From NCBI GenBank assembly GCA_017477435.1, contig JAFUVV010000043.1:1-61971 (forward strand): a DNA stretch of 61,971 nucleotides, written 5' to 3'. The notes under the pieces are model-generated. The model saw only the letters and a program-made list of their open reading frames with translations. It was not told the origin of the DNA and ran no database searches. Shown here one piece after another: positions 1 to 61,971 of the stretch (its first letter is position 1; each line of letters starts with the position of its first letter). The stretch is from Prevotella sp. (GTDB taxonomy: Bacteria; Bacteroidota; Bacteroidia; Bacteroidales; Bacteroidaceae). A program made the position numbers and the translations under genes.

Positions 1-27
1 TTATTGCCATTTGTCCGCTTATGGTGT
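1..27 (-). pseudogene. 3' remnant of a LanC-like gene
   Basis: Bases 3-27 are identical to bases 5302-5326, which encode the TISGQMAI stretch near the C-terminus of the LanC-like protein at 5271-5993. Read on the minus strand the same residues appear here. Upstream of base 27 the similarity stops at once, so this looks like a recombination scar or a truncated second copy. The rest of the copy may continue beyond the left edge of the window, so a larger gene cannot be excluded. Confidence 0.5.
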
Positions 28-78
28 TTTTTCGAAAAAAGAAATGCTTGTACGGCATGAAACAACATCCTACGGTCC

Positions 79-834
79 TCAGTAGGATTTGTTTTCTTCT
101 ATGCGTATAAAACGATTGTGCCGCAGAATGTTGTTTTTCTTATCGTCATACTTATAATTCGGCGTATCCATATACCTTACAGCATCGTAAAGACGCTGCA
201 GGTATTCATTTTCGAGTCTTTTCCCTCTTGCGGTAAGCATCAGACGAAAATACATGCCTACATGATTCTTGTCATAACAGAAAACGGTGGTGGAGTAGGG
301 AAATAGCTCTTTCACGCCATAATAGTTGGCAATGCTCTTCTGCATGTCGGTTTTCATTTCTGTTCTTACAATTGTTGTCAGGTCGGCGTTAAACTTCGAC
401 GTCTTTCCGTATAGCCTTGTGATGAAGAGTTCATTCCATCCTTCTTTGGAGTAGGTCTCCATTTCATGCTTTGGAGCAATTTTTTTACAATCCAGTTTAT
501 TATATTTGTTGCTCTTTCTTGCATTTGGGAACGAACTTATCGTACTTCCCATTACGTCCATGTACGGAAACAGCAGGATGCACTCCTTGTCGTAGGAAAT
601 AAAACCGTAGCCATACATTGATTGCAACGGGGAGACTCCCATACCATTCACATGTGTGGCCTTTTCAAAATCAAGGATGTGTGAAAACAAACTAAATCCA
701 CTTGGCTTTTCCCAAGAAATGTCATATACCTCGGCTACATACTCACTATAGTCGCTGAAGTCCTCGCCTTTCAGTTGCGCTTTTGATGGATACGCACCAA
801 AAAGAAGTAATGCAAATAAAACAATTCTCTTCAT
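79..834 (-). CDS. Exported protein of unknown function, 251 aa
   Basis: The product starts with a clear Sec signal peptide (MKRIVLFALLLFGAYPSKAQ), so it is exported to the periplasm or beyond. No lipobox or further membrane segment is seen. The mature part is mixed alpha/beta with many aromatic residues and a basic C-terminus. I do not recognise a family. It lies 19 nt downstream of the exported protein gene at 854-1759 on the same strand, so the two are probably co-transcribed. It is the last intact gene of the accessory locus inside the window. Confidence 0.65.
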   Translation of the reverse strand: MKRIVLFALLLFGAYPSKAQLKGEDFSDYSEYVAEVYDISWEKPSGFSLFSHILDFEKATHVNGMGVSPLQSMYGYGFISYDKECILLFPYMDVMGSTISSFPNARKSNKYNKLDCKKIAPKHEMETYSKEGWNELFITRLYGKTSKFNADLTTIVRTEMKTDMQKSIANYYGVKELFPYSTTVFCYDKNHVGMYFRLMLTARGKRLENEYLQRLYDAVRYMDTPNYKYDDKKNNILRHNRFIRIEENKSY

Positions 835-853
835 TTCCTTACTCTGTATATAT

Positions 854-1759
854 TTATTCTTTTGGTTTTTCTATAAAAATGTCCCTTTTCAAAGGATAAT
901 CAGGATGTTCCCAATTTCCTCCATAAATAGAATCGTAATAATAATTATGCACTTTTTCCTTAAAACCCTCAATAGAGCCAAACGCTTTCTTTATCATCTT
1001 AGCAAAGCTATATGTCCTCTTTCCCCCTTTAAACCATCCAAACCTATAATATCCATTTTCTTTTTTTCCATAATATTCATAAAATGGGATCTCTTGATGC
1101 ACACGTCGGTCGTGTCCTTTGAGTTGCAAGAAAAAAATACTATCTGTATAAAATATAATATCCTTATCCATTTTATTTGTTTTAAAAAAACCATCATAGC
1201 AGGTGTATCTGGTATTAGACACATTGTTCACCAAAGTGAAAAGAGTATCTGTTCGGTTAACAATATTAATATCAAGATATTCAGGACTATGTATGAACGC
1301 TGCGTCGATTGCTGCGCGGAAATATGCATCTTCATCAGGATGCCATCTCACGACAGGAACACGTTTGAATAATTGAAACTCATCATTGTTTAACAGTTTT
1401 GCAATATGTTTTTTTCCGTCGTACAGCAAATATCCATTATACTCTACAGGTTTGCCATCTACAGTTGCGGGAATCCATTTAGGCATATTGCTATAAAGAA
1501 AGCTTTCATTTCTGAGTTTAATGTCTCTTCGTATGACAGGATGCCACTCAGAGAGGTTGCCTTTTTGATCGATGGTAATCTGTGTAACCGTGTAAAAACG
1601 AGAAAGGGCAAAACCACTTTTGCAATAACGTTGGTCAAGATGAGAGACTAAAGAGTCGTTACCACCTGGAAATGTTGGCTGAGTTATGTCGCAAACATTT
1701 GCGTCGACAACCAAAACAGAAAGCAATGCCAATACTATGATAATACCTTTTTTCATCAT
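854..1759 (-). CDS. Exported protein of unknown function, about 301 aa
   Basis: I place the start at the double Met at 1759/1756 because it directly precedes a good signal peptide (MMKKGIIIVLALLSVLVVDAN). A longer frame opens with GTG at 1831 but its first 24 residues fall before the signal peptide. The mature protein is rich in Tyr, Lys and Phe, with a segment reading YYRFGWFKGGKRTY near the C-terminus. No known domain was recognised. It precedes the exported protein at 79-834 by 19 nt. The upstream sequence (1760-1930) carries a repeat shared with 4664-4690 and a small coupled ORF. Confidence 0.6.
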   Translation of the reverse strand: MMKKGIIIVLALLSVLVVDANVCDITQPTFPGGNDSLVSHLDQRYCKSGFALSRFYTVTQITIDQKGNLSEWHPVIRRDIKLRNESFLYSNMPKWIPATVDGKPVEYNGYLLYDGKKHIAKLLNNDEFQLFKRVPVVRWHPDEDAYFRAAIDAAFIHSPEYLDINIVNRTDTLFTLVNNVSNTRYTCYDGFFKTNKMDKDIIFYTDSIFFLQLKGHDRRVHQEIPFYEYYGKKENGYYRFGWFKGGKRTYSFAKMIKKAFGSIEGFKEKVHNYYYDSIYGGNWEHPDYPLKRDIFIEKPKE

Positions 1760-1820
1760 TCTATAAGAATTAGTGTATTTGATCCAGTTTATAAAAACTT
1801 TGAATATATTTATTGGGGTC

Positions 1821-1850
1821 TCTGGACACACCCCGAGCTATTAGTTCCTC
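1821..1850 (-). repeat. Short repeat encoding TNSSGCVQ, copy 1
   Basis: On the minus strand this stretch reads in one frame as TNSSGCVQRPQ-stop. A near copy at 4664-4690 reads TNSSGCVQSTQ and continues to a later stop. In both places it lies upstream of a gene for an exported protein on the minus strand. It is either a fragment of a lost gene that was copied to two places, or a recombination joint. There is nothing to choose between these from sequence alone. Confidence 0.4.
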
Positions 1851-1877
1851 GAGAATGAAAACAGGCTGCCGTTTCCT

Positions 1878-1934
1878 TCATATATGGCAGCATGCCTGCC
1901 CGCCGCCCACGATGATATAGTCGTATGTGTTCAT
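1878..1934 (-). CDS. Possible 18-residue ORF coupled to the upstream membrane protein
   Basis: The ATG at 1934 overlaps the TGA stop of the membrane protein gene at 1931-2299 in an ATGA arrangement, which is typical of translational coupling. The peptide reads MNTYDYIIVGGGQACCHI and then stops. The first half resembles the start of an FAD-dependent oxidoreductase (DYIIVGGG), so it could be a gene remnant. It could also be a short peptide gene. A second frame opens just downstream (MLPYMKETAACFHSRG, then TNSSGCVQRPQ). Evidence for expression is only the coupling. Confidence 0.25.
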   Translation of the reverse strand: MNTYDYIIVGGGQACCHI

Positions 1935-2299
1935 ATCTTAATTATTATGGCAATGAGGGAAAAAAGCATCAAGAGCAAAAGCACACCCCACGATATATAT
2001 ATTGCGTGACTTTTCTGCCACTCGGTCAGATATTGAGAATAGATATCAAGCTTTCTCTTAGGCATATAAACCGCGAGACACAGAGTCACGGCAAACGACA
2101 GCGCAATATATATATAAATAATAATGTCGTCAACTGGCTTCATGTCTCGTGTTGCCAAAACGATAAGCGGAAGAGTGAGAAATAGAAATAATATCCAAAA
2201 ATATTGCAGGGTCATCTCATATTCAATGAGTTTGGCCCATCGTCTGTTACAATTGTAATAATATACTATTGCGGCGAACCTTTCAAATGCGTTCATCAT
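1931..2299 (-). CDS. Small three-helix membrane protein, 122 aa
   Basis: Three strongly hydrophobic segments are visible (about residues 31-49, 57-77 and 101-120), so this is an inner-membrane protein. The N-terminal 30 residues are polar and contain a Tyr-rich stretch. No family was recognised. It lies 110 nt downstream of the secreted protein gene at 2410-3624. In such loci, small membrane proteins can act as immunity or partner proteins for exported products, but nothing in this sequence proves that role. Confidence 0.55.
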   Translation of the reverse strand: MMNAFERFAAIVYYYNCNRRWAKLIEYEMTLQYFWILFLFLTLPLIVLATRDMKPVDDIIIYIYIALSFAVTLCLAVYMPKRKLDIYSQYLTEWQKSHAIYISWGVLLLLMLFSLIAIIIKI

Positions 2300-2409
2300 T
2301 CTTTTTTCACTCTTTAGGTTTTGCTGTCAATATAAAGAACGTGTTAAATCAAAAAATATTATGAACAAGAGAAAAGTCTGTCAAGAAAAAACTTTGTCTA
2401 CTAATCCTA

Positions 2410-3624
2410 CTACAAAAATAGATGTTTTTCTTTATAGACTGTATTCATAATCTTGGCTATTCTTTTGCTGCAATGTTTTTTTACATACTGTTTTATTGCA
2501 TGGTAGTAATACATTGATGAGGGCTTTGTTTCTGATGTAAAGAAAAAACTCCAAAAATTCTTTTGCTCTTCTTTGGTACATTTTTCCAATACCGATAAGA
2601 AAACATCGGTCTTGTTGACAAGCATATTTCTTACAAGCGTCTTATAACTCATGCAATTTTCATTGATGTGGCTGATGTCATAATCTCTTAACGACAGCTG
2701 GTAACACTCGGTGTTGTCGTTCGCCGCATAGAAGGTACGGTCGCTCTTGTAATCTTGTGATAATTGTATTAACAGTTCTGCTACGCTATCGCCATACCGA
2801 TTGCTCATGTGAAGTAGTTTTTTTAAATGGCGTTGAAGATTAAAAAACATTTTGCTGTCGCTCCAATCTTCTCTGTATTTATATTTTCCCATAAAATCTG
2901 TCCATGAGTGCGGGAAACTATTTAGAAAATCCTCGTCACTTAACTTTTCCTCAGATTTTCCTTTTGCGCATTTTTTGTCGTTACAACGTATATCGCAGCA
3001 TTTTTCTCCCTCTACATTGAGGCCGATGTATCCAAAATTTGCTTGATATGCAAAGTTTATATCGCCGTCGGACGAAACGATATAGTAGTTATCTATCCAT
3101 GAAGAATTGCCATTGCCTTCTCCCTGAATATTGCAGCCATGCGTGGGCGTCATAATAGAGGTCAGCTGCAATCTCTTCCCTCCATTCCAGCCAACTCTTT
3201 TCACTATTCCATCTTCCCGATAAATGATCACTTTTGAAACGGCAACGTCATCAATAATCCCTATTACTCTTTTCTCCTTTAATGTGCCATTTGGGGAAAA
3301 CGTGTTCAATAAGATCTTAAAAGATTTATCGCATTCTGCATAGACAATAATCACTTTGCAATCCTCTGTCTGCCAACGCTTCACGGGAACATATCTGCTC
3401 TTTTCCTCTTCCTCGCTGAGCTTAAGCAAACTGCCGGCAACAGTCTTTTTAAGACAAGTGCGTTCGCTGAACACACCAATAACTGAGTGATTGTCAATGG
3501 TATCGAATGCTAATATGTCTGTGCATTGACTCCACACATCATCAAATGATTTACTCTCATTTGCAAACGTCATCTCTGTAACTGAGACAAGTAAGAACAG
3601 AATTATTATTATCTTATTTCGCAT
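2410..3624 (-). CDS. Exported protein, paralogue of the 6024-7295 product, 404 aa
   Basis: The N-terminus is a Sec signal peptide (MRNKIIIILFLLVSVTEMTFA). The C-terminal third is similar in order and spacing to the product of 6024-7295: both carry a FL..FP..W segment, then FLSVLEKCTKEEQKNFW here against ILSVLSKHSRADQLEFW there. The mid part has a Cys-rich insert (near CCDIRCNDKKCAKG) that the paralogue lacks. The two genes therefore come from a duplication inside the locus. No enzymatic motif was seen. Function is unknown; a role outside the cytoplasm follows from the signal peptide. Confidence 0.65.
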   Translation of the reverse strand: MRNKIIIILFLLVSVTEMTFANESKSFDDVWSQCTDILAFDTIDNHSVIGVFSERTCLKKTVAGSLLKLSEEEEKSRYVPVKRWQTEDCKVIIVYAECDKSFKILLNTFSPNGTLKEKRVIGIIDDVAVSKVIIYREDGIVKRVGWNGGKRLQLTSIMTPTHGCNIQGEGNGNSSWIDNYYIVSSDGDINFAYQANFGYIGLNVEGEKCCDIRCNDKKCAKGKSEEKLSDEDFLNSFPHSWTDFMGKYKYREDWSDSKMFFNLQRHLKKLLHMSNRYGDSVAELLIQLSQDYKSDRTFYAANDNTECYQLSLRDYDISHINENCMSYKTLVRNMLVNKTDVFLSVLEKCTKEEQKNFWSFFFTSETKPSSMYYYHAIKQYVKKHCSKRIAKIMNTVYKEKHLFL

Positions 3625-3687
3625 AAAACTTACAAATATCGTTTATTGTATATGCTGTTTGTTTCTTATATGCGTTTTTATCAAAAA

Positions 3688-4587
3688 TTAGTTCGGAAAG
3701 ATATTTGATAATTTCATTTTATAGACAAATACTTTTTTCTCTGTGCCATTATATCCTATCGCATATAAAAAATCTCCTCTGCGAACATTGAATTCTTGAG
3801 AAATCGTGCTTAGTTCTCGACCGTCATATTTTCCCATAACAGGATATGTATAACTGTTATTGTCATGATGAGAGAAGGTGTCAATAATATTACCATCAAT
3901 ATCCATTAATAATAATTCTCCTTTTTCACCTCCAGGCCAGAAACCGCCGTGCCAATAAACTCTTTTATCATTGAAACGACCTTTGTCGAAGTAATTGTTT
4001 TTATCAGCGATGTTTAGCGGAATGTTGTTTCTAAGAATATGCAGTGTAGATAAAGATGCATCAGTGCTATTTGTCGTCTTTAGCGAATAATCGTATGAAA
4101 TCACCGACTTAAGCCATAGGATCGTATCACCATGTAAAGTTATGGTTGGGATGCTGTTATATAGCGTTATCCCATTATCGTCAAACCATCCGCCCTCTAT
4201 TCTATTCATATCTATTTTAGACTCACTAATAGAGCCTTTCCCGTTTTTATGGAGTCTGATGATTTTTGATGTAGTGTCATCTACTATATAAATAGAATCG
4301 CCTTTGATATGAAACAGGTCCTGCTGGGGCTTGGCATTTAAGATGGTACGTTTGTAAACCTGATTACTTCCATTATAGCATGCTATCTGTAGTGGGTCTC
4401 CTCCGGCGAAATACATGAGCCCGCCTTCATCGACATCAAATCCGCATAGATAGAGAAGATTAGTTTCCGGATACCATCTACATGGAATGTCGTCAATATT
4501 GAATTCCATTACCGAGATTGCCGTGTTTTGTGATTTAGCGCAAATCACAGCAATAATAAACAAAAACGCTGTTATTGTCCTTTTCAT
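3688..4587 (-). CDS. Exported six-bladed propeller-like protein, 299 aa
   Basis: A signal peptide (MKRTITAFLFIIAVICAKSQ) is followed by repeating short beta-strand units with the pattern D-x-hydrophobic-x-G, for example GGLMYFAGGDPLQIACYN, DSIYIVDDTTSKIIRLHKNG and RGDFLYAIGYNG. This spacing matches NHL/6-bladed beta-propeller proteins common in Bacteroidales. Such proteins usually bind ligands or peptides at the cell surface. I see no catalytic residues. The gene lies 63 nt upstream of 2410-3624. Directly upstream of its start is the tail of a broken ORF ending SYWVRVNGYPKVYRK. Confidence 0.55.
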   Translation of the reverse strand: MKRTITAFLFIIAVICAKSQNTAISVMEFNIDDIPCRWYPETNLLYLCGFDVDEGGLMYFAGGDPLQIACYNGSNQVYKRTILNAKPQQDLFHIKGDSIYIVDDTTSKIIRLHKNGKGSISESKIDMNRIEGGWFDDNGITLYNSIPTITLHGDTILWLKSVISYDYSLKTTNSTDASLSTLHILRNNIPLNIADKNNYFDKGRFNDKRVYWHGGFWPGGEKGELLLMDIDGNIIDTFSHHDNNSYTYPVMGKYDGRELSTISQEFNVRRGDFLYAIGYNGTEKKVFVYKMKLSNIFPN

Positions 4588-4596
4588 AATGTTACT

Positions 4597-4690
4597 TGTT
4601 ATTTTCTATATACTTTAGGGTAGCCATTTACTCTCACCCAATATGACTCTAAATTTTGAGTACTCTGGACACAACCAGAACTATTAGTGT
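4597..4690 (-). pseudogene. C-terminal remnant of an unidentified ORF (TNSSGCVQ repeat copy 2)
   Basis: On the minus strand this frame reads TNSSGCVQSTQNLES, then YWVRVNGYPKVYRK and a stop a few bases before the start of 3688-4587. It has no start of its own. Its upstream side is fused to the tail of a lipoprotein-gene copy (4685-4808) in another frame. The first eight residues repeat at 1821-1850. I read it as debris from recombination among repeated genes of this locus. Confidence 0.45.
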
Positions 4691-4808
4691 AATCGTTCAG
4701 ATTCTACCGTATATGTTATTTTCTTTGTATTTTCTTCAATCATATAGGATTTAGGAGTATACCATGCATTCACAGTATATTGTTTCATCCCGTAATCAAT
4801 AGAAAAAG
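4685..4808 (-). pseudogene. 3' fragment of a copy of the lipoprotein gene at 10134
   Basis: The minus-strand translation contains FSIDYGMKQYTVNAWYTPKSYMIEENTKK and ends TYTVESERLH-stop when read in pieces. It matches the last 45 or so residues of the 10134-10805 lipoprotein (FSVDYGMKKYTVNALYTPK and TYTVESERLQN) with a handful of substitutions. The 5' four-fifths of the gene are missing. The substitutions suggest the duplication is not recent. The fragment joins directly to the TNSSGCVQ remnant. Confidence 0.75.
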
Positions 4809-5156
4809 TTTCTGTTTCATATTATTGTAATTTAAATTTGTTGAAATACGCCTGCAAATATATTAGCATAAAATAATAATACCAAATTATTTCGCAAGAA
4901 TTTTTCTACACTTTTTCTACACCTTGGCGCATAAGAAAATGGCGCAACACACTATTTGTTAGTACGTTACGCCAGTGTCTTGCCGATACGGGAGCTTTGC
5001 TCTATTTTTTGAGATTCAGGTTGTTTCTTAGTGTTTTTGCGTTTTCCTCACCGAAAAGTTTCTTGTTTGCCTGGGCTATTCGTTTTTGTCGGCATCTGTC
5101 AACAGCGATATTTCTCCCTCGGAGAAACTTGCCTCGACTAACATACATACAAAAAT
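4809..5156. other. AT-rich intergenic stretch without a confident gene
   Basis: The region between the lipoprotein-gene fragment and the leader remnant holds no ORF that I can support. A basic open frame on the minus strand (ending ENAKTLRNNLNLKK near 5010) has no recognisable start and may be the decayed cargo of the leader gene at 5157-5243. An imperfect repeat of TTTTTCTACAC is seen near 4900-4922. Confidence 0.4.
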
Positions 5157-5243
5157 CTATTTGTGTTCCTCAACGGTGTATGGGTTCTTCACTGTGCCCT
5201 TCTTATTGGGCCTGCTGTTAGTTTTTCTTACTTTCTTTGCCAT
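5157..5243 (-). pseudogene. Truncated leader-protein gene (28 codons)
   Basis: The ATG at 5243 opens MAKKVRKTNS, then RPNKKGTVKNPYTVEEHK and a stop at 5157. This is nearly the same as the first 28 residues of the leader/peptidase protein at 7299-8030, down to the nucleotide level and into the upstream untranslated region. The frame breaks in the middle of the leader, before the W..GG.VE motif. The original cargo is lost. It lies 28 nt downstream of the LanC-like gene, so this gene once had a leader protein on both sides. Confidence 0.8.
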
Positions 5244-5270
5244 AGTTTTAACGGCATAGATGAAAAAATA

Positions 5271-5993
5271 TTATATCTCTTCGAGGAGCTTTAGCCCAAT
5301 AATTGCCATTTGTCCGCTTATGGTGTCTATCTCGTAAACGAAATCATTCATAAGACGCGCGACAGTTTCTTCGAGTTCTTCGATGGAATAGTCGTTTCCT
5401 TTCTGCTCTACAAAATTCCACCATAGATTCTCTGCGACATTCTCTCTTGCCACATCCCTTATCGTGCAATCTTTTGTGCCTGCCTTCGCATCGTTAATCT
5501 TCTTTTCCCACTTTGCGGTATTGCCCTCCTCGCACAGTGGATTTCTCCACTCCCAATATATTCCTGCGGAGAAGACATTCTGGCCATATAGCTTATCCAA
5601 TCGCCTGCTCTCATCAATGTTCTCGAGCAGGAGATCATCAAAGACTTTCAATACGTTTCCATCTTCTATCTCTATGAATCCGTGTCTCAACAGCCACACA
5701 AGTCCTACGCCGATGCCTGCATATCCTTCGGCCACTCCCGATGTCATTCCGCTCTTGTCCGACATCAGTACATCGTCGAGCAGTCGGCCGGCAAACATCC
5801 CATATTGTTTTATCCCAGTCTGTCGGGAATAGGCAAACAGGAACATGCTCACTCCAGTCTTACCATAGAACAATCCGTCTGAAGGAATATTATTCAGATT
5901 GGCAACTATTGTGTTCGCAATCTTGCGTAGTAGTATATCTTTTCTTTCCATTGTATTTTTTAAAGCCATGCCAGCAATTTTACGTGCAAGCAT
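5271..5993 (-). CDS. Short LanC-like protein, 240 aa
   Basis: Two glycine-rich alpha-barrel repeats typical of LanC-like proteins are present: GLFYGKTGVSMFLFAYSR near residue 40 and SGVAEGYAGIGVGLVWLL near residue 84. The family normally forms an alpha/alpha barrel, and full LanC cyclases of about 400 residues bind zinc through two Cys and one His. Those ligands are absent here and the protein is short, so lanthionine cyclase activity is unlikely. Short LanC-like proteins of this kind are common in Bacteroidales beside small exported peptides. I kept the first ATG because GGAG lies just upstream; internal Met codons at 5969 and 5951 are alternatives. Confidence 0.6.
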   Translation of the reverse strand: MLARKIAGMALKNTMERKDILLRKIANTIVANLNNIPSDGLFYGKTGVSMFLFAYSRQTGIKQYGMFAGRLLDDVLMSDKSGMTSGVAEGYAGIGVGLVWLLRHGFIEIEDGNVLKVFDDLLLENIDESRRLDKLYGQNVFSAGIYWEWRNPLCEEGNTAKWEKKINDAKAGTKDCTIRDVARENVAENLWWNFVEQKGNDYSIEELEETVARLMNDFVYEIDTISGQMAIIGLKLLEEI

Positions 5994-6023
5994 GGCTCCA
6001 GTTGATATTATACATAAAACGTA

Positions 6024-7295
6024 CTATTGCACGACAACCTCTTCTATTTCCCTTGGTTCATAGTATTTACGACCATCGTATAACATTTCCATCATATCAG
6101 GATACAATGACTTTATTGTATCCTTAAAAGATGAGAATCCATCAGGAAGCACTTCTCCCTGAAATACTTTCCTCCAGAACTCTAACTGATCGGCACGTGA
6201 ATGCTTAGACAACACCGAGAGAATCGTTTCAGCATTATCTGATGTCGGGTATAAGGCCGCATTCATATCAAAAAGCAAAGATTTCTCCAGTGTTTTAGTT
6301 AAACCAACAAAGTCTTCTTCATCATCTGTCTGTAGAAAAATATCTATTATTCTTTCATAATAAGCTTTCACCGATATCGACATCTCCACCTTGCGTAGTG
6401 TCTCAAGATGAATTGCAAATTCCTCATAATACGGGCTTGAATCATCAATATATATATTCTTGATTTCCCTCCATGTTGAAGGAAAAAGCTTCAGGAAATT
6501 TTGCTTTTCCTTTTTGTTGTTAGGATTATAATAAAGATAATAGTTCGAGATACATATTTTTTTTAGTTGATCTGGATAATTAATTTTCATACCCAACGGA
6601 ATGTATGACTCTGTCCTTATTTTTCCCTTGTTGCTTACATAGTAGAAAACGGTAGGCTGTTTTTTTTCCATATAGACAAGTGACTTTTTTGCCATAATGG
6701 TATCATATACAGATATCTGGCATTCCGAATCAATATACTTCTCTTTTATTCTATTTTTTTTTGATACAGTCTCATCGCTCCATATTATCTCATCAAGCAA
6801 AACACCACTTCGCCTCTGACTATCCGCATTGCATATCACACGGGAATCTGTCATTTTCCCATCTTTTGTATATACAGCCAGAATAATATCAAAATGGTTT
6901 ACTTCCGCCATCTTCTTCCGGAATAATGTCGCTACTACATTTTGTTTTCTCACATATTTTGAACCATAATAATACTCATAACTGTTCCCGTCATCTGTAT
7001 TTGGAACAAATAAGTTTAAATATTCAGATTCGACTATTTTATTATTACGTATTACATTTCCATGACTATAATATCTATTCTTTATAATTTCCTCAACCGT
7101 AGCATCATCAGGTCTGTATTTCCCGAAATACCACAGATACGGAGGCTTAACACTGTTAAAGTTAGAAAGATACTCCTTCCAAAGTGTTTTTTTTACACTT
7201 ATTAATTCGACAGAGCTATTTGTGCTCAGTATTTCTGTGCTGGAAAAACCCATCACAACAGACAGTAGAAATAATGAATATAAAGTATATTTCAT
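6024..7295 (-). CDS. Exported protein, paralogue of the 2410-3624 product, 423 aa
   Basis: The N-terminus is a signal peptide (MKYTLYSLFLLSVVMGFSS). The mature part shares a FLKLFPSTWREI segment and an ILSVLSKHSRADQLEFWRKVF segment with the 2410-3624 product, in the same order. No catalytic motif was seen. The start lies only 3 nt after the stop of the leader/peptidase gene at 7299-8030, so the two are almost certainly translated from one mRNA. This suggests that the exported protein serves or counteracts the leader-bearing peptidase-like protein. The C-terminus is acidic (EPREIEEVVVQ). Confidence 0.65.
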   Translation of the reverse strand: MKYTLYSLFLLSVVMGFSSTEILSTNSSVELISVKKTLWKEYLSNFNSVKPPYLWYFGKYRPDDATVEEIIKNRYYSHGNVIRNNKIVESEYLNLFVPNTDDGNSYEYYYGSKYVRKQNVVATLFRKKMAEVNHFDIILAVYTKDGKMTDSRVICNADSQRRSGVLLDEIIWSDETVSKKNRIKEKYIDSECQISVYDTIMAKKSLVYMEKKQPTVFYYVSNKGKIRTESYIPLGMKINYPDQLKKICISNYYLYYNPNNKKEKQNFLKLFPSTWREIKNIYIDDSSPYYEEFAIHLETLRKVEMSISVKAYYERIIDIFLQTDDEEDFVGLTKTLEKSLLFDMNAALYPTSDNAETILSVLSKHSRADQLEFWRKVFQGEVLPDGFSSFKDTIKSLYPDMMEMLYDGRKYYEPREIEEVVVQ

Positions 7296-7298
7296 TCT

Positions 7299-8030
7299 TT
7301 AGTAATTAGAGTTTATTTCATATAGTCTTCCAACTTGCCCGATTGCAAAAATAGTATGATTAGATGGATCTTGTGGATCATAATAATTGATAGTATTGTC
7401 GGGATTTACTCCTGTACATATAACGTCATGATAGTTGTTATCTATCTTGATTGTTGCAACCATATTTAGAACGGTATTGTTGTTCATTGCATTAAATAGT
7501 ATATCCCTTACCGCATGATATTCATTTACAAAAGTTACATTTTTATTAAACTTTGGCAATACATAGTTAAGGAAATCTTCTTTATCTCCATTTGCCATTC
7601 CTTTTTTTATTTTATTATTTGCCTTACTTCTCGACTGCTTTTTACAATTAACCAACCATTCTCCATACAAATCTGACACAGCGATGGAATTAATTGGGAT
7701 ATAGTTCGAAATACATCTATACGCGCAATCTTTTTTATTATCTTTTGCATATGTACTACCAGAAAATTTTGGTTCCGTTTCGTCCGTATATAAAAAATCA
7801 TCTACTTCCCATTCCCAATTAGGTTCATCATCGTTCCCATAATATCCATCACCATCTCCGTCTAGACTATCACCTTCACCTTCTGCGTATGCAATCTCTT
7901 CTACGTATCCACCTGTCCATTGTCCGTTCTCGAGCAACTGTTCAAGCTCCTCAACGGTGTACGGGTTCTTCACTGTGCCCTTCTTGTTTTTAATGGGCTT
8001 GCTGTTAGTTTTTCTTACTTTCTTTGCCAT
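7299..8030 (-). CDS. Leader-bearing protein with C39-like cysteine peptidase domain, 243 aa
   Basis: Residues 1-51 form a basic-to-acidic leader (MAKKVRK, VKNPYTVEELEQ, WTGGYVEEIAYAEGE) shared with the product of 10818-11459. There is no Sec signal peptide. Residues 50-80 are acidic and Gly-rich. Residues about 92-240 resemble a papain-fold C39-like domain: Cys102 in KKDCAYRC, His201 in NNYHDVICTG and Asp218 in NYYDPQDP. The Gln expected about six residues before the Cys is a Lys, so activity is uncertain. The Gly-Gly at residues 40-41 may be a cleavage or recognition site. The gene lies between a glycosyltransferase and an exported protein. Function is inferred, not known. Confidence 0.65.
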   Translation of the reverse strand: MAKKVRKTNSKPIKNKKGTVKNPYTVEELEQLLENGQWTGGYVEEIAYAEGEGDSLDGDGDGYYGNDDEPNWEWEVDDFLYTDETEPKFSGSTYAKDNKKDCAYRCISNYIPINSIAVSDLYGEWLVNCKKQSRSKANNKIKKGMANGDKEDFLNYVLPKFNKNVTFVNEYHAVRDILFNAMNNNTVLNMVATIKIDNNYHDVICTGVNPDNTINYYDPQDPSNHTIFAIGQVGRLYEINSNY

Positions 8031-8071
8031 TTTATCAACGTATTAAATGAGAAAATATTGTTAATCTACTA

Positions 8072-9916
8072 TTAATTAATAACCTTTTTGAATGTTGTAA
8101 TAATTTCCGGCACATGATAGTCGAACGAAAACTCCAGTCGGTGGCGCATTACATTTTCGGCGATTTTTTTCATTGCGCCTCTGTCCCGCAGTTTTTCAAC
8201 CAAGTCGGCCATGCCTTTGTAGGATATTCCTATTCCACGTTCGTCGATTATTTTTTCCATTGCCACGATGTTTCCGCTGTTGTCGGAATGTATCACCGGC
8301 AGGCCAGCTGCCATATATGTACTCATTCGCGCAGGCAGATTCAGATCGTCCCACGTTGCAACCAGCAGGTTTCCACCGTTACTGCTCGTCACATTGTGCA
8401 TCCATCCCGCATCGTATTTTGAGAACTCACGGGTCCAGTCCGCTGGTGATACGTGTGGATGGAGATGGAAATGACTGGGGAACTTTTCTTTGTAGTGGTT
8501 CAGTAGTTTGGCTCGTGCAATGTGGAAGTTTTCCGTATATAAGTGCACATGGACATTGTTTTCGGCAAGAACCCTCAGTCCCTGTGTTCCTATTCCAATC
8601 ATTCGTCCTGCTATGACTGTATGCACATCGCCGTCGCTTGCCGACAGTTTCTCTGAGAAGCAGTCCTTGAAATAGTCCTGCTTGGGCAGGTCGCCGTCGA
8701 GAATTATCGTCGGAGTGTCTTTCTCTGGGAGGAACTGCATGAACCAGTCGCGCACCACCTCGTTGAGGAAAATCCTCACTGCCGCATGGTCGTAGAGCCA
8801 CACGAGCTTCTCCCACAGTCCCATCCTGACAGCCATGTGCGGTCCCTCTTTCAGGTGCCATGCAAATGGAATATCAGGCACAGCCCTCACCACATCGTAC
8901 ACCCAGCCTATTATTTCGGCATTAAGCATTCCGTAGATTATGTCGGGACTGACCTCTCTGATTCTCTCCCGCCACGTCTCGAATGGTATGTCTTCAACAT
9001 GTCCGAACGGAAGTGGACCGATGGTAGATATTATGGAGCCTGGCTGTGGATACCACAGTCCGTAAAGCTTATGTCCTGCCTGCTCAAGGGCATATATACG
9101 CTCAGGGTTGTAGGCAAGTTCTCCGACAATGAGAATTTTCATCGGCTTTTCGGCAAGTGCACATTCCGACCGATAGCTGGAATATACCTTTGCCTCGTCC
9201 CACGTCTTCTCTTTCGATAGTCGTATCCTCAGAGGTGTCTTTGTCTTATAGTGGTTCCTCAGCTTGTTTATACCTCCGCCATAGCGTTCGCTAACCAATT
9301 TGTGGCGTTGGTGAGGGTGCGAGGTCCAGCATGCTGTTATCTTTCCTGTCGGGACGAACATTCCTCTGCCTGCGAGTTTCTGCCAGTACATGGCAAACAA
9401 GTCTTCGCTAATCCATTCGCATCGTTCTGTCCATCTGTCATCTGTCTTGCGGTGAGTAGTCTGCACCAGTTGCAGGGGACATCCTCGGCGCTGTCCGTCG
9501 GTCTGGGTATCGGGATTGCGATACAGCGAGTCGCGTGTCTCATAGCGAATGCCGGTATATATGAGAATAGCATCACCGTTATCGCTAAACGCTTTGGCGA
9601 GGTTTTCCAGATGTCTTGGGAAATAATAGTCATCTGACGGCAGGTAAGCAATGTAGTCATAATGAGCGGCATCGAGGCCTTGGTTGAGCGCATGACCGAG
9701 ACCGGTGTTATCCGGGTTCTTTATATATGTCACACGCTCATCGGTTAGATAATCGCCGATAAAGTCCTCTGTAGCATCAGTGCAGCCGTCGTTGACTATT
9801 ATCAGTTCCCATGCAGGGTAAGTCTGCTGCATGAGGCTTAGAATAGCACGGCGTATGAATCCGCACTGATTGAATGTCGGCATTATGACAGAGAAGCGGA
9901 TATTGAAAGGATTCAT
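8072..9916 (-). CDS. Two-domain glycosyltransferase (GT2 plus GT4-like), 614 aa
   Basis: Residues 1-230 form a GT-A family 2 domain: FSVIMPTFNQ, ELIIVNDGCTD and a DDYYF segment in YLPSDDYYF that fits the metal-binding DxD region. From about residue 258 a second domain starts (KILIVGELAYNPERIYALEQAGHKL) and runs to a MSTYMAAGLPVIH segment, typical of GT-B family 4 transferases. A fusion of both types in one chain is unusual in length (614 aa). No membrane segment is present, so it acts in the cytoplasm. It lies between the two leader-protein genes on the same strand and could glycosylate one of the exported products. Confidence 0.75.
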   Translation of the reverse strand: MNPFNIRFSVIMPTFNQCGFIRRAILSLMQQTYPAWELIIVNDGCTDATEDFIGDYLTDERVTYIKNPDNTGLGHALNQGLDAAHYDYIAYLPSDDYYFPRHLENLAKAFSDNGDAILIYTGIRYETRDSLYRNPDTQTDGQRRGCPLQLVQTTHRKTDDRWTERCEWISEDLFAMYWQKLAGRGMFVPTGKITACWTSHPHQRHKLVSERYGGGINKLRNHYKTKTPLRIRLSKEKTWDEAKVYSSYRSECALAEKPMKILIVGELAYNPERIYALEQAGHKLYGLWYPQPGSIISTIGPLPFGHVEDIPFETWRERIREVSPDIIYGMLNAEIIGWVYDVVRAVPDIPFAWHLKEGPHMAVRMGLWEKLVWLYDHAAVRIFLNEVVRDWFMQFLPEKDTPTIILDGDLPKQDYFKDCFSEKLSASDGDVHTVIAGRMIGIGTQGLRVLAENNVHVHLYTENFHIARAKLLNHYKEKFPSHFHLHPHVSPADWTREFSKYDAGWMHNVTSSNGGNLLVATWDDLNLPARMSTYMAAGLPVIHSDNSGNIVAMEKIIDERGIGISYKGMADLVEKLRDRGAMKKIAENVMRHRLEFSFDYHVPEIITTFKKVIN

Positions 9917-9992
9917 TCTTATTTGTTTTCTTGTAATAATATGATTACTTGTAAGTATTTGTAAACAATCTGATTATACGGCAGAGGTAAAC

Positions 9993-10133
9993 TTATATCG
10001 TTTTGTTCTTTTTGTATATATTTTGTGAGTATATTGTTCTGCTCGCTCCAACATTTGTTAAGCCTATGCCTGAATTATATGTCCCTATGACGTTCACAAT
10101 CACTTCTACGAGGCCATAATGGTTATTCTTTAA
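9993..10133 (-). pseudogene. In-frame remnant following the lipoprotein gene
   Basis: Immediately after the TGA of the lipoprotein gene the same frame stays open for 46 codons: LKNNHYGLVEVIVNVIGTYN, then SGIGLTNVGASRT and YSQNIYKKNKTI-stop. The composition looks like real beta-rich coding sequence. It may be the tail of another leader-type cargo protein fused here by deletion, or a readthrough extension. There is no start codon of its own. Confidence 0.4.
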
Positions 10134-10805
10134 TCAATTTTGTAATCGTTCAGATTCTACCGTATATGTCATTTCTTTCGTATTTTCTTCAATCATATAG
10201 GCTTTTGGTGTATACAATGCATTCACAGTATACTTTTTCATCCCGTAATCAACAGAAAAAGAAATCTTGAAAATAGTTGGGGCAGTTTTTATTCGTTCTA
10301 CGTTGAGATCTTTAATTTCCACATTCTCTTTCAACAATGTCTTTATTCCGCCATTTATCATTGACAGTTTTGCTGGGTCATGAGATATGTGCAATCCGTT
10401 TTGACAATCTATCTGTATTGAAAAAAAGAGAAGCAAATTATCGCGCAACAGGTACGGACTTGCCATGGAATGGATGCCATCTCCATTCGTTTTTACAACA
10501 AAGTCATAAGTCGATTTAAATTGAGTCTCTCTGCTAGCACGTGTATGTATCTTGTCTGGGTTTTGACGGAAAAAACTATCAATATCATGTTTCAACGTAT
10601 TTATACCTTCGATATCATTTTTGTATTGATGAAAATGATATGGAAAACTAGTACGTGAGTGGAATGATTCCACCCCGATAGAGTCACAGACTTCATCGAG
10701 TATTATACTTTTCTCCTCCATGGTCATCATACGAATACCTTGGTTTGCCGCGCATCCAGAGAGGATTATCCCTATAAGCAGAAAAAATAATTTATTCAAG
10801 TTCAT
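10134..10805 (-). CDS. Lipoprotein of unknown function, 223 aa
   Basis: The N-terminus is a lipoprotein signal (MNLNKLFFLLIGIILSGC) with a lipobox ending at Cys18. The mature protein has no family that I recognise. It has a DSFFRQNPDKIH segment and a beta-rich C-terminal half (FSVDYGMKKYTVNALYTPK). A diverged 3' fragment of a second copy lies at 4685-4808. The start lies 12 nt after the stop of the leader protein at 10818-11459, so both sit on one mRNA from the promoter at 11486-11518. This parallels the leader protein/exported protein pair at 7299/6024, which suggests paired function. Confidence 0.7.
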   Translation of the reverse strand: MNLNKLFFLLIGIILSGCAANQGIRMMTMEEKSIILDEVCDSIGVESFHSRTSFPYHFHQYKNDIEGINTLKHDIDSFFRQNPDKIHTRASRETQFKSTYDFVVKTNGDGIHSMASPYLLRDNLLLFFSIQIDCQNGLHISHDPAKLSMINGGIKTLLKENVEIKDLNVERIKTAPTIFKISFSVDYGMKKYTVNALYTPKAYMIEENTKEMTYTVESERLQN

Positions 10806-10817
10806 TTCGAGCTAATT

Positions 10818-11459
10818 TTAAAAATCAGATAAATAACCTAAAGCATTAAATTCGTATATCGCACCAAAAACAAGACCGTTGTCGTCTTTCTGCATTTCTA
10901 CATTGCCACTCAATTGCAGGCGAAAGACTTTATTGGTATAATTATAATCGGGAAGAACAGAGGTGAAGACTACAATCTCTTGGTTGAAAGTAATTGTAAA
11001 TCCTCTTGGTCGGAAAATGCAAATAGGAGAAGTTTGCGTGCCAAAGGTACTATAAATCCTATCATTGTGAATGTCAGGATCATATGCAGTATTGTTCATG
11101 CCTTCTATTTCTATGTATACAGTGGCATTTGTAATACCTCCTCCAAAATCACGTATTATAAAAAAATTTGCCGTACATTTACATTTAAAATTACCTGCGG
11201 TAGCAATTACAGGGCTCGTTGTGTGCTCTACAAATTGCATTAATTCTCCAGTTCCCTCATATACATCATATTTAATATTTTCTTCAAAGAAACCGTTTGA
11301 ACTCGTTTCTCCTTCCATGTAGCCAAGACCTTCTACGAATCCCCCTGATTCCCAACGTCTATCCTTTAGCATCTGTTCATATTCTTCTAAAGAATATGGT
11401 CTTTTTACTGAGCCTTTTGTATTAGGCTCAACTAAAATTTTTCTTATTTTTTTTGCCAT
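10818..11459 (-). CDS. Leader-bearing beta-rich protein, 213 aa
   Basis: Residues 1-51 match the leader of the 7299-8030 protein: MAKKIRK, KGSVKRPYSLEEYEQ, WESGGFVEGLGYMEGE. No Sec signal is present. The remaining 160 residues are unrelated to the peptidase domain and are beta-rich (FKCKCTANFF, NATVYIEIEG, FTITFNQEIVVFTS), like a small jelly-roll or Ig-like fold. The same leader on two different cargos argues that the leader is a targeting or recognition module. The gene has its own promoter (11486-11518) and heads a unit with the lipoprotein at 10134-10805. Confidence 0.65.
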   Translation of the reverse strand: MAKKIRKILVEPNTKGSVKRPYSLEEYEQMLKDRRWESGGFVEGLGYMEGETSSNGFFEENIKYDVYEGTGELMQFVEHTTSPVIATAGNFKCKCTANFFIIRDFGGGITNATVYIEIEGMNNTAYDPDIHNDRIYSTFGTQTSPICIFRPRGFTITFNQEIVVFTSVLPDYNYTNKVFRLQLSGNVEMQKDDNGLVFGAIYEFNALGYLSDF

Positions 11460-11485
11460 AAAATAATTAGTGTTTATATTTTTTG

Positions 11486-11518
11486 CAAAATTACAGACAT
11501 GAAACTATTATCTGCAAA
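11486..11518 (-). promoter_or_regulatory. Promoter of the leader-protein/lipoprotein unit
   Basis: On the minus strand a TTTG box (11515-11518) is followed after 21 nt by TAATTTTG (11486-11493), the Bacteroidetes housekeeping promoter pattern. The start codon at 11459 is about 27 nt further downstream. Confidence 0.7.
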
Positions 11519-11616
11519 TCTTTTCGCAGAAAAAAGTATCCCTTCTGTATCCCCTAAATGGAGCACGGGGGTAATGTGTTGATTTGCAACGTGTTACACA
11601 AATTATATCCCTTGTG

Positions 11617-13497
11617 TTAAAAGTGCTGTCGTAGATTATCCGACAGACTTCTCGCTCCTTTTTCTTCAAAAAGTTTATAGTTGATTTGCTGTTTTATCTT
11701 GTTGATTCTGCTCTTGCTGGTATTCATAATCTGGCACTTTTCACCTTGATGAAACCCGAGTCGGATTAACATGCACACATGCAATTGATTGTCAGAAAGA
11801 TTATTGTTATTGGTAATAAAAGAATAATAATTGGGATAATATGTTCGGAGAAGATCTGTCAATTCCGTCCAGTCCTTGTCATTTAGAGGTTTCTGTCCAG
11901 AACGGAATGAACTTGCAAACTTGATTTTTTTATAAATCTCGCTATTCCGTAATTGTTCATCTTCTTGTGCTATTGAGTATGATTTTATCTCTTTGTGTAA
12001 TCTTTCAACGTTTGACTGGAGCTGCTCGATATCTTGATTCTTGTTCTCTATCAAAGCCCTATATTTTTCTTTTATGCTTGCTATGTCTGCAGCTATTGTT
12101 TCTGTGGATGTAGTAGAGTTGAATGTGGTTTGGCCATTAAGAAGTACTATGTTTGACACTTCCTTTTCCTTGCCTTCTAAAGCCGAGTGCATCTCGTAAT
12201 TAAGCAGTTTAAGGTCGCGCTGTGCTGCTTCGAGAGTGAGGAGTGCTTTGTCGTATTCTGCTTTCAAGCCTTGCATCTTCAATTCATGCTGATGTCTCTT
12301 TTTCTTTGAATAATATATTATTGTTCCTATGATGCATAGCGATATCAGCAACAGGGCAGATAGAATAAGGAGTTTTTTCTGGGTGTTTATATATTTCGCC
12401 ATATTCTCCTCTGCTATATATTTTTGTCTGTTATAGTTGTATGTTGCTATGATTTGCTTTACTAAAATAGAATTTTTGGCAGCCAATGAAGAGTTCTTGA
12501 CATTTGTGTATAACTTGGCATATTTAGCAATAGAGTCGGTCAGGTTCTTTTTGGTGTAAACAGAGAACAGACCCTCGTATGCGATTTCATAAAGGTGCTT
12601 ATTAAGAGCAAGATTATAATAATATATGGCAGAGTCCAGTTTGTTTATGCCCTCCATGAATTTTCCTTTATTTTCATAATAATATCCGAAATAATAATCC
12701 AATCCATATAATATATTTCCTTTGGAATCAATCATTCCAGATTTCTGTTCTAACTCTTCAAGCATTATTTTTGCTTTGTCGTATTGTCCACGATTAATAG
12801 CGATGGTTATTGGTATGGACAATGCTCTTGCGGCAATGTTTTCGTATCCATGTTTTTTATAAAGAACTCGTGCAGAGTCTGCGAGTTGAATAACCATATT
12901 TGTATCCCCTAAATCATAATATGGTCGTATTTGTCTCTCTATTAATTTGATTGCATTAAAGTCATCATTGTTCTTAGTCGTAATAATCCCAGTTTCTTTA
13001 ATAATTTTTATTTCTTCGTCTGGTAATGCTTGTTTGCAGTAAATATCAGAAATACTACCATATATAAGATTAATTGTGTAGTAGTCGCAGTCGGCGCGGG
13101 TGGTGTCGGCGGCTTCGGCGGCTTTCTGCAGGCACTCGAGTTGCATGGGTGTGTCGCCGAGGTCGCGGTAGGTGCATCCGAGCAGATAGTATGCAATCAT
13201 GCGGTCGTTTGGTGTGCCGTGACTGTCGTAGTATTTTGCGATGGCCTTTGCCGTGGAGTCGTCGGTGACGGGGTTGTAGGTGCGTATGCGTGCAACACCG
13301 CGGTATAGACGGGTGCGCATCTGTTCTGCCCGCGACATGCGGATGCTGTCCTGCAGGAGGCTGTCGGTGATGGCGAGGGCTGTTGCCGGGTCGGTGCGCA
13401 GGAGACTGTCGACGTGCGACAGCGTGCGGCTCGTCTCGCCGCGATGACAGCAGGCGAGGAGCAGTAGGGCGAGAATGAAATAGAAAATCTTACGCAT
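11617..13497 (-). CDS. TPR/transmembrane/HTH regulator, 626 aa
   Basis: The chain starts with a lipoprotein-like signal (MRKIFYFILALLLLACC), followed by TPR-like helical repeats to about residue 370 (for example YYLLGCTYRDLGDTPMQLEC). A single membrane helix follows near 380-400 (LLILSALLLISLCIIGTIIYY in part). Then comes a coiled coil, and a C-terminal LuxR-like HTH (LSDNQLHVCMLIRLGFHQGE, then SKSRINKIKQQINYKLFEEKG). This makes a one-protein sensor with outside TPRs and an inside DNA-binding end, an architecture frequent in Bacteroidales. It lies directly upstream of the leader-protein unit on the same strand and is the best candidate for its regulator. The 5' end is more GC-rich than the rest. 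Confidence 0.75.
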   Translation of the reverse strand: MRKIFYFILALLLLACCHRGETSRTLSHVDSLLRTDPATALAITDSLLQDSIRMSRAEQMRTRLYRGVARIRTYNPVTDDSTAKAIAKYYDSHGTPNDRMIAYYLLGCTYRDLGDTPMQLECLQKAAEAADTTRADCDYYTINLIYGSISDIYCKQALPDEEIKIIKETGIITTKNNDDFNAIKLIERQIRPYYDLGDTNMVIQLADSARVLYKKHGYENIAARALSIPITIAINRGQYDKAKIMLEELEQKSGMIDSKGNILYGLDYYFGYYYENKGKFMEGINKLDSAIYYYNLALNKHLYEIAYEGLFSVYTKKNLTDSIAKYAKLYTNVKNSSLAAKNSILVKQIIATYNYNRQKYIAEENMAKYINTQKKLLILSALLLISLCIIGTIIYYSKKKRHQHELKMQGLKAEYDKALLTLEAAQRDLKLLNYEMHSALEGKEKEVSNIVLLNGQTTFNSTTSTETIAADIASIKEKYRALIENKNQDIEQLQSNVERLHKEIKSYSIAQEDEQLRNSEIYKKIKFASSFRSGQKPLNDKDWTELTDLLRTYYPNYYSFITNNNNLSDNQLHVCMLIRLGFHQGEKCQIMNTSKSRINKIKQQINYKLFEEKGARSLSDNLRQHF

Positions 13498-13599
13498 GTC
13501 AGTGTGCCACGATTAAATTTGGCAGTAAAGTTACAACGTTTTCTGCAGAAAAGAAAAAAATCGTCTGCAATGTAATATTTCCGCGACGAAACACGTCTG

Positions 13600-13639
13600 T
13601 ATATTTGAAAGGCTTTAACCCAAATCGGTTATAGACCGA
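13600..13639 (+). promoter_or_regulatory. Putative promoter and dyad ahead of the sigma operon
   Basis: TATATTTG at 13600-13607 fits the TAnnTTTG box; the upstream TTTG box is poor (TTTC at 18 nt). A perfect 5-bp dyad, TCGGT-TATAG-ACCGA, follows at 13625-13639, close to the expected transcript start, and could be an operator. No evidence beyond position supports regulation. Confidence 0.4.
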
Positions 13640-13705
13640 AAAAGGATATTATAGTTGATTGGGGTTTGACTTGAACTGATGTTTAACAAAGAAAAAGCTA
13701 CTGGC

Positions 13706-14179
13706 ATGATGAAACGGATATTAGCGGCAATAGTTGCGGTGCTTCTGTGTGCAGGATGCTTCGCACAGAGCGCAGCAGGCATAATGAACAAATATAAGTG
13801 CAAGAAGGGTGCCGAATGTGTCAACGTCGGGTCGATGATGATGGGTGTGGTGAAGTTGTTTGCCTCTCACGACGACGAAGCGAAGAACATGTTGAAGCCG
13901 TTTCGCTCGATCCACATGATAAACCTCGACGATTGCGATGCTGTGGTAAAGCGCGAGTTTGCTGCTGACGCAAAGAGACTGAAAACAAAGGGCTACGGCG
14001 AGCTGATGCGTGTGAACGACAACGGCGAGCGCATAGTGGTGTATACGCGCCAGGAAGGCGACAGGATAAAAGAATGCCTCGTGGTGTCGACAGGAGACGA
14101 CAGTTTTCTGGTCCAGATAAAGGGCAATGCCACGATGGAAGATATCGACCGATGGATTAAGAAAAACGCCAAGAAATGA
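13706..14179 (+). CDS. DUF4252 exported protein
   Basis: I chose the double ATG at 13706/13709 because it opens the signal peptide (MMKRILAAIVAVLLCAGCFAQ); the frame begins upstream at 13679. The mature part matches the DUF4252 pattern: a KYKCKKGAECVNVG N-terminal strand, MINLDDCDAVVK, GELMRVNDNGERI and VYTRQEGDRIKECLVVSTGDD. DUF4252 proteins are found in Bacteroidetes next to ECF sigma factors; their biochemical role is unknown. The stop overlaps the start of the sigma gene (ATGA), so the genes are translationally coupled. A second DUF4252 gene closes the operon at 15172. Confidence 0.8.
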   Translation: MMKRILAAIVAVLLCAGCFAQSAAGIMNKYKCKKGAECVNVGSMMMGVVKLFASHDDEAKNMLKPFRSIHMINLDDCDAVVKREFAADAKRLKTKGYGELMRVNDNGERIVVYTRQEGDRIKECLVVSTGDDSFLVQIKGNATMEDIDRWIKKNAKK

Positions 14180-14667
14180 CTGTAGACGAATTTAAGCGCA
14201 CGTTTCTTCCCTGCTCGCGGCGCCTCTACTGGGCTGCCTGCCGGCTGACGGGCAGCAGTCACGATGCCGACGACCTCGTGCAGGAAACGATGCTCAGGCT
14301 ATGGGTGAAGCGCGACGAGATTGGCAAGATGCAGTCGGCAGAGGCATACGGGATCGTCACCATGCGGCGGATATACTTCGATCGCCGGCGCCTCCGGCGA
14401 CCTGATATTGTGGAGAGCCCCGTCGACATCGCCTCCACCGATACTCCACTCATCGACTATGAGCGGGGAGAGCGTGCCGAGATGGTGAGAGAACAGATAG
14501 CCCGCCTGCCGGAACGACAACGCGAACTGATAACGCTGCGCGATATCTGCGACCTCTCCTACGACGAAATCTCCGCACAGACAGGCATGACCGTCACAAA
14601 CATACGTACGGCCATAAGCCGGGCAAGAAAGACATTGAAAGAAAAACTATCGGAAAAACTGAAATGA
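14176..14667 (+). CDS. ECF-type RNA polymerase sigma factor, 163 aa
   Basis: Region 2 is visible as SSHDADDLVQETMLRLWVK and the Region 2.4 helix as SAEAYGIVTMRRIYFDRRR. Region 4 follows with LPERQRELITLRDICDLSYDEI and an HTH, TGMTVTNIRTAISRARKTLKE. Length is normal for the ECF group. It directs RNA polymerase to a small set of promoters. It overlaps the upstream DUF4252 gene and the downstream membrane protein gene by ATGA junctions, as expected for a sigma/anti-sigma pair. Confidence 0.9.
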   Translation: MTVDEFKRTFLPCSRRLYWAACRLTGSSHDADDLVQETMLRLWVKRDEIGKMQSAEAYGIVTMRRIYFDRRRLRRPDIVESPVDIASTDTPLIDYERGERAEMVREQIARLPERQRELITLRDICDLSYDEISAQTGMTVTNIRTAISRARKTLKEKLSEKLK

Positions 14668-15170
14668 CACAACAATATAACAATATGGACAAAGAAACAC
14701 TGAAGACGCTCGTCGACCGCTATTTCGACGGACGGACCACCGAAGAGGAAGAGCGCCAGATAGCACGATACTTTGCATCGGCATCGGTCGACACCGACCT
14801 CGCCGAGTATGTCCCTTATTTCTCGGCCATGAGAGCTGGCGACGTTTACCAAGAATCCGACGCCAGGGAACTGGAGCGGCGGTTGGGACAGCAGATAGAC
14901 TCGTGGAACAAGATAGAGAAGCGCACGGCACGCAGCGCACGCCACATGTCGATGAAATGGATAGCAGGCATCGCCGCGGCGATGGCCGTAGTGTTCATCA
15001 TGGCCTATGCCGCGATAAGAGAAGACCGCACGCTCGCGGTGGCAACGCCGCAAGACACCTTCGACAACCCCGAAGATGCATACCGAGAGGCGGAGCGCGC
15101 ACTCATAACATTCTCAGAGGCAATAAACGAAGGATTGAACAAGATAACAGAAAAAGAGGAGAAAAAGTAA
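14664..15170 (+). CDS. Probable anti-sigma factor, single-pass membrane protein, 168 aa
   Basis: The start overlaps the sigma gene stop. The first 95 residues are soluble and contain a helical DRYFDGRTTEEEERQIARYF segment like the cytoplasmic domain of Bacteroidetes anti-sigma factors. A membrane helix follows near residues 96-113 (KWIAGIAAAMAVVFIMAYAA). The remaining 50 residues would lie in the periplasm and are charged. Assignment as anti-sigma rests on position and topology. No zinc-binding HxxxCxxC motif is present. Confidence 0.65.
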   Translation: MTQQYNNMDKETLKTLVDRYFDGRTTEEEERQIARYFASASVDTDLAEYVPYFSAMRAGDVYQESDARELERRLGQQIDSWNKIEKRTARSARHMSMKWIAGIAAAMAVVFIMAYAAIREDRTLAVATPQDTFDNPEDAYREAERALITFSEAINEGLNKITEKEEKK

Positions 15171-15171
15171 T

Positions 15172-15642
15172 ATGAAAAAGTACGTATTTATTATTCTGAT
15201 GAGCATTGCTTGTGCTCACGCGTCAGCCCAAAAGGAGTTGTTCGAGAAGTTTGAAGACGCCAAGAACGTGGAAAGCGTCTACATTTCAAAGGCCATGTTC
15301 GAACTTGTCGGGGCGACGAAGATTGGGAACATGTCGGTGAAAAATATTCCGATCGGCGACAAGATATCGAAAATCGACCACCTGTACATGCTCAGCAGCA
15401 AGGATGCAAAGATGGCAACGGGGCTTGCCGAGGCTTTTGCCACCTACTACAAAGAGGGAAAGTTTGAAGAGCTGATGCGCATGAAAGACGACGGGCAGAA
15501 GACCACGATCTACATGCGGCAGTTGAAAAACAAGATGAATGAAATCGGACTCTTCAGCACCGGCGACGGCATTGCAAAGATAATATCGCTTGTGGGAATG
15601 CTTACCATCGAGGATATAAAGGACGTGGTCGGCAAAAAATAG
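15172..15642 (+). CDS. DUF4252 exported protein, second copy, 156 aa
   Basis: A signal peptide (MKKYVFIILMSIACAHASAQ) precedes a DUF4252-like body: KNVESVYISKAMFELVG, ATYYKEGKFEELMRMKDDGQ, TIYMRQLKNKMNEIGLFSTGD. It resembles the 13706 product in the order of these strands but is clearly diverged. It starts 1 nt after the stop of the putative anti-sigma gene and ends the operon. The convergent hairpin at 15655-15723 follows. Confidence 0.8.
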   Translation: MKKYVFIILMSIACAHASAQKELFEKFEDAKNVESVYISKAMFELVGATKIGNMSVKNIPIGDKISKIDHLYMLSSKDAKMATGLAEAFATYYKEGKFEELMRMKDDGQKTTIYMRQLKNKMNEIGLFSTGDGIAKIISLVGMLTIEDIKDVVGKK

Positions 15643-15654
15643 CGCTGCCTGAGA

Positions 15655-15723
15655 CATAAAGCAAGTCGGGAACATCCTTGTGGCACCTTCTGCGCCGTGG
15701 GGATGTTCCCGACTTGCTTTATG
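15655..15723. terminator. Perfect 23-bp inverted repeat between convergent genes
   Basis: Bases 15655-15677 and 15701-15723 are exact reverse complements, separated by a 23-nt GC-rich loop. The structure lies between the convergent DUF4252 and rnc genes and can act as a terminator in both directions. There is no long T-run on the plus side. The stem is longer than a usual intrinsic terminator, and it may also be a target of the RNase III encoded next to it. Confidence 0.65.
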
Positions 15724-15738
15724 TTGTATTGGCGAGGA

Positions 15739-16812
15739 CTATCCCTCGTTCCATGCGGCCTCTTCGGCTGCGGCGATGATGTCTTCGTGCGACAGGCGCT
15801 TCATGCGGATGTCGGAAAGGTCGAACTCGTCGTCTTTTTTCTCCTCATCGCCTTTCGTCTCCTGCTCTTCGTCCTTCGCCTTGCGCTCTTCTCTCTGCGG
15901 TTTCCTCCGCTCGCTCTTCTCCTTGGCGGGCTCTTCGGCAGTAGTCTTGCTGGCTTCGTCCTTTACTGGCTGCTCCTCGTCTTTGCCATCGTTCACCTCC
16001 GGCAGGCTCATGACGGGCTCTTCCTCCATCTTCGTGCGGCCTGTCTTGGCAGCGAAGACGCTGTCGAGCATCTTCACGTCGCGGCGAAGCATCTGCAGTG
16101 TGCCTTTTGCGGCAGCCTGCTGTGCCTCCTTCTTCGAGTAGCCGCTGCCGGTGGCACCCTTGATAGTGTCTTCGAGGACAACCTCGTATTTGAACATCGG
16201 GCTCGAGTCGGTGTCGGTCTTTTGCTCTATGAGGTTGAACTTCATCTGTATGCGGTTCTTCTGACTCCACTCCAGGAGCTTGCTCTTGAAGTTGGTCTCC
16301 TTCTTTGCCACTTTGTCGATGTTGATCATCTGCTTCAGTATACGCTTCTTCATAAAGCGCATGCAGGCGTAATAGCCTTTGTCGAGGTAGATGGCTCCGA
16401 CGAGTGCTTCGAATGCATTGCCTCCCATGTAGCTGTTGTGGGCGGTGTGCTGGCTGCCGGTGATGATGAGTTTGTCGAGTCCTGTCTCCTTTGCCAGTTT
16501 TCCCAGTGTCTCGCGTTTGACGAGCTTGCTGCGTGTGTTTGTGAGAAATCCCTCTGGCTTTCCTGGGAAGTGTTCGTAGACGATGTCGCCTACGATGGCG
16601 TCGAGTATGGCATCGCCGAGAAACTCCAGCCGCTCGTTGTTGATGCGCTTGCCGTTGCTGGCACGTCGCACGGCGCTCTTGTGGGAGAGAGCGAGGCGGT
16701 AGTGGTCGATGTTGCCGGGATAGAATCCGAGTATTTTCTTCAGTTCCGAGCGCAGTTTCTTGTCTTTGCGGAAGGGGAACCGGAGTGCTTCAATGAAATT
16801 GCTGAAAATCAT
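15739..16812 (-). CDS. rnc: Ribonuclease III with long charged C-terminal tail, 357 aa
   Basis: The RNase III signature NERLEFLGDAILD is near residue 60, and the second catalytic region NAFEALVGAIYLDKG near 133. A double-stranded RNA-binding domain follows (KSKLLEWSQKNRI to GSGYSKKEAQQAAAKGTLQ). The enzyme cleaves double-stranded RNA in rRNA maturation and mRNA decay. Most family members end after the RNA-binding domain at about 230-250 residues. Here another 110 residues of Glu/Lys-rich, probably disordered sequence follow (EEEPVMSL, EEPAKEKSERRKPQREERKA). The frame is open and uninterrupted, so the tail is real. fabF lies upstream beyond a hairpin. Confidence 0.93.
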   Translation of the reverse strand: MIFSNFIEALRFPFRKDKKLRSELKKILGFYPGNIDHYRLALSHKSAVRRASNGKRINNERLEFLGDAILDAIVGDIVYEHFPGKPEGFLTNTRSKLVKRETLGKLAKETGLDKLIITGSQHTAHNSYMGGNAFEALVGAIYLDKGYYACMRFMKKRILKQMINIDKVAKKETNFKSKLLEWSQKNRIQMKFNLIEQKTDTDSSPMFKYEVVLEDTIKGATGSGYSKKEAQQAAAKGTLQMLRRDVKMLDSVFAAKTGRTKMEEEPVMSLPEVNDGKDEEQPVKDEASKTTAEEPAKEKSERRKPQREERKAKDEEQETKGDEEKKDDEFDLSDIRMKRLSHEDIIAAAEEAAWNEG

Positions 16813-16834
16813 TTATAAATTGTAATGTAAATAA

Positions 16835-16880
16835 AAGGAATTCAAGGTGTGCCTGGCTTTCCTGGCGTCTTGAATTCCTT
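16835..16880 (-). terminator. Hairpin between fabF and rnc
   Basis: AAGGAATTCAAG at 16835-16846 and its exact complement at 16869-16880 form a 12-bp stem with a 22-nt loop. It lies 20 nt after the fabF stop and before the rnc start, so it probably ends or weakens the fabF transcript. Confidence 0.6.
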
Positions 16881-16900
16881 CTATAGTGTGCGGTGCTGTA

Positions 16901-18163
16901 TTATTCTGTGTATTTCTTGAATACCACGCATGCGTTGTGTCCGCCGAATCCGAAGGTATTGCTTATTGCAGCTCTTACTTCGCGCTTCTGTGCTTTGTTG
17001 AAGGTGAAGTTGAGTGCGTAGTCTATCTCCGGGTCTTCGTCGCCTTCCTCGTGGTTGATGGTTGGCGGGATGATGTCGTTCTTCACAGCCAGTACGCTTA
17101 TCATGGCCTCTGCAGCTCCGGCCGCACCGAGCATGTGTCCTGTCATCGACTTTGTGGAGCTGATGTTGAGCTTGTATGCTGCGTCGCCGAAGACATCTTT
17201 TATGGCTTTCACCTCGGAGATGTCGCCCACGTGTGTCGATGTGCCGTGGACGTTGATGTAGTCGATGTCTTCAGGCTTTAGTCCTGCGTCGCTGAGTGCA
17301 GCCTGCATGACGAGCTTTGCTCCGAGTCCTTCCGGGTGGCTTGCGGTGATGTGGTATGCGTCGCCGCTTTCTCCTTCGCCTACCATTTCTGCGTAGATCT
17401 TTGCTCCTCTGGCTTTGGCGTGTTCAAGTTCTTCGAGTATGAGACATGCGGCACCTTCTGCCATTACGAATCCGTCGCGGCTTGCGCTGAATGGGCGTGA
17501 TGCTTTTTCTGGTTCGTCGTTGCGTGTGGAGAGTGCGTGCATGGCATTGAATCCTCCCACTCCGCAAGCGCATATTGGCGACTCTGATCCTCCTGTGACC
17601 ATCACGTTGGCTTTTCCCATGCGTATGAGGTTGAACGCTGTTGCTACGGCGTGTGTGCTCGATGCGCATGCCGACGTGGTGGTGAAGTTTGGGCCGTGGA
17701 ATCCGAAGCGGATTGAGATGTGGCCTGAAGCGATGTCGGCAATCATTTTGGGAATGAAGAAGGGGCTGAACTTTGGGCCGTCGTCGATGTGCTGCCCGTA
17801 GTATACCACTTCGTCCTCGAATGTCCTGATGCCACCTATTCCAACGCCATAGACTACACCAATGCGGTTCTTGTCTTCTTCCTCCAGGTTGAGCCCTGAG
17901 TCTTCTACGCCTTGTATTGCGCTGATGAGTGCGAGCTGGGTGTAGCGGTCTATCTTCCTCGACTCTTTGCGGTCGAGATAGGCGTTGATGTCCAGGTCTT
18001 TCACCTCGCAGGCGAACTGTGTCTTGAATTTGGAACAATCGCACTGAGTAATAGGTGCTGCTCCGCTCTTTCCAGCCAGCAGGTTCTCCCAGGTCTCCTG
18101 GGGATTGTTGCCGACGGGGGTCACGGCGCCAAGTCCTGTCACTACAACTCTTTTTAGTTCCAT
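16901..18163 (-). CDS. fabF: Beta-ketoacyl-ACP synthase II
   Basis: The KAS II triad is visible: Cys166 in TTTSACASSTHA, His306 in NVHGTSTHVGD and His343 in KSMTGHMLGAAGA, with a C-terminal NTFGFGGHNA motif. Length (420 aa) is normal. The enzyme condenses acyl-ACP with malonyl-ACP in fatty acid elongation in the cytoplasm. It follows acpP on the same strand, the standard arrangement, although a long stem-loop (18186-18271) lies between them. The start codon at 18163 gives the usual MELKRVVVTGLG beginning. Confidence 0.96.
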   Translation of the reverse strand: MELKRVVVTGLGAVTPVGNNPQETWENLLAGKSGAAPITQCDCSKFKTQFACEVKDLDINAYLDRKESRKIDRYTQLALISAIQGVEDSGLNLEEEDKNRIGVVYGVGIGGIRTFEDEVVYYGQHIDDGPKFSPFFIPKMIADIASGHISIRFGFHGPNFTTTSACASSTHAVATAFNLIRMGKANVMVTGGSESPICACGVGGFNAMHALSTRNDEPEKASRPFSASRDGFVMAEGAACLILEELEHAKARGAKIYAEMVGEGESGDAYHITASHPEGLGAKLVMQAALSDAGLKPEDIDYINVHGTSTHVGDISEVKAIKDVFGDAAYKLNISSTKSMTGHMLGAAGAAEAMISVLAVKNDIIPPTINHEEGDEDPEIDYALNFTFNKAQKREVRAAISNTFGFGGHNACVVFKKYTE

Positions 18164-18185
18164 AATTGTAAAAGGTATAAATTGC

Positions 18186-18271
18186 GTGTTGGGTGTTAGC
18201 CGTCAGGGGATGGTGTGCGCTTGCCAAAGGCAGATGACACAGCCTGTCTCCTAAGTCCTAACACCCAACAC
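18186..18271 (-). terminator. Long-loop inverted repeat between acpP and fabF
   Basis: GTGTTGGGTGTTAG at 18186-18199 is the exact complement of 18258-18271, with a 58-nt loop. It lies inside the acpP-fabF transcript. It may attenuate transcription so that more acpP than fabF mRNA is made. No T-run follows, so a role in RNA processing is equally possible. Confidence 0.45.
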
Positions 18272-18288
18272 CTATTGACATTAAAAAT

Positions 18289-18522
18289 TTAAGCGTTCTC
18301 TTCGATATACTTGATAGCGTCGCCGACGGTGACAATCTTCTCTGCTTTGTCGTCGGGGATGGAAAGACCGAATTCTTTCTCAAACTCCATGATGAGTTCT
18401 ACGGTGTCGAGAGAGTCTGCACCAAGATCGTTTGTGAAACTTGCCTCTGGCTTTACTTCAGCGTCGTCAACTCCAAGTTTATCAACGATAATCGCTCTTA
18501 CTTTTGATTCAATTTCTGACAT
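18289..18522 (-). CDS. acpP: Acyl carrier protein
   Basis: This 77-residue acidic protein has the phosphopantetheine attachment motif [12 protein letters not shown] with Ser37. It carries growing acyl chains for fatty acid synthesis, and is the substrate of FabF encoded downstream. Start and length are those of the family. A promoter lies at 18575-18606. Confidence 0.96.
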
Positions 18523-18574
18523 AATTTTCTAATTTTAAATTGTTTGTAAATAGTTTTCAAATCAAAGCCGGCTG

Positions 18575-18606
18575 CAAAGGAACGAATTTTTATTCTAATA
18601 CACAAA
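18575..18606 (-). promoter_or_regulatory. Promoter of acpP
   Basis: On the minus strand TTTG (18603-18606) is followed after 20 nt by TTCCTTTG (18575-18582), which matches TAnnTTTG except for one base. The untranslated leader would be about 45 nt. Confidence 0.5.
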
Positions 18607-18791
18607 TTTTTTACCTAAAAAAGCGACAAGCACTGCACAAACCATGGTAAAGTGTGCAGGTTTTTAACAGTTTTCAGCACTTCTGTGTGCGCACAAAACG
18701 ATTATCGGGCATACATTGTTTATATATATATGGATGTGATTGGCGGGCTTTGACGTGTCGTTTGAGAGTGGTACGTATTCTTTCCGGCTGC

Positions 18792-18876
18792 AGTACATGG
18801 GCCATGTACTCCGAGTACAAAGCCCATGTACTGTGAGTACAAAACTCATGTACTGAGAGTACAAAGCCTTTGTACT
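18792..18876. repeat. Four-unit array of AGTACA/TGTACT dyads, 22-nt period (array 1)
   Basis: Four 19-nt units of the form AGTACA-N7-TGTACT lie at 18792, 18814, 18836 and 18858, each followed by a 3-nt spacer (CCG, GTG, GAG). The period is exactly 22 nt and the array is 85 bp. Arrays of the same length and layout lie at 44006-44090 and 55606-55690. It sits in the divergent intergenic region between acpP and the Y-family polymerase gene, 46 nt upstream of the polymerase promoter. Confidence 0.9.
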
Positions 18877-18921
18877 GCCGACGAGGGATTGAGGTGAGGG
18901 TGAAAAAACTGCTTTTTTCCT

Positions 18922-18952
18922 TTTGCTCTATGCTTGGTTTTGTGTATTTTTG
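18922..18952 (+). promoter_or_regulatory. Promoter of the Y-family polymerase gene
   Basis: TTTG at 18922-18925, a 19-nt spacer and TATTTTTG at 18945-18952 give a consensus Bacteroidetes promoter. The transcript would begin near 18960, which excludes the upstream in-frame start at 18934 and supports the ATG at 18973. Confidence 0.75.
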
Positions 18953-18972
18953 CGAATCATAACTTTATTCTG

Positions 18973-20490
18973 ATGTCACGGGAGGCGAAAGAGCGCACGT
19001 ATATTGCCATCGACCTGAAGTCGTTCTATGCTTCGGTGGAGTGTGTGGAGAGGGGTCTCGACCCGCTCACCACCAACCTCGTCGTAGCCGACCGCAGCCG
19101 TACGGAGAAGACTATCTGCCTGGCTGTGTCGCCTTCGTTGAAGGCCTACGGTCTGGGTGGGCGGCCGCGGCTGTTTGAGGTGGTGCAGAAGCTCAGCGAG
19201 GTGAATGGCGAGAGGCTGCACAGGCAGGGGCTCATGAAGTTCACGGGGAAGTCGGTGTCGGACACTGAGCTCCGCGAGCATCCCGACTGGCAGGTGGACT
19301 ATATCGCAGCCCCGCCGCGAATGGCGCATTACATAAAGTTCAGCGCGAAGATCTACGAGATTTACCTGAAATACATCGCTCCGGAGGATATCCACGTGTA
19401 TTCCATCGACGAGGTGTTCATCGATGCCACCGACTATCTCCGTTCGTACCGGCTGACAGCGCGCCAGCTGACCGTCAAGATGATACGCGACGTGCTCTCC
19501 ACGACCGGTATAACGGCCACGGCGGGCATTGGGACGAACATGTATCTGTGCAAGGTGGCGATGGACATCGTTGCCAAGCACGTGCCTGCCGACGGCGACG
19601 GCGTCAGAATAGCAGAGCTCGACGAGATGTCGTACCGCCGGCAGTTGTGGGACCACCAGCCTCTCACCGACTTCTGGCGCATCGGTCCGGGCATCGCGCA
19701 GCGTCTGTCGGCGTGGGGGATGGACACGATGGGGAAGGTAGCACGGTGCTCGCTGACAAACGAGGAGGTGCTCTACCGGCTGTTCGGGGTGAATGCCGAA
19801 CTGATAATCGACCACGCATGGGGATGGGAGCCGTGTACGATAGAGATGGTGAAGAAATACCGTCCCGAGACAAATTCGATGAGCAGCGGCCAGGTGCTCG
19901 CCTCGCCATATACGGCGAAGAAAGCTCGCGTCGTGGTGAAGGAGATGGCCGACGCCGCCTCGCTGCGACTCGTGGAGAAGGGCCTCGTGGCAGATCAGAT
20001 GGTGATATCGGTCAGCTACGACGTCGAAAGCCTTCGCAATCCCGAGCTTATGGCCCGCTACAAAGACCAGCTCCGCATCGACCACTATGGCCGCCAGGCT
20101 CCAAAGCACGTGCATGGCAGTACGAGGTTCAAGCGCCCGACGTCGAGTTCGAGGATGATAATCAACGCCGCAGCCGAACTATTCGACCAGATCGTAGACC
20201 ACGACATGCTCGTGAGAAGGATCAACGTGACGATGAACAACGTCGTGCCCGAGTCGCAGGTGGCGTTCACCATGGCCCACCAGCAGCTCGACCTCTTCAC
20301 CGACTACGATGCTCTCCGCCGTGAGAGGGAGCAAGAAGAGCAGGCCCTCAGCAAAGAGCGACGCATGCAGAAGGCACTGCTCAGCATCAAGAGCAAGTTC
20401 GGGAAAAACGCCATCCTGCGCGGACTCAACTTCGAAGACGGGGCAACAGCCCGCGAGAGGAACCAGCAGATAGGCGGCCACAAGGCATGA
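18973..20490 (+). CDS. Y-family (UmuC/UvrX-like) DNA polymerase, 505 aa
   Basis: Catalytic motifs are present: YIAIDLKSFYASVE near the N-terminus and VYSIDEVFIDATDY in the palm domain. DFWRIGPGIAQRLSAWG is the thumb helix-hairpin-helix, and a little-finger domain follows. It is longer than DinB and resembles the UvrX/YqjW branch of translesion polymerases in having an extended region before the palm Asp-Glu pair. It copies damaged DNA with low fidelity. The start is set by the promoter just upstream. A small ORF with features of a polymerase accessory protein follows 16 nt later. No SOS box was recognised, but the dyad array at 18792 lies just upstream. Confidence 0.85.
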   Translation: MSREAKERTYIAIDLKSFYASVECVERGLDPLTTNLVVADRSRTEKTICLAVSPSLKAYGLGGRPRLFEVVQKLSEVNGERLHRQGLMKFTGKSVSDTELREHPDWQVDYIAAPPRMAHYIKFSAKIYEIYLKYIAPEDIHVYSIDEVFIDATDYLRSYRLTARQLTVKMIRDVLSTTGITATAGIGTNMYLCKVAMDIVAKHVPADGDGVRIAELDEMSYRRQLWDHQPLTDFWRIGPGIAQRLSAWGMDTMGKVARCSLTNEEVLYRLFGVNAELIIDHAWGWEPCTIEMVKKYRPETNSMSSGQVLASPYTAKKARVVVKEMADAASLRLVEKGLVADQMVISVSYDVESLRNPELMARYKDQLRIDHYGRQAPKHVHGSTRFKRPTSSSRMIINAAAELFDQIVDHDMLVRRINVTMNNVVPESQVAFTMAHQQLDLFTDYDALRREREQEEQALSKERRMQKALLSIKSKFGKNAILRGLNFEDGATARERNQQIGGHKA

Positions 20491-20506
20491 GAATGGAAAG
20501 TGGTAA

Positions 20507-20734
20507 ATGAAGAAAGGAAAACAGGAAGACAGACATATGGACTACGACGACATAATCAACCTGCCTCACCCCACATCGCCACGCCATCCACGCATGGCGA
20601 TGATAAACCGCGCCGCTCAGTTTGCGCCTTTCGCAGCCGTGAGCGGATATGATGAGGCGATAGCAGAAACGGCCCGAATCACAGAAGACCGCTTCACCGA
20701 CGTCGGTGAGGCCAGCGATGTGGAAGAGATGTGA
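20507..20734 (+). CDS. Small YolD-like partner of the Y-family polymerase, 75 aa
   Basis: The central segment (MAMINRAAQFAPFAAVSGYDEAI) resembles the WAPFA core of YolD-like proteins, which in other phyla are encoded beside UvrX-type polymerases. It lies 16 nt after the polymerase gene on the same strand. YolD-like proteins are usually over 100 residues; this one stops soon after the core (GEASDVEEM), so the C-terminal part may have been lost. An internal ATG at 20537 (MDYDDIINLP) is an alternative start. Confidence 0.55.
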   Translation: MKKGKQEDRHMDYDDIINLPHPTSPRHPRMAMINRAAQFAPFAAVSGYDEAIAETARITEDRFTDVGEASDVEEM

Positions 20735-20796
20735 CGAACGTATTGAGGATGCGATAGGGGCAGAATCGTTCCAAGACTGATTGTGCTTGCAATGTA

Positions 20797-23400
20797 TTAC
20801 CTTCCCCCGCCGGGGATATTCGACCGCGAATAGGGCGACGTGGTAATCATCACGCCGCGGCCTATTAGGCTTGGACTTTCAGGCAGCGGGTCCAGCTGTC
20901 GCGGCTGACGGTAACCGAGGCTGACGTCGACCGTTGCCACGGCATCGGTATCAGTATAGACACGTATCCATCGCGCTTGGAATGCATTGCCGAATGTAAG
21001 TTTTTGTCGTTTGCCAGCTTTGACGGTTATCTCGGAACACTTCATCCACTCGCCACTGCCGTTAGGGTCGGCCTCGATGGTGAAGACGACGGGATGCGAG
21101 GAGTGGTTGGTCAGGCTGACAGTCTTCTGCTCGTAGAATCCCACGAGGAAAGGGTCGCTGCGCTCCTCTACCCTGACGCTGGTGTGGCGCCATAGCGAGC
21201 CGTGACCCACGAGACGTCCCATCTTCCACAGGTCGTCGATGGCACCTGCCCACACGGCAGAGCGCTTGTCGGCGGAGCGGATGATGTGAGGATTGTCGGT
21301 GGTATCGACGTCGATGCCGGTCATGACGAGCATGCCACAGAACGATGCATAGTCGCCGATGCGGAAGTGGTGAGATGAGATGGGGCGTATTCTTGCAAAT
21401 CCTCCTGCATTCTCGGCAGGCAGTTCGAAGAAGGTGCCGCCATAGTTGAACAGGTCGCGCTCGGTTACCACCTCACGGCATGTGCGTGTCAGCCCTTGGC
21501 TTGCGAGCCGTGCCAGATAGTCGTCGGCGATGGGCAGGCGCCATCGTCGGCCGCTGTCGTCGGTGATGAGGATGCTCAGAGAGTCGACGGTAGAGCCGCT
21601 GGTCTTTGGCGTGAGCTTGTCGCGCATTTGTTGAGTGTGGGGCGAGGCGTTTGAAGAGTGGAGTGTGAGCGACTGGTCGAGGGTGTAGTGTCCTGCCGAT
21701 GAGGTGTTGCTTAAGACGTTGTTTTCCACGAGCACCTCCATCTTGCGTGTGCCGTCGTCGGTGCAGAGCAGCTTGCCGCCGATTGAAGTGCGCGAACTCG
21801 ATGTTGCCATGCCGTGGAAGAGATCGTTGCTACTCTGTTGATATTTGCGCTGTGCAGCGTCGTTCATTGCTTCTTGGGCAAAGGTGAACATCACTGTGGC
21901 GGTGGTTGCTTTGTCGGTGACCACGCGAATCCATTCGGCTTTTTTTCCTTTCAATGTCATCTGCGTTGAACTGCCGCCGTCAACTTCTATGGTGGTGAGC
22001 GGTGTCCAGGTGCCGTTGCCTTTCTTGTCGATTTCGAATGTAAACGCGGTTCGTTCCGTTCCCTTGTTGCTTATCCATGCCTGTCGGTGTTGCCATCCGC
22101 CTATGAGCATTGGCTCCGACGGTTGCCGCGCCGCTACGTGTTCGTTCTGCCATACTGCTCCGTCGGCTGTGGTGGCGCCGAGATGTGATATTTCGGAGAG
22201 CGATGTGAACCACAGGTTTGAGCATGAGCGTTCTGGTGCAGGCACGTCGCCCTTTTGACTACGATGGTTCAGGAATTGGTTCTTCGCCGTGTCGTCGCAT
22301 CCGACGACGATGTTTCCATTCCATTTTGCAAAGTCGCCTACAACCTTCAAGTAGGCCGACAGCGGTCGGATGCCAGCCGATGATGTTGCTGTGAACGCTG
22401 CCGGGAACTGCCAGAACATGCCGTGCATGGTCATGAGCAGGTTTTTGCCGTCCCATTCTTCCACGTCTCTTATCCGCGGCCATTCGGTGTTCCATCCGTG
22501 TGCGCCGTCGTAGGCATGGCTTGCCTTTGGCAGGCGGAAGAAGTCCCATCCCCGTTGTTTGGAGCGCACGGCGAGGATGAGCGACTTGTTGTCCCATCCC
22601 ACCGACCAGATGGGGTCGGTGTCGGCATGCACGGGACCGTAGATTCCCGACGGCCCTGTCACCTCTGTGAATTGATTTCGGCGAATGAGTTTCCATTCCT
22701 TGCCATCGTATTCCGACAGCGATCCCGCCTCTATTGTGGGGTTGACGAGTGCTTCGTCGGTGCCCTCGCCGTTGTTAGTATATACATACACCCCTTGCCC
22801 GGAATAGAATCCCTTGCCGTGGACGCCCTTGCATAGCGTGCCGTAGATGGTCGGAGCGCCTTCGCGGTGGAGCTGATTGCCGTCGGGGGAGAGCGTCCTG
22901 ACGCTGAGCGAGTGGACGTCAACCTCGTAGAATCCTTGTTCCATCGTGCCCATCATCACTTTGCCTGTCGAGTCGCTCAGGCTCATGCATGAACCTGTCA
23001 GTCGTCCCGGCATCATCTCCTGACCTATTGCACGCACGTTGCGCCTGCGGTCGATGAAGTACGGTCCGATGACGAGTTGCCCTGACGGACGATGTACAAA
23101 CCTGTTGGCATTTGTTCCTCCCACGCTTTCTGGGCGCGGTATGATTTGCAGGGAGGGTGTCAGTTCGTAGAGTTTATCGTCGGATCCGAACGGCGAATGA
23201 GGCGCGTAGGTGACGATCCACAGCCGGTCGGCCCATGGTACGACGGCGCCTGTGCCACACTCTCCTTCGCTGTTGACGTAGGCAAGCGATGGGTAGATGC
23301 CGCTAAGCGACGGCGGTTTCGCCGCCGGCTTGTCTTGGGCCAAGGATGATAAACTAATGAAAAGCCAGAAGATAATGATCGGCAGTCTGATTTTTTTCAT
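20797..23400 (-). CDS. Large exported protein of unknown function, 867 aa
   Basis: A signal peptide (MKKIRLPIIIFWLFISLSSLAQ) precedes a long beta-rich chain without membrane segments. Repeated short strands with W, G and D (for example ADRLWIVTYAPHSPFGSDDKLYEL and GSCMSLSDSTGKVMMGTMEQGFYEV) suggest a beta-propeller in the first half. The C-terminal half has two similar blocks ending in KKAEWIRVVTDK and FQARWIRVYTDTDA, so it contains an internal duplication. No catalytic motif was identified and there is no type IX sorting domain. It is convergent with the small polymerase partner gene. I do not know its function. Confidence 0.7.
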   Translation of the reverse strand: MKKIRLPIIIFWLFISLSSLAQDKPAAKPPSLSGIYPSLAYVNSEGECGTGAVVPWADRLWIVTYAPHSPFGSDDKLYELTPSLQIIPRPESVGGTNANRFVHRPSGQLVIGPYFIDRRRNVRAIGQEMMPGRLTGSCMSLSDSTGKVMMGTMEQGFYEVDVHSLSVRTLSPDGNQLHREGAPTIYGTLCKGVHGKGFYSGQGVYVYTNNGEGTDEALVNPTIEAGSLSEYDGKEWKLIRRNQFTEVTGPSGIYGPVHADTDPIWSVGWDNKSLILAVRSKQRGWDFFRLPKASHAYDGAHGWNTEWPRIRDVEEWDGKNLLMTMHGMFWQFPAAFTATSSAGIRPLSAYLKVVGDFAKWNGNIVVGCDDTAKNQFLNHRSQKGDVPAPERSCSNLWFTSLSEISHLGATTADGAVWQNEHVAARQPSEPMLIGGWQHRQAWISNKGTERTAFTFEIDKKGNGTWTPLTTIEVDGGSSTQMTLKGKKAEWIRVVTDKATTATVMFTFAQEAMNDAAQRKYQQSSNDLFHGMATSSSRTSIGGKLLCTDDGTRKMEVLVENNVLSNTSSAGHYTLDQSLTLHSSNASPHTQQMRDKLTPKTSGSTVDSLSILITDDSGRRWRLPIADDYLARLASQGLTRTCREVVTERDLFNYGGTFFELPAENAGGFARIRPISSHHFRIGDYASFCGMLVMTGIDVDTTDNPHIIRSADKRSAVWAGAIDDLWKMGRLVGHGSLWRHTSVRVEERSDPFLVGFYEQKTVSLTNHSSHPVVFTIEADPNGSGEWMKCSEITVKAGKRQKLTFGNAFQARWIRVYTDTDAVATVDVSLGYRQPRQLDPLPESPSLIGRGVMITTSPYSRSNIPGGGR

Positions 23401-23450
23401 AAAGTTTTAGTATTAGATTTTTAGTTTTTGCCCGTCTCGCCTCACGCTCT

Positions 23451-24428
23451 TTACTTTTCAGCTTCTTTTTCAAACACCTTGCCGTCTTTTTCATAGAATC
23501 GCCGGTCGAACTCCTCGTGGGTTCTCGACCAGCGGTCGTGGCTCCATAGCCAGTATGCCGGTTGGCGCCGGATGCTCTCTTCGAGGCGTGTCATGTACTC
23601 CCGGGTGATGCCATACTCGCCCAGTTCCTGGGGATTGCGCGTGATGAGCTTCAGTTCGCAGACGTAGTATCCGCGTCGTGGTCGTGTGACCTCGGCGTAG
23701 ATGACGGCCTGGTTCATGCGCTGCACGATGCGGTCGGAGCCGGTGAGCATCGGGGTGTCGTGGCCCAGGAACGGCATCCAGAAGTGGATGTTGTGCCAGA
23801 GGGGCTTCTGATCGGCTATGTATCCCACGATCAGAGGTTGTCCCTCGTTGCGGTATTTTATTATGTGTCGCAGCGCCTCGTGCATGGGCAGGCATACCGA
23901 TTTGAATCGCTGACGCATGTAGAGGAACAGCTTGTCGAACTCGGGGTTTTCGAGCGGATGATACAGTTCTGCGCACAGAGCCTCCTTCGGAGCCGCCAGG
24001 GGCAGGGTGCTTATCCATTCCCAGTTGCAGTAGTGGCCCAGGAATATTGCCACCGACTGCCCTTCGGCGATGCACTCGCGTACGACGTCCATGCCCTTGA
24101 ACGACATGCGGCGAGCCATCTCCTTCTCGCCGATGGTCATCATCTTGAACGTCTCCACGATATAGTCGCAGAACCAGTGGTAGAACTTCTTCTCTATGGC
24201 GACGATCTCCTCCTCGGTCTTCTCGGGGAACGACGACGAGAGGTTTTTCCTTACCACCCGCCGGCGGTATCTCACTACGTAGTACACGATGGGATACATG
24301 CAGTCGGAAAAGAAATATCCCACTCTGAGGGGCAGCAGCGAGAGCACCCACAGGACTATAAACAGCGTCTCTGCAAGGATGCGGAGCACTATGCGCTTTA
24401 TCTTTCTCATCACTGTTGTCGTCGTCAT
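23451..24428 (-). CDS. Lipid A biosynthesis (LpxL/HtrB-type) acyltransferase, 325 aa
   Basis: A single N-terminal membrane anchor (LFIVLWVLSLLPLRVGYFF) is followed by the LpxL-family catalytic motif HX4E, seen as GHYCNWEW near residue 127. A conserved ADQKP segment appears near 207. The enzyme adds an acyl chain to lipid A precursors at the inner membrane. It lies 58 nt downstream of an MsbA-type ABC exporter on the same strand, a pairing that fits lipopolysaccharide assembly and flipping. One copy of the AGTACA dyad lies between the two genes. Confidence 0.85.
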   Translation of the reverse strand: MTTTTVMRKIKRIVLRILAETLFIVLWVLSLLPLRVGYFFSDCMYPIVYYVVRYRRRVVRKNLSSSFPEKTEEEIVAIEKKFYHWFCDYIVETFKMMTIGEKEMARRMSFKGMDVVRECIAEGQSVAIFLGHYCNWEWISTLPLAAPKEALCAELYHPLENPEFDKLFLYMRQRFKSVCLPMHEALRHIIKYRNEGQPLIVGYIADQKPLWHNIHFWMPFLGHDTPMLTGSDRIVQRMNQAVIYAEVTRPRRGYYVCELKLITRNPQELGEYGITREYMTRLEESIRRQPAYWLWSHDRWSRTHEEFDRRFYEKDGKVFEKEAEK

Positions 24429-24467
24429 TTCGTTCTATATTCGCGTTTACTTGTTTGTTTCTGCCGG

Positions 24468-24486
24468 AGTACATGGGCTTTGTACT
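24468..24486. repeat. Single AGTACA/TGTACT dyad
   Basis: AGTACATGGGCTTTGTACT is one unit of the element that forms four-unit arrays elsewhere in the window. It is identical to the first unit at 55606. Its last base overlaps the stop codon of the exporter gene, and it lies upstream of the acyltransferase start. This position would put a small stem-loop in the intercistronic mRNA. Confidence 0.75.
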
Positions 24487-26315
24487 CAGACCTGTTGCAT
24501 GTCGTGGAGCCGCCGGTAGTATCCGTCGAGCTTCATAAGGCTTTCGTGCGTGCCCCGCTCAACTATCTGTCCCTCGTGGAGGACGCATATTTCGTCGGCG
24601 TTCTTGATGGTCGACAGGCGGTGTGCGATGGCTATGGTGGTGCGGGTCTTCATTAGTCTTTCGAGGGCGTCCTGCACGAGTCGCTCGCTTTCTGTGTCGA
24701 GTGCCGAGGTGGCTTCGTCGAGGATGAGGATGGGAGGGTTCTTCAGTATTGCCCTTGCTATGGACAGGCGTTGTCGCTGTCCGCCGCTGAGGCGGCTGCC
24801 GCGGTCGCCGATGCCGGTCTGATAGCCGTGGGGGCTCTGGGTGATGAACTCGTGGGCGTTGGCGATGCGTGCTGCCTGCTCCACCTCCTCCTGCGTGGCG
24901 CCGGCAACGCCGAAGGTGATGTTGTTGAAGAAGGTGTCGTTGAAGAGGATGGCTTCCTGGTTTACATTTCCTATCAACTGGCGCAGTGAGTGTATTCCGA
25001 GGTCCTTTACGTTGACTCCGTCGATGAGCACCTCGCCCTCCTGCACGTCGTAGTAGCGGGGGATGAGGTCGACCATGGTCGACTTGCCGCTGCCGCTCTG
25101 CCCGACAAGGGCAATGGTCTTCCCCTTCGGGATGGTGAGGTTGATGTTCCTGAGCACCCATTTCTCGCCGTATCGGAAGGAGACGTCCCGGAATTCTATC
25201 TCCTTCTCAAAGGAGGCTATCTGCACGGGGTTCTCGCGCTCTTTTATGTCGCGCTCGGCAAGGAGGATCTTGTCGACGCGCTCCATCGACGCCAGTCCCT
25301 TCGGAATATTATAGCTTGCCCGCGAGAATTCCTTCAGGGGGTTGATGATGGAGTAGAGCATGACGAGGTAGAATATGAACACCGGGCCGCTCAGCACGTG
25401 GTAGTTGAGCACGAGGATGCCGCCCATCCACATGACAATGACAATCATCACCGTGCCCAGGAACTCGCTCATGGGGTGGGCGAGCTGCTGGCGGATGTTC
25501 ACTCGCATAATCTGATTGCGGTACTCGGTGTTGATGCGGTCGAAACGACTGTTCATCTTTTCCTCGGCACAGAAGGCTTTTATTATCCTCAGTCCGCCCA
25601 GTGTCTCCTCCACCTGGCTCATGGTGTCGCTCCATAGCGACTGGGCCTTTATGCTCTTCTGCTTGAGCTTGCGCCCGACGAAGCCCATGAACCAGCCGAA
25701 GACGGGCACGAAGAGGATGGTGAACACTGTCAGCTGCCACGATATGAAGATGAGCGTGGCGAAGTAGGCAATGATGAGAATGGGGTTCTTGAAGAGCATG
25801 TCGATCGACGACATGATTGAGTTTTCGATCTCTTGCACGTCGCCACTCATGCGTGCAATGATGTCGCCCTTGCGCTCTTCGCTGAAGAAGCCGAGGGAGA
25901 GCGACGTAATCTTCTTGTAGAGCTGGTTGCGTATGTCGCGCACGACACCTGTGCGGATGGGGATTATCGTTGCCGACGATAGGAAGTAGGCACCCGTCTT
26001 GAGGAATGTCATCACTGCAATGATTGCACCGAGGATGAGCAGTGTGGTGGATGCCCCGACGGTCTCCACCAACTGCTGCACGTAGTAGTTCATGTTGTTC
26101 AGAATCACCTCTTTCGCATTTCCCCAGTCCCATGCCATCACCTGCGTGGGGATGTTGGCCTCTTCGACGTTGAAGAGGATGTTCAGGATGGGGATGAGGG
26201 CCGTGAACGAGAAGATGTTGAGCACGGCCGAAAGGATGTTGAACAGCACCGACAGCGCCAGATATTTCTTGTATGGCGGTATGAATCGGCGCAATACCTG
26301 CATGAATTCCCTCAT
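24486..26315 (-). CDS. MsbA-type lipid exporter, ABC ATPase fused to permease, 609 aa
   Basis: About six membrane helices in the first 330 residues form an exporter-type permease. The ATPase domain follows with Walker A (GQSGSGKST), signature LSGGQRQRLSIARAI, Walker B (ILILDEATSALD) and a switch His in IAIAHRLSTI. This is the half-transporter layout of MsbA, which works as a homodimer in the inner membrane. The next gene is an LpxL-type acyltransferase, so lipid A transport is the likely job. Other substrates cannot be excluded from sequence. Confidence 0.85.
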   Translation of the reverse strand: MREFMQVLRRFIPPYKKYLALSVLFNILSAVLNIFSFTALIPILNILFNVEEANIPTQVMAWDWGNAKEVILNNMNYYVQQLVETVGASTTLLILGAIIAVMTFLKTGAYFLSSATIIPIRTGVVRDIRNQLYKKITSLSLGFFSEERKGDIIARMSGDVQEIENSIMSSIDMLFKNPILIIAYFATLIFISWQLTVFTILFVPVFGWFMGFVGRKLKQKSIKAQSLWSDTMSQVEETLGGLRIIKAFCAEEKMNSRFDRINTEYRNQIMRVNIRQQLAHPMSEFLGTVMIVIVMWMGGILVLNYHVLSGPVFIFYLVMLYSIINPLKEFSRASYNIPKGLASMERVDKILLAERDIKERENPVQIASFEKEIEFRDVSFRYGEKWVLRNINLTIPKGKTIALVGQSGSGKSTMVDLIPRYYDVQEGEVLIDGVNVKDLGIHSLRQLIGNVNQEAILFNDTFFNNITFGVAGATQEEVEQAARIANAHEFITQSPHGYQTGIGDRGSRLSGGQRQRLSIARAILKNPPILILDEATSALDTESERLVQDALERLMKTRTTIAIAHRLSTIKNADEICVLHEGQIVERGTHESLMKLDGYYRRLHDMQQV

Positions 26316-26334
26316 TGAGTGTGTCGCTTTGGTT

Positions 26335-27306
26335 TTATCTCTTGTTGTTTTTACTTGTTGCGGGAGCTGTCTCTGCAGCCTTGCTGACGCTGACCACCTC
26401 CACCGTGAATATCAGAGTGGAGTAGGGAGGAATCTTCCCAGCCTGGCGAGATCCGTATCCCAGGTTCTCCGGGATGTAGAGTTCCCACACGCTACCGGCC
26501 GGCATCTTGGTGAGAGCTTCGTTCCATCCTGCAATCACTTGTTTCGGGCTGAACGTTGAGGTGTCGGGGGTGCGGGTATATGATGAGTCGAAGACGGTTC
26601 CGTCGATGAGTTTTCCTTCGTACTTGACGGTCACCTTGTCGCTGCTTTCAGCGACGGCTCCGGTGCCCATCTTCACCATTCGGTACTGCAGTCCCGACTC
26701 TGTGGTGACGATGCCTTCCTGCGTTGCGTTCTCTGCGAGCCATTCCTCGTTCTCTTTCTTGTAGCGCTCGTCGCGGACGCGTTTTAGTTCGGTCATCTCT
26801 TCCTGATAGTACATCGATGCGTCCTTCAGCGTGAAGACCGTGCTGTCGCCTTTTACTGCGTCGAAGAATCCTTGCATGAATATGGGTTGCTTGAACGTGG
26901 CTGTGGTGCCGGCAATCTCTTTGTCGACGTTTGCCAAGATGTTCTGCTTCACCACTTCGGCTATCTGATAGCCTGCGGCGCGGGCTTTGAATTCGGCATT
27001 GTCGGCCTTATCGAGACCTTCTTTCAGTCCTTCGATGAAGATGGGCATGTGGGCATTGTCGACTCCGAACTTGTTCTGTATGTATTGCAGGAGGCCTCGT
27101 GTGGCGTTGACGCCTGCGGCATAGTTGAGTGTGTCGTTGTGGTCGGCGAGTACGACGACAGGTTCAACGGGAGCAGCTTGCTCCACTGTCTCCGTCTGCA
27201 CTTTTTTCTTGTCTTTCTTCTTGCCTGCCGTGGCTGGGGTGGAGATAGCTGCGGCGGCGAACAGGGCAGCGATGAATAGTATGCGTTTCATTTTCTTTGC
27301 TTTCAA
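26335..27306 (-). CDS. FKBP-type peptidyl-prolyl isomerase, exported, 323 aa
   Basis: The start gives a signal peptide (MKAKKMKRILFIAALFAAAAIST; a later Met, MKRILFIA, is possible). An FkpA-type helical N-domain follows, with GLLQYIQNKFGVDNAHMPIF. The FKBP domain ends the protein (TVKYEGKLIDGTVFDSS, PAGSVWELYIPENLGYG). The order of domains fits periplasmic chaperone/isomerases. It is the third of three FKBP genes in a row on this strand and lies downstream of a strong terminator at 27321-27352, so it may have its own promoter. Confidence 0.88.
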   Translation of the reverse strand: MKAKKMKRILFIAALFAAAAISTPATAGKKKDKKKVQTETVEQAAPVEPVVVLADHNDTLNYAAGVNATRGLLQYIQNKFGVDNAHMPIFIEGLKEGLDKADNAEFKARAAGYQIAEVVKQNILANVDKEIAGTTATFKQPIFMQGFFDAVKGDSTVFTLKDASMYYQEEMTELKRVRDERYKKENEEWLAENATQEGIVTTESGLQYRMVKMGTGAVAESSDKVTVKYEGKLIDGTVFDSSYTRTPDTSTFSPKQVIAGWNEALTKMPAGSVWELYIPENLGYGSRQAGKIPPYSTLIFTVEVVSVSKAAETAPATSKNNKR

Positions 27307-27320
27307 TTATAACCAAAAAA

Positions 27321-27352
27321 GCCCATTCTCCCCGTTGAGGTTGAGAATGGGC
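27321..27352 (-). terminator. Intrinsic terminator of the middle FKBP gene
   Basis: On the minus strand a 10-bp stem (GCCCATTCTC with GAGAATGGGC) and a 12-nt loop are followed directly by TTTTTT. This is a textbook intrinsic terminator and should separate the 27370 gene from the 26335 gene. Confidence 0.85.
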
Positions 27353-27369
27353 ATGGGTTTATATCTGTT

Positions 27370-28260
27370 TTATTTCTTCATGCTGACCAGTTCGATCTCA
27401 AACTGGAGGGCAGAATAGGGTTTGATGTATTTGCCGGTTGAGCGCTCTCCGTAGGCCAGCTCTGCGGGGATGTATACTTCCCACTTCGAACCTACAGGCA
27501 TGCGTGTGAGTATTTCTGTCCAGCCTTTTATCACCTGGTTCACGCGGAATGTGACAGGGTTGCCTCTCTCTTTTGTAGAGTCGAATACGTCTCCGTTGAT
27601 GGTCTTGCCTTCGTAGTTGACTTCCACCATTGAGGAGTCGGCGGGTATTGTGCCGTTTCCTTCTTTGATCACCTTGTAGTAGATGCCTGTGGTGTCGAGC
27701 TGTTTCACGTCGTTTTCCTTTGCTTTCTCGGCAATCCACTTTTCGCCGGCCTCTTTGTTGTCCTTATACTTTTCCTTTGCATATTCGGCCTTGATGGCGT
27801 TCATCTTTGCCATAGCTATTTCGTTGGCGGCAGCAGGGTTGGTGATGAGGTAGCTTCCCGACACTCCGTTTTTGAATCCAGCGAGGAATGTCTTCATTGG
27901 AATCGACATTGCAGAGTCGCCGTCGTAGAGCTGGAGGCTGATGTTCTTTGCCATTGTAGCCACCTGCATACCGAGTGCGATGCCGGCGTTGTAGGCTTTG
28001 TTCTTCTTGCTTGCACCTTCGTTGGCGCTTACTTCAAGACCTTTGAGGAAGTCGCCGAAATAGGCTGAGTCGACGCCGAGAGTGCCGATCAGGTAGTCGG
28101 CCAGGCCTTGTGTCTGTGCCATACCGACGGCGTAGGCGAAGGTGTCGACGTCGTTCTTCAGTTCGACGTTAGTTCTTTTCCCGATTTTCCCCATTTTCTT
28201 GCAGGAGACGAATCCTGACATGATGATAGCTGCGAGAGCTACGATAAAAATTTTTTTCAT
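27370..28260 (-). CDS. FKBP-type peptidyl-prolyl isomerase, lipoprotein, 296 aa
   Basis: A lipoprotein signal (MKKIFIVALAAIIMSGFVSC) ends in Cys20. An FkpA-like helical domain follows (DTFAYAVGMAQTQGLADYLI), then the FKBP domain (VEVNYEGKTINGDVFDST, PVGSKWEVYIPAELAYGERS). The product is anchored in a membrane facing the periplasm and speeds proline isomerisation in exported proteins. It lies between a cytoplasmic-type FKBP gene upstream and an exported one downstream. Confidence 0.88.
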   Translation of the reverse strand: MKKIFIVALAAIIMSGFVSCKKMGKIGKRTNVELKNDVDTFAYAVGMAQTQGLADYLIGTLGVDSAYFGDFLKGLEVSANEGASKKNKAYNAGIALGMQVATMAKNISLQLYDGDSAMSIPMKTFLAGFKNGVSGSYLITNPAAANEIAMAKMNAIKAEYAKEKYKDNKEAGEKWIAEKAKENDVKQLDTTGIYYKVIKEGNGTIPADSSMVEVNYEGKTINGDVFDSTKERGNPVTFRVNQVIKGWTEILTRMPVGSKWEVYIPAELAYGERSTGKYIKPYSALQFEIELVSMKK

Positions 28261-28340
28261 TTTTGCTTTTCTTTTATTATTTGATTGTTTGCTTGTCTGT
28301 TTTATTTTTCACTTTTCTTTTTTCATGTTTCGCTTGTCCT

Positions 28341-28946
28341 CTACATCACTTCGATGAGTTCCACATCGAACACGAGAGCGGCGAATGGTGGTATCTGTGC
28401 TCCTGCTCCTCGCTCGCCATAGCCGAGGTGGTAGGGGATGAAGAAGCGGTATTTTGCTCCTTCCTGCATGAGCTGCAATCCTTCTGTCCATCCTGCTATG
28501 ACTCCGTTGAGCGGGAATGTGGCGGGTTCTCCCCGCTGCAGCGAGCTGTCGAAGAGTGTTCCGTCGACGAGCATGCCTTCGTAGTGGCACTTCACCTGGT
28601 CGGTTGCCTTTGGCCGGCGGCCGTTGCCCTCGCGCAGTACTTTGTACTGTAACCCGCTTGGCAGTGTGACCACGCCGTCTTTCTTGGCGTTTTCTTCCAG
28701 ATATTTCTCGCCCTCGGCCTTTGCTGCCTTGTATTTCTCGGCGGCTGCGGCGCGCTGTTTCTGCTCCTGCTCTTGGAAGAAGTTCTGCACGAGCGTCTCT
28801 GCCTCTCCTGCGGCGATGAGCGGTTTGCGACCGGCAACAACGTCCTTTATTGCCTGTGCGAAGTCGTCGATGTTCAGTTCCTGTGCTCCCATATCGAGCA
28901 GCTGGTGGCCAATTCCGAGGCCTAATGCATAGCTAACTTTATCCAT
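28341..28946 (-). CDS. FKBP-type peptidyl-prolyl isomerase without signal peptide, 201 aa
   Basis: No signal peptide is seen (MDKVSYALGLGIGHQLLDMG). A short helical domain leads into the FKBP domain (VKCHYEGMLVDGTLFDSS, QEGAKYRFFIPYHLGYGERG). The core is close to those of the two downstream products, so the three genes come from tandem duplication with different export signals. The Ala/Lys/Glu-rich linker (QEQEQKQRAAAAEKYKAAKA) is probably one helix. Confidence 0.87.
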   Translation of the reverse strand: MDKVSYALGLGIGHQLLDMGAQELNIDDFAQAIKDVVAGRKPLIAAGEAETLVQNFFQEQEQKQRAAAAEKYKAAKAEGEKYLEENAKKDGVVTLPSGLQYKVLREGNGRRPKATDQVKCHYEGMLVDGTLFDSSLQRGEPATFPLNGVIAGWTEGLQLMQEGAKYRFFIPYHLGYGERGAGAQIPPFAALVFDVELIEVM

Positions 28947-28999
28947 GTCTGTGTCTGTAATCTTTCGTGAAAATCTTATCTGTTTCGCATTTTGCGCTG

Positions 29000-29033
29000 C
29001 AAAATTAATACTTTTATCTGATTATGTAGCAAA
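29000..29033 (-). promoter_or_regulatory. Putative promoter of the FKBP cluster
   Basis: On the minus strand TAATTTTG (29000-29007) fits the -7 box, and TTTG at 29030-29033 lies 22 nt upstream, slightly more than the usual spacing. The first FKBP start is about 54 nt downstream. Confidence 0.5.
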
Positions 29034-29360
29034 TATACCGAAAATTAATGTTTTTTTATAGTTCGCGCGCCCACGAAAGCACATCGTCGCTGCCATCGCA
29101 CGCTGTCTCTATTATGAACGATGAAAAAGAAGTTTTCGAAGTTTTTTAAGATTCCTAAAACGGACAAAAATAACGAAATACACGAAAAAAGTTTTTGCAT
29201 TCTTTCGGCGTTTTAGCCCTTTAAGGGGTAAAGACCTCGATATTCTAGAATAGGTAAAACCACGAATCACACGAATCTGACGAATCATTTCGTGTTTAAA
29301 TCCGCGAGATCTGCGTGAGTGTAAATCATTCAGTGCAAAAAAGAATGGAAATTTAATTAA
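29034..29360. other. Intergenic region with degenerate ACCACGAATC-type repeats
   Basis: No gene is supported here. A run of related short words (ACCACGAATCACACGAATC, then ACGAATCATTTCGTG) lies at 29256-29295. A stretch at 29143-29190 (GATTCCTAAAACGGAC) resembles 31982-32025 (GATTCCTAAAACGAAC). CATTCAGTGCAAAA at 29327 repeats at 31957. These repeats frame the LRR and DUF2971 genes. Confidence 0.5.
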
Positions 29361-29361
29361 T

Positions 29362-29398
29362 ATCCCCCGTCTGCAGGGAGTGCCAGCGGACGGGGGAT
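29362..29398 (-). terminator. Hairpin after the LRR gene
   Basis: A 13-bp GC-rich stem (ATCCCCCGTCTGC with GCGGACGGGGGAT, one G-T pair) lies 52 nt beyond the stop of the LRR gene. No strong T-run follows, but position and stability fit a terminator. Confidence 0.6.
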
Positions 29399-29449
29399 TC
29401 GTCTTATCTTACCACAGATTTAGCAGATAAAACAGATTCTTTTTGATTT

Positions 29450-30754
29450 CTATTTCACCACCACTTTCTTCGTCGTGCCGTCGCTCATGCGGATGATGTT
29501 CACGCCTCGCTGTGGGGTGGATAGCTTTTCACCACGCAGATTAAACCGTTCCTCCTCTGTCGCATCGATGCTTACCGAACTTATCCCTGATGGAATACCC
29601 TCCTCGATAAAAACAAAATTCTTCCAACCATCTGTCGATTTATACTTCTCCATCGTTCCCTTCGGGATGTAGAGAGTAGCATTTTTGTAAATCGCATCCG
29701 AGAAAGACGAGCCTGTATTCTGCGTCGGTTCCTCAATGTAACTCTTTATTTCCAAAAGATCATATTGAGTAAAATTAAAAGCTTGCGACCTAATGCTTGT
29801 TACGCTGTTGGGAATTGTTATAGATGTAAGCCCTGAGCATCCATAGAATGTACCCATTCCGATGCTTGTTACGTTGTTGGGGATTGTTACCGATGTGAGT
29901 TCGGAGCAACCTAGGAATGCCCAAGCTCCGATACTTGTCACGCTGTTTGGTATAACAAGATTTGTAATCTCTGTATTTTCATCACTATATAAATGATGAG
30001 CATAGCGCAGAGGGTTGCTTCCCATACTATTGACGTTTGGGTCAATTACAAGCAAAATATTGCACCATGCTGCGATATCTTTAACTATTACCTTTTTGAG
30101 CCCGGAGCAACCAGAGAACGCACCTACCCCTATGCTTGTAACGCTATTGGGTATTGTGACAGAGGCAAGGCCAGAGCAGCCCTCGAACGCATATTTTTCT
30201 ATGCTCGTCACGCTGTTTGGTATAACAAGATTTGTAATCTCCGTGTTCTCATCGCTATAAAGATGGTTAGCATAGTACAGAGGGTTACTATAGTAATTGC
30301 CAAAAGAAATATTATACCATGCAGTGATGTCTTTTACGATTACTTTCTTTAGTCCGGAGCAACCGCTGAATGCATTATCTCCGATGCTTGTCACGTTGTT
30401 AGGAATAGTGATAGATGGAAGCCCATAGCAGTTATAGAATGCGCCTTCTCCGATGTTTGTCACGCTATCGGGAATTGTTACTGATGTAAGGTCTTGGCAG
30501 TAGCGGAAAGCATTTTTTCCTATACTTGTCACTTTTCTTGTGCGACCAGCATAAGTAACAAAAGAAGGTATTTTAATATTACCACTATATTTTTTAGAAC
30601 TATATGTAACTTCTAATTCTTGACTATCATTGATGTAATTATAATATATGGTCACTCCATCCTCGTTCATTACGGAGATACTATAAGCAAACAATTGGAA
30701 GAAGGGTGTTAATGCTATGGTCAATAATAAACCCATTTTATTCTTTTGTTTCAT
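29450..30754 (-). CDS. BspA-like leucine-rich repeat surface protein, 434 aa
   Basis: A signal peptide (MGLLLTIALTPFFQLFAYS region) is followed by at least six LRR_5 units of the TpLRR/BspA type (VTIPNSVTSIG.GAF.GCSGL). Two near-identical longer blocks (NPLYYANHLYSDENTEITN and NPLRYAHHLYSDENTEITN) show recent internal duplication. The C-terminus (FNLRGEKLSTPQRGVNIIRM) looks like a type IX sorting domain, so the protein is probably exported across the outer membrane. BspA-type proteins bind host or microbial surfaces. The frame is intact. The DUF2971 gene lies 115 nt upstream on the same strand. Confidence 0.85.
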   Translation of the reverse strand: MKQKNKMGLLLTIALTPFFQLFAYSISVMNEDGVTIYYNYINDSQELEVTYSSKKYSGNIKIPSFVTYAGRTRKVTSIGKNAFRYCQDLTSVTIPDSVTNIGEGAFYNCYGLPSITIPNNVTSIGDNAFSGCSGLKKVIVKDITAWYNISFGNYYSNPLYYANHLYSDENTEITNLVIPNSVTSIEKYAFEGCSGLASVTIPNSVTSIGVGAFSGCSGLKKVIVKDIAAWCNILLVIDPNVNSMGSNPLRYAHHLYSDENTEITNLVIPNSVTSIGAWAFLGCSELTSVTIPNNVTSIGMGTFYGCSGLTSITIPNSVTSIRSQAFNFTQYDLLEIKSYIEEPTQNTGSSFSDAIYKNATLYIPKGTMEKYKSTDGWKNFVFIEEGIPSGISSVSIDATEEERFNLRGEKLSTPQRGVNIIRMSDGTTKKVVVK

Positions 30755-30869
30755 AATAAATATGTATTTAATGAGTGAATAAATATGTAAGATTAAATTC
30801 TACCAAATAATGATTCTTATATAAGTGTTTTTAAACTTTATTATCGAAAATTTTAAAGCAAATAACATA

Positions 30870-31619
30870 TTAATTATGCTCTATCAGATGTGAAAACTCG
30901 ATTTTCCCTCTCAAGAATTCGAATGAATTTTCCAATCCGTTTTTTAGAATTACGTTGTATTGTCTTGACAACAATGGAGATAGAATGATTTTTTTTATTA
31001 AAGTTTCATTATTTATCTTTAAAACTTCATGATGTTCTGTACTTAATACGCATAGACGTAGTTCTGTTTCATCTTCATATGCTAAATACTTTGTAAATAT
31101 CGCAGCATCCACAGTTCCTGTAACCTTTTCATCATCATAATTTACTTTCTTGATGATGACTGTCATTCCTTTTGAGTCAATACTAGATATTAAACAATTT
31201 ATAGTTGTTTCAATTCTGACAGCATTTCTACCATAGCATTTCCAATTGAGGATGTTTTCATTACATTTGTTATGATGTCCATAGGTCCAACATGAGACAC
31301 ATATATTATATGCCTCTTTTATCTTCCTACTTAATTCCTCATAGTAAGAAATTTGGTCTTTGGAAATCTTGGAAGGTTGTATCATAAAAAAATTTTTTAT
31401 ATTCTCTTTATGTCCGTGCTCTCTTCTATCTGAAAAAGATTTGCGGTTAGCAACATATAAGGCTTGCGATTTTAACATATCAATTAGATAATTGATGTCG
31501 ATGTACTTGTAAATTTTGTCATTGACATTCATTTCCTTATGAACCAATATGTTATTCATTACATTATATTCATTTAAGTTAAAATCTCTTAATGAAATAA
31601 TCGGTTCTTTTGTTTCCAT
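30870..31619 (-). CDS. DUF2971 family protein, 249 aa
   Basis: The N-terminal KYIDINYLIDMLKSQALYVANRKSF resembles the opening of DUF2971 (a tyrosine followed by a short helix and strand). The centre has CVSCWTYGHHNKCNENILNWKCYG, which matches the CFS...W..YG core. No signal peptide is present. DUF2971 proteins have no fixed function but are frequent in defence islands and mobile regions. The gene is AT-rich compared with the core genes and has a long 5' leader with its own promoter, suggesting recent arrival and post-transcriptional control. Confidence 0.7.
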   Translation of the reverse strand: METKEPIISLRDFNLNEYNVMNNILVHKEMNVNDKIYKYIDINYLIDMLKSQALYVANRKSFSDRREHGHKENIKNFFMIQPSKISKDQISYYEELSRKIKEAYNICVSCWTYGHHNKCNENILNWKCYGRNAVRIETTINCLISSIDSKGMTVIIKKVNYDDEKVTGTVDAAIFTKYLAYEDETELRLCVLSTEHHEVLKINNETLIKKIILSPLLSRQYNVILKNGLENSFEFLRGKIEFSHLIEHN

Positions 31620-31932
31620 ATTTTTCCATGCCTAACGTCTCCCTCCTCGGCTTTAAAAAATGACATGAAAAAGACGTGGGAGAAACTACTCTCGCATATC
31701 CCACGGTAGGGCTCTCGCATCGCCTCGCATCAAGATATGCAACTCGAGTCAGCCCACGCCATGATATATTATACTTGTCAGCCATTGGCCGGTGCATAAT
31801 ACACCCATCGTGGACGTTCGGTTGCGAAATCTTCCGATGCTGAATTTGCGAGATTCTACCGTAGAAGATAACGTTCGAAAACGTCCTTTTTCCAAAAAGT
31901 TATGACCCTTGTACCCTTGCGGACTACTCGAG
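31620..31932 (-). promoter_or_regulatory. Long structured 5' leader of the DUF2971 gene
   Basis: About 310 nt separate the predicted transcript start from the ATG. The leader is more GC-rich than the gene and holds several stems, for example CGTGGGA (near 31706 reading leftward) with TCCCACG. TTCTACGGTAGAA lies near 31855. A short ORF (MHRPMADKYNISWRGLTRV) starts at 31797 inside it and could act as a leader peptide. I do not recognise a known riboswitch class. Confidence 0.45.
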
Positions 31933-31938
31933 TCGTTG

Positions 31939-31969
31939 CAAAGTTATATATTTTTTCATTCAGTGCAAA
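31939..31969 (-). promoter_or_regulatory. Promoter of the DUF2971 gene
   Basis: On the minus strand TTTG (31966-31969), a 19-nt spacer and TAACTTTG (31939-31946) match the consensus exactly. The upstream box lies inside the repeat shared with 29327-29347. Confidence 0.75.
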
Positions 31970-32040
31970 AAGAATGTGATTTTTTTTAGATTCCTAAAAC
32001 GAACAGTAATAGCTAAACACACGAAAAGAGATGACCTTTA

Positions 32041-32077
32041 CGCCAAAATTTTGGCCTATAGCTCAAATTGCAGGCTG
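32041..32077. repeat. Outer left end of the insertion sequence with direct repeat
   Basis: The 13-mer CGCCAAAATTTTG (32041-32053) recurs at 33399-33411. TATAGCTCAAATTGCAGGC (from 32057) is the inverse of 33378-33398 with two mismatches. This marks the left boundary of the element, although a 3-nt GCC separates the direct repeat from the inverted repeat here. Confidence 0.65.
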
Positions 32078-32207
32078 AAATTGCTCTCAAAGTTCGATAA
32101 ACACAGATGTTTCGAGAGATCAAGCTGCTTCAGATACAAATCGATGTTTAAAATTGCTCAATAGCTCATTTTGCAGGCTGGAAGAGGTCTGAATCCCTTA
32201 TAGCCAC

Positions 32208-32215
32208 TAACTTTG
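32208..32215 (+). promoter_or_regulatory. Possible -7 box of the transposase gene
   Basis: TAACTTTG matches TAnnTTTG and lies 28 nt after the inner left inverted repeat. No TTTG box is found at the right distance. If it is used, the transcript begins near 32222 and the start at 32250 is the first usable ATG. Confidence 0.35.
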
Positions 32216-32249
32216 CATGCATTCAAGCTATCAAAAAAGCAGGGTTAGT

Positions 32250-33206
32250 ATGTTCAAAATGAGATGTCAAGTATGTGGTGGTACACATACGAAGAAGAAT
32301 GGTGTGCGCAAAGGCGTACAGTTGTACAAATGCAAGGATTGCGGCCATCAGTTCCGCTCTGGGATCGACGTCAGTGCGGATGATTTATGGATTGCCTATC
32401 AGCAGGGGAAGCAGACCATAAGTGAGCTTTCCGCGTGCTACGGCATGAGTGTTTCCACCGTCAAGCGCAGGCTGCAAGGCGTTAAGCGTGAGTGGGTGCA
32501 GCCTCAGCTCTCAGGTGAGGGATTCGTACATCTGGACGTTACCTACTGGGGACGCGGTTTCGGTGTCCTGCTGGCACTGGACACACAGACGTGCATGCCG
32601 CTCTACATGGCCTTTGTAAAGAGTGAGACGGTGAAGGACTATGAGGCTGCGGTCAACTCGATAAGGGAACGCGGATATGTCATACGCGGTCTGATCGTAG
32701 ACGGCAAGCAGAGTCTGTTCAGGACCATTTCCGACTATCCGATACAAATGTGCCAGTTCCATATGAAACAGATAATCCGACGCTATCTCACACAGAATCA
32801 CAAGATGCTGTCAAGCAGAGAGCTTATGGACCTGATAGGCAGGCTGCACAGGAGCGCCGAGGCTGATTTCAAGAGAGACTACCGGGAATGGAAGATGAGA
32901 TGGAAGGCCACGATAAATCACAGGAGCCTCCACAAAGACGGCAGAATGCATTATGCCCACCAGCGTCTCAGAGCCGCGGTGACAAGCCTGGACTTCTATA
33001 TGCCCTACCTCTTCACCTTCCAGAGAGAGGAGTGCAGGGGGATGCCCAACACGAACAACAAGATAGAAGGCACGTTCACTGACTTGAAGAAGAACCTGAA
33101 CAACCACAGCGGACTGACGATGGAGAACCGCAGGCGATTCATTTCCGGGTTTTTCCTGACACTGACAGAATCTCTGGACATGGAAAAGCAGAAGCCCCGC
33201 AGATAG
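32250..33206 (+). CDS. IS256-family transposase, variant zinc-binding type, about 318 aa
   Basis: The N-terminus has a zinc ribbon (CQVCGGTHTKKNGVRKG, then YKCKDCGHQF) and an HTH (QTISELSACYGMSVSTVKRRL). A DDE-type catalytic domain follows with Asp in VHLDVTYWG, Asp in GLIVDGKQSLF and Glu in NNKIEGTFTDLK. This is the layout of the zinc-binding variant of IS256-like transposases. The ATG at 32217 gives a longer frame, but the -7 box at 32208 makes 32250 more likely. The gene fills the inner inverted repeat unit. Confidence 0.88.
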   Translation: MFKMRCQVCGGTHTKKNGVRKGVQLYKCKDCGHQFRSGIDVSADDLWIAYQQGKQTISELSACYGMSVSTVKRRLQGVKREWVQPQLSGEGFVHLDVTYWGRGFGVLLALDTQTCMPLYMAFVKSETVKDYEAAVNSIRERGYVIRGLIVDGKQSLFRTISDYPIQMCQFHMKQIIRRYLTQNHKMLSSRELMDLIGRLHRSAEADFKRDYREWKMRWKATINHRSLHKDGRMHYAHQRLRAAVTSLDFYMPYLFTFQREECRGMPNTNNKIEGTFTDLKKNLNNHSGLTMENRRRFISGFFLTLTESLDMEKQKPRR

Positions 33207-33404
33207 AGACTCCTGCCACACATACCGTCTCGCGTAATCCTTCCCTCATGGAACTGCTCCCAGACAGAGATTCACTATGCTTTAGAGAAAGCAAAAAGAT
33301 ACTAGTCTGTTTGTTCAAAAAAACTGATGAAAAAAGCAGCCTGCAAAATGAGCTATTGACTACCTAATGCTAAAAATCAGCCTGCAAAATGAGCTATACG
33401 CCAA

Positions 33405-33422
33405 AATTTTGCTAGCAAAATT
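33405..33422. repeat. Perfect 18-bp palindrome beside the insertion sequence
   Basis: AATTTTGCTAGCAAAATT is its own complement. A related copy with a shorter match (TTTGCTAGCAAA core) lies at about 33471-33490. They lie between the insertion sequence and the promoter of the oxidoreductase gene and may be protein-binding sites or insertion debris. The rest of 33423-33590 holds no gene that I can support. Confidence 0.55.
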
Positions 33423-33592
33423 CTTAATAAAGAGCCTCTTTATTGCCGTTAAAGAGCCCAGTTAATCGAAATTTTGCTAGCAAATTTATTTGTGTGCGGC
33501 ATCTGAAACAAAAATACTCTGCAGATTTGTTTTCGCCAACACGTTTTTATGGTGCGTGGCGGAAGGGTTTGTTCGAATAATGACGGAAAAAT

Positions 33593-33623
33593 TTTGCGTT
33601 GTCGGGTGAGTTTCTTAATTTTG
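33593..33623 (+). promoter_or_regulatory. Promoter of the oxidoreductase/SIR2/GNAT unit
   Basis: TTTG at 33593-33596, a 19-nt spacer and TAATTTTG at 33616-33623 match the consensus. The start codon at 33665 lies about 35 nt beyond the expected transcript start. Confidence 0.75.
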
Positions 33624-33664
33624 TAGGCAATAAACTTTGTTAATCACTGAAAAACAATACTACA

Positions 33665-34978
33665 ATGAAAAGAAGAGAATTTCTGTTTAAGTCGGCGATG
33701 ATGGGTGCCGGTATGTTTGTCAGTCCAGAGATTATCCGCGCTACGGGTAAGAAGGTCGGTGCCAACGACAAGATTCGCGTGGGACTGATTGGTTGCAACG
33801 GCATGGGTTTTGCCGATCTCGAGACGTTCATGCATAACCCTGAGGTGGAGTGCATCGCGCTGGCTGATGTCGATCAGGGCGTGCTCGACCGTCGTGTGGC
33901 TGATGTGGAGAAGCGACAGGGGCGCAAGCCAAAGGGCATTTACAAAGACTGGCGTAGGCTCATCGATAACAAAGACGTGGATGTGGTGATAATAGGTACC
34001 CCCGACCACTGGCACTGCTTGCAGCTGGTGGCTGCGTGCCAGGCAGGAAAGGATGTCTATTGCGAGAAACCACTCGGCAACAGCATCGAGGAGTGTAACA
34101 TCATGGTTCGTGCCGCAGAGAAATATAATCGTGTGGTGCAGGTGGGACAGTGGCAGCGCAGCGACCCACACTGGCAGGATGCGATGGACTTTGTGCACAG
34201 CGGACAGTTGGGTAAGATACGCACCGTGCGTGTGTTCTCGTATCAGGGCTGGTGCCCGTCGATACCAGTGAAGCCCGATGGCCCCGCACCCGACGGCGTG
34301 GACTACGACATGTGGCTCGGGCCGGCTCCGAAGAGGCCGTTCAACCCCAACCGCTTCCACTTCACCTTCCGCTGGTTCTGGGACTATGCCGGAGGACTGA
34401 TGACCGACTGGGGAGTGCATCTGCTCGACTATGCACTGTTCGGCATGAATGTCACAGCTCCGAAGTCGATAATGGCATCGGGTGGTAAGTTTGGATACCC
34501 CGATGATGCCTGTGAGACTCCCGACCTGCTGCAGACTATCTATACCTTCGACGACTTCACCGTGATGTGGGACCACGCCATCGGTATTGATGACGGTGCC
34601 TATGGTCGCACACATGGTCTGGGCTTCGTGGGCGAGAAAGGTACCCTCGTCATCGACCGCGGTGGATGGGAGGTGATACCCGAGAAGGTGAACGGCAAGC
34701 AGCGCATGGAGGCAGTGCCGCTGAAGAAGGCATACGGTGCCGGCGGACTGGAGTTGCACGTGAAGAATCACCTCGAGTGCATCAAGGCACGCACACCGGA
34801 GAAGTGCCACGCAAGCATACAGATAGGTGCACACATCGCCAAGTTCTCACACCTGGGTAACATCGCCTACCGCACAGGTAAGAAGCTCACATGGGATGGT
34901 GTGACATTCCACGATGCTGAGGCTGACTCATACCTGTGCAAAGAGTATCGCAACCCGTGGAAGCTGCCAAAGGTGTAA
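33665..34978 (+). CDS. Gfo/Idh/MocA family oxidoreductase, exported type, 437 aa
   Basis: The N-terminus (MKRREFLFKSAMMGAGMFVS) is a Tat-like signal with two Arg. A Rossmann domain follows (RVGLIGCNGMGFADLE) and the family motif CEKPLGNSIEE near residue 132. The C-terminal substrate domain has WDYAGGLMTDWGVHLLD. These enzymes use NAD(P) to oxidise or reduce sugars or sugar-like compounds; the substrate cannot be read from sequence. Bacteroidales hold many exported paralogues tied to glycan use. The SIR2 gene follows 40 nt later on the same strand. Confidence 0.88.
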   Translation: MKRREFLFKSAMMGAGMFVSPEIIRATGKKVGANDKIRVGLIGCNGMGFADLETFMHNPEVECIALADVDQGVLDRRVADVEKRQGRKPKGIYKDWRRLIDNKDVDVVIIGTPDHWHCLQLVAACQAGKDVYCEKPLGNSIEECNIMVRAAEKYNRVVQVGQWQRSDPHWQDAMDFVHSGQLGKIRTVRVFSYQGWCPSIPVKPDGPAPDGVDYDMWLGPAPKRPFNPNRFHFTFRWFWDYAGGLMTDWGVHLLDYALFGMNVTAPKSIMASGGKFGYPDDACETPDLLQTIYTFDDFTVMWDHAIGIDDGAYGRTHGLGFVGEKGTLVIDRGGWEVIPEKVNGKQRMEAVPLKKAYGAGGLELHVKNHLECIKARTPEKCHASIQIGAHIAKFSHLGNIAYRTGKKLTWDGVTFHDAEADSYLCKEYRNPWKLPKV

Positions 34979-35018
34979 GCCGCGGAGTGATGCACAAGAC
35001 ATAAAAACGAAGACAGAT

Positions 35019-35732
35019 ATGGCAAAAAAGAAGATAGTATTCCTCACAGGCGCGGGTATGTCGGTGGAGAGTGGTTTCAAGACCTTTCGCGGCAACGACG
35101 GCCTGTGGGAAGAATACCCTGTTGAGCAGGTGGCGTCGCATGAGGGATGGCTTGCCGACCCCGTGTTGGTGAATAATTTCTACAACCGACTGCGCCGTAA
35201 GCTATATTACGCCAAGCCCAACGAGGGGCATCGGATTATCAGTGCAATGGAGAAGGACTACGACGTGGTGGTGGTGACGCAGAATGTGGATAACCTCCAC
35301 GAGAGTGCCGGCTCCACGAATATCGTGCATCTTCACGGTGAACTGACAAAGGTTTGCTCGTCGCGCGATCAGTTTGATGAGCGATATGTGAAAGAGCTCA
35401 CCCCTGACGACTGCGAGGTGGCACCCGGTGAGAAGGCAGGCGACGGCAGTCTGCTGCGGCCGTATATAGTGTTCTTCGGCGAGTCAGTGCCCATGATAGG
35501 TGTCGCCGCAGAGTGTGCAAGCGAGGCAGATGTGTTTGTCATCATCGGCACGTCGCTCAATGTGTATCCCGCTGCTGGGCTCATTCACTATGTGCGCCCC
35601 GGTGTGCCCGTCTATCTCATTGACCCCAACCCCGTTGATGCGGCAGTGGGTAAGATGGTGACACACCTGCAGATGGGAGCCTCGGAGGGTATGCGCAAGC
35701 TGGTGGAGATACTCAGCGGGAAGAAAGCGTAA
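35019..35732 (+). CDS. SIR2-family NAD-dependent protein deacylase without zinc cysteines, 237 aa
   Basis: The start at 35019 gives MAKKKIVFLTGAGMSVESGF; an upstream in-frame start at 34914 overlaps the oxidoreductase gene. Sirtuin motifs are present: GAGMSVESGFKTFRG, TQNVDNLHE, catalytic His in VHLHGELTK, and IIGTSLNVYPAAGLI. The two CxxC pairs that bind zinc in most sirtuins are absent between the HG motif and YIVFFGESVP. Removal of acyl groups from lysines with NAD use is the family reaction. The gene sits between the oxidoreductase and a GNAT acetyltransferase, an acylation/deacylation pairing. Confidence 0.88.
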   Translation: MAKKKIVFLTGAGMSVESGFKTFRGNDGLWEEYPVEQVASHEGWLADPVLVNNFYNRLRRKLYYAKPNEGHRIISAMEKDYDVVVVTQNVDNLHESAGSTNIVHLHGELTKVCSSRDQFDERYVKELTPDDCEVAPGEKAGDGSLLRPYIVFFGESVPMIGVAAECASEADVFVIIGTSLNVYPAAGLIHYVRPGVPVYLIDPNPVDAAVGKMVTHLQMGASEGMRKLVEILSGKKA

Positions 35733-35742
35733 AAGAGCAAAT

Positions 35743-36237
35743 ATGACAATCCGCCGCGCAACACTCGACGATATCCCCATTATCCGCCAACTGGCAGAGG
35801 AGATATTCCCCGTTACCTATCGCGACATAATAAGCCGCGAGCAGTCGGCATTCATGATGGAATGGATGTACGGCATTGACAGCCTGCGCCGTCAGATTGC
35901 CGATGAGGGGCATGTCTATCAGCTTGCCTACGACGGTGACGAGGCGATAGGATATGTGTCGGTGCAGCCAGAGGGCGACGATGTGTTTCATCTGCAGAAA
36001 ATCTACGTGCTTCCCTCACGTCAGGGGATGGGGTGCGGTCGTATGCTCTTCAATGCTGCCATCGACTATGTGAAGAGTGTGCATCCCGAGCCGTGCAGTG
36101 TCAGGCTAAACGTGAATCGTCAGAACAACGCCGTGGGGTTTTACAAGAAGATGGGTATGGACATCATTGCCCAAGGCGATTTCCCCATCGGCAACGGATT
36201 CTTCATGAACGACTACATCATGGCAATTGAGGTATGA
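35743..36237 (+). CDS. GNAT-family N-acetyltransferase, 164 aa
   Basis: The acetyl-CoA loop is seen as SRQGMGCGRMLFNAA, preceded by strand HLQKIYVLP and followed by VRLNVNRQNNAVGFYKKMGM, all typical of GNAT enzymes. The substrate may be a protein N-terminus, a lysine or a small molecule. It starts 10 nt after the SIR2 gene, so the two are probably co-translated. A bidirectional terminator follows. Confidence 0.88.
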   Translation: MTIRRATLDDIPIIRQLAEEIFPVTYRDIISREQSAFMMEWMYGIDSLRRQIADEGHVYQLAYDGDEAIGYVSVQPEGDDVFHLQKIYVLPSRQGMGCGRMLFNAAIDYVKSVHPEPCSVRLNVNRQNNAVGFYKKMGMDIIAQGDFPIGNGFFMNDYIMAIEV

Positions 36238-36238
36238 A

Positions 36239-36276
36239 AAGAAACACTCCCAGACAACAGCCTGAGAGTGTTTCTT
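36239..36276. terminator. Bidirectional terminator between GNAT and Na/Pi genes
   Basis: AAGAAACACTC (36239-36249) pairs with GAGTGTTTCTT (36266-36276). The hairpin lies directly after the GNAT stop and is followed by a T-rich stretch on the plus strand. It lies between two convergent genes. Confidence 0.75.
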
Positions 36277-36318
36277 TGTTTTATTATGCATCCACCATAG
36301 CGTGGATGATTTTTGCTG

Positions 36319-38037
36319 TTATGCCTCTTTCTGACGTGTGCCCATGCGAGCCTCGACAACATTCACAACATAGTCGCAAAGCTTCTCACACTCGTTGATG
36401 ATATCCATGTAGATGGTACCCACGGCGTAGGTGTATTCGTGGTTGTTCACATCGTTTATGTTCTGGCTCTTGAGCTGTGTGCGGAAATTGTTTATCTCCT
36501 TCTCGAGATTAAACGACTTGTTAACGTCGAACGACTCTTTTCTTCCACCCATGAGTTGATTCATCTGCGTGAGGGCGTTGTCGGTGAGCTCCATCATCTG
36601 ATGCATGTGCTCGTATTGCTTCTCGGTGAAGTGCTCCTGGCTGTTCTGCACCTTTCGAGTTATGGTGCGCGCCATGTTATAACAGGCGTCGCCGATGCTC
36701 TCAAGTTCGGATATCTCACGCAGCATTGCGCGTATCTTGCTCTTCGTGTCGTCGGAGAGATGGGCGTCGCTCACCTCGTCGAGATACTTTGCAATCTCTA
36801 TCTCCATGTTGTCGGAGATACCCTCGTATTTCTCAATCCGCGCGAAAAGCTTTGCAAACTTTGCCGGGTCTTTCTCCACGAGCAATTCCCTCACCATGCC
36901 GAACATGCGCTGTATGCGGTCGGAGAAGGATATGATTTCCTTCTGGGCGTTGAGCACGGATAGCTCAGGTGTCTTCATGATGCCCGATGTGATGAAGTGC
37001 AGGCGGAAATCCTCTTCCTCGTCGACCTTCTTAGGCTTGATGACCCAGCACACGAAGCGTTCGATGTACTTCACGAACCAGATTTGCAGGAGCGTGTTTG
37101 TGATGTTGAATGCCGAGTGGAACGTTGCCAGTACGATGGCAATCTTGGCGAGGTTGGCCTGATAGCCTGGTGCTCCTGCTGTGATCGTGCGGTCGAAGCC
37201 CACGAAGTGGCAAACGGCATTGACGAAGGGCTGCAGCACTATCAGCGCCCACGTCACGCCAATGATGTTGATGGTGAAGTGGGCGAAGGCAGCGCGACGG
37301 GCTTGGGTGTTCGCACCCATCGCAACAATGTTGGCGGTGATGGTAGTACCGATATTCTCACCCAGCACGAGCATGATGCCCTGGTCGATGTGTAGCACGC
37401 CTGTGGAACAGAGTATCATCGTGATGGCCATGATGGCGGCCGACGACTGCACGCAGAGCGTCAGGACCGTACCCATGAGGAGGAAGAAGAACGAATTCCA
37501 GAACGACGGATCGTTGAATCTCTCGAAGAAGGCGCTGATGGCCTGGCTTGCGGCAGGATCTTCCACAAGGCCGAAGCCCGTCTCCTTCAGTGTGCCGAGA
37601 CCGAGGAAGAGGAATGCCACACCAAACAACAGGTCGCCCACGATGCGGCGCTTCTTCATGTATATCAAAATGATACCCACGAAGAAGGCAGGGTAGACAA
37701 AGTCGGAGATGTTGAAAGAGAACCCGAGCGACATGATCCATGCCGACACCGTCGTTCCGATGTGAGCACCCATAATGACGGAGATGGCCTGCAACAGCGT
37801 AAGCAGTCCGGCATTGACAAACGAGACGGTCATCAGCGTGGTCGCCGTCGACGACTGAACAGCGGCGGTTACAAACATGCCGGTGAGCACTCCCGTGAAG
37901 CGGTTGGTGGTCATGGCACCGAGCACATGGCGCAGCTGTGGGCCCGCCATCTTCTGCAAGGCCTCGCTCATCGATTTCATACCGAACATTAGAAGGGCAA
38001 GCGAGCCAAGGAGTTTAAAAACGATCCAGATAGACAT
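36319..38037 (-). CDS. Na/Pi cotransporter family protein with PhoU-like domain, 572 aa
   Basis: Two repeated membrane halves carry the QSS motifs of the NptA/Na-Pi family (VQSSTATTLM near residue 60, VQSSAAIMAI near 215). The first 345 residues hold about nine membrane helices. The C-terminal 220 residues are helical and PhoU-like (ELESIGDACYNMARTITRKV). The protein imports phosphate with sodium at the inner membrane, and the PhoU-like part probably regulates it. Length is normal. Confidence 0.9.
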   Translation of the reverse strand: MSIWIVFKLLGSLALLMFGMKSMSEALQKMAGPQLRHVLGAMTTNRFTGVLTGMFVTAAVQSSTATTLMTVSFVNAGLLTLLQAISVIMGAHIGTTVSAWIMSLGFSFNISDFVYPAFFVGIILIYMKKRRIVGDLLFGVAFLFLGLGTLKETGFGLVEDPAASQAISAFFERFNDPSFWNSFFFLLMGTVLTLCVQSSAAIMAITMILCSTGVLHIDQGIMLVLGENIGTTITANIVAMGANTQARRAAFAHFTINIIGVTWALIVLQPFVNAVCHFVGFDRTITAGAPGYQANLAKIAIVLATFHSAFNITNTLLQIWFVKYIERFVCWVIKPKKVDEEEDFRLHFITSGIMKTPELSVLNAQKEIISFSDRIQRMFGMVRELLVEKDPAKFAKLFARIEKYEGISDNMEIEIAKYLDEVSDAHLSDDTKSKIRAMLREISELESIGDACYNMARTITRKVQNSQEHFTEKQYEHMHQMMELTDNALTQMNQLMGGRKESFDVNKSFNLEKEINNFRTQLKSQNINDVNNHEYTYAVGTIYMDIINECEKLCDYVVNVVEARMGTRQKEA

Positions 38038-38126
38038 ATTTTTACTTAAATAATGTTGTCAAATGAGCAGTATTCAGGTTTTATTACGTAATTTTACGCA
38101 CTGAAACGAACATTAAAATCTGAATT

Positions 38127-39788
38127 ATGGAACATAAAGTACAAATTCGTTGCAAAAATAACAAAAAAACTCTAAAAGTAAGAGTCGGAACACAACTTTC
38201 TGAAGTTTTTAACCAAATAAATTTGCAAATGCCCTTTCCGCCGGTGTGTGCCCGGGTGAACAACCGGCTGCAAGGACTTCATTATCCTATATACCACAGC
38301 AAAGACATTGAGTTCCTCGACATAACCACTGCTCCTGGGTCTCGCACCTACACCCGCGGACTTTTCTTCGTGCTCTGCAAAGCCGTACACGACCTGTATC
38401 CCACAGGGTCGGTGATCATCAACACCCCTGTGTCGAACGGCTACTACTGCGAGCTCCGCATCGGGCGCGATGTCACCACCGCCGATGTCGACGCACTGCG
38501 AAATCGCATGCAGCAACTCATCGATGCAGCACTGCCCATAAACTATTGCGAAGCACCTACCGAAGAGGCAATCCGTATGTTCACCGAGCTGGGAACACAC
38601 TCGAAAGTGAAACTTCTCGAGACGCTCGGTCAACTTTACACACCGTATTACGATCTCGACGGATACGTAGATTATTTCTACGGTGCCATCCTCACCAATA
38701 CATCACAGATCACTCTCTTCGGACTGGAAAAATACTATGACGGCCTGCTCCTGCGCATCCCGTCGCTCGACAACCCCAACGAACTGGGAGCGATGATCCG
38801 GCAGGACAAGATGTTTGAAGCCTTCCGCGAGCGGCACCATATGAACGAGCTGCTCGGAATGAGCACCCTCGGAGCATTCAACGAGGCAGTGACCAAGGGT
38901 TATGCGCGCGATATAATAAATGTGTCGGAAGCACTGCAGGAGAAGAAAATTGCCCGCATTGCCGACGACATCGCAGCCCGGGGAGGAGTGCGCATGGTGC
39001 TCATCGCCGGACCATCGTCGAGCGGAAAGACCACCACATGCAAACGTCTTTCTGTGCAACTCGTCACAAACGGAATCCGCCCCGTGATGATATCGCTCGA
39101 CGACTACTTCGTAGATCGCGAAATGACCCCTCGCGACGAGAAGGGCGACTACGACTACGAGAGCCTCTATTCGCTCAACATCCCTTTGCTCAACGAACAG
39201 CTCAGCGCACTCTTCCGCGGCGAAGAGGTCGAACTGCCGCGTTACAACTTCCAGACAGGACGAAGCGAGAAGAGCGGAAAGCGGCTCCGTCTGGGAGAGA
39301 ACGAAATCCTCGTGGTAGAAGGAATACACGCCCTCAACCCCGAACTGACGGCTCAGATACCCGACGAGCAGAAATACCGAGTCTATGCATCGGCACTGAC
39401 AACCCTGCTCCTCGACACCCACAACTACATCCCCACCACCGACAACCGACTCTTGCGTCGTATCATCCGCGACTACAAGTACCGCGGCTGCTCGGCAGTG
39501 GACACCATCCGTCGCTGGCCAAGCGTCAGGGCAGGCGAGAACAAGTGGATATTCCCCTTCCAGGAGAACGCCGACGCCATGTTCAACACTGCCATGATCT
39601 ACGAGCTCGCAGTGATAAAGAAGCAAGCCGAGCCGATACTCGAGGAAGTGCGCGAAGACTGCGTAGAGCACGCCGAGGCATATCGACTGCGCAAGTTCCT
39701 GAAATATATAGTTCCCGTCGACTACGACACCTTGCCACCCACATCGCTCCTGCGTGAGTTCGTCGGAGGCTCGTCGTTCGAGTATTAA
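38127..39788 (+). CDS. Nucleoside (uridine-type) kinase with TGS-like N-terminus, 553 aa
   Basis: The first 60 residues look like a TGS domain (VRVGTQLSEVFNQINLQ). Residues 60-220 resemble the threonyl-tRNA synthetase second additional domain (GLFFVLCKAVHDLYP). The kinase domain follows with P-loop GPSSSGKTTTCKRL, DDYFVDREMTPRDEKGDYDY and a RIIRDYKYRG lid. This fusion is a known family in Bacteroidetes and Firmicutes. Phosphorylation of uridine or cytidine is the likely reaction. A divergent Na/Pi gene lies upstream. Confidence 0.88.
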   Translation: MEHKVQIRCKNNKKTLKVRVGTQLSEVFNQINLQMPFPPVCARVNNRLQGLHYPIYHSKDIEFLDITTAPGSRTYTRGLFFVLCKAVHDLYPTGSVIINTPVSNGYYCELRIGRDVTTADVDALRNRMQQLIDAALPINYCEAPTEEAIRMFTELGTHSKVKLLETLGQLYTPYYDLDGYVDYFYGAILTNTSQITLFGLEKYYDGLLLRIPSLDNPNELGAMIRQDKMFEAFRERHHMNELLGMSTLGAFNEAVTKGYARDIINVSEALQEKKIARIADDIAARGGVRMVLIAGPSSSGKTTTCKRLSVQLVTNGIRPVMISLDDYFVDREMTPRDEKGDYDYESLYSLNIPLLNEQLSALFRGEEVELPRYNFQTGRSEKSGKRLRLGENEILVVEGIHALNPELTAQIPDEQKYRVYASALTTLLLDTHNYIPTTDNRLLRRIIRDYKYRGCSAVDTIRRWPSVRAGENKWIFPFQENADAMFNTAMIYELAVIKKQAEPILEEVREDCVEHAEAYRLRKFLKYIVPVDYDTLPPTSLLREFVGGSSFEY

Positions 39789-39800
39789 ACCACAATTTGA

Positions 39801-39998
39801 TTGATTTATCCGCATAAAGTATACGTAGCATTGTGGGCAACCGGTTTTTACGATGCAGATGAAGCGTGGAATGTGGCAAATGAACTGATAAAAGACGGAA
39901 GACCTCTGAGCAAAGAAGTTGTATTGACTTATTATAAAAACTATTGGTCGAAAAAATGTTTAGAAGTTATGACTCAGCGGATTGGAAATTTATCATGA
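39801..39998 (+). CDS. Small hypothetical ORF or gene remnant, 65 aa
   Basis: The frame opens with TTG (IYPHKVYVALWATGFYDAD) and ends KKCLEVMTQRIGNLS. Residue choice looks like true protein, with a mixed helix/strand pattern, but base composition is more AT-rich than the neighbours. There is no good ribosome site and no known family. It may be the tail of a lost gene inserted between the kinase and korA. Confidence 0.35.
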   Translation: MIYPHKVYVALWATGFYDADEAWNVANELIKDGRPLSKEVVLTYYKNYWSKKCLEVMTQRIGNLS

Positions 39999-40068
39999 AA
40001 TATTTGCTCTTATAACTTCCCGCCAACTAGAAAAATATTCTCGCCCCTGAAAAAATGTTTCTTTTTAT

Positions 40069-40099
40069 TTTGAGAGTAACTGAAAACTAACTACTTTTG
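40069..40099 (+). promoter_or_regulatory. Promoter of korA
   Basis: TTTG at 40069-40072, a 19-nt spacer and TACTTTTG at 40092-40099 match the consensus. The ATG at 40129 lies about 22 nt after the expected transcript start, which rules out the upstream GTG at 40102. Confidence 0.78.
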
Positions 40100-40128
40100 C
40101 GGTGTTTTTGAAAAAACCTAAGCAAATT

Positions 40129-41979
40129 ATGTCTCAAAAAGAGCAAATTGAAGTGAAACAAATAGAGCAGGTTGTGGTGCGTTTCTCGGGCGACTCGGGC
40201 GACGGCATGCAGCTTGCAGGTAACATTTTCTCTGCTGTGTCGGCATCGGTGGGCAACGGCATCTCCACCTTTCCCGACTACCCTGCCGACATCCGTGCAC
40301 CGCAAGGGTCGCTGACGGGTGTGAGCGGATTTCAGGTGCATGTGTCGGAAGGGCAGTCGTTGACGCCAGGCGACAAGTGCGACGTGCTTGTTGCCATGAA
40401 CGCCGCGGCGCTGAAGACGCAGTATCGCTATGCACGGCAAGGGGCTACGATAATCATCGACACCGACAGCTTCGGACCAAACGACCTGCGTAAGGCTGAA
40501 TTTCAGACAGACGACTATCTCGCTGAGATGGGCATCGACAGCGACAACGTGGTGGCATGCGCCATGACGACAATGGTGAAGGACTGTCTGGCCGACAGCG
40601 GAATGGACAACAAGTCGATACTGAAGTGCCGCAATATGTTCGCACTCGGGCTCGTATGCTGGCTCTTCAACCGCGAAGTGGAGGGCGTGGAGAATTATCT
40701 GCGCGAGAAGTTTGCAAAGAAACCTCAGATTGCCGAGGCAAACATTCAGGTCGTGCGTGCCGGTTACGACTACGGAAACAACACCCATGCTTCGGTGCCT
40801 GCCACATACAGGATAGAGACGAAGACGAAGGTGCCTGGGCGATATATGGATATCACCGGCAACAAGGCTACGGCCTACGGACTCATCGCTGCTGCCGAGC
40901 GGGCAGGGCTGAGGCTCTATCTGGGCTCATATCCCATCACTCCCGCAACCGACATCCTCCACGAGCTCTCGAAGCACAAGTCGCTTGGTGTGACCACCGT
41001 GCAATGTGAGGACGAGATAGCAGGTTGTGCCTCGGCCATCGGAGCCGCCTTTGCAGGAGCACTCGCCGTGACGAGCACGTCGGGACCGGGCATCTGCCTG
41101 AAGTCGGAAGCCATGAATCTGGCGGTGATCGACGAGCTGCCGCTCGTTGTCATCGACGTACAGCGCGGCGGACCGTCGACAGGACTGCCCACGAAGAGCG
41201 AACAGACCGACCTGCTGCAGGTGCTCTACGGACGCAACGGTGAGAGCCCGATGCCCGTGATTGCTGCGACAAGCCCCACCGACTGCTTCGACAAAGCATA
41301 CATGGCGGCAAAGATAGCACTCGAACATCTCACTCCTGTCGTGCTTCTCACCGATGCCTTCATCGCCAACGGATCGGCAGCATGGCGACTGCCAAACGTG
41401 GAGGAATTGCCGGAGATACGTCCACACCGCGTCAGCGACGAGATGAAAGATGGCTACACTCCCTATCTGCGCGACGAAGAGACATGCGTCAGATACTGGG
41501 CAGTGCCTGGTCAGGAGGGATTTCAGCACATCCTGGGCGGACTGGAGAAAGACGGTAAGACGGGTGCCATAAGCACCGACCCCGAGAACCACGACAGCAT
41601 GGTGCGTCTGCGTCAGCGGAAGGTGGAGCTCATTCCCGTGCCCGACCTCGAGGTGCTTGGCGACAAGGACGATGCCGAACTGCTTATCGTAGGATTCGGC
41701 AGTACATACGGTCATCTCTACTCGGCAATGGAAGAGCTGCGAAAAGAGGGCTGCAAGGTGGCCATGGCGCAGTTCAGCTTCATCAACCCCCTCCCGCAGA
41801 ACACCGCAGAGGTGCTGCGCAGATACAAGAAGGTGGTCGTGGCCGAACAGAACCTCGGACAGCTCGCCGCCTATCTCCGCACGAAGGTCAGTGGAGTAAA
41901 CATCCTGCAGTACAACGAGGTGAAAGGTCAGCCCTTCACAGTAGAAGCCCTCGTGAAGAATATAAAGCCCGTCATCTGA
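40129..41979 (+). CDS. korA: 2-oxoacid:acceptor oxidoreductase, alpha subunit (gamma-alpha fusion), 616 aa
   Basis: The first 190 residues form the gamma domain (VVRFSGDSGDGMQLAGNIFS), followed from about 205 by the alpha pyrimidine-binding domain (LYLGSYPITPATDILHELS, TSTSGPGICLKSEAMNLAV). The C-terminal transketolase-like part ends VVVAEQNLGQLAAYLRTKV. This is the KorA type that oxidises 2-oxoglutarate (or a related 2-oxoacid) with CoA and ferredoxin. Its beta subunit is encoded at 42929, but the pair is split by a 950-bp insert with a GxxExxY gene. Confidence 0.9.
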   Translation: MSQKEQIEVKQIEQVVVRFSGDSGDGMQLAGNIFSAVSASVGNGISTFPDYPADIRAPQGSLTGVSGFQVHVSEGQSLTPGDKCDVLVAMNAAALKTQYRYARQGATIIIDTDSFGPNDLRKAEFQTDDYLAEMGIDSDNVVACAMTTMVKDCLADSGMDNKSILKCRNMFALGLVCWLFNREVEGVENYLREKFAKKPQIAEANIQVVRAGYDYGNNTHASVPATYRIETKTKVPGRYMDITGNKATAYGLIAAAERAGLRLYLGSYPITPATDILHELSKHKSLGVTTVQCEDEIAGCASAIGAAFAGALAVTSTSGPGICLKSEAMNLAVIDELPLVVIDVQRGGPSTGLPTKSEQTDLLQVLYGRNGESPMPVIAATSPTDCFDKAYMAAKIALEHLTPVVLLTDAFIANGSAAWRLPNVEELPEIRPHRVSDEMKDGYTPYLRDEETCVRYWAVPGQEGFQHILGGLEKDGKTGAISTDPENHDSMVRLRQRKVELIPVPDLEVLGDKDDAELLIVGFGSTYGHLYSAMEELRKEGCKVAMAQFSFINPLPQNTAEVLRRYKKVVVAEQNLGQLAAYLRTKVSGVNILQYNEVKGQPFTVEALVKNIKPVI

Positions 41980-41988
41980 TGTGATATA

Positions 41989-42193
41989 TTTTACCACAGA
42001 TTTCTCTGATTTATCAGATTTTAAATCTATGTGGTAGGTAAGAAGGAGATTTCACAGATTCTATAACATGATGGAATAATTTAGGCATGAGATCTTAAAG
42101 CCTCAGATTTATGGAAAAGTTTTACCACAGATTTCTCTGATTTATCAGATTTTAAATCAATGTGGTAGGCGAAAAGTAGATTTCACAGATTCT
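41989..42193. repeat. Two copies of a 74-bp TACCACAGATTTC repeat, left of the GxxExxY gene
   Basis: Copies at 41989-42062 and 42120-42193 differ at a few positions. Each starts TTTTACCACAGATTTCTCTG and contains inner dyads (TACCACA with TGTGGTA; CTGAT-TT-ATCAG) that can fold into a nested hairpin. The outer words are the inverse of the repeats on the other side of the gene at 42636-42916. So the gene is framed by inverted repeat clusters. Confidence 0.85.
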
Positions 42194-42224
42194 AATAAGA
42201 AAGATGTGATTGTTCTGAGCAGGA

Positions 42225-42611
42225 ATGGAAGAGTTTAAGTATAAGGATAAGACCCACAAAATAATTGGAGCTGCAATGGCAGTTCATCGTTTTTGGGGTT
42301 GTGGATTTACGGAAAAGGTGTATCAAGATGCACTTGAAATTGAGTTGCAACAGGAAAACATTCCGTACAAAAGAGAACAACCGCTCTCCGTTGAATATAG
42401 TGGGGTAAAGTTGAAGTCGGAATTTATGCCTGATTTCATATGTTATGATGATATTATCGTAGAATTAAAAGCCGCGAAGGAAATTGAAGACATTCATCGC
42501 TCTCAAGCACTTAATTATGCAAAAGTGTCGGGGTGTGAAATAGCATTACTGATTAACTTCGGGCAGGTGTCCTTGCAGTTTGAAAGGTTCATAGTTGGCC
42601 GAAAAAATTAG
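42225..42611 (+). CDS. GxxExxY protein, PD-(D/E)xK nuclease-like, 128 aa
   Basis: The family motif is GFTEKVY (Gly27, Glu30, Tyr33). The nuclease-like core is PD at 69-70 and E80-L-K82 in IIVELKAAKEI, as in the PD-(D/E)xK superfamily. A later segment (QALNYAKVSGCEIALLINFG) completes the fold. The family is common in Bacteroidetes and its role is unknown. The gene has lower GC than korA and korB, is framed by inverted repeat clusters and splits the kor pair, all signs of insertion. No transposase is present in the insert. Confidence 0.85.
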   Translation: MEEFKYKDKTHKIIGAAMAVHRFWGCGFTEKVYQDALEIELQQENIPYKREQPLSVEYSGVKLKSEFMPDFICYDDIIVELKAAKEIEDIHRSQALNYAKVSGCEIALLINFGQVSLQFERFIVGRKN

Positions 42612-42635
42612 TATAGAAACCTATCAATCTACTAT

Positions 42636-42916
42636 AATCAGTGAAATCGTATATGAGTCGGTGTCTTTGATAGAATTGAATCTGTTTAATCAGTGAAATC
42701 TGTGGTATGGCTCAAGTATCATAAATCAGTGAAATCGTATATGAGTCAGTGTCTTGATGGGATTGAATCTGTTTAATCAGTGAAATCTGTGGTAGGGCTC
42801 AAGTATCATAAATCAGCGAAATCGTATATGAGTCGGTGCCTTTGATAGAATTGAATCTGTTTAATCAGTGAAATCTGTGGTAGAAATAAATATAAAGTCT
42901 GTGGTAGAAATAAATA
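42636..42916. repeat. Three tandem copies of an 87-88-bp repeat, right of the GxxExxY gene
   Basis: Copies begin with AATCAG at 42636, 42724 and 42811 and each contains AATCAGTGAAATCTGTGGTA, the reverse complement (one mismatch) of the start of the left-side repeats. The third copy runs into two short copies of CTGTGGTAGAAATAAATATA just before korB. Any korA-korB mRNA would carry all of these. Confidence 0.85.
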
Positions 42917-42928
42917 TAATAAAAGTAT

Positions 42929-43945
42929 ATGGAAAGTAATAGTACATTTCAGCTCTCTGATTTCAAGAAGGGACAGCCGCGGTGGTGTCCGGGATGTGGC
43001 GACCACTTCTTCCTCGCTTCTCTTCACAAGGCAATGGCCGAGATCGGCGTTGCGCCACATCAGACTGCCGTCATCTCAGGCATCGGCTGTTCGTCGCGAC
43101 TGCCGTACTACGTGAACACTTATGCGATGCAGACCATCCACGGTCGTGCTGCGGCAATTGCCACCGGTGTGAAGGTGACCAATCCGGAGCTGACGGTATG
43201 GCAGGTGTCGGGCGACGGCGACGGCCTGGCCATCGGGGGAAACCATTTCATTCACGCCATGCGACGCAACATCGACCTGAACATGATTCTCCTGAACAAC
43301 CGCATCTACGGACTCACGAAGGGGCAGTATAGTCCCACGTCGCCCCGCGGATTCGTGTCGAAATCGAGTCCCTACGGCACCGTGGAAGACCCGTTCCGCC
43401 CTGCCGAGCTGTGTTTCGGGGCCCGCGGCAAGTTCTTCGCCCGCACCGTGGCCAACGACGGAGCCCACACCGTGGAGATGCTGAAGGCTGCCCACGCCCA
43501 CAAAGGAGCATCGGTGGTGGAGGTGCTGCAGAACTGCGTCATCTTCAACAACGGAGCCTACGACCCGATATATACCAAGGACGGGCGCAAGCGTAATGCC
43601 ATCTACGTGGAGCACGGGAAGCCCCTCGTCTTCGGAGAGAACAATGAGTTCGGACTGATGCAGCAGGGCTTCGGGCTCAAGGTGGTGAAGATTGGTGAGA
43701 ACGGAGTCACTCTCGACGACATTCTCGTGCACGATGCCCACTCAGAGGACGACACGCTGCAGCTGAAGCTCGCGATGATGTCGAACGAGGACGGATTCCC
43801 CGTGGCGCTCGGAGTGATACGCGACGTGAAGGCACCCACCTACGACGAGGCGGTGAACGCTCAGATTGAGGAACTCAAAGCAAAGAAACCCTATCATAAC
43901 TTCGCCGAACTACTCGAGACGAACGACATCTGGGAGGTGAAATAG
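42929..43945 (+). CDS. korB: 2-oxoacid:acceptor oxidoreductase, beta subunit, 338 aa
   Basis: The thiamine diphosphate motif is clear (VSGDGDGLAIGGNHFIHAM, then LLNNRIYGLTKGQ). The N-terminal CPGCGDHF and SGIGCSSRLP segments hold Cys residues conserved in the family. With the alpha subunit at 40129 it makes the KorAB enzyme that converts 2-oxoglutarate to succinyl-CoA with ferredoxin. The start lies 12 nt after the repeat array. A strong terminator follows at 44124-44164. Confidence 0.92.
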   Translation: MESNSTFQLSDFKKGQPRWCPGCGDHFFLASLHKAMAEIGVAPHQTAVISGIGCSSRLPYYVNTYAMQTIHGRAAAIATGVKVTNPELTVWQVSGDGDGLAIGGNHFIHAMRRNIDLNMILLNNRIYGLTKGQYSPTSPRGFVSKSSPYGTVEDPFRPAELCFGARGKFFARTVANDGAHTVEMLKAAHAHKGASVVEVLQNCVIFNNGAYDPIYTKDGRKRNAIYVEHGKPLVFGENNEFGLMQQGFGLKVVKIGENGVTLDDILVHDAHSEDDTLQLKLAMMSNEDGFPVALGVIRDVKAPTYDEAVNAQIEELKAKKPYHNFAELLETNDIWEVK

Positions 43946-44005
43946 ACAACGACCTACGCCTTCCGATCAGTTCGCTTGTTGGAGTCGTTGTGCCCGTTTG
44001 GCGGC

Positions 44006-44090
44006 AGTACAAAAGCCATGTACTTGGAGTACGAAGGACGTGTACTCGGAGTACAAAGCCCATGTACTCGCAGTACAAGGCCTTTGTACT
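44006..44090. repeat. Four-unit array of AGTACA/TGTACT dyads, 22-nt period (array 2)
   Basis: Units at 44006, 44028, 44050 and 44072 are 19 nt each with 3-nt spacers (TGG, CGG, CGC). Unit 2 (AGTACGAAGGACGTGTACT) has a changed base in its left arm that can still form a G-T pair in RNA. Unit 3 is identical to unit 2 of the array at 18792. It lies between the korB stop and its terminator. Confidence 0.9.
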
Positions 44091-44123
44091 GCATACGAGG
44101 AATTGTTTCGATATAAATGAATG

Positions 44124-44164
44124 ATGCTGAAGGAACCAGCGACACGGTCTGGTTCCTTCAGCAT
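44124..44164. terminator. Strong hairpin between korB and upp
   Basis: ATGCTGAAGGAACCAG (44124-44139) and its exact complement (44149-44164) form a 16-bp stem with a 9-nt loop, followed by CTTTGTTTG on the plus strand. It lies between convergent genes and should serve both. Confidence 0.8.
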
Positions 44165-44233
44165 CTTTGTTTGTAGTCCATAGCAAGAGCGAAGGTTGGC
44201 TTTCGTCTTTGTTTGTGGCGGGAGGGAAGGGAG

Positions 44234-44893
44234 CTACAGCTTTTCTCCGTAGCAGAGGTCGCCGGCGTCGCCGAAGCCCGGGACGATGTATTTATGCTCG
44301 TTCATTCCCGGGTCGATGGCCGCGCACCATATTGTGGCGTTCTCTTCGGGCAGTGCCTGCTGAACCACTTCCAGTCCTTCTGGCGTGGCTATGACGCATG
44401 CTATGTGTATGGCCTTCGGTGTTCCCGTCTTGGCGAGTGCTTCGTAGGAAGCCGCCATGCTTCCGCCGGTGGCAAGCATCGGGTCGACGATGATGAGAGT
44501 CTTTCCCTCTACGCTCGGCGATGCCATGTACTCGGTGTGGACGCCCACCTCGGTGTGCTCGCGGTTGGTATACATGCGGAAGGCCGATACGAAGGCGTTG
44601 TCGGCATGGTCGAACACATGCAGGAATCCCTCGTGGAACGGCAGTCCGGCGCGCAGCACGGTGCCCACCACCACGTCGTCTGTCGGCAGCTGGATATCGA
44701 GTTCGCCGAGAGGGGTGACCACCTTCTTGGGCTCATACGTAAGGCAACGGCTGATCTCGTAGGCCATCACCTCGCCGATTCTGCGAATGTTATTACGAAA
44801 GAGATTGCGATTCTTCTGATATTCAGTGTCGCGTATCTCTGCGAGAAAAGTGTTGAGAACGCTGTTCTCTGTGCTCAGATTTACGATTTTCAT
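44234..44893 (-). CDS. upp: Uracil phosphoribosyltransferase
   Basis: The PRPP-binding loop is seen as IVDPMLATGGSMAAS, and the uracil-binding region near the C-terminus as IDPGMNEHKYIVPGFGDAGD. Length (219 aa) is normal. The enzyme makes UMP from uracil and PRPP for pyrimidine salvage. It is divergent from pckA and has its own promoter at 44916-44947. Confidence 0.95.
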   Translation of the reverse strand: MKIVNLSTENSVLNTFLAEIRDTEYQKNRNLFRNNIRRIGEVMAYEISRCLTYEPKKVVTPLGELDIQLPTDDVVVGTVLRAGLPFHEGFLHVFDHADNAFVSAFRMYTNREHTEVGVHTEYMASPSVEGKTLIIVDPMLATGGSMAASYEALAKTGTPKAIHIACVIATPEGLEVVQQALPEENATIWCAAIDPGMNEHKYIVPGFGDAGDLCYGEKL

Positions 44894-44915
44894 AATGAAG
44901 AATTAAAGTTTGGCA

Positions 44916-44947
44916 CAAAAGTAAACAAAAACTCCAGTTTTTGCAAA
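44916..44947 (-). promoter_or_regulatory. Promoter of upp
   Basis: On the minus strand TTTG (44944-44947), a 20-nt spacer and TACTTTTG (44916-44923) fit the consensus. The transcript leader would be about 15-20 nt. Confidence 0.7.
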
Positions 44948-45060
44948 GTCTATTTGACAAAAAAGAAGAAACGGCTGAAATTTTTAAATACTTTAACCGA
45001 AAAAAGCCGTTTGATAGGATTTTTTGATACGTCAAATTTCGCTATTCTCTTTAAAATCAT

Positions 45061-45068
45061 TAATTTTG
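45061..45068 (+). promoter_or_regulatory. Putative -7 box of pckA
   Basis: TAATTTTG matches TAnnTTTG. A weak TTTC lies 20 nt upstream. The pckA start at 45139 would follow a leader of about 65 nt. The spacing and match make this likely but not certain. Confidence 0.5.
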
Positions 45069-45138
45069 CGGCCGATTACGAACCGGAGGCGGTTCAGGTG
45101 CTTTGAGCATACTAACAAATAAACGATAAATAAAAATT

Positions 45139-46743
45139 ATGGCAAATTTAGATTTGACAAAGTATGGAATCAACGGTGTTACCGAGATTCTCTACAACCC
45201 ATCTTACGAAGTGTTGTTCAACGAAGAGACAAAACCAGGTCTTGAAGGTTTCGACGTAGGTCAGGAGACCGAGCTTGGTGCCATCAACGTGATGACAGGT
45301 GTTTACACAGGCCGTTCGCCTAAAGACAAGTACATCGTGATGGACGCAAAGTCGAAGGACACCGTATGGTGGAACACACCAGAGTATCCTAACGACAACC
45401 ACCCCCTCTCTGAGGAGAACTGGGCAGTACTGAAAGACCTTGCACTGAAGCAGCTTTCCGGCAAGCGCCTCTTTGTCGTCGACGGATTCTGCGGTGCCAA
45501 CAAAGACACACGCATGAAGGTGCGCTTCATCATGGAAGTAGCTTGGCAGGCTCACTTCGTTACAAATATGTTCATCCGTCCTCAGAACCAGGAGGAATTC
45601 GACCAGGAACCCGACTTCATCGTCTACTGCGCTGCAAAGGCAAAGGTGGAGAACTATCAGGAGCTCGGCCTGCGCTCGGAGACAGCCGTTGCCTTCAACG
45701 TGACAAGCAAGGAGCAGGTGATCCTCAACACATGGTACGGCGGCGAGATGAAGAAGGGTATGTTCTCTATGATGAACTACTACCTCCCACTGCAGGGTAT
45801 CGCCAGCATGCACTGCTCGGCCAACACCGACATGCAGGGCGAGAACACAGCAATCTTCTTCGGACTCTCCGGAACAGGTAAGACCACACTGTCTACCGAT
45901 CCTAAGCGCAAGCTGATCGGCGACGACGAGCACGGATGGGACGACAACGGCGTGTTCAACCTCGAAGGCGGATGCTATGCAAAGGTAATCAACCTCGACA
46001 AAGAGAGCGAGCCCGACATCTACAACGCCATCCACCGCGATGCACTGCTCGAGAATGTCACAGTAGACGCCGAGGGTAAGATCGACTTCGCCGACAAGAG
46101 CGTCACCGAGAATACCCGCGTGAGCTATCCTATCTACCACATCAAGAACATCGTGCGCCCCATCAGCCACGCTCCAGCAGCAAAGCAGGTGATATTCCTC
46201 AGCGCCGACGCCTTCGGTGTGCTGCCTCCAGTGTCAATCCTCGATGCAGAGCAGACAAAGTACTACTTCCTCAGCGGATTCACAGCAAAGCTCGCCGGTA
46301 CAGAGCGCGGTATCACCGAGCCCACACCGACATTCTCGGCTTGCTTCGGACAGGCATTCCTCGAGCTGCACCCGACAAAATATGCTGAAGAACTCGTGAA
46401 GAAGATGGAAAAGAGCGGTGCAAAGGCATACCTCGTAAACACTGGCTGGAACGGAACAGGCAAGCGCATCTCCATCCGCGACACCCGCGGCATCATCGAC
46501 GCTATCCTCAACCACTCCATCGACGAGGCTCCAACAAAGAAGATACCATTCTTTAACTTCACAGTGCCCACACAGCTCGAAGGTGTTGATCCAAACATCC
46601 TCGACCCACGCGACACATATGCCGACGCAGCACAGTGGGAAGAGAAGGCTAAGGACCTCGCAGCACGTTTCGTAAAGAACTTCAAGAAGTATGAAGACAA
46701 CGAGGCTGGTAAGGCTCTCGTAGCAGCTGGACCACAGCTCTAA
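45139..46743 (+). CDS. pckA: Phosphoenolpyruvate carboxykinase (ATP)
   Basis: The P-loop [13 protein letters not shown] and the metal/kinase motif [10 protein letters not shown] are present, with MHCSANTDM and a C-terminal adenine-binding region ([15 protein letters not shown]). Length (534 aa) is normal. The enzyme interconverts oxaloacetate and phosphoenolpyruvate; in Prevotella and Bacteroides it mainly fixes CO2 during succinate formation. Codon use is strongly biased, as in highly expressed genes. An intrinsic terminator follows. Confidence 0.96.
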
Positions 46744-46762
46744 TCACTACTTCAGCGATATC

Positions 46763-46795
46763 AAGGGGGACTACCGCAAGGCAGCCCCCCTTTTT
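46763..46795 (+). terminator. Intrinsic terminator of pckA
   Basis: AAGGGGG (46763-46769) pairs with CCCCCTT (46786-46792) and a T-run ends the structure. It lies 20 nt after the pckA stop. Confidence 0.8.
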
Positions 46796-46867
46796 CGTGC
46801 CCCCTGCTGCCCCCTGCGACAAGCACAGAGCACAGGCACGAGCCAGTCGTCAGCGACGGCAGGCTCC

Positions 46868-46974
46868 ACTATCCGAGCTTGATAGTCTTGCTATCCGGCT
46901 CTGATATCTTCACTATCCGGCCTTGATACTTTCACTATCCGTGCTTGATAGTCTTGCTATCCGGCCTTGATAGT
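46868..46974. repeat. Five-unit array of ACTATC/GATAGT dyads, 22-nt period
   Basis: Units of the form ACTATC-N7-GATAGT lie at 46868, 46890, 46912, 46934 and 46956, each 19 nt with a 3-nt spacer (CTT, TTC, TTC, CTT). Two units start with G in place of A and two have changed 3' arms. Unit length, loop length and period equal those of the AGTACA arrays, and the N7 centre (CGGCCTT) resembles theirs (AGGCCTT). The flanking stretches 46796-46867 and 46975-47295 hold no gene that I can support. Confidence 0.85.
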
Positions 46975-47295
46975 GAGCACAGAGAAATGTGGCTCCCGAC
47001 GCAGACGGACCAGCAGAAAGGCACGACAGAACCTGCATGCAAACGCAGGAAAATGTGTTTAGAACATTGAAAAATCAAGGTTTTTCTCTAAAACAAACTT
47101 AAAAAACATCATATAAAAGCACATTTTGCATAATAAAATTTTAAAAAAGTGGGCAGTTTGAGGATTTCTGCTTAAATTTGCAACCAATAATTTCGAAGGA
47201 AAGACTACGTCTTCCCCCCGCTGCACCACAAAGTGCTGCGGAATGGGGCACGGCGCTGTCGTTTTCTTCGGCTAAATAAGTAAACGGAAAAGAAA

Positions 47296-48702
47296 ATGAC
47301 GAAACGCAGTTTCTACGGCATAATGTTGCTCGCATCGATAGTGGTGACGCTCGGATCATGTCTGGGCCACGACGACGACTACGTCTACTACGACGACGCG
47401 GCAATCACCTCGTTCACGCTCACCGCAGCTAACGAATACACCACCACCACCGGATCCGACGGAAAAGTGAGCACCACGAAGACCGAACTCACACCATCGT
47501 CGTACAGGTTCCACATCAACCAGGTGAGCCGCGAAATATACAACACCGACTCACTGCCCTCGGGCACCGACAGCAAGCACATCCTCGTGTCGATCGTAAC
47601 GAAGATGGGAGGAACAGTATATCTTAAGAGCATGAAGAGCGACTCGCTCAGCGTCTACTCCTCAAACGACTCCATAGACTTCTCACAGCCGCGCACGTTC
47701 TATGTCCTGAGCCACTCGGGGAAAGTGCGCTCGCAGTATCTCGTGAAAGTGAACGTCCACCGTCAGGACGGCGAGAAGACAGGATGGTCGACACCAGGCA
47801 CGGCAGAGCCCGCAAAGGAATACACGGAAGGAATGAAAATGGCAGCCGCCGGCGGACGCATGTTCCTCTTCGGAAACAACGGTACAGCCACTGAAGGCTG
47901 CGCTACCGACCTCGCCGACGGAAAGACGTGGACACCGCTGACACCGAACATCGAAGGCGGCCTCGACGCAGAAGCCTACAAGAGCCTGACAGCACAAGGC
48001 GAAAAGCTCTACATCCTGAGCAGCGGAAAGCTCTACTCATCGGCCGACGGCGAAAACTGGGACGAGGTGGCGACGACGACAATGAAGCAGCTCCTCGGAG
48101 CTACGCCCTCACACCTCTACGCCCTCACAGCCGAAGGGACGATAGAAACGTCGGACGATGGCGGCAAGACATGGACAGCCGAGCAGGTCGACGGCGACGC
48201 ATCGATGCTACCGACACGCGACATCAGCCTCTGCTACAACAAGTTGGTCACCAACGAAAACGCCTACCAGGTGATTATCATCGGCAACGGCGACGACGAC
48301 AACCCCTCGAAGGCACGCATATGGGGAAAGATAGAAGAAAACGATGAATACGCTCAACCCGGCGCCTGGACATCTTTAGGCGACTACGACGGCAACATGT
48401 ATCCCGCCCCGGCACTGTCGGGACTCCACACAGTGGCCTACGACAAAGGATTCATCGCACTGGGAGGACACGGACTCGGAACATTCGAAGCCGAACCCTT
48501 CGGAAACATCTATAAGAGCGTCGACGGCGGACTGTCGTGGCGCACCGACCACGGAATGACACTCCCCACAGAGTTCAGCTTCACAGGCGATACGTTCGCA
48601 ATGACCGCCGACGATGCTAACAACATCTGGATCGTGTGCGGACAGTCGGGACAGGTGTGGAGAGGAAGACTGAACAGACTCGGATGGGACGAAAACGACT
48701 GA
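47296..48702 (+). CDS. DUF6242-type lipoprotein, 468 aa
   Basis: A lipoprotein signal (MTKRSFYGIMLLASIVVTLGSC) ends in Cys22. The N-terminal 150 residues form a DUF6242-like beta domain (ITSFTLTAANEYTTTT, YRFHINQVSREIYNTDSLP). The rest is a propeller-like repeat of short strands with Asp and Gly (LYILSSGKLYSSADGENWDEV, GTIETSDDGGKTWTAE), as in sortilin/BNR-type propellers. The product is surface-anchored; its ligand is unknown. It precedes the DUF6089 gene by 28 nt and leads the envelope block. Confidence 0.75.
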   Translation: MTKRSFYGIMLLASIVVTLGSCLGHDDDYVYYDDAAITSFTLTAANEYTTTTGSDGKVSTTKTELTPSSYRFHINQVSREIYNTDSLPSGTDSKHILVSIVTKMGGTVYLKSMKSDSLSVYSSNDSIDFSQPRTFYVLSHSGKVRSQYLVKVNVHRQDGEKTGWSTPGTAEPAKEYTEGMKMAAAGGRMFLFGNNGTATEGCATDLADGKTWTPLTPNIEGGLDAEAYKSLTAQGEKLYILSSGKLYSSADGENWDEVATTTMKQLLGATPSHLYALTAEGTIETSDDGGKTWTAEQVDGDASMLPTRDISLCYNKLVTNENAYQVIIIGNGDDDNPSKARIWGKIEENDEYAQPGAWTSLGDYDGNMYPAPALSGLHTVAYDKGFIALGGHGLGTFEAEPFGNIYKSVDGGLSWRTDHGMTLPTEFSFTGDTFAMTADDANNIWIVCGQSGQVWRGRLNRLGWDEND

Positions 48703-48730
48703 ACGAAGAAACAATAAACAACAGACAAGC

Positions 48731-49420
48731 ATGCAAACGTCACGCATTATCATAGCAACACTGCTCACGCTCGCATCGCTCACAGTAAGAGCACAGGGCG
48801 ACGTGGAATACCGTGCCGAGATAGGCGCAGGAGCAGGATTGGTGACCTATCAAGGCGACCTGAACGGAAGCCTGATAAAAGGCATGCAACCAATGGCGAC
48901 AGTGGTATTCCGGCGATTGTTCAATCCCTACATGGGACTGAAGTTTACAGGAAGTTACGGAAAGCTGAAAGGCAACTCCGACAACCTGAAGACCTACTAT
49001 CCCGACATGGCACAGGAAAGGTTCGAATTCAACAACAACCTCGTCGACATCAGCGCCGTCTACGAATACAACTTCTGGCCCTATGGCACCGGACGCGACT
49101 ACCGAGGCGCAAAACGACTGACCCCCTTCGTCTTCGGAGGAATAGGAGTGACCTATGCCGAAGGCGGCGACAAGAGCGTCATCACTGGCAACATTCCCCT
49201 CGGGCTGGGAGTGAAATACAAAGTGGCCGACCGATGGAACCTCGGACTGGAGTGGACCATGCACTTCTCGCTGAGCGACAAGCTCGACAATGTGAAGGAC
49301 CCATACATGGTCAGCAGCTCGGGAGCGTTCAAGAACACCGACTGCTACTCACACCTGCTCGTCACAGTGACATACAGCTTCCTGGCAAAATGCCGCACAT
49401 GCCATAACGCCGATGAGTAG
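48731..49420 (+). CDS. DUF6089-type outer-membrane barrel protein, 229 aa
   Basis: A signal peptide (MQTSRIIIATLLTLASLTVRAQ) precedes alternating beta strands with Gly and aromatic residues (EIGAGAGLVTYQGDLNG, TPFVFGGIGVTYAEGG, LVTVTYSFLAK), as in small 8-strand barrels. In Bacteroidetes such genes lie just before uppS and bamA, as here. A role in the outer membrane is likely; no ligand is known. The C-terminal CRTCHNADE tail is unusual for a barrel, which normally ends with an aromatic residue. Confidence 0.75.
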   Translation: MQTSRIIIATLLTLASLTVRAQGDVEYRAEIGAGAGLVTYQGDLNGSLIKGMQPMATVVFRRLFNPYMGLKFTGSYGKLKGNSDNLKTYYPDMAQERFEFNNNLVDISAVYEYNFWPYGTGRDYRGAKRLTPFVFGGIGVTYAEGGDKSVITGNIPLGLGVKYKVADRWNLGLEWTMHFSLSDKLDNVKDPYMVSSSGAFKNTDCYSHLLVTVTYSFLAKCRTCHNADE

Positions 49421-49447
49421 GAAGAAACGATTTTGAACACGACAGAA

Positions 49448-50212
49448 ATGAACACAGAGAAGAACCACATACCCCGCCACATAGCCATCATCATGGACGG
49501 CAACGGCCGCTGGGCCGTAGAAAGAGGCCACGACCGCAGCTACGGACACCAGGCAGGAGTCGATGCCGTGAGACGCATCACAAGCGAATGCGTAAGGCTG
49601 GGAGTGGACTACCTCACACTCTACACCTTCTCCACCGAGAACTGGAACCGCCCTGCCGACGAGGTGGCAACACTCATGAGACTCGTACTCACAGCACTCG
49701 AAGACGAGATCTTCATGAAGAACAACGTACGCTTCCGCGTCATAGGCGACATCGACCGGCTGCCGCAATCGGTGCAGGAAAAACTGAAAGCCACGATGGA
49801 GCACACCGCCGACAACACAGCAATGACCATGGTGGTGGCACTGAGCTACTCAGCACGATGGGAAATAACCAAAGCAGCAAAGGAAATCGCAAACAAGGCA
49901 ATCGACGAATATAGAAAGTCAGTAGAACAAGGGCAGCAATACGTCGATTCCATCACAGAGCAGACCATCAGCGAAAACCTTCAGACACAGTTCATGCCCG
50001 ACCCCGACTTGCTCATACGTACAGGCGGCGAACTCAGAATAAGCAACTACCTGCTCTGGCAAATAGCATATACAGAACTATATTTCACAGACACATATTG
50101 GCCCGACTTCGGCGAGGCAGAACTACACAAAGCCATCGAAAGCTATCAGAACAGGCAACGCAGATACGGAAAGACAGGGCAACAAATAGAAAACGAAAAC
50201 AGCATCAGATGA
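49448..50212 (+). CDS. uppS: Isoprenyl transferase (undecaprenyl diphosphate synthase)
   Basis: The diagnostic [17 protein letters not shown] stands near the N-terminus and the C-terminal [19 protein letters not shown] and [10 protein letters not shown] motifs are intact. I chose ATG 49448 over the upstream TTG at 49433. The enzyme builds the C55 lipid carrier for peptidoglycan and glycan synthesis. The stop overlaps the bamA start (ATGATGA). Confidence 0.95.
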
Positions 50213-52839
50213 TGAACAAGATAATGAAAGCGGCAATGATCGTCGCAACGGCATTCTTCGCAATTGGCCTTCACGCTCAAGACGTGATCGTCAATCCAGA
50301 GGTGTCGTATGCAGGCACACCGCGAGAATGCGAAATAGGAGGTATCACTGTCACACACTTCGAGAACACACCCGACTTCACCCTCATCGGACTGTCGGGA
50401 CTCCAGGTGGGACAGAAAATCGAAATACCCGGCGATCAGATCACTGATGCCGTGAAGAGATATTGGCGCAACCAGCTCTTCTCCGACGTCTCAATATCGG
50501 TAGACTCTATCGTCGGAAACAAAGCATTCCTGCATATCCATCTGAAAATGAACCCCAGAGTGTCGTCGGTGAATTACTACGGACTGAAAAAATCGGAACG
50601 CGAGGACATGGAGAAAAAACTCGGTATCCTCGTCGGAGCACAGATAACACGCGACATGCTCGACAGAGCAAGACTCATAGCAAAGTCTTACTTCGACGAC
50701 AAAGGCTTCAAGAATGCCGAAATCGACGTGCAACAGCGGCCCGATGTGACAAAAGAAGACTACGTCATACTCGATATCATCGTCGACAAGAAGCAGAAGA
50801 TGAAAGTGCGCGAAATCATCATCGACGGCAACAATGCCCTGCCCGACAAGAAGATAAAAGGCGGACTCTTCCGGAAGGGAGCATTCGCAAAGACCCACGA
50901 AGCAGGCAAACTGTCTTCATTCTTCAAGTCGAAGAAATTCACGACAGAACGCTGGAACGAAGACAAGAAAAAGCTCATCGCCAAATACAACGAGCACGGA
51001 TATCGCGATGCCGTGATTCTCGAGGACAGCGTGTGGAACGTCGATGAGAACCATGTGAACGTCTACGTGAAAGTTGACGAAGGACAACAGTACTTCGTGA
51101 GGAACATCACGTGGGTCGGCAATACCGTATATCCGACAGATTACCTTAACCACTCCCTCGGCTTGAAGCGCGGCGACGTCTACAACCAGAAACTGATGAA
51201 CAAACGTCTCACCGAAGACGACGACGCCGTGGGCAACAACTATTGGAACAACGGCTACATCTTCTACCAGCTGGATCCTACCGAAGTGAACATCGTCGGC
51301 GACTCCATCGACCTCGAGATGCGCATCACAGAGGGACCACAGGCTCGCATCAGCCACGTCAGAATCAACGGTAACGACCGATTGTATGAGAATGTGGTGC
51401 GACGCGAACTGCATACCAAGCCCGGCGACCTGTTCTCGAAGGAAGCCATCATGCGATCGATGCGTGAGTTGGCATCTATGGGACACTTCGACCCAGAGGC
51501 CATCACCCCCGACACAAAGCCCGACGTTCTGAACGGTACCGTGGACATCAACTGGCAGCTGCAGCAGAAGTCGAACGATCAAATAGAGTTCTCTCTCGGA
51601 TGGGGACAGACAGGTGTCATCGGTAGGGTAGGACTGAAGCTCAATAACTTCTCTATCCGAAACCTCTTCCGCAAGAATGCCGAGCATCGTGGCATAATGC
51701 CTATCGGCGACGGAGAAGTGTTCTCTCTCGGCGCACAAACCAACGGAACATACTATCAGTCGTACAACGCAAGTTACTCAACTGCATGGTTCGGCGGAAA
51801 GCGACCAATACAGTTTAGCGTAGGAATGTACTACTCGAAGCAAACCGACGTGTCGAGCAACTTCTACAACAGTGCATGGCAGAACAACTATCTCAACTAC
51901 ATGTATGGCTACGGAGGTTACGGCTACGGCTATGGCTACAACAACTACGAGAACTACTACGACCCCGACAAGTATGTGCAGCTCATCGGTGCCTCGCTCG
52001 GATGGGGTAAGCGCCTGCGCTGGCCCGACGACCACTTCATGCTCTCCGTGCAACTGGCCTACACCAGATACATGCTGAAGAACTGGCAATACTTCCTCCT
52101 GACCACGGGAAAATCAAACAATCTGAACCTGAGCGTGCAGATCAACCGCTCATCTACCGACAGCCCGTTGTTCCCACGTACAGGATCGGAGTTCACAGCA
52201 TCTGTGACCATCACGCCGCCATGGTCGAAGTTCGACAACATAGACTATAAGAACCTGGCGACAAACAGGCGTTCACCGTCGTACAACGACGAGCAGCAAA
52301 AGAAATACCGCTGGGTGGAGTATCACAAGTGGAAGTTCAAGATGCGCACCTTCACGGCTCTCACCAAGGCCCAGAAATGCCTGGTGCTGATGACGCGAGT
52401 AGAACTTGGAATACTCGGTTCGTACAACAAATACAAGAAGTCGCCGTTTGAGACCTACTATATGGGTGGTGACGGTATGACCGGCTACAGTACGAGCTAC
52501 GCCGAGGAGACTATCGGACTGCGCGGATATGAAAACGGTACGCTCACTCCGTGGGGGTATGAAGGCTATGCCTACGACCGCTTTACGGCCGAGTTGCGCT
52601 ATCCTTTCCTGCTCGGAAACACAACCATCTACGGACTCACGTTCCTTGAGGCTGGTAATGCATGGAACGAAGTCAAGAAATTCAACCCGTTCGACATGAA
52701 GCGTTCGGCCGGTGTGGGTCTGAGAATATTCCTCCCCATGGTCGGCATGATGGGTATCGACTGGGCTTACGGATTCGACAAGGTGTTTGGTGAAAAGGGA
52801 GGCAGCCAGTTCCACTTCATCATCGGACAGGAGTTCTAA
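50209..52839 (+). CDS. bamA: Outer membrane protein assembly factor BamA, 876 aa
   Basis: The start at 50209 gives [20 protein letters not shown], a signal peptide. Four to five POTRA domains follow ([78 protein letters not shown]). The barrel ends with FHFIIGQEF, the usual aromatic C-terminus. A Tyr/Gly-rich loop ([19 protein letters not shown]) lies in the barrel. It inserts barrel proteins into the outer membrane. It overlaps uppS by 4 nt and is followed by three Skp-like genes, as usual in the phylum. Confidence 0.95.
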
Positions 52840-52924
52840 CACTGACAGAGACCGGCGAGTGAGCCACCTCCATCATACGGGGTGCCACCGCCACCTTATA
52901 TTTAATATATAAATAAGAAAGGAA

Positions 52925-53479
52925 ATGAAAATGAAAAGAGAAAAAAGTCTTGTCGGCATGCGCTTCATGATTATGGCGCTGCTGATGGTTCTGCAGTCTT
53001 CGGTATTCGTTCTCCAATCGAGAGCACAGAAATTTGCGCTTCTCGACATGGAGTATATCCTGAAGAATATACCAGCCTATGAGCGTGCCAACGAGCAGCT
53101 CAATCAGGTGTCGCGCAAGTGGCAGGCAGAGGTTGAGGCTCTCAACACCGAGGCCAGCACGATGTACAAAAACTACCAGAACGAGGTGGTGTTTCTCTCT
53201 GAGGAGCAGAAGAAAGCCCGTCAGGAGGCCATAATGAAGAAGGAGAAGGAGTCGAGCGACCTTAAGCGCAAGTATTTCGGCCCCGAGGGCGAGCTCTTCA
53301 AGAAGCGTGAGAGCCTGCTCAACCCCATCCAGGAGGAGATATACACCGCAGTGAAGGAAATCTCCGAGCTGCGCGGATACAGCCTCGTCATCGACAGAGC
53401 ATCCGACTCGGGCATTATCTTCGGCTCTCCAAAGATTGACATCAGCAACGAGGTGCTCCAGAAACTTGGTTATAACTAA
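52925..53479 (+). CDS. OmpH/Skp-like periplasmic chaperone, first copy, 184 aa
   Basis: A signal peptide (MRFMIMALLMVLQSSVFVLQ) is followed by ALLDMEYILKNIPAYERANEQ, the typical OmpH opening. A long charged coiled-coil arm (QNEVVFLSEEQKKARQEAIM) follows, then the closing ELRGYSLVIDRASDSGIIFG strand. These trimers hold unfolded outer-membrane proteins for the Bam complex encoded upstream. Length is normal. Confidence 0.88.
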   Translation: MKMKREKSLVGMRFMIMALLMVLQSSVFVLQSRAQKFALLDMEYILKNIPAYERANEQLNQVSRKWQAEVEALNTEASTMYKNYQNEVVFLSEEQKKARQEAIMKKEKESSDLKRKYFGPEGELFKKRESLLNPIQEEIYTAVKEISELRGYSLVIDRASDSGIIFGSPKIDISNEVLQKLGYN

Positions 53480-53534
53480 CCAGCATGAGTGAGAAAAAAT
53501 AAACAATAACAATAATCAATTAAAGAAGAAAGAA

Positions 53535-54029
53535 ATGAAAAAGTTTTTTGTAGCGTTGATGCTCATCGCACCAACAGCATTGTTTGCACAGAAGTTTGGT
53601 CATGTAGACACACAGAACATCATGCAGTCGCTGCCCGAGATATCGGTCATCAATGGCGAGCTGCAGGCAAAGCAGAAAGAGCTCGAGAACGATCTCACTG
53701 CCATGCAGACCGAATTGCAGCGCAAGCTTGAAGAGTATGAGAAGACTCAGAGCACGATGAACGAGACCAAGCGCAAGGAGACCGAGCAGGAGCTGCAGGA
53801 CATGAACAACAAGATCCAGCAGACGTATCAGCAGAGCCAGCAGACCATGCAGCAGCTGCAGCAGGAGAAGATGGGGCCTGTCTATGATAAGGTGCGCAAG
53901 GCCATCGAGACTGTAGGTAAGGCCGGAGCCTATACCTATATCTTCGAAGTGGGCTCAGCTCTCTACATCGGTACCGACTCTAAGGATCTCACAGCCGACG
54001 TGAAGACCGAGATTCAGAAGATAAAGTAG
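53535..54029 (+). CDS. OmpH/Skp-like periplasmic chaperone, second copy, 164 aa
   Basis: The signal peptide (MKKFFVALMLIAPTALFAQ) precedes GHVDTQNIMQSLPEISVING and a Gln-rich coiled coil (QQTYQQSQQTMQQLQQE). The end (YIFEVGSALYIGTDSKDL) matches the family. It lies 55 nt after the first copy and is more typical in length of the phylum's second OmpH. Confidence 0.9.
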   Translation: MKKFFVALMLIAPTALFAQKFGHVDTQNIMQSLPEISVINGELQAKQKELENDLTAMQTELQRKLEEYEKTQSTMNETKRKETEQELQDMNNKIQQTYQQSQQTMQQLQQEKMGPVYDKVRKAIETVGKAGAYTYIFEVGSALYIGTDSKDLTADVKTEIQKIK

Positions 54030-54034
54030 TTTTT

Positions 54035-54166
54035 AATGCATAATTCATAATGCATAATGCATAATAATCACCGCTATCGTAGGTGACATTAATTCTGCAT
54101 TATGAGACTTGTCGAACGTAAGTGATACCCACTGACCGCAAGAGAAGTAATTATGAATTATGCATT
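54035..54166. repeat. 132-bp MITE-like element with perfect 17-bp inverted ends
   Basis: AATGCATAATTCATAAT (54035-54051) and ATTATGAATTATGCATT (54150-54166) are exact complements. The inside carries no ORF. AT-rich words of the same kind (CAATTATGAATTGTGAATTATGA) recur at about 58431-58455. It lies between the second and third OmpH genes. Confidence 0.65.
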
Positions 54167-54180
54167 TTTCATTAAGAGTT

Positions 54181-54708
54181 ATGAATTATAGAAAGTTATT
54201 TCTTGCAGTTGTATTTTTTGCAGCCACTCAGTTTGCCGCTGCTCAGGACGTTCAGCGCCCTGTGCTTCACTTTGGCACGTTCAGCTATGCCAAGGTGCTC
54301 GAGGCCATGCCCGAGTATGCCACAGTGAAGAACGACCTTGCCGAGTTGCGCAAGAAATACGATGCCGAGGCAAAGCGCTCCGAGGACGACTTCAACCAGA
54401 AGTATGAACTCTTCCTCGAGGGACAGCGCGATTTTGCACCGTCGATAATGAAGAAACGTCGTTCGGAACTTGAAGACATGCTGCAGCGGAACATAGAATT
54501 CCGCAAGGAGACCGACCGTCTGCTCCGTCAGGCGGAGACGGATGCACTTGCTCCGCTGAAGAACAAGGTGGCCACCATCCTCGCCCGCGTCGGCCAGGAG
54601 CGCGACCTGCTCTTCATAGCCAATACCGACGACTGCGACCTGCCGTTCGTCAATCCCGACTTCGGCATCGACCTTACCGACGTCATCATCGCCGAGACGA
54701 AGAAATAA
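54181..54708 (+). CDS. OmpH/Skp-like periplasmic chaperone, third copy, 175 aa
   Basis: ATG 54181 gives the signal peptide MNYRKLFLAVVFFAATQFAA; the frame also opens at 54160 inside the inverted repeat. The body follows the OmpH pattern: FGTFSYAKVLEAMPEYATVK, a charged coiled coil, and LLFIANTDDCDLPFVNPDFG. It is more diverged than the first two copies. It lies 13 nt before murI. Confidence 0.82.
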   Translation: MNYRKLFLAVVFFAATQFAAAQDVQRPVLHFGTFSYAKVLEAMPEYATVKNDLAELRKKYDAEAKRSEDDFNQKYELFLEGQRDFAPSIMKKRRSELEDMLQRNIEFRKETDRLLRQAETDALAPLKNKVATILARVGQERDLLFIANTDDCDLPFVNPDFGIDLTDVIIAETKK

Positions 54709-54721
54709 ACCCTTCAGTGCG

Positions 54722-55567
54722 ATGCCACACACCGACTACCCTGCGATGCCCGGGCCGATAGGAGTGTTCGACTCCGGATACGGAGGACTCACCATCCTCG
54801 AAGGCATACGACAGATGCTGCCAGAGTACGACTACGTCTACCTTGGCGACAATGCTCGTGCGCCTTATGGTTCGCGCTCCTTCGAGGTGGTCTATCAGTT
54901 TACGCGCCAGGCCCTGCTTCGTCTCTTTCAGATGGGGTGCCACCTTGTGGTGCTCGGTTGCAACACCGCCTCTGCCAAGGCCCTGCGCACCCTCCAGCAG
55001 CATGATCTGCCAGAGGTAGACCCCTCTCGCCGCGTGCTCGGAATCATCCGTCCCACGGCCGAGGCCATCGGAGCCATCACGAAGAGCCGCCACGTCGGTA
55101 TCCTCGCCACCGAGGGCACCGTGCGCAGTCGCAGCTATGAGCTCGAGATAAGAAAGCTCTTCCCCGACATCACCGTCACCGGTCAGGCCTGTCCTCTCTG
55201 GGCAGCCATCGTAGAAGCTGGTGAGGGCAACACCGAGGGTGCCGACTATTTCGTCGGCAAGCGCATCCGGCAGCTCCTCGACCGCGACCCTGCCATCGAC
55301 AGCATCATCCTCGGCTGCACCCACTACCCCCTCCTCATGCAGAGCATCGAGCGCCACACCCCCGCCGGGGTGCACGTCGTGGCGCAGGGCGAGTATGTAG
55401 CAGCCAGCCTGAAAGACTATCTCTCCCGCCACGAGGAGATAGCCGGCAAGATAACGCGTGGCGGCACGTGCCAATATTTCACCACCGAAAGCCCCGAGCG
55501 CTTCAACGAGAGCGCTCGCATCTTCCTCCGCGAGACGATATCAGCCCGCCACGTCAGTCTCGACTGA
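54722..55567 (+). CDS. murI: Glutamate racemase
   Basis: Both catalytic Cys regions are present (LGCNTASAKAL and LGCTHYPLLMQS), with GVFDSGYGGLTIL at the N-terminus. The enzyme makes D-glutamate for peptidoglycan. Length (281 aa) is normal. Its place after uppS, bamA and the OmpH genes fits a cell-envelope operon. The C-terminal end is followed by a dyad array and two hairpins. Confidence 0.95.
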   Translation: MPHTDYPAMPGPIGVFDSGYGGLTILEGIRQMLPEYDYVYLGDNARAPYGSRSFEVVYQFTRQALLRLFQMGCHLVVLGCNTASAKALRTLQQHDLPEVDPSRRVLGIIRPTAEAIGAITKSRHVGILATEGTVRSRSYELEIRKLFPDITVTGQACPLWAAIVEAGEGNTEGADYFVGKRIRQLLDRDPAIDSIILGCTHYPLLMQSIERHTPAGVHVVAQGEYVAASLKDYLSRHEEIAGKITRGGTCQYFTTESPERFNESARIFLRETISARHVSLD

Positions 55568-55605
55568 CGATAGCCGAGAGAGAGTCACAAGATAGCCTCG
55601 GATGC

Positions 55606-55690
55606 AGTACATGGGCTTTGTACTGCAGGTACATGGCTTTTGTACTCTCAGTACAAGGTTGATGTACTCCAAGTACAAAGGTTTTGTACT
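55606..55690. repeat. Four-unit array of AGTACA/TGTACT dyads, 22-nt period (array 3)
   Basis: Units at 55606, 55628, 55650 and 55672 are 19 nt each with 3-nt spacers (GCA, CTC, CCA). Unit 1 equals the single unit at 24468. Unit 2 begins GGTACA. It lies 39 nt after the murI stop, in the same kind of place as array 2 after korB. Confidence 0.9.
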
Positions 55691-55717
55691 CGGTTCAGTA
55701 TTATTATTCAACGAGAA

Positions 55718-55749
55718 AACCCAAACCGGCATGTCGCGCGATTTGGGTT
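55718..55749. terminator. Hairpin after murI
   Basis: AACCCAAA (55718-55725) pairs with TTTGGGTT (55742-55749) with a GC-rich loop. On the minus strand it is followed by TTCTCG. It may end transcription of the lipoprotein gene arriving from the right. Confidence 0.5.
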
Positions 55750-55760
55750 GTATGTGGGGG

Positions 55761-55788
55761 GATTGACCTACGGTCAGTCGCCTTTTTT
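55761..55788 (+). terminator. Intrinsic terminator after murI
   Basis: GATTGACC and GGTCAGTC form an 8-bp stem with one G-T pair and a 3-nt loop, followed by CCTTTTTT on the plus strand. This is the likely end of the envelope operon. Confidence 0.7.
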
Positions 55789-55799
55789 GTTTGTTCATG

Positions 55800-55859
55800 T
55801 TCCGTCTTAGTTCACATTGGTCATTGTAATATGCAAAGACCTTTTCCGTCTTAGTTCAC
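55800..55859. repeat. 16-bp direct repeat at the lipoprotein stop codon
   Basis: TTCCGTCTTAGTTCAC occurs at 55800-55815 and again at 55844-55859. The second copy holds the stop codon of the 55851 gene. The first copy probably arose by local duplication. Confidence 0.6.
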
Positions 55860-56471
55860 TCTCAGCACTGTGAATGGTCCGTCTGTGGCTCCGCGATAGC
55901 GTGTCATTTTGTTGCCTCCGTCGCCGCTGACGATGTTTCCGCCGGTGTTCATGTTGTACTGTCGCTTGCAGGTGCTGCATGTTGCGATGCCTGCATCGGA
56001 TAGCTGTAGCCGTTTGCTGCGCACGGGGATGGCCATGGGGTCGAAGCAGTTGGGGCATTCGGCGTCGAATGCGTAGAACTGTGGGGGATAGTCCATCGAC
56101 CCAAAGCCGACGATGATGGCGTTGTTGTAGCCGAAGACGAGTGTGCGTCGTTTGTCGATGGCGTTCTGCAGGGCTTTGCTTTCCTGGCCGTAGTTGGAGC
56201 GGAAGGTGAAGTAGGAGGCTCCTCCGCTGATTGTCTGTGAGACGAGGCAGAAGGTGCCTGGCGCTGCCGGATTCATGGCTGCAGCGAGGGTGGGGTCCTG
56301 GTGGGTGGCGTTGTCGATGATGACATAGCAGCGCGAGTCGGTGTACTCAAACTGGCTGTCGCCGCAGCCGACGAGGAGGAGAATGAGTAGGGCGAGGAGC
56401 GAGAGCCCCCTGCAGCCCCTCAGGAGTGTAGAGTGTAGAGTGTAGAGTGTAGAGTGTGGAGTGAGGCTCAT
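55851..56471 (-). CDS. Lipoprotein with two CxxC motifs and a 5' heptamer repeat, about 206 aa
   Basis: The lipobox is in LLALLILLLVGCGDS. The mature part has ECPNCF and TCSTCKRQYNMNTGG, two CxxC pairs as in zinc ribbons or Rieske-like folds, and ends TRYRGATDGPFTVLRVN. The start is uncertain: ATG 56471 or ATG 56540. Both lie upstream of six copies of a 7-nt repeat (56424-56465) that falls in the N-terminal region (LTPHSTLYTLHSTLLRG). No start codon lies between the repeat and the signal core. Loss or gain of one repeat would shift the frame. Confidence 0.65.
   Translation of the reverse strand: MSLTPHSTLYTLHSTLLRGCRGLSLLALLILLLVGCGDSQFEYTDSRCYVIIDNATHQDPTLAAAMNPAAPGTFCLVSQTISGGASYFTFRSNYGQESKALQNAIDKRRTLVFGYNNAIIVGFGSMDYPPQFYAFDAECPNCFDPMAIPVRSKRLQLSDAGIATCSTCKRQYNMNTGGNIVSGDGGNKMTRYRGATDGPFTVLRVN
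56424..56465. repeat. Heptamer tandem repeat (GAGTGTA) inside a coding region
   Basis: Four perfect GAGTGTA units are followed by GAGTGTG and GAGTGAG. The repeat lies between the possible start codons and the signal peptide core of the lipoprotein. Since seven is not a multiple of three, slippage changes the reading frame. Confidence 0.85.
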
Positions 56472-56599
56472 ACTTTTATTAAAATCAGAGTTGACGTTGA
56501 CGTCAGCATTGAGAGAAGGCATAAATGGCGAGTTAATCATAGTTTTTCGTAAGCTCAACAGCTCGTTTAAATTTTCAATTCCCAATTATCAATTGTGAC

Positions 56600-57943
56600 T
56601 TATGAGTTCTCTAAGAGTCTTTTTATTGCATCGCGGGCAGTCTGGAAGTCTATCTTCGCGAGCTGTTCTTGCATGAGAGCCTCTATCTTGTCGTTGCAGA
56701 GGCATCCGATGGAGCCTTGGTGGGTGTGGTTGATGTGGCGGTCGGCATGGAATTGTCCTGCCTCCACGTCGAGCCCCACTTTCTTGTAGGCGTCGCGGAA
56801 CGGCATGCCTGCTGCTGTGAGGCGGTTGACTTCCTCCACGGTGAACATGTTGTCGTAGATGCCGCTTGCGAGGATGTCGGTGTTCACCTCGATGCGGCTG
56901 ACGATGTAGGTGGTCATGCGCAGGCAGTCTTTCATCTCGTCGAAGGCAGGGAGGAGGATTTCCTTCGTCAGTTGCATGTCGCGGAAATAGCCCGAGGGAA
57001 GGTTGTTCGTGATGGCTGTTATCTGCGATGGAAGTGTCTGCAGGCGGTTCGACTTCGCCCTGATGAGTTCGAACACGTCGGGATTTTTCTTGTGTGGCAT
57101 GATGCTCGAGCCTGTTGTGCATTCCTTTGGCAGCCGTATGAAGGCGAAGTTCTGCGAGTTGTAGAGGCAGGCATCGAATGCCAGGCGCGAGATGGTTGCG
57201 GCTACTGTCTGCATTGCCGCGGCAACGCAGCGCTCCATCTTGCCACGACACATCTGGGCGTAGACGACGTTGTAGTCCATCGAGGCAAATCCGAGCAGCG
57301 ATGTTGTCGTCTGCCTGTCGAGGGGGAACGACGATCCATATCCAGCTGCAGAGCCGAGGGGGTTGCGGTTGACAATGTTATATGCTGCGCGAAGAAACTC
57401 CATGTCGTCGACCAGCGACTCGGCATAGGCGCCGAACCACAGTCCGAATGACGAGGGCATGGCCACTTGCAGGTGTGTATAGCCGGGCATGAGGACGTCC
57501 TTGTACTTGTTGCTCTGGGCGATGAGCACGTTGAAGAGCTCGGCCACGAGCGAGACTATCTCCTGCAGCTCTGCCCTGGCGAAGAGCTTGAGGTCGACGA
57601 GCACCTGGTCGTTTCGCGACCGTCCGCTGTGTATCTTTTTTCCCAAGTCGCCGATGCGCCGGGTGAGCATCAGTTCCACCTGGGAGTGCACGTCCTCGAC
57701 GTCGTCCTCGATGACAAACTCTCCCCGCTGACACATGCCGTAGATGTCTTTCAGTTCGCTGAGGAGCGTCTGCAGTTCGTCGGCGGTGAGGAGTCCTATC
57801 TGCTCGAGCATGGTGATGTGTGCCATCGATCCGAGCACGTCGTAGGGTGCGAGAAGAAGGTCGAGTTCGTGGTCGCGGCCTACGGTGAAGCGCTCTATCT
57901 CCTTGTTCACTTCGAAGTCTTTTTCCCAGAGTTTGCTTGCCAT
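56600..57943 (-). CDS. argH: Argininosuccinate lyase
   Basis: The fumarase-family signature GSSIMPHKKNP is near residue 280 and the active-site region TSLLGFASMDYN is present. The product makes arginine and fumarate from argininosuccinate. Length (447 aa) fits. It starts 7 nt after the SRPBCC gene, so both share an mRNA. The lipoprotein gene follows after about 130 nt. Confidence 0.95.
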   Translation of the reverse strand: MASKLWEKDFEVNKEIERFTVGRDHELDLLLAPYDVLGSMAHITMLEQIGLLTADELQTLLSELKDIYGMCQRGEFVIEDDVEDVHSQVELMLTRRIGDLGKKIHSGRSRNDQVLVDLKLFARAELQEIVSLVAELFNVLIAQSNKYKDVLMPGYTHLQVAMPSSFGLWFGAYAESLVDDMEFLRAAYNIVNRNPLGSAAGYGSSFPLDRQTTTSLLGFASMDYNVVYAQMCRGKMERCVAAAMQTVAATISRLAFDACLYNSQNFAFIRLPKECTTGSSIMPHKKNPDVFELIRAKSNRLQTLPSQITAITNNLPSGYFRDMQLTKEILLPAFDEMKDCLRMTTYIVSRIEVNTDILASGIYDNMFTVEEVNRLTAAGMPFRDAYKKVGLDVEAGQFHADRHINHTHQGSIGCLCNDKIEALMQEQLAKIDFQTARDAIKRLLENS

Positions 57944-57950
57944 AGTCGTC

Positions 57951-58364
57951 TTATTCGTAGTTTATCATTTGCAGTATGTCGGCGATCTTTTCTATTCCTT
58001 GCTCGAGAGGTTTCTGCACCATTCCTTTGAGGAAGAACGGTATGTCGGCTTTTATTGTTAGCTTGATCTTCGAGGTGTTTTCCTCCACGGGCAGGATCTG
58101 AATCCAGAAGTTCACCGGCACGGGGCTTCCTTCGGCCTCAAACTTGATGGTCTTCGGCTCTTCCCGCTCGATGATCTTGAATTTCACCAATCCCACAGGG
58201 TTCACTCTGACGGCTATCGAGTCGTTGTCGAACACGATGTCGTCGGCCTTATCCTCTGGGATGCGGTCGCGGATCCTTTCGAGATTCTCGAGATTGCTGA
58301 GCATGTTGTACACTTTCTCTTGCGATGCGTCGATTCCTCTGACGCTGCTTTCAAATTTTGTCAT
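57951..58364 (-). CDS. SRPBCC-fold protein, 137 aa
   Basis: The pattern VYNMLSNLENLERIRDRIPE, then VKFKIIEREEPKTIKFEAEG and ILPVEENTSKIKLTIKADIP matches START-like/polyketide cyclase folds, which bind hydrophobic ligands. A C-terminal helix (KPLEQGIEKIADILQMI) completes the fold. The ligand is unknown. It lies between pyrE and argH on the same strand. Confidence 0.8.
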   Translation of the reverse strand: MTKFESSVRGIDASQEKVYNMLSNLENLERIRDRIPEDKADDIVFDNDSIAVRVNPVGLVKFKIIEREEPKTIKFEAEGSPVPVNFWIQILPVEENTSKIKLTIKADIPFFLKGMVQKPLEQGIEKIADILQMINYE

Positions 58365-58450
58365 ATTCAGTCAGGAAAAGTGTTATGAAATAATATTCGG
58401 TAATACGGTGTGTATCAATGTAATCATAATTATCAATTATGAATTGTGAA

Positions 58451-59086
58451 TTATGACTTACCCCATTCTTGCGGTGCTTTTCTCCACTGGCGCAGTATTT
58501 CCACGTCGCTTGGTGAGATGTATCCTGTTGCAGCTGCCTGTTGCACTACGTGTTCGTAGTCGGTGATGGTTATGAGTCTGACTCCAGCTTTTTCGAATGC
58601 TTCCTCGGCCTGTGGGAATCCGTAGGTGTAGGATGCTACCATGCCGAGCACTTCCATTCCCGCTGCCTTCAGGGCTTCCACTGCTTTGAGCGACGATCCT
58701 CCGGTGGAGATGAGGTCTTCCACCACGACCACCTTCGTGGCTTCCTTCAGTTCGCCCTCAATCTGGTTGCCCATGCCGTGGTCCTTTGGTTTCGGTCTCA
58801 CATAGGCGAATGGCAGGTTGAGAAGATCGGCCACGAGTGCGCCTTGCGATATTGCTCCCGTTGCCACTCCCGCCACTGCTTCCACGTCGGGGAACTGCTC
58901 GCGGATGATGGCTGCGAGTTGTTCCTTCACATAGGTGCGCACTTCGGGGTAGGAGTTCACTTTCCGGTTGTCGCAATAGATGGGCGACAGCCATCCTGAG
59001 GCCCACGTAAAAGGATTGTCGGGCTGCAGGCGGACGGCCTTGATGCTGAGAAGCATCTCAGCAAGAGTTCTTTTCTGTTCTTCCAT
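58451..59086 (-). CDS. pyrE: Orotate phosphoribosyltransferase
   Basis: The PRPP loop is VVVVEDLISTGGSSLKAVEA; the N-terminal FTWASGWLSPIYCDNRK holds the orotate-binding residues. The enzyme makes orotidine monophosphate in pyrimidine synthesis. Length (211 aa) is normal. A -7 box lies upstream at 59119-59126. Confidence 0.95.
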   Translation of the reverse strand: MEEQKRTLAEMLLSIKAVRLQPDNPFTWASGWLSPIYCDNRKVNSYPEVRTYVKEQLAAIIREQFPDVEAVAGVATGAISQGALVADLLNLPFAYVRPKPKDHGMGNQIEGELKEATKVVVVEDLISTGGSSLKAVEALKAAGMEVLGMVASYTYGFPQAEEAFEKAGVRLITITDYEHVVQQAAATGYISPSDVEILRQWRKAPQEWGKS

Positions 59087-59118
59087 ATTCTTTGGGTGTG
59101 ATTCTTCTATCTGTTCTG

Positions 59119-59126
59119 CAAATTTA
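59119..59126 (-). promoter_or_regulatory. Putative -7 box of pyrE
   Basis: On the minus strand TAAATTTG fits TAnnTTTG, with TTCG 19 nt upstream in place of TTTG. The start at 59086 is about 33 nt further on. Since queH ends at 59160 this would separate pyrE from the prmC-queH unit. Confidence 0.5.
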
Positions 59127-59159
59127 GTTTAAAAAACGGAGAAAACGAAAAAGTGGGGC

Positions 59160-59795
59160 TTATTTCTCGTCTGTGGGCATGCACTCTTCGCATTTTTCCT
59201 GTTCTTCAGGTTGCAGTCGTGGCATGCTGAATTCGCATCCGCAGTACTTTTGGTTGTAGAATCCATATTCGTGCAGCAGCTGATTCCTGCGGTCGGAGAG
59301 TCCTCCTTTGCGCCAGTTCTGTGCCCAGAAAATGGTCCCTGGCACGGCATTCTGAGCTTCTTCTCCTGCCTCGGTTATCTGTTCTATGCTCTTCCATCTC
59401 GACGATGCCAGTGTTGTGGTGAAATACTTCAGACCCAGTTTGCGTGCCTCGATGGCAGCAGCTCGCAGTCGGATGGCGAAGCAGCGTCGGCATCGCCGTC
59501 CGCGCTCCGGCTCGTTTTCCAGTCCGCAGACGCTCTGGAGCCACTCCTGGTGGTCGTAGTCGCCGTCGATCCACGTCAGTCCGAGGCTTTCGGCATGGCG
59601 CTTGCTCTCTTCCTTCCTTCGCTGGTATTCCTCGAGGGGATAGATGTTTGGGTTGAAATAGAAGATTGTCGGCCTGATACCGTTGGCCATCATCCACTCC
59701 ACGATGGCCGAAGAGCATGGTGCGCAACAGGCATGTAGCAGCACCTCGTGGGCGTCGTCGGGCGCTATGATAGGATTTTTTTTCTTCTTCATCAA
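59160..59795 (-). CDS. queH: Epoxyqueuosine reductase QueH, 211 aa
   Basis: The CC motif near the N-terminus (HACCAPCSSA), the pair of Cys in RRCRRCFAIRL, and YCGCEFSM near the C-terminus match QueH (formerly DUF208), which binds an iron-sulfur cluster and reduces epoxyqueuosine in tRNA to queuosine. Length fits. It lies 19 nt downstream of the ComF-type gene. Confidence 0.88.
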   Translation of the reverse strand: MMKKKKNPIIAPDDAHEVLLHACCAPCSSAIVEWMMANGIRPTIFYFNPNIYPLEEYQRRKEESKRHAESLGLTWIDGDYDHQEWLQSVCGLENEPERGRRCRRCFAIRLRAAAIEARKLGLKYFTTTLASSRWKSIEQITEAGEEAQNAVPGTIFWAQNWRKGGLSDRRNQLLHEYGFYNQKYCGCEFSMPRLQPEEQEKCEECMPTDEK

Positions 59796-59814
59796 TATAT
59801 TTGGTTTGTGATAG

Positions 59815-60513
59815 TCATGATTTTGTGTATCCCAATGTCATTATGCTAATGCTGACGTTGCCTGCCTTTGCGAGTTCGATGCCGCATTCTGATAGCGTTG
59901 CCCCCGATGTGACCACGTCGTCGATGAGCAGCACGTGTCGTCCGGCAACCTTCTTTGGGTTTATCAGGGAGAAGGCTCCTTTCACGTTCTGCGCTTTCTC
60001 GTGGATGTTTTTATGCGTCTGCGAGACGGTGAACTTTGTGCGTTGCAGTACGTTGTCGGCTATTTCGATGCCTGTCAGTCGGCTCACTCCCCGTGCTATC
60101 TCGAGCGTCTGGTTGTAGCCTCTCTCTCTGCGACGACGCTTGGTGAGTGGTACGGGCACTATCATGTCGATGCCTTCGAAGAATCCGTAGTCGTTGAATT
60201 CGGTGGCAGCGATGTATCCCAGCTCCTGTGCGAGGAGTGGTTGGTGGCGGTATTTGAAGTCGACGATCATCTCTGCCGACGGTGTCGACGGATGATAGAA
60301 GAACCATGCCGCTGCTTTCTCCACCTTGAATTTCCCCCAGAAATGGCGTGCCAGTTCGTTCTCGTAGGGCTCTGAGACGTAGTCGGTGCGTGGCAGGGCG
60401 CGGTTGCAGTTGATGCATAGTGTCTCTGTCGCCATCGGTAGTCGCTGTCCGCACATTGCACAGCTGCGCGGAGAGAGAACGTCGAGCACTCGCCGGAGCA
60501 TCTTAGAAATCAT
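59815..60513 (-). CDS. ComF-family phosphoribosyltransferase-like protein, 232 aa
   Basis: A four-Cys zinc site is at the N-terminus (CAMCGQRLP, then LCINCNRAL). The PRT domain follows with GIDMIVPVPLTKRRRRERGY and the PRPP loop VLLIDDVVTSGATLSE. ComF proteins take part in DNA uptake in competent bacteria, but the family is also present in non-competent ones. The start at 60513 overlaps the recX stop; a TTG at 60519 is also in frame. Confidence 0.85.
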   Translation of the reverse strand: MISKMLRRVLDVLSPRSCAMCGQRLPMATETLCINCNRALPRTDYVSEPYENELARHFWGKFKVEKAAAWFFYHPSTPSAEMIVDFKYRHQPLLAQELGYIAATEFNDYGFFEGIDMIVPVPLTKRRRRERGYNQTLEIARGVSRLTGIEIADNVLQRTKFTVSQTHKNIHEKAQNVKGAFSLINPKKVAGRHVLLIDDVVTSGATLSECGIELAKAGNVSISIMTLGYTKS

Positions 60514-60994
60514 CGTCAATGTTTATATCGTCGATACAAATGTTTATTTCCCTTGTCTCAAATCCGCGGCTCATTGCAAAACGTGCGAGCTTCATCTTCA
60601 TCTCGTAGGGCGAAGCTGCGCGGATGGTCTTTCGCTTTGCCTCGAGCAGCGGTCGGAGGATGTCGGCGAACGTACTCGTGTCGATGGCGCTGAGCATGGG
60701 CTGATATGTCTGCCGCGGGATGCCTTTCTGCTGCAGTGCCTGCTCTATTTTCCGGCGTCCCCACTGGTTGAAGCGCAGCTTGTCGGCGATGAACATGCGG
60801 CAGTAGCGCTCGTTGTCGACGAACTGGTTGTCGGTGAGCTTCTTCACTATCCTTTCCTGTGCCTCGCTGTCGAGGCCCCACTGCCGCATCTTCTGCCTTA
60901 CCTCGCCTTCCGAGTGCTCGCCTCGGGCGCAGAGGGCACTAAGCCGGCGGAGTGCATCAGCCTCGCTGACTTCGCGTTTGTTTATCTTTTCCAT
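60503..60994 (-). CDS. recX: Regulatory protein RecX, 163 aa
   Basis: I start at ATG 60994 (MEKINKREVSEADAL); the open frame extends far upstream only as a shadow of prmC. RecX three-helix repeats are visible: ALCARGEHSEGEVRQKMRQWG, VDNERYCRMFIADKLRFNQWG and RRKIEQALQQKGIPRQ. RecX limits RecA filaments in recombination. It overlaps prmC by 13 nt and ComF by about 11 nt. Confidence 0.88.
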   Translation of the reverse strand: MEKINKREVSEADALRRLSALCARGEHSEGEVRQKMRQWGLDSEAQERIVKKLTDNQFVDNERYCRMFIADKLRFNQWGRRKIEQALQQKGIPRQTYQPMLSAIDTSTFADILRPLLEAKRKTIRAASPYEMKMKLARFAMSRGFETREINICIDDINIDDDF

Positions 60995-61821
60995 GCTTTT
61001 ACAAATCGTTCTTTCCCAAACATATCTTTCACCACTGTGGCCTCTGCGAGTCCTGCATCGGAGGCGCATGCCGCCACCTCGCGGCCGTATCGCTCGTTTA
61101 TCTCCATCCACACGCTCCCTCCGCCCTTGAGGGCCGTGGCAGCATAGCGGCATATGGCGCGATAGAAGATGAGTGGGTCGTCGTCGTCGACGAAGAGTGC
61201 CAGCGCGGGTTCGTGGACCAGCACGTTCTGTTCCATCCCCTGCCGCTCGCTCTCGCAGACGTATGGCGGATTGCTCACGACGATGTCCAGCACGTTGCTC
61301 TGCGGCGCTGCCGTCAGGATGTCCTCGCAGCGGAAGTCGACCTCTGCTCTCAGGGCCTTCGCGTTCTGTCGCGCCACGGCCAGGGCATCCTGCGATATAT
61401 CCGTCGCCGTCACCGCCGAGCCTTCCACTTCTATTGCCAGCGACACTGCTATGCATCCCGATCCCGTGCCGATGTCGAGAATCTGGCAGGGCTTTTCCTT
61501 CTGCCGTGCCTCTTCGGCTACCATCCCTACCATCTCCGCCGTCTCCGGCCGGGGTATGAGTACGCTTGGCGAGACGGCAAACCATCGCCCTCTAAACTCT
61601 GCTCGCCCCACCACATACTGCACCGGTTCGCCCGTGAGCAGCCGTCGCGAGAGCGCAGCGGTAGCCTCGGCAGGCAGGAGTAAGTCGCCGCCCATCACGA
61701 TGTCCTCCATCGTCAGACCGAAGGCAGCCTCCAATGCCAGCCGCGCCACAGCCCTCGCCTCGACGTCGCCGTAGAGAGGTACAAGCTGCCGACATAGTTC
61801 TCTATAAGAAAATTTCTCCAT
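60982..61821 (-). CDS. prmC: Release factor N5-glutamine methyltransferase
   Basis: The NPPY catalytic motif is in VVSNPPYVCESER, and the SAM-binding motif in ILDIGTGSGCIAVSLA. The start at 61821 (MEKFSYRELCRQL) fits the promoter just upstream; the longer frame from 61944 does not. The enzyme methylates the GGQ glutamine of release factors. Length (279 aa) is normal. It leads the overlapping set prmC-recX-comF-queH. Confidence 0.93.
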   Translation of the reverse strand: MEKFSYRELCRQLVPLYGDVEARAVARLALEAAFGLTMEDIVMGGDLLLPAEATAALSRRLLTGEPVQYVVGRAEFRGRWFAVSPSVLIPRPETAEMVGMVAEEARQKEKPCQILDIGTGSGCIAVSLAIEVEGSAVTATDISQDALAVARQNAKALRAEVDFRCEDILTAAPQSNVLDIVVSNPPYVCESERQGMEQNVLVHEPALALFVDDDDPLIFYRAICRYAATALKGGGSVWMEINERYGREVAACASDAGLAEATVVKDMFGKERFVKAWKR

Positions 61822-61829
61822 TTCCAGGA

Positions 61830-61860
61830 CAAAGGTAGTGCAAGTCGAGTGCAGAACAAA
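61830..61860 (-). promoter_or_regulatory. Promoter of prmC-recX-comF-queH
   Basis: On the minus strand TTTG (61857-61860), a 19-nt spacer and TACCTTTG (61830-61837) match the consensus exactly. The -7 box ends only 8 nt before the prmC ATG, so the transcript would be leaderless or nearly so. Confidence 0.75.
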
Positions 61861-61971
61861 ATAAAAACGCAAGTTTTTGTTTTTTATGCCGAGACGTAGC
61901 CTACCTTCAGCGTCAGCTAAAGGTAGTGACAAGTTGTTGAGCAAGCGAAAAAAGCCGAGAGTAAAAACAAA

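Follow-up and report, generated by a model that had tools for sequence, protein, structure and literature searches.

The small module that separates korA from korB in the window (the whole 61,971 nucleotide stretch of Prevotella sp. DNA analyzed here) probably represents a duo of a nuclease and a repeat that is RAYT/REPIN-like in its logic and homing-like in its spread, with an enzyme that is unrelated to RAYTs. The observations behind this reading are the anatomy of the module, repeat words that are associated with nuclease lineages and change in concert, dispersed gene-less hairpins, purifying selection on the nuclease, and horizontal replacement of the unit at a fixed site.

Upstream of the module is the host gene korA (40102-41979, + strand), which encodes the alpha subunit of a 2-oxoacid:acceptor oxidoreductase, and downstream is korB (42929-43945, + strand), the beta gene of the same oxidoreductase; both neighbors were identified by profile match. 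Left repeat 1 (41989-42063, + strand) and left repeat 2 (42120-42194, + strand) are each 75 nt long, share the same layout and are 93% identical, and in the first of them a 28 nt stretch (41993-42020) consists of three C-NN-ATT words at 9-nt steps, with GAGATTTCACAGATTC further inward. Next come the 128-amino acid GxxExxY gene (42225-42611, + strand), which is the only long ORF of the module that reads as a gene, and three right repeats of 87 nt each that start at 42667, 42754 and 42842 and carry the inverted triple word on the - strand as right arms 1, 2 and 3 (42679-42707, 42766-42794 and 42854-42882, respectively). The third right repeat is 63% alike over the whole unit, the likeness lying in its first half, and a truncated right arm with a single word (42895-42909, - strand) is also present. 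In short, an arm of the module consists of three copies of the six-base word C-NN-ATT set 9 nt apart. When up to 3 mismatches are allowed, the window has 6 matches to TACCACAGATTTCTCTG, of which 5 lie within the module (0.07 expected). The GC fraction across the module is 0.33-0.40 vs. about 0.55-0.60 around it, family profile searches gave no transposase match for its long ORF, and Rfam has no match within it. The preliminary description of this DNA, in which a GxxExxY nuclease-like gene framed by two left and three right repeats parts korA from korB in a low-GC module with no transposase, is therefore borne out by repeat comparison and profile searches. It had also pointed to two places near 29256 and 29410 as possible scars of other copies, and these are genuine single arms that lie between ORFs: at 29411-29438 (+ strand) CAGAT, the word of the module itself, is found three times with 9-nt steps, and 29259-29286 (+ strand) has a different word, CGAATC, in the same threefold layout. 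Outside this pair at 29.3-29.4 kb, the window has no set of three identical C-NN-AT(C/T) words with a period of 9 nt (mean 0.0 in 200 block shuffles), a pattern that skips the module's own arms since their middle word differs.

The GxxExxY protein passes the curated cut-offs of TIGR04256 (5.9e-40) and PF13366 (PDDEXK_3; 1.2e-37), and its name-giving motif is present. Among the GxxExxY proteins compared, G27, E30 and Y33 are invariant in 120 of 120, D70, K82, Q94 and Y98 in 119 of 119, and E80 in 118 of 119; the window's protein has all of these residues. An AlphaFold2 model of it (pLDDT 94) finds its best solved folds in 4ic1 (SSO0001, which we take to be a Cas4), a DinG, lambda exonuclease and Cas4, and a sequence search of solved chains gave nothing better than E 0.3. 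The fold of the predicted model thus agrees with D70, E80 and K82 in assigning a PD-(D/E)XK nuclease, as had been proposed. In the 6 of 16 orthologue pairs with a computable dS the dN/dS ratio is 0.02-0.09 (dS is below 1 in five of those six), and the protein and its active site are under strong purifying selection. No PADLOC model matches the protein, PHROGs gave one weak endonuclease match (0.0071), and a search of viral contigs found no relative. Neither profile nor fold searches gave it an HUH-type tyrosine transposase identity, so it is not an enzyme of the RAYT/TnpA-REP kind.

Are such inverted flanks a general property of GxxExxY genes? We drew on 60 genomes of the genus, 148 Bacteroidota genomes, two named MAG contigs and 8 plasmid records (five phyla). 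GxxExxY genes are present in 41 of the 60 genus genomes and 74 of the 148 Bacteroidota genomes, and also in plasmid records of other phyla; the 122 distinct genes examined include part of the matches listed in the genus and Bacteroidota genomes. Flanks of at least 120 nt were required, which left 120 loci (2 were dropped for short flanks), and the threshold was the 99th percentile of mismatched left/right flank pairs taken from different loci. Inverted flanks exceed it at 71 of the 120 GxxExxY loci vs. 6 of 154 control ORFs of the same loci (Fisher 9e-26), and the flanks have an autocorrelation peak at lag 9. These 71 divide into 57 of 82 in the genus (including the two MAG contigs), 12 of 30 in the phylum and 2 of 8 in the plasmid records; one is a Bacteroides plasmid in which radA is followed by ACCACAGAGGACGCAGAGGACACGGAG and then by the GxxExxY gene. 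Among the control ORFs above threshold, that of L131, two in L138 and that of L044 carry words like the GxxExxY flanks of the same locus, the one in L189 is by eye similar to the PF05635 family, and the sixth is in L121. The remaining 49 of 120 GxxExxY loci are below threshold, some of them with a word pattern visible by eye, and at one such locus CACGCGAAGGCGCGAGGACGCGAAG precedes a GxxExxY gene between fabD and fabG in Sphingomonas. The expectation that GxxExxY genes elsewhere would have inverted flanks is thus upheld at many loci, mostly with words of their own and not with the inverted words of the module. The GxxExxY gene is co-oriented with both neighbors in 84 of 111 loci vs. 26 of 50 control gene triples, most of which are from the window (p 0.0036), and this is consistent with insertion that spares operons. 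In six close orthologue pairs compared at other loci the flanking genes are kept in 6 of 6, which indicates that the GxxExxY gene moves rarely there.

The korA-korB junction itself is empty in most relatives. Among the 54 genus genomes with a strong korB match, a GxxExxY gene lies between korA and korB in 11 and is absent beside korB in 43, so that the module is far from universal at this site, as would be asked of a mobile unit. Fifty of the 54 junctions were read, including every site at which coordinates place a GxxExxY gene beside korB, and the remaining four hold no such gene there by coordinates. The 39 junctions read that have no GxxExxY gene comprise 34 gaps of 0-191 nt and 5 that hold another gene, identified by profile match as PF05635 (23S_rRNA_IVP) in L075, L088 and L111, one of them with a broken frame, and DUF559 in L112 and L113. 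By eye these PF05635 and DUF559 genes have inverted flanks of their own (TTAAGAGTTAAGAATTAAG.. and CCCCC..GGGGG), and the junction between korA and korB is possibly a hotspot for elements with small genes. At the L098 junction there is a remnant with an internal deletion, which retains arms and the first part of a GxxExxY reading frame, and L110 has a gene-less hairpin there. Together with L038 and L039 the 11 occupied sites give 13 kor-site nucleases (13 of 52 is not a rate, because L038 and L039 entered for encoding a relative), and these 13 form one clade among the 120 (SH-aLRT 97); in a careful tree of 17 sequences the kor clade has 12 members and support of 74/67. Among near relatives (L087 and L097-L118) the 3' end of korA was seen to encode ..EIINK at several occupied sites and ..EDILKK at several empty ones; the ..EDILKK codons may carry the korB ribosome-binding site, and co-conversion or lost translational coupling are possible readings.

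Was the unit at this junction inherited along with its host genes? The korA-korB tree has weak resolution, with stars on 6 of its 49 inner branches; it requires 9 changes of occupancy, of which at least 3 are forced by starred branches, and across 66 pairs the identity of the nucleases is uncorrelated with that of the flanking korA-korB genes (rho 0.14, p 0.26). In genomes G025 and G031, a pair picked after the trees had been seen, korA-korB are 98% and PckA 99% identical, the nucleases are 65% identical and their words are different; an AU test rejects the two nucleases as sisters (p 0.0015). Such near-identical flanks around so different a nuclease and word mean that horizontal exchange has replaced the unit while its site stayed the same. 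The G025 nuclease is closest to that of G039 (79%), with PckA 92% and korA-korB 67% identical, a comparison that alone proves little because the G039 korA-korB genes are oddly divergent. Plain vertical inheritance at korA-korB was dropped on the strength of the occupancy tree and the disagreement between nuclease and host genes, and horizontal spread into one conserved site, as in homing genes, is what is found there. The earlier proposal of a minimal homing or self-copying element stands to the extent that the unit is repeat-bounded and mobile, being absent from most relatives, replaced at the junction and accompanied by dispersed gene-less copies.

The arms at the kor site were compared in 12 aligned elements (L099 was left out, as its spacing differs). 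The words differ between species and change in concert within an element: comparisons within an element show identical variable dinucleotides in 118 of 180 cases, and those between elements in 586 of 2376 (0 of 20000 permutations as high). Thirty-four cells are changed on both sides, a value reached in 0 of 500 shuffles and with slid controls far below it; two of the five paired-change measures are unexceptional, as 34 of 500 shuffles were as high for pairs with change on both sides and 409 of 500 for further pair types. Unpaired cells number 11 of 216 in the word columns vs. 36 of 72 in the linkers that separate words, so it is the word and not the stem that is kept. Such a pattern in the arms would be expected if the word is recognized as DNA, rather than if a stem is under selection.

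The relationship between words and nucleases extends beyond this site. Nuclease lineages differ in word, and among 100 elements, the more alike two nucleases are, the more 6-mers their arms have in common (rho 0.21, 0 of 500 Mantel permutations as high; rho 0.185 when kor-kor pairs are removed). The window's own genome (2.32 Mb, 78% complete) has 7 GxxExxY genes, and the flanks of the other six carry short repeats of their own and not the module's word. When the 60 genomes were searched for the CACGGTT triple word of L128, 57 matches were in the owner G034, 1 was in G059 and the other 58 genomes had 0; the orthologue L144 at the same locus in G032 has no arms, and G032 has 0 CACGGTT matches vs. 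57 in G034. The word of L001 has 8 matches in its owner, 7 of them adjoining the gene, and 1 elsewhere, and that of L004 has 8 in its owner (3 adjoining the gene) and 8 across seven other genomes. GACATAGTAACATAATAACA has 103 matches, 62 in six genomes where a nuclease of one clade (the GACATAG clade) was seen and 41 in seven genomes where none of that clade was seen; these seven include G026 and G014, which have GACATAG words and no GxxExxY match, and five further genomes with a nuclease of this clade have none of those words. In nine genomes with a kor element that were judged by eye, the commonest dispersed word suits the kor nuclease in 6, which is not beyond chance.

Words also occur as copies without a nuclease gene. 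In the window's own genome the module's word with up to 2 mismatches has 34 matches (5 in the module and 29 on other contigs; the reversed pattern has 0), and 23 of 25 matches checked are outside ORFs of at least 100 amino acids, though such ORFs cover 78% of those stretches. Many of these dispersed copies are, by eye, symmetric gene-less elements of about 150 bp. A degenerate genus-wide form of the word has 366 matches in 20 of 60 genomes (reversed control, 1), and it is present in 19 of 41 genomes with GxxExxY genes and 1 of 19 without them. Among the matches listed, on contigs with at least two of them, neighbors within 350 nt are convergent in 47 cases, divergent in 2 and in the same direction in 22. 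Overall these gene-less hairpin elements are roughly 80-150 bp long and mostly intergenic and are, like REPINs, dispersed inverted pairs of a word. G034 has in addition a high-copy CGGATT hairpin family of about 80-90 bp with a 55-nt arm spacing; of 20 copies, chosen as convergent pairs, 14 span 79-82 nt between the outer word ends, and these have sharp ends and an inner palindrome. No target-site duplication was seen by eye in the 20 copies, all read as occupied sites. None of the five GxxExxY loci seen in G034 has a nuclease that matches the CGGATT family, and the family was perhaps left behind by a nuclease that has since been replaced. Some of its copies are flanked by TGTGTCAT/ATGACACA. 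In L016, L019, L032, L014 and L028 the inner palindrome AAAAGATTTCACAGATT..AATCTGTGAAATCTTTT of gene-less elements of about 150 bp resembles a two-way transcription terminator.

How might such units be copied? We suggest that the GxxExxY protein recognizes the array of words in the arms around its own gene and cuts or nicks the DNA at that point, and that the breaks or excised hairpins would then be repaired or re-inserted. The gene would be carried, arms included, to the same junction on other chromosomes in the manner of a homing gene, and arm pairs without the gene would be copied in trans, as small hairpins, to further intergenic sites, much as RAYTs are believed to do with REPINs; nuclease lineage and word would change together. 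Binding and cutting of the word by the protein, and the copying chemistry, are what we infer from these patterns. In a rival reading the GxxExxY protein is a homing enzyme only, which cuts the empty korA-korB junction and is copied into it by break repair, with the arrays being incidental, regulatory or parasitic. A single dedicated nuclease clade at the kor site, patchy occupancy, disagreement of nuclease and host genes, and last korA codons that by eye differ between several occupied and empty sites, as co-conversion would leave them, all agree with this; it nonetheless leaves unexplained the arms on many other GxxExxY genes, the lineage-associated words and the dispersed hairpins with the same word, and we consider it unlikely. 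Alternatively, the words could be REP- or MITE-like repeats spread by another, unseen enzyme, with GxxExxY genes riding between two copies, an idea favored by word families that have no matching nuclease and by the PF05635 and DUF559 genes that have their own inverted flanks at the same junction. It is made distinctly improbable by the excess of inverted flanks at GxxExxY loci over control ORFs, by words that track nuclease lineage, by one word that is almost confined to its owner genome (57 of 58 matches) and by the lack of a transposase in the window's module.

Could the arms act in RNA, by forming a transcript stem that undergoes processing or brings about termination, in the manner of 23S rRNA intervening sequences? 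The frequent co-orientation of the genes with both neighbors and the terminator-like inner palindromes that some gene-less copies show by eye would suit that role, which we regard as very improbable, since half of the linker cells within arms are unpaired, G.U is not favored over A.C among sense-strand arm mismatches (81 vs. 69, p 0.37, 80 elements) and the module has no Rfam match; an RNA-stem function was rejected on the mismatch test and the linker pairing. It is scarcely credible that the protein is an anti-phage defense nuclease whose flanks are unrelated repeats: its PD-(D/E)XK fold, with Cas4 and phage exonucleases among the nearest solved structures, would be in keeping with that, but no PADLOC model recognizes it and the neighbors that were read are housekeeping genes (korA-korB, radA, fabD/fabG). 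A nuclease paired with its own repeat is the reading we retain for the module. More tentatively, and with the balance slightly against it, GxxExxY genes as a whole might supply the enzymes for mobile DNA of a class of its own, characterized by a private word with a 9-bp period, re-insertion at fixed junctions across species, gene-less hairpin spread and co-evolution of word and enzyme, with the PF05635 and DUF559 genes at the junction as parallel elements.

The module shares features with several known systems. IS elements with MITEs consist of a gene-bearing unit with terminal inverted repeats plus short gene-less copies, and the GxxExxY unit likewise has terminal inverted repeats, gene-less copies and a deleted remnant (L098 at korA-korB); it differs in that the window's module has no transposase and that no target-site duplication was seen. 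To our knowledge free-standing homing genes have neither terminal inverted word arrays nor dispersed gene-less copies, and GxxExxY units have both. They are nevertheless like the free-standing homing endonuclease genes of T4-like phages, as described in the available portions of two papers, in being small nuclease genes between host genes that are patchy at one site and disagree with the host tree (PMC2988022, PMC10448857). The 23S rRNA intervening sequence with its S23/IVP gene is, in the accessible text of its description, a 428-nt unit with one small ORF (PMC4990558), a similar layout, and the IVP family itself is at korA-korB in three relatives; the GxxExxY unit has a different protein, is outside rRNA and has arms that are kept as DNA words and not as an RNA stem. 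A close parallel is with RAYT/TnpA-REP enzymes and REPINs (REPtrons), for which the available parts of two reports describe one distinct enzyme gene per repeat class with cognate short words, inverted pairs that form intergenic hairpins, repeat clusters beside the gene and co-evolution of enzyme and word (PMC3116915, PMC8266576), all of which have counterparts here. Unlike RAYTs, which are HUH/tyrosine enzymes, the GxxExxY enzyme is a PD-(D/E)XK protein encoded between the arms, each of which has the word in triplicate with 9-nt steps, and the whole unit undergoes horizontal exchange at one fixed site.

The GxxExxY annotation is common, and we found no function described for it. A GxxExxY gene has been noted as a neighbor of a CRISPR-like reverse transcriptase in the part of PMC8934634 available to us, and the term also occurs in the accessible text of PMC12085832. 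The open-access literature (subscription papers were outside its scope), searched also for TIGR04256 and the literal repeat words, yielded no description of such nuclease-word elements and nothing on Bacteroidetes palindromic repeats that are dispersed and accompanied by a nuclease gene, and none of the papers listed on REP, REPIN or MITE repeats mentions PDDEXK. The design has the look of a mobile DNA class that this literature, as far as we could find, does not describe. A link to cognate dispersed words would give GxxExxY proteins a function and explain many unnamed intergenic repeats, and, if true, would place a second, unrelated enzyme family beside RAYTs as keepers of REPIN-like repeats. 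The code between enzyme and word can be tested directly with the twelve intact natural orthologues of a single site, which have several words among them. Another dispersed repeat of the same genome consists of arrays of GTACATGGGCTTTGTACTCGGAGTAC-like units, seen at 44016-44095 in the window and in L013, L018, L026 and L030, and these arrays are often close to the nuclease-associated words.
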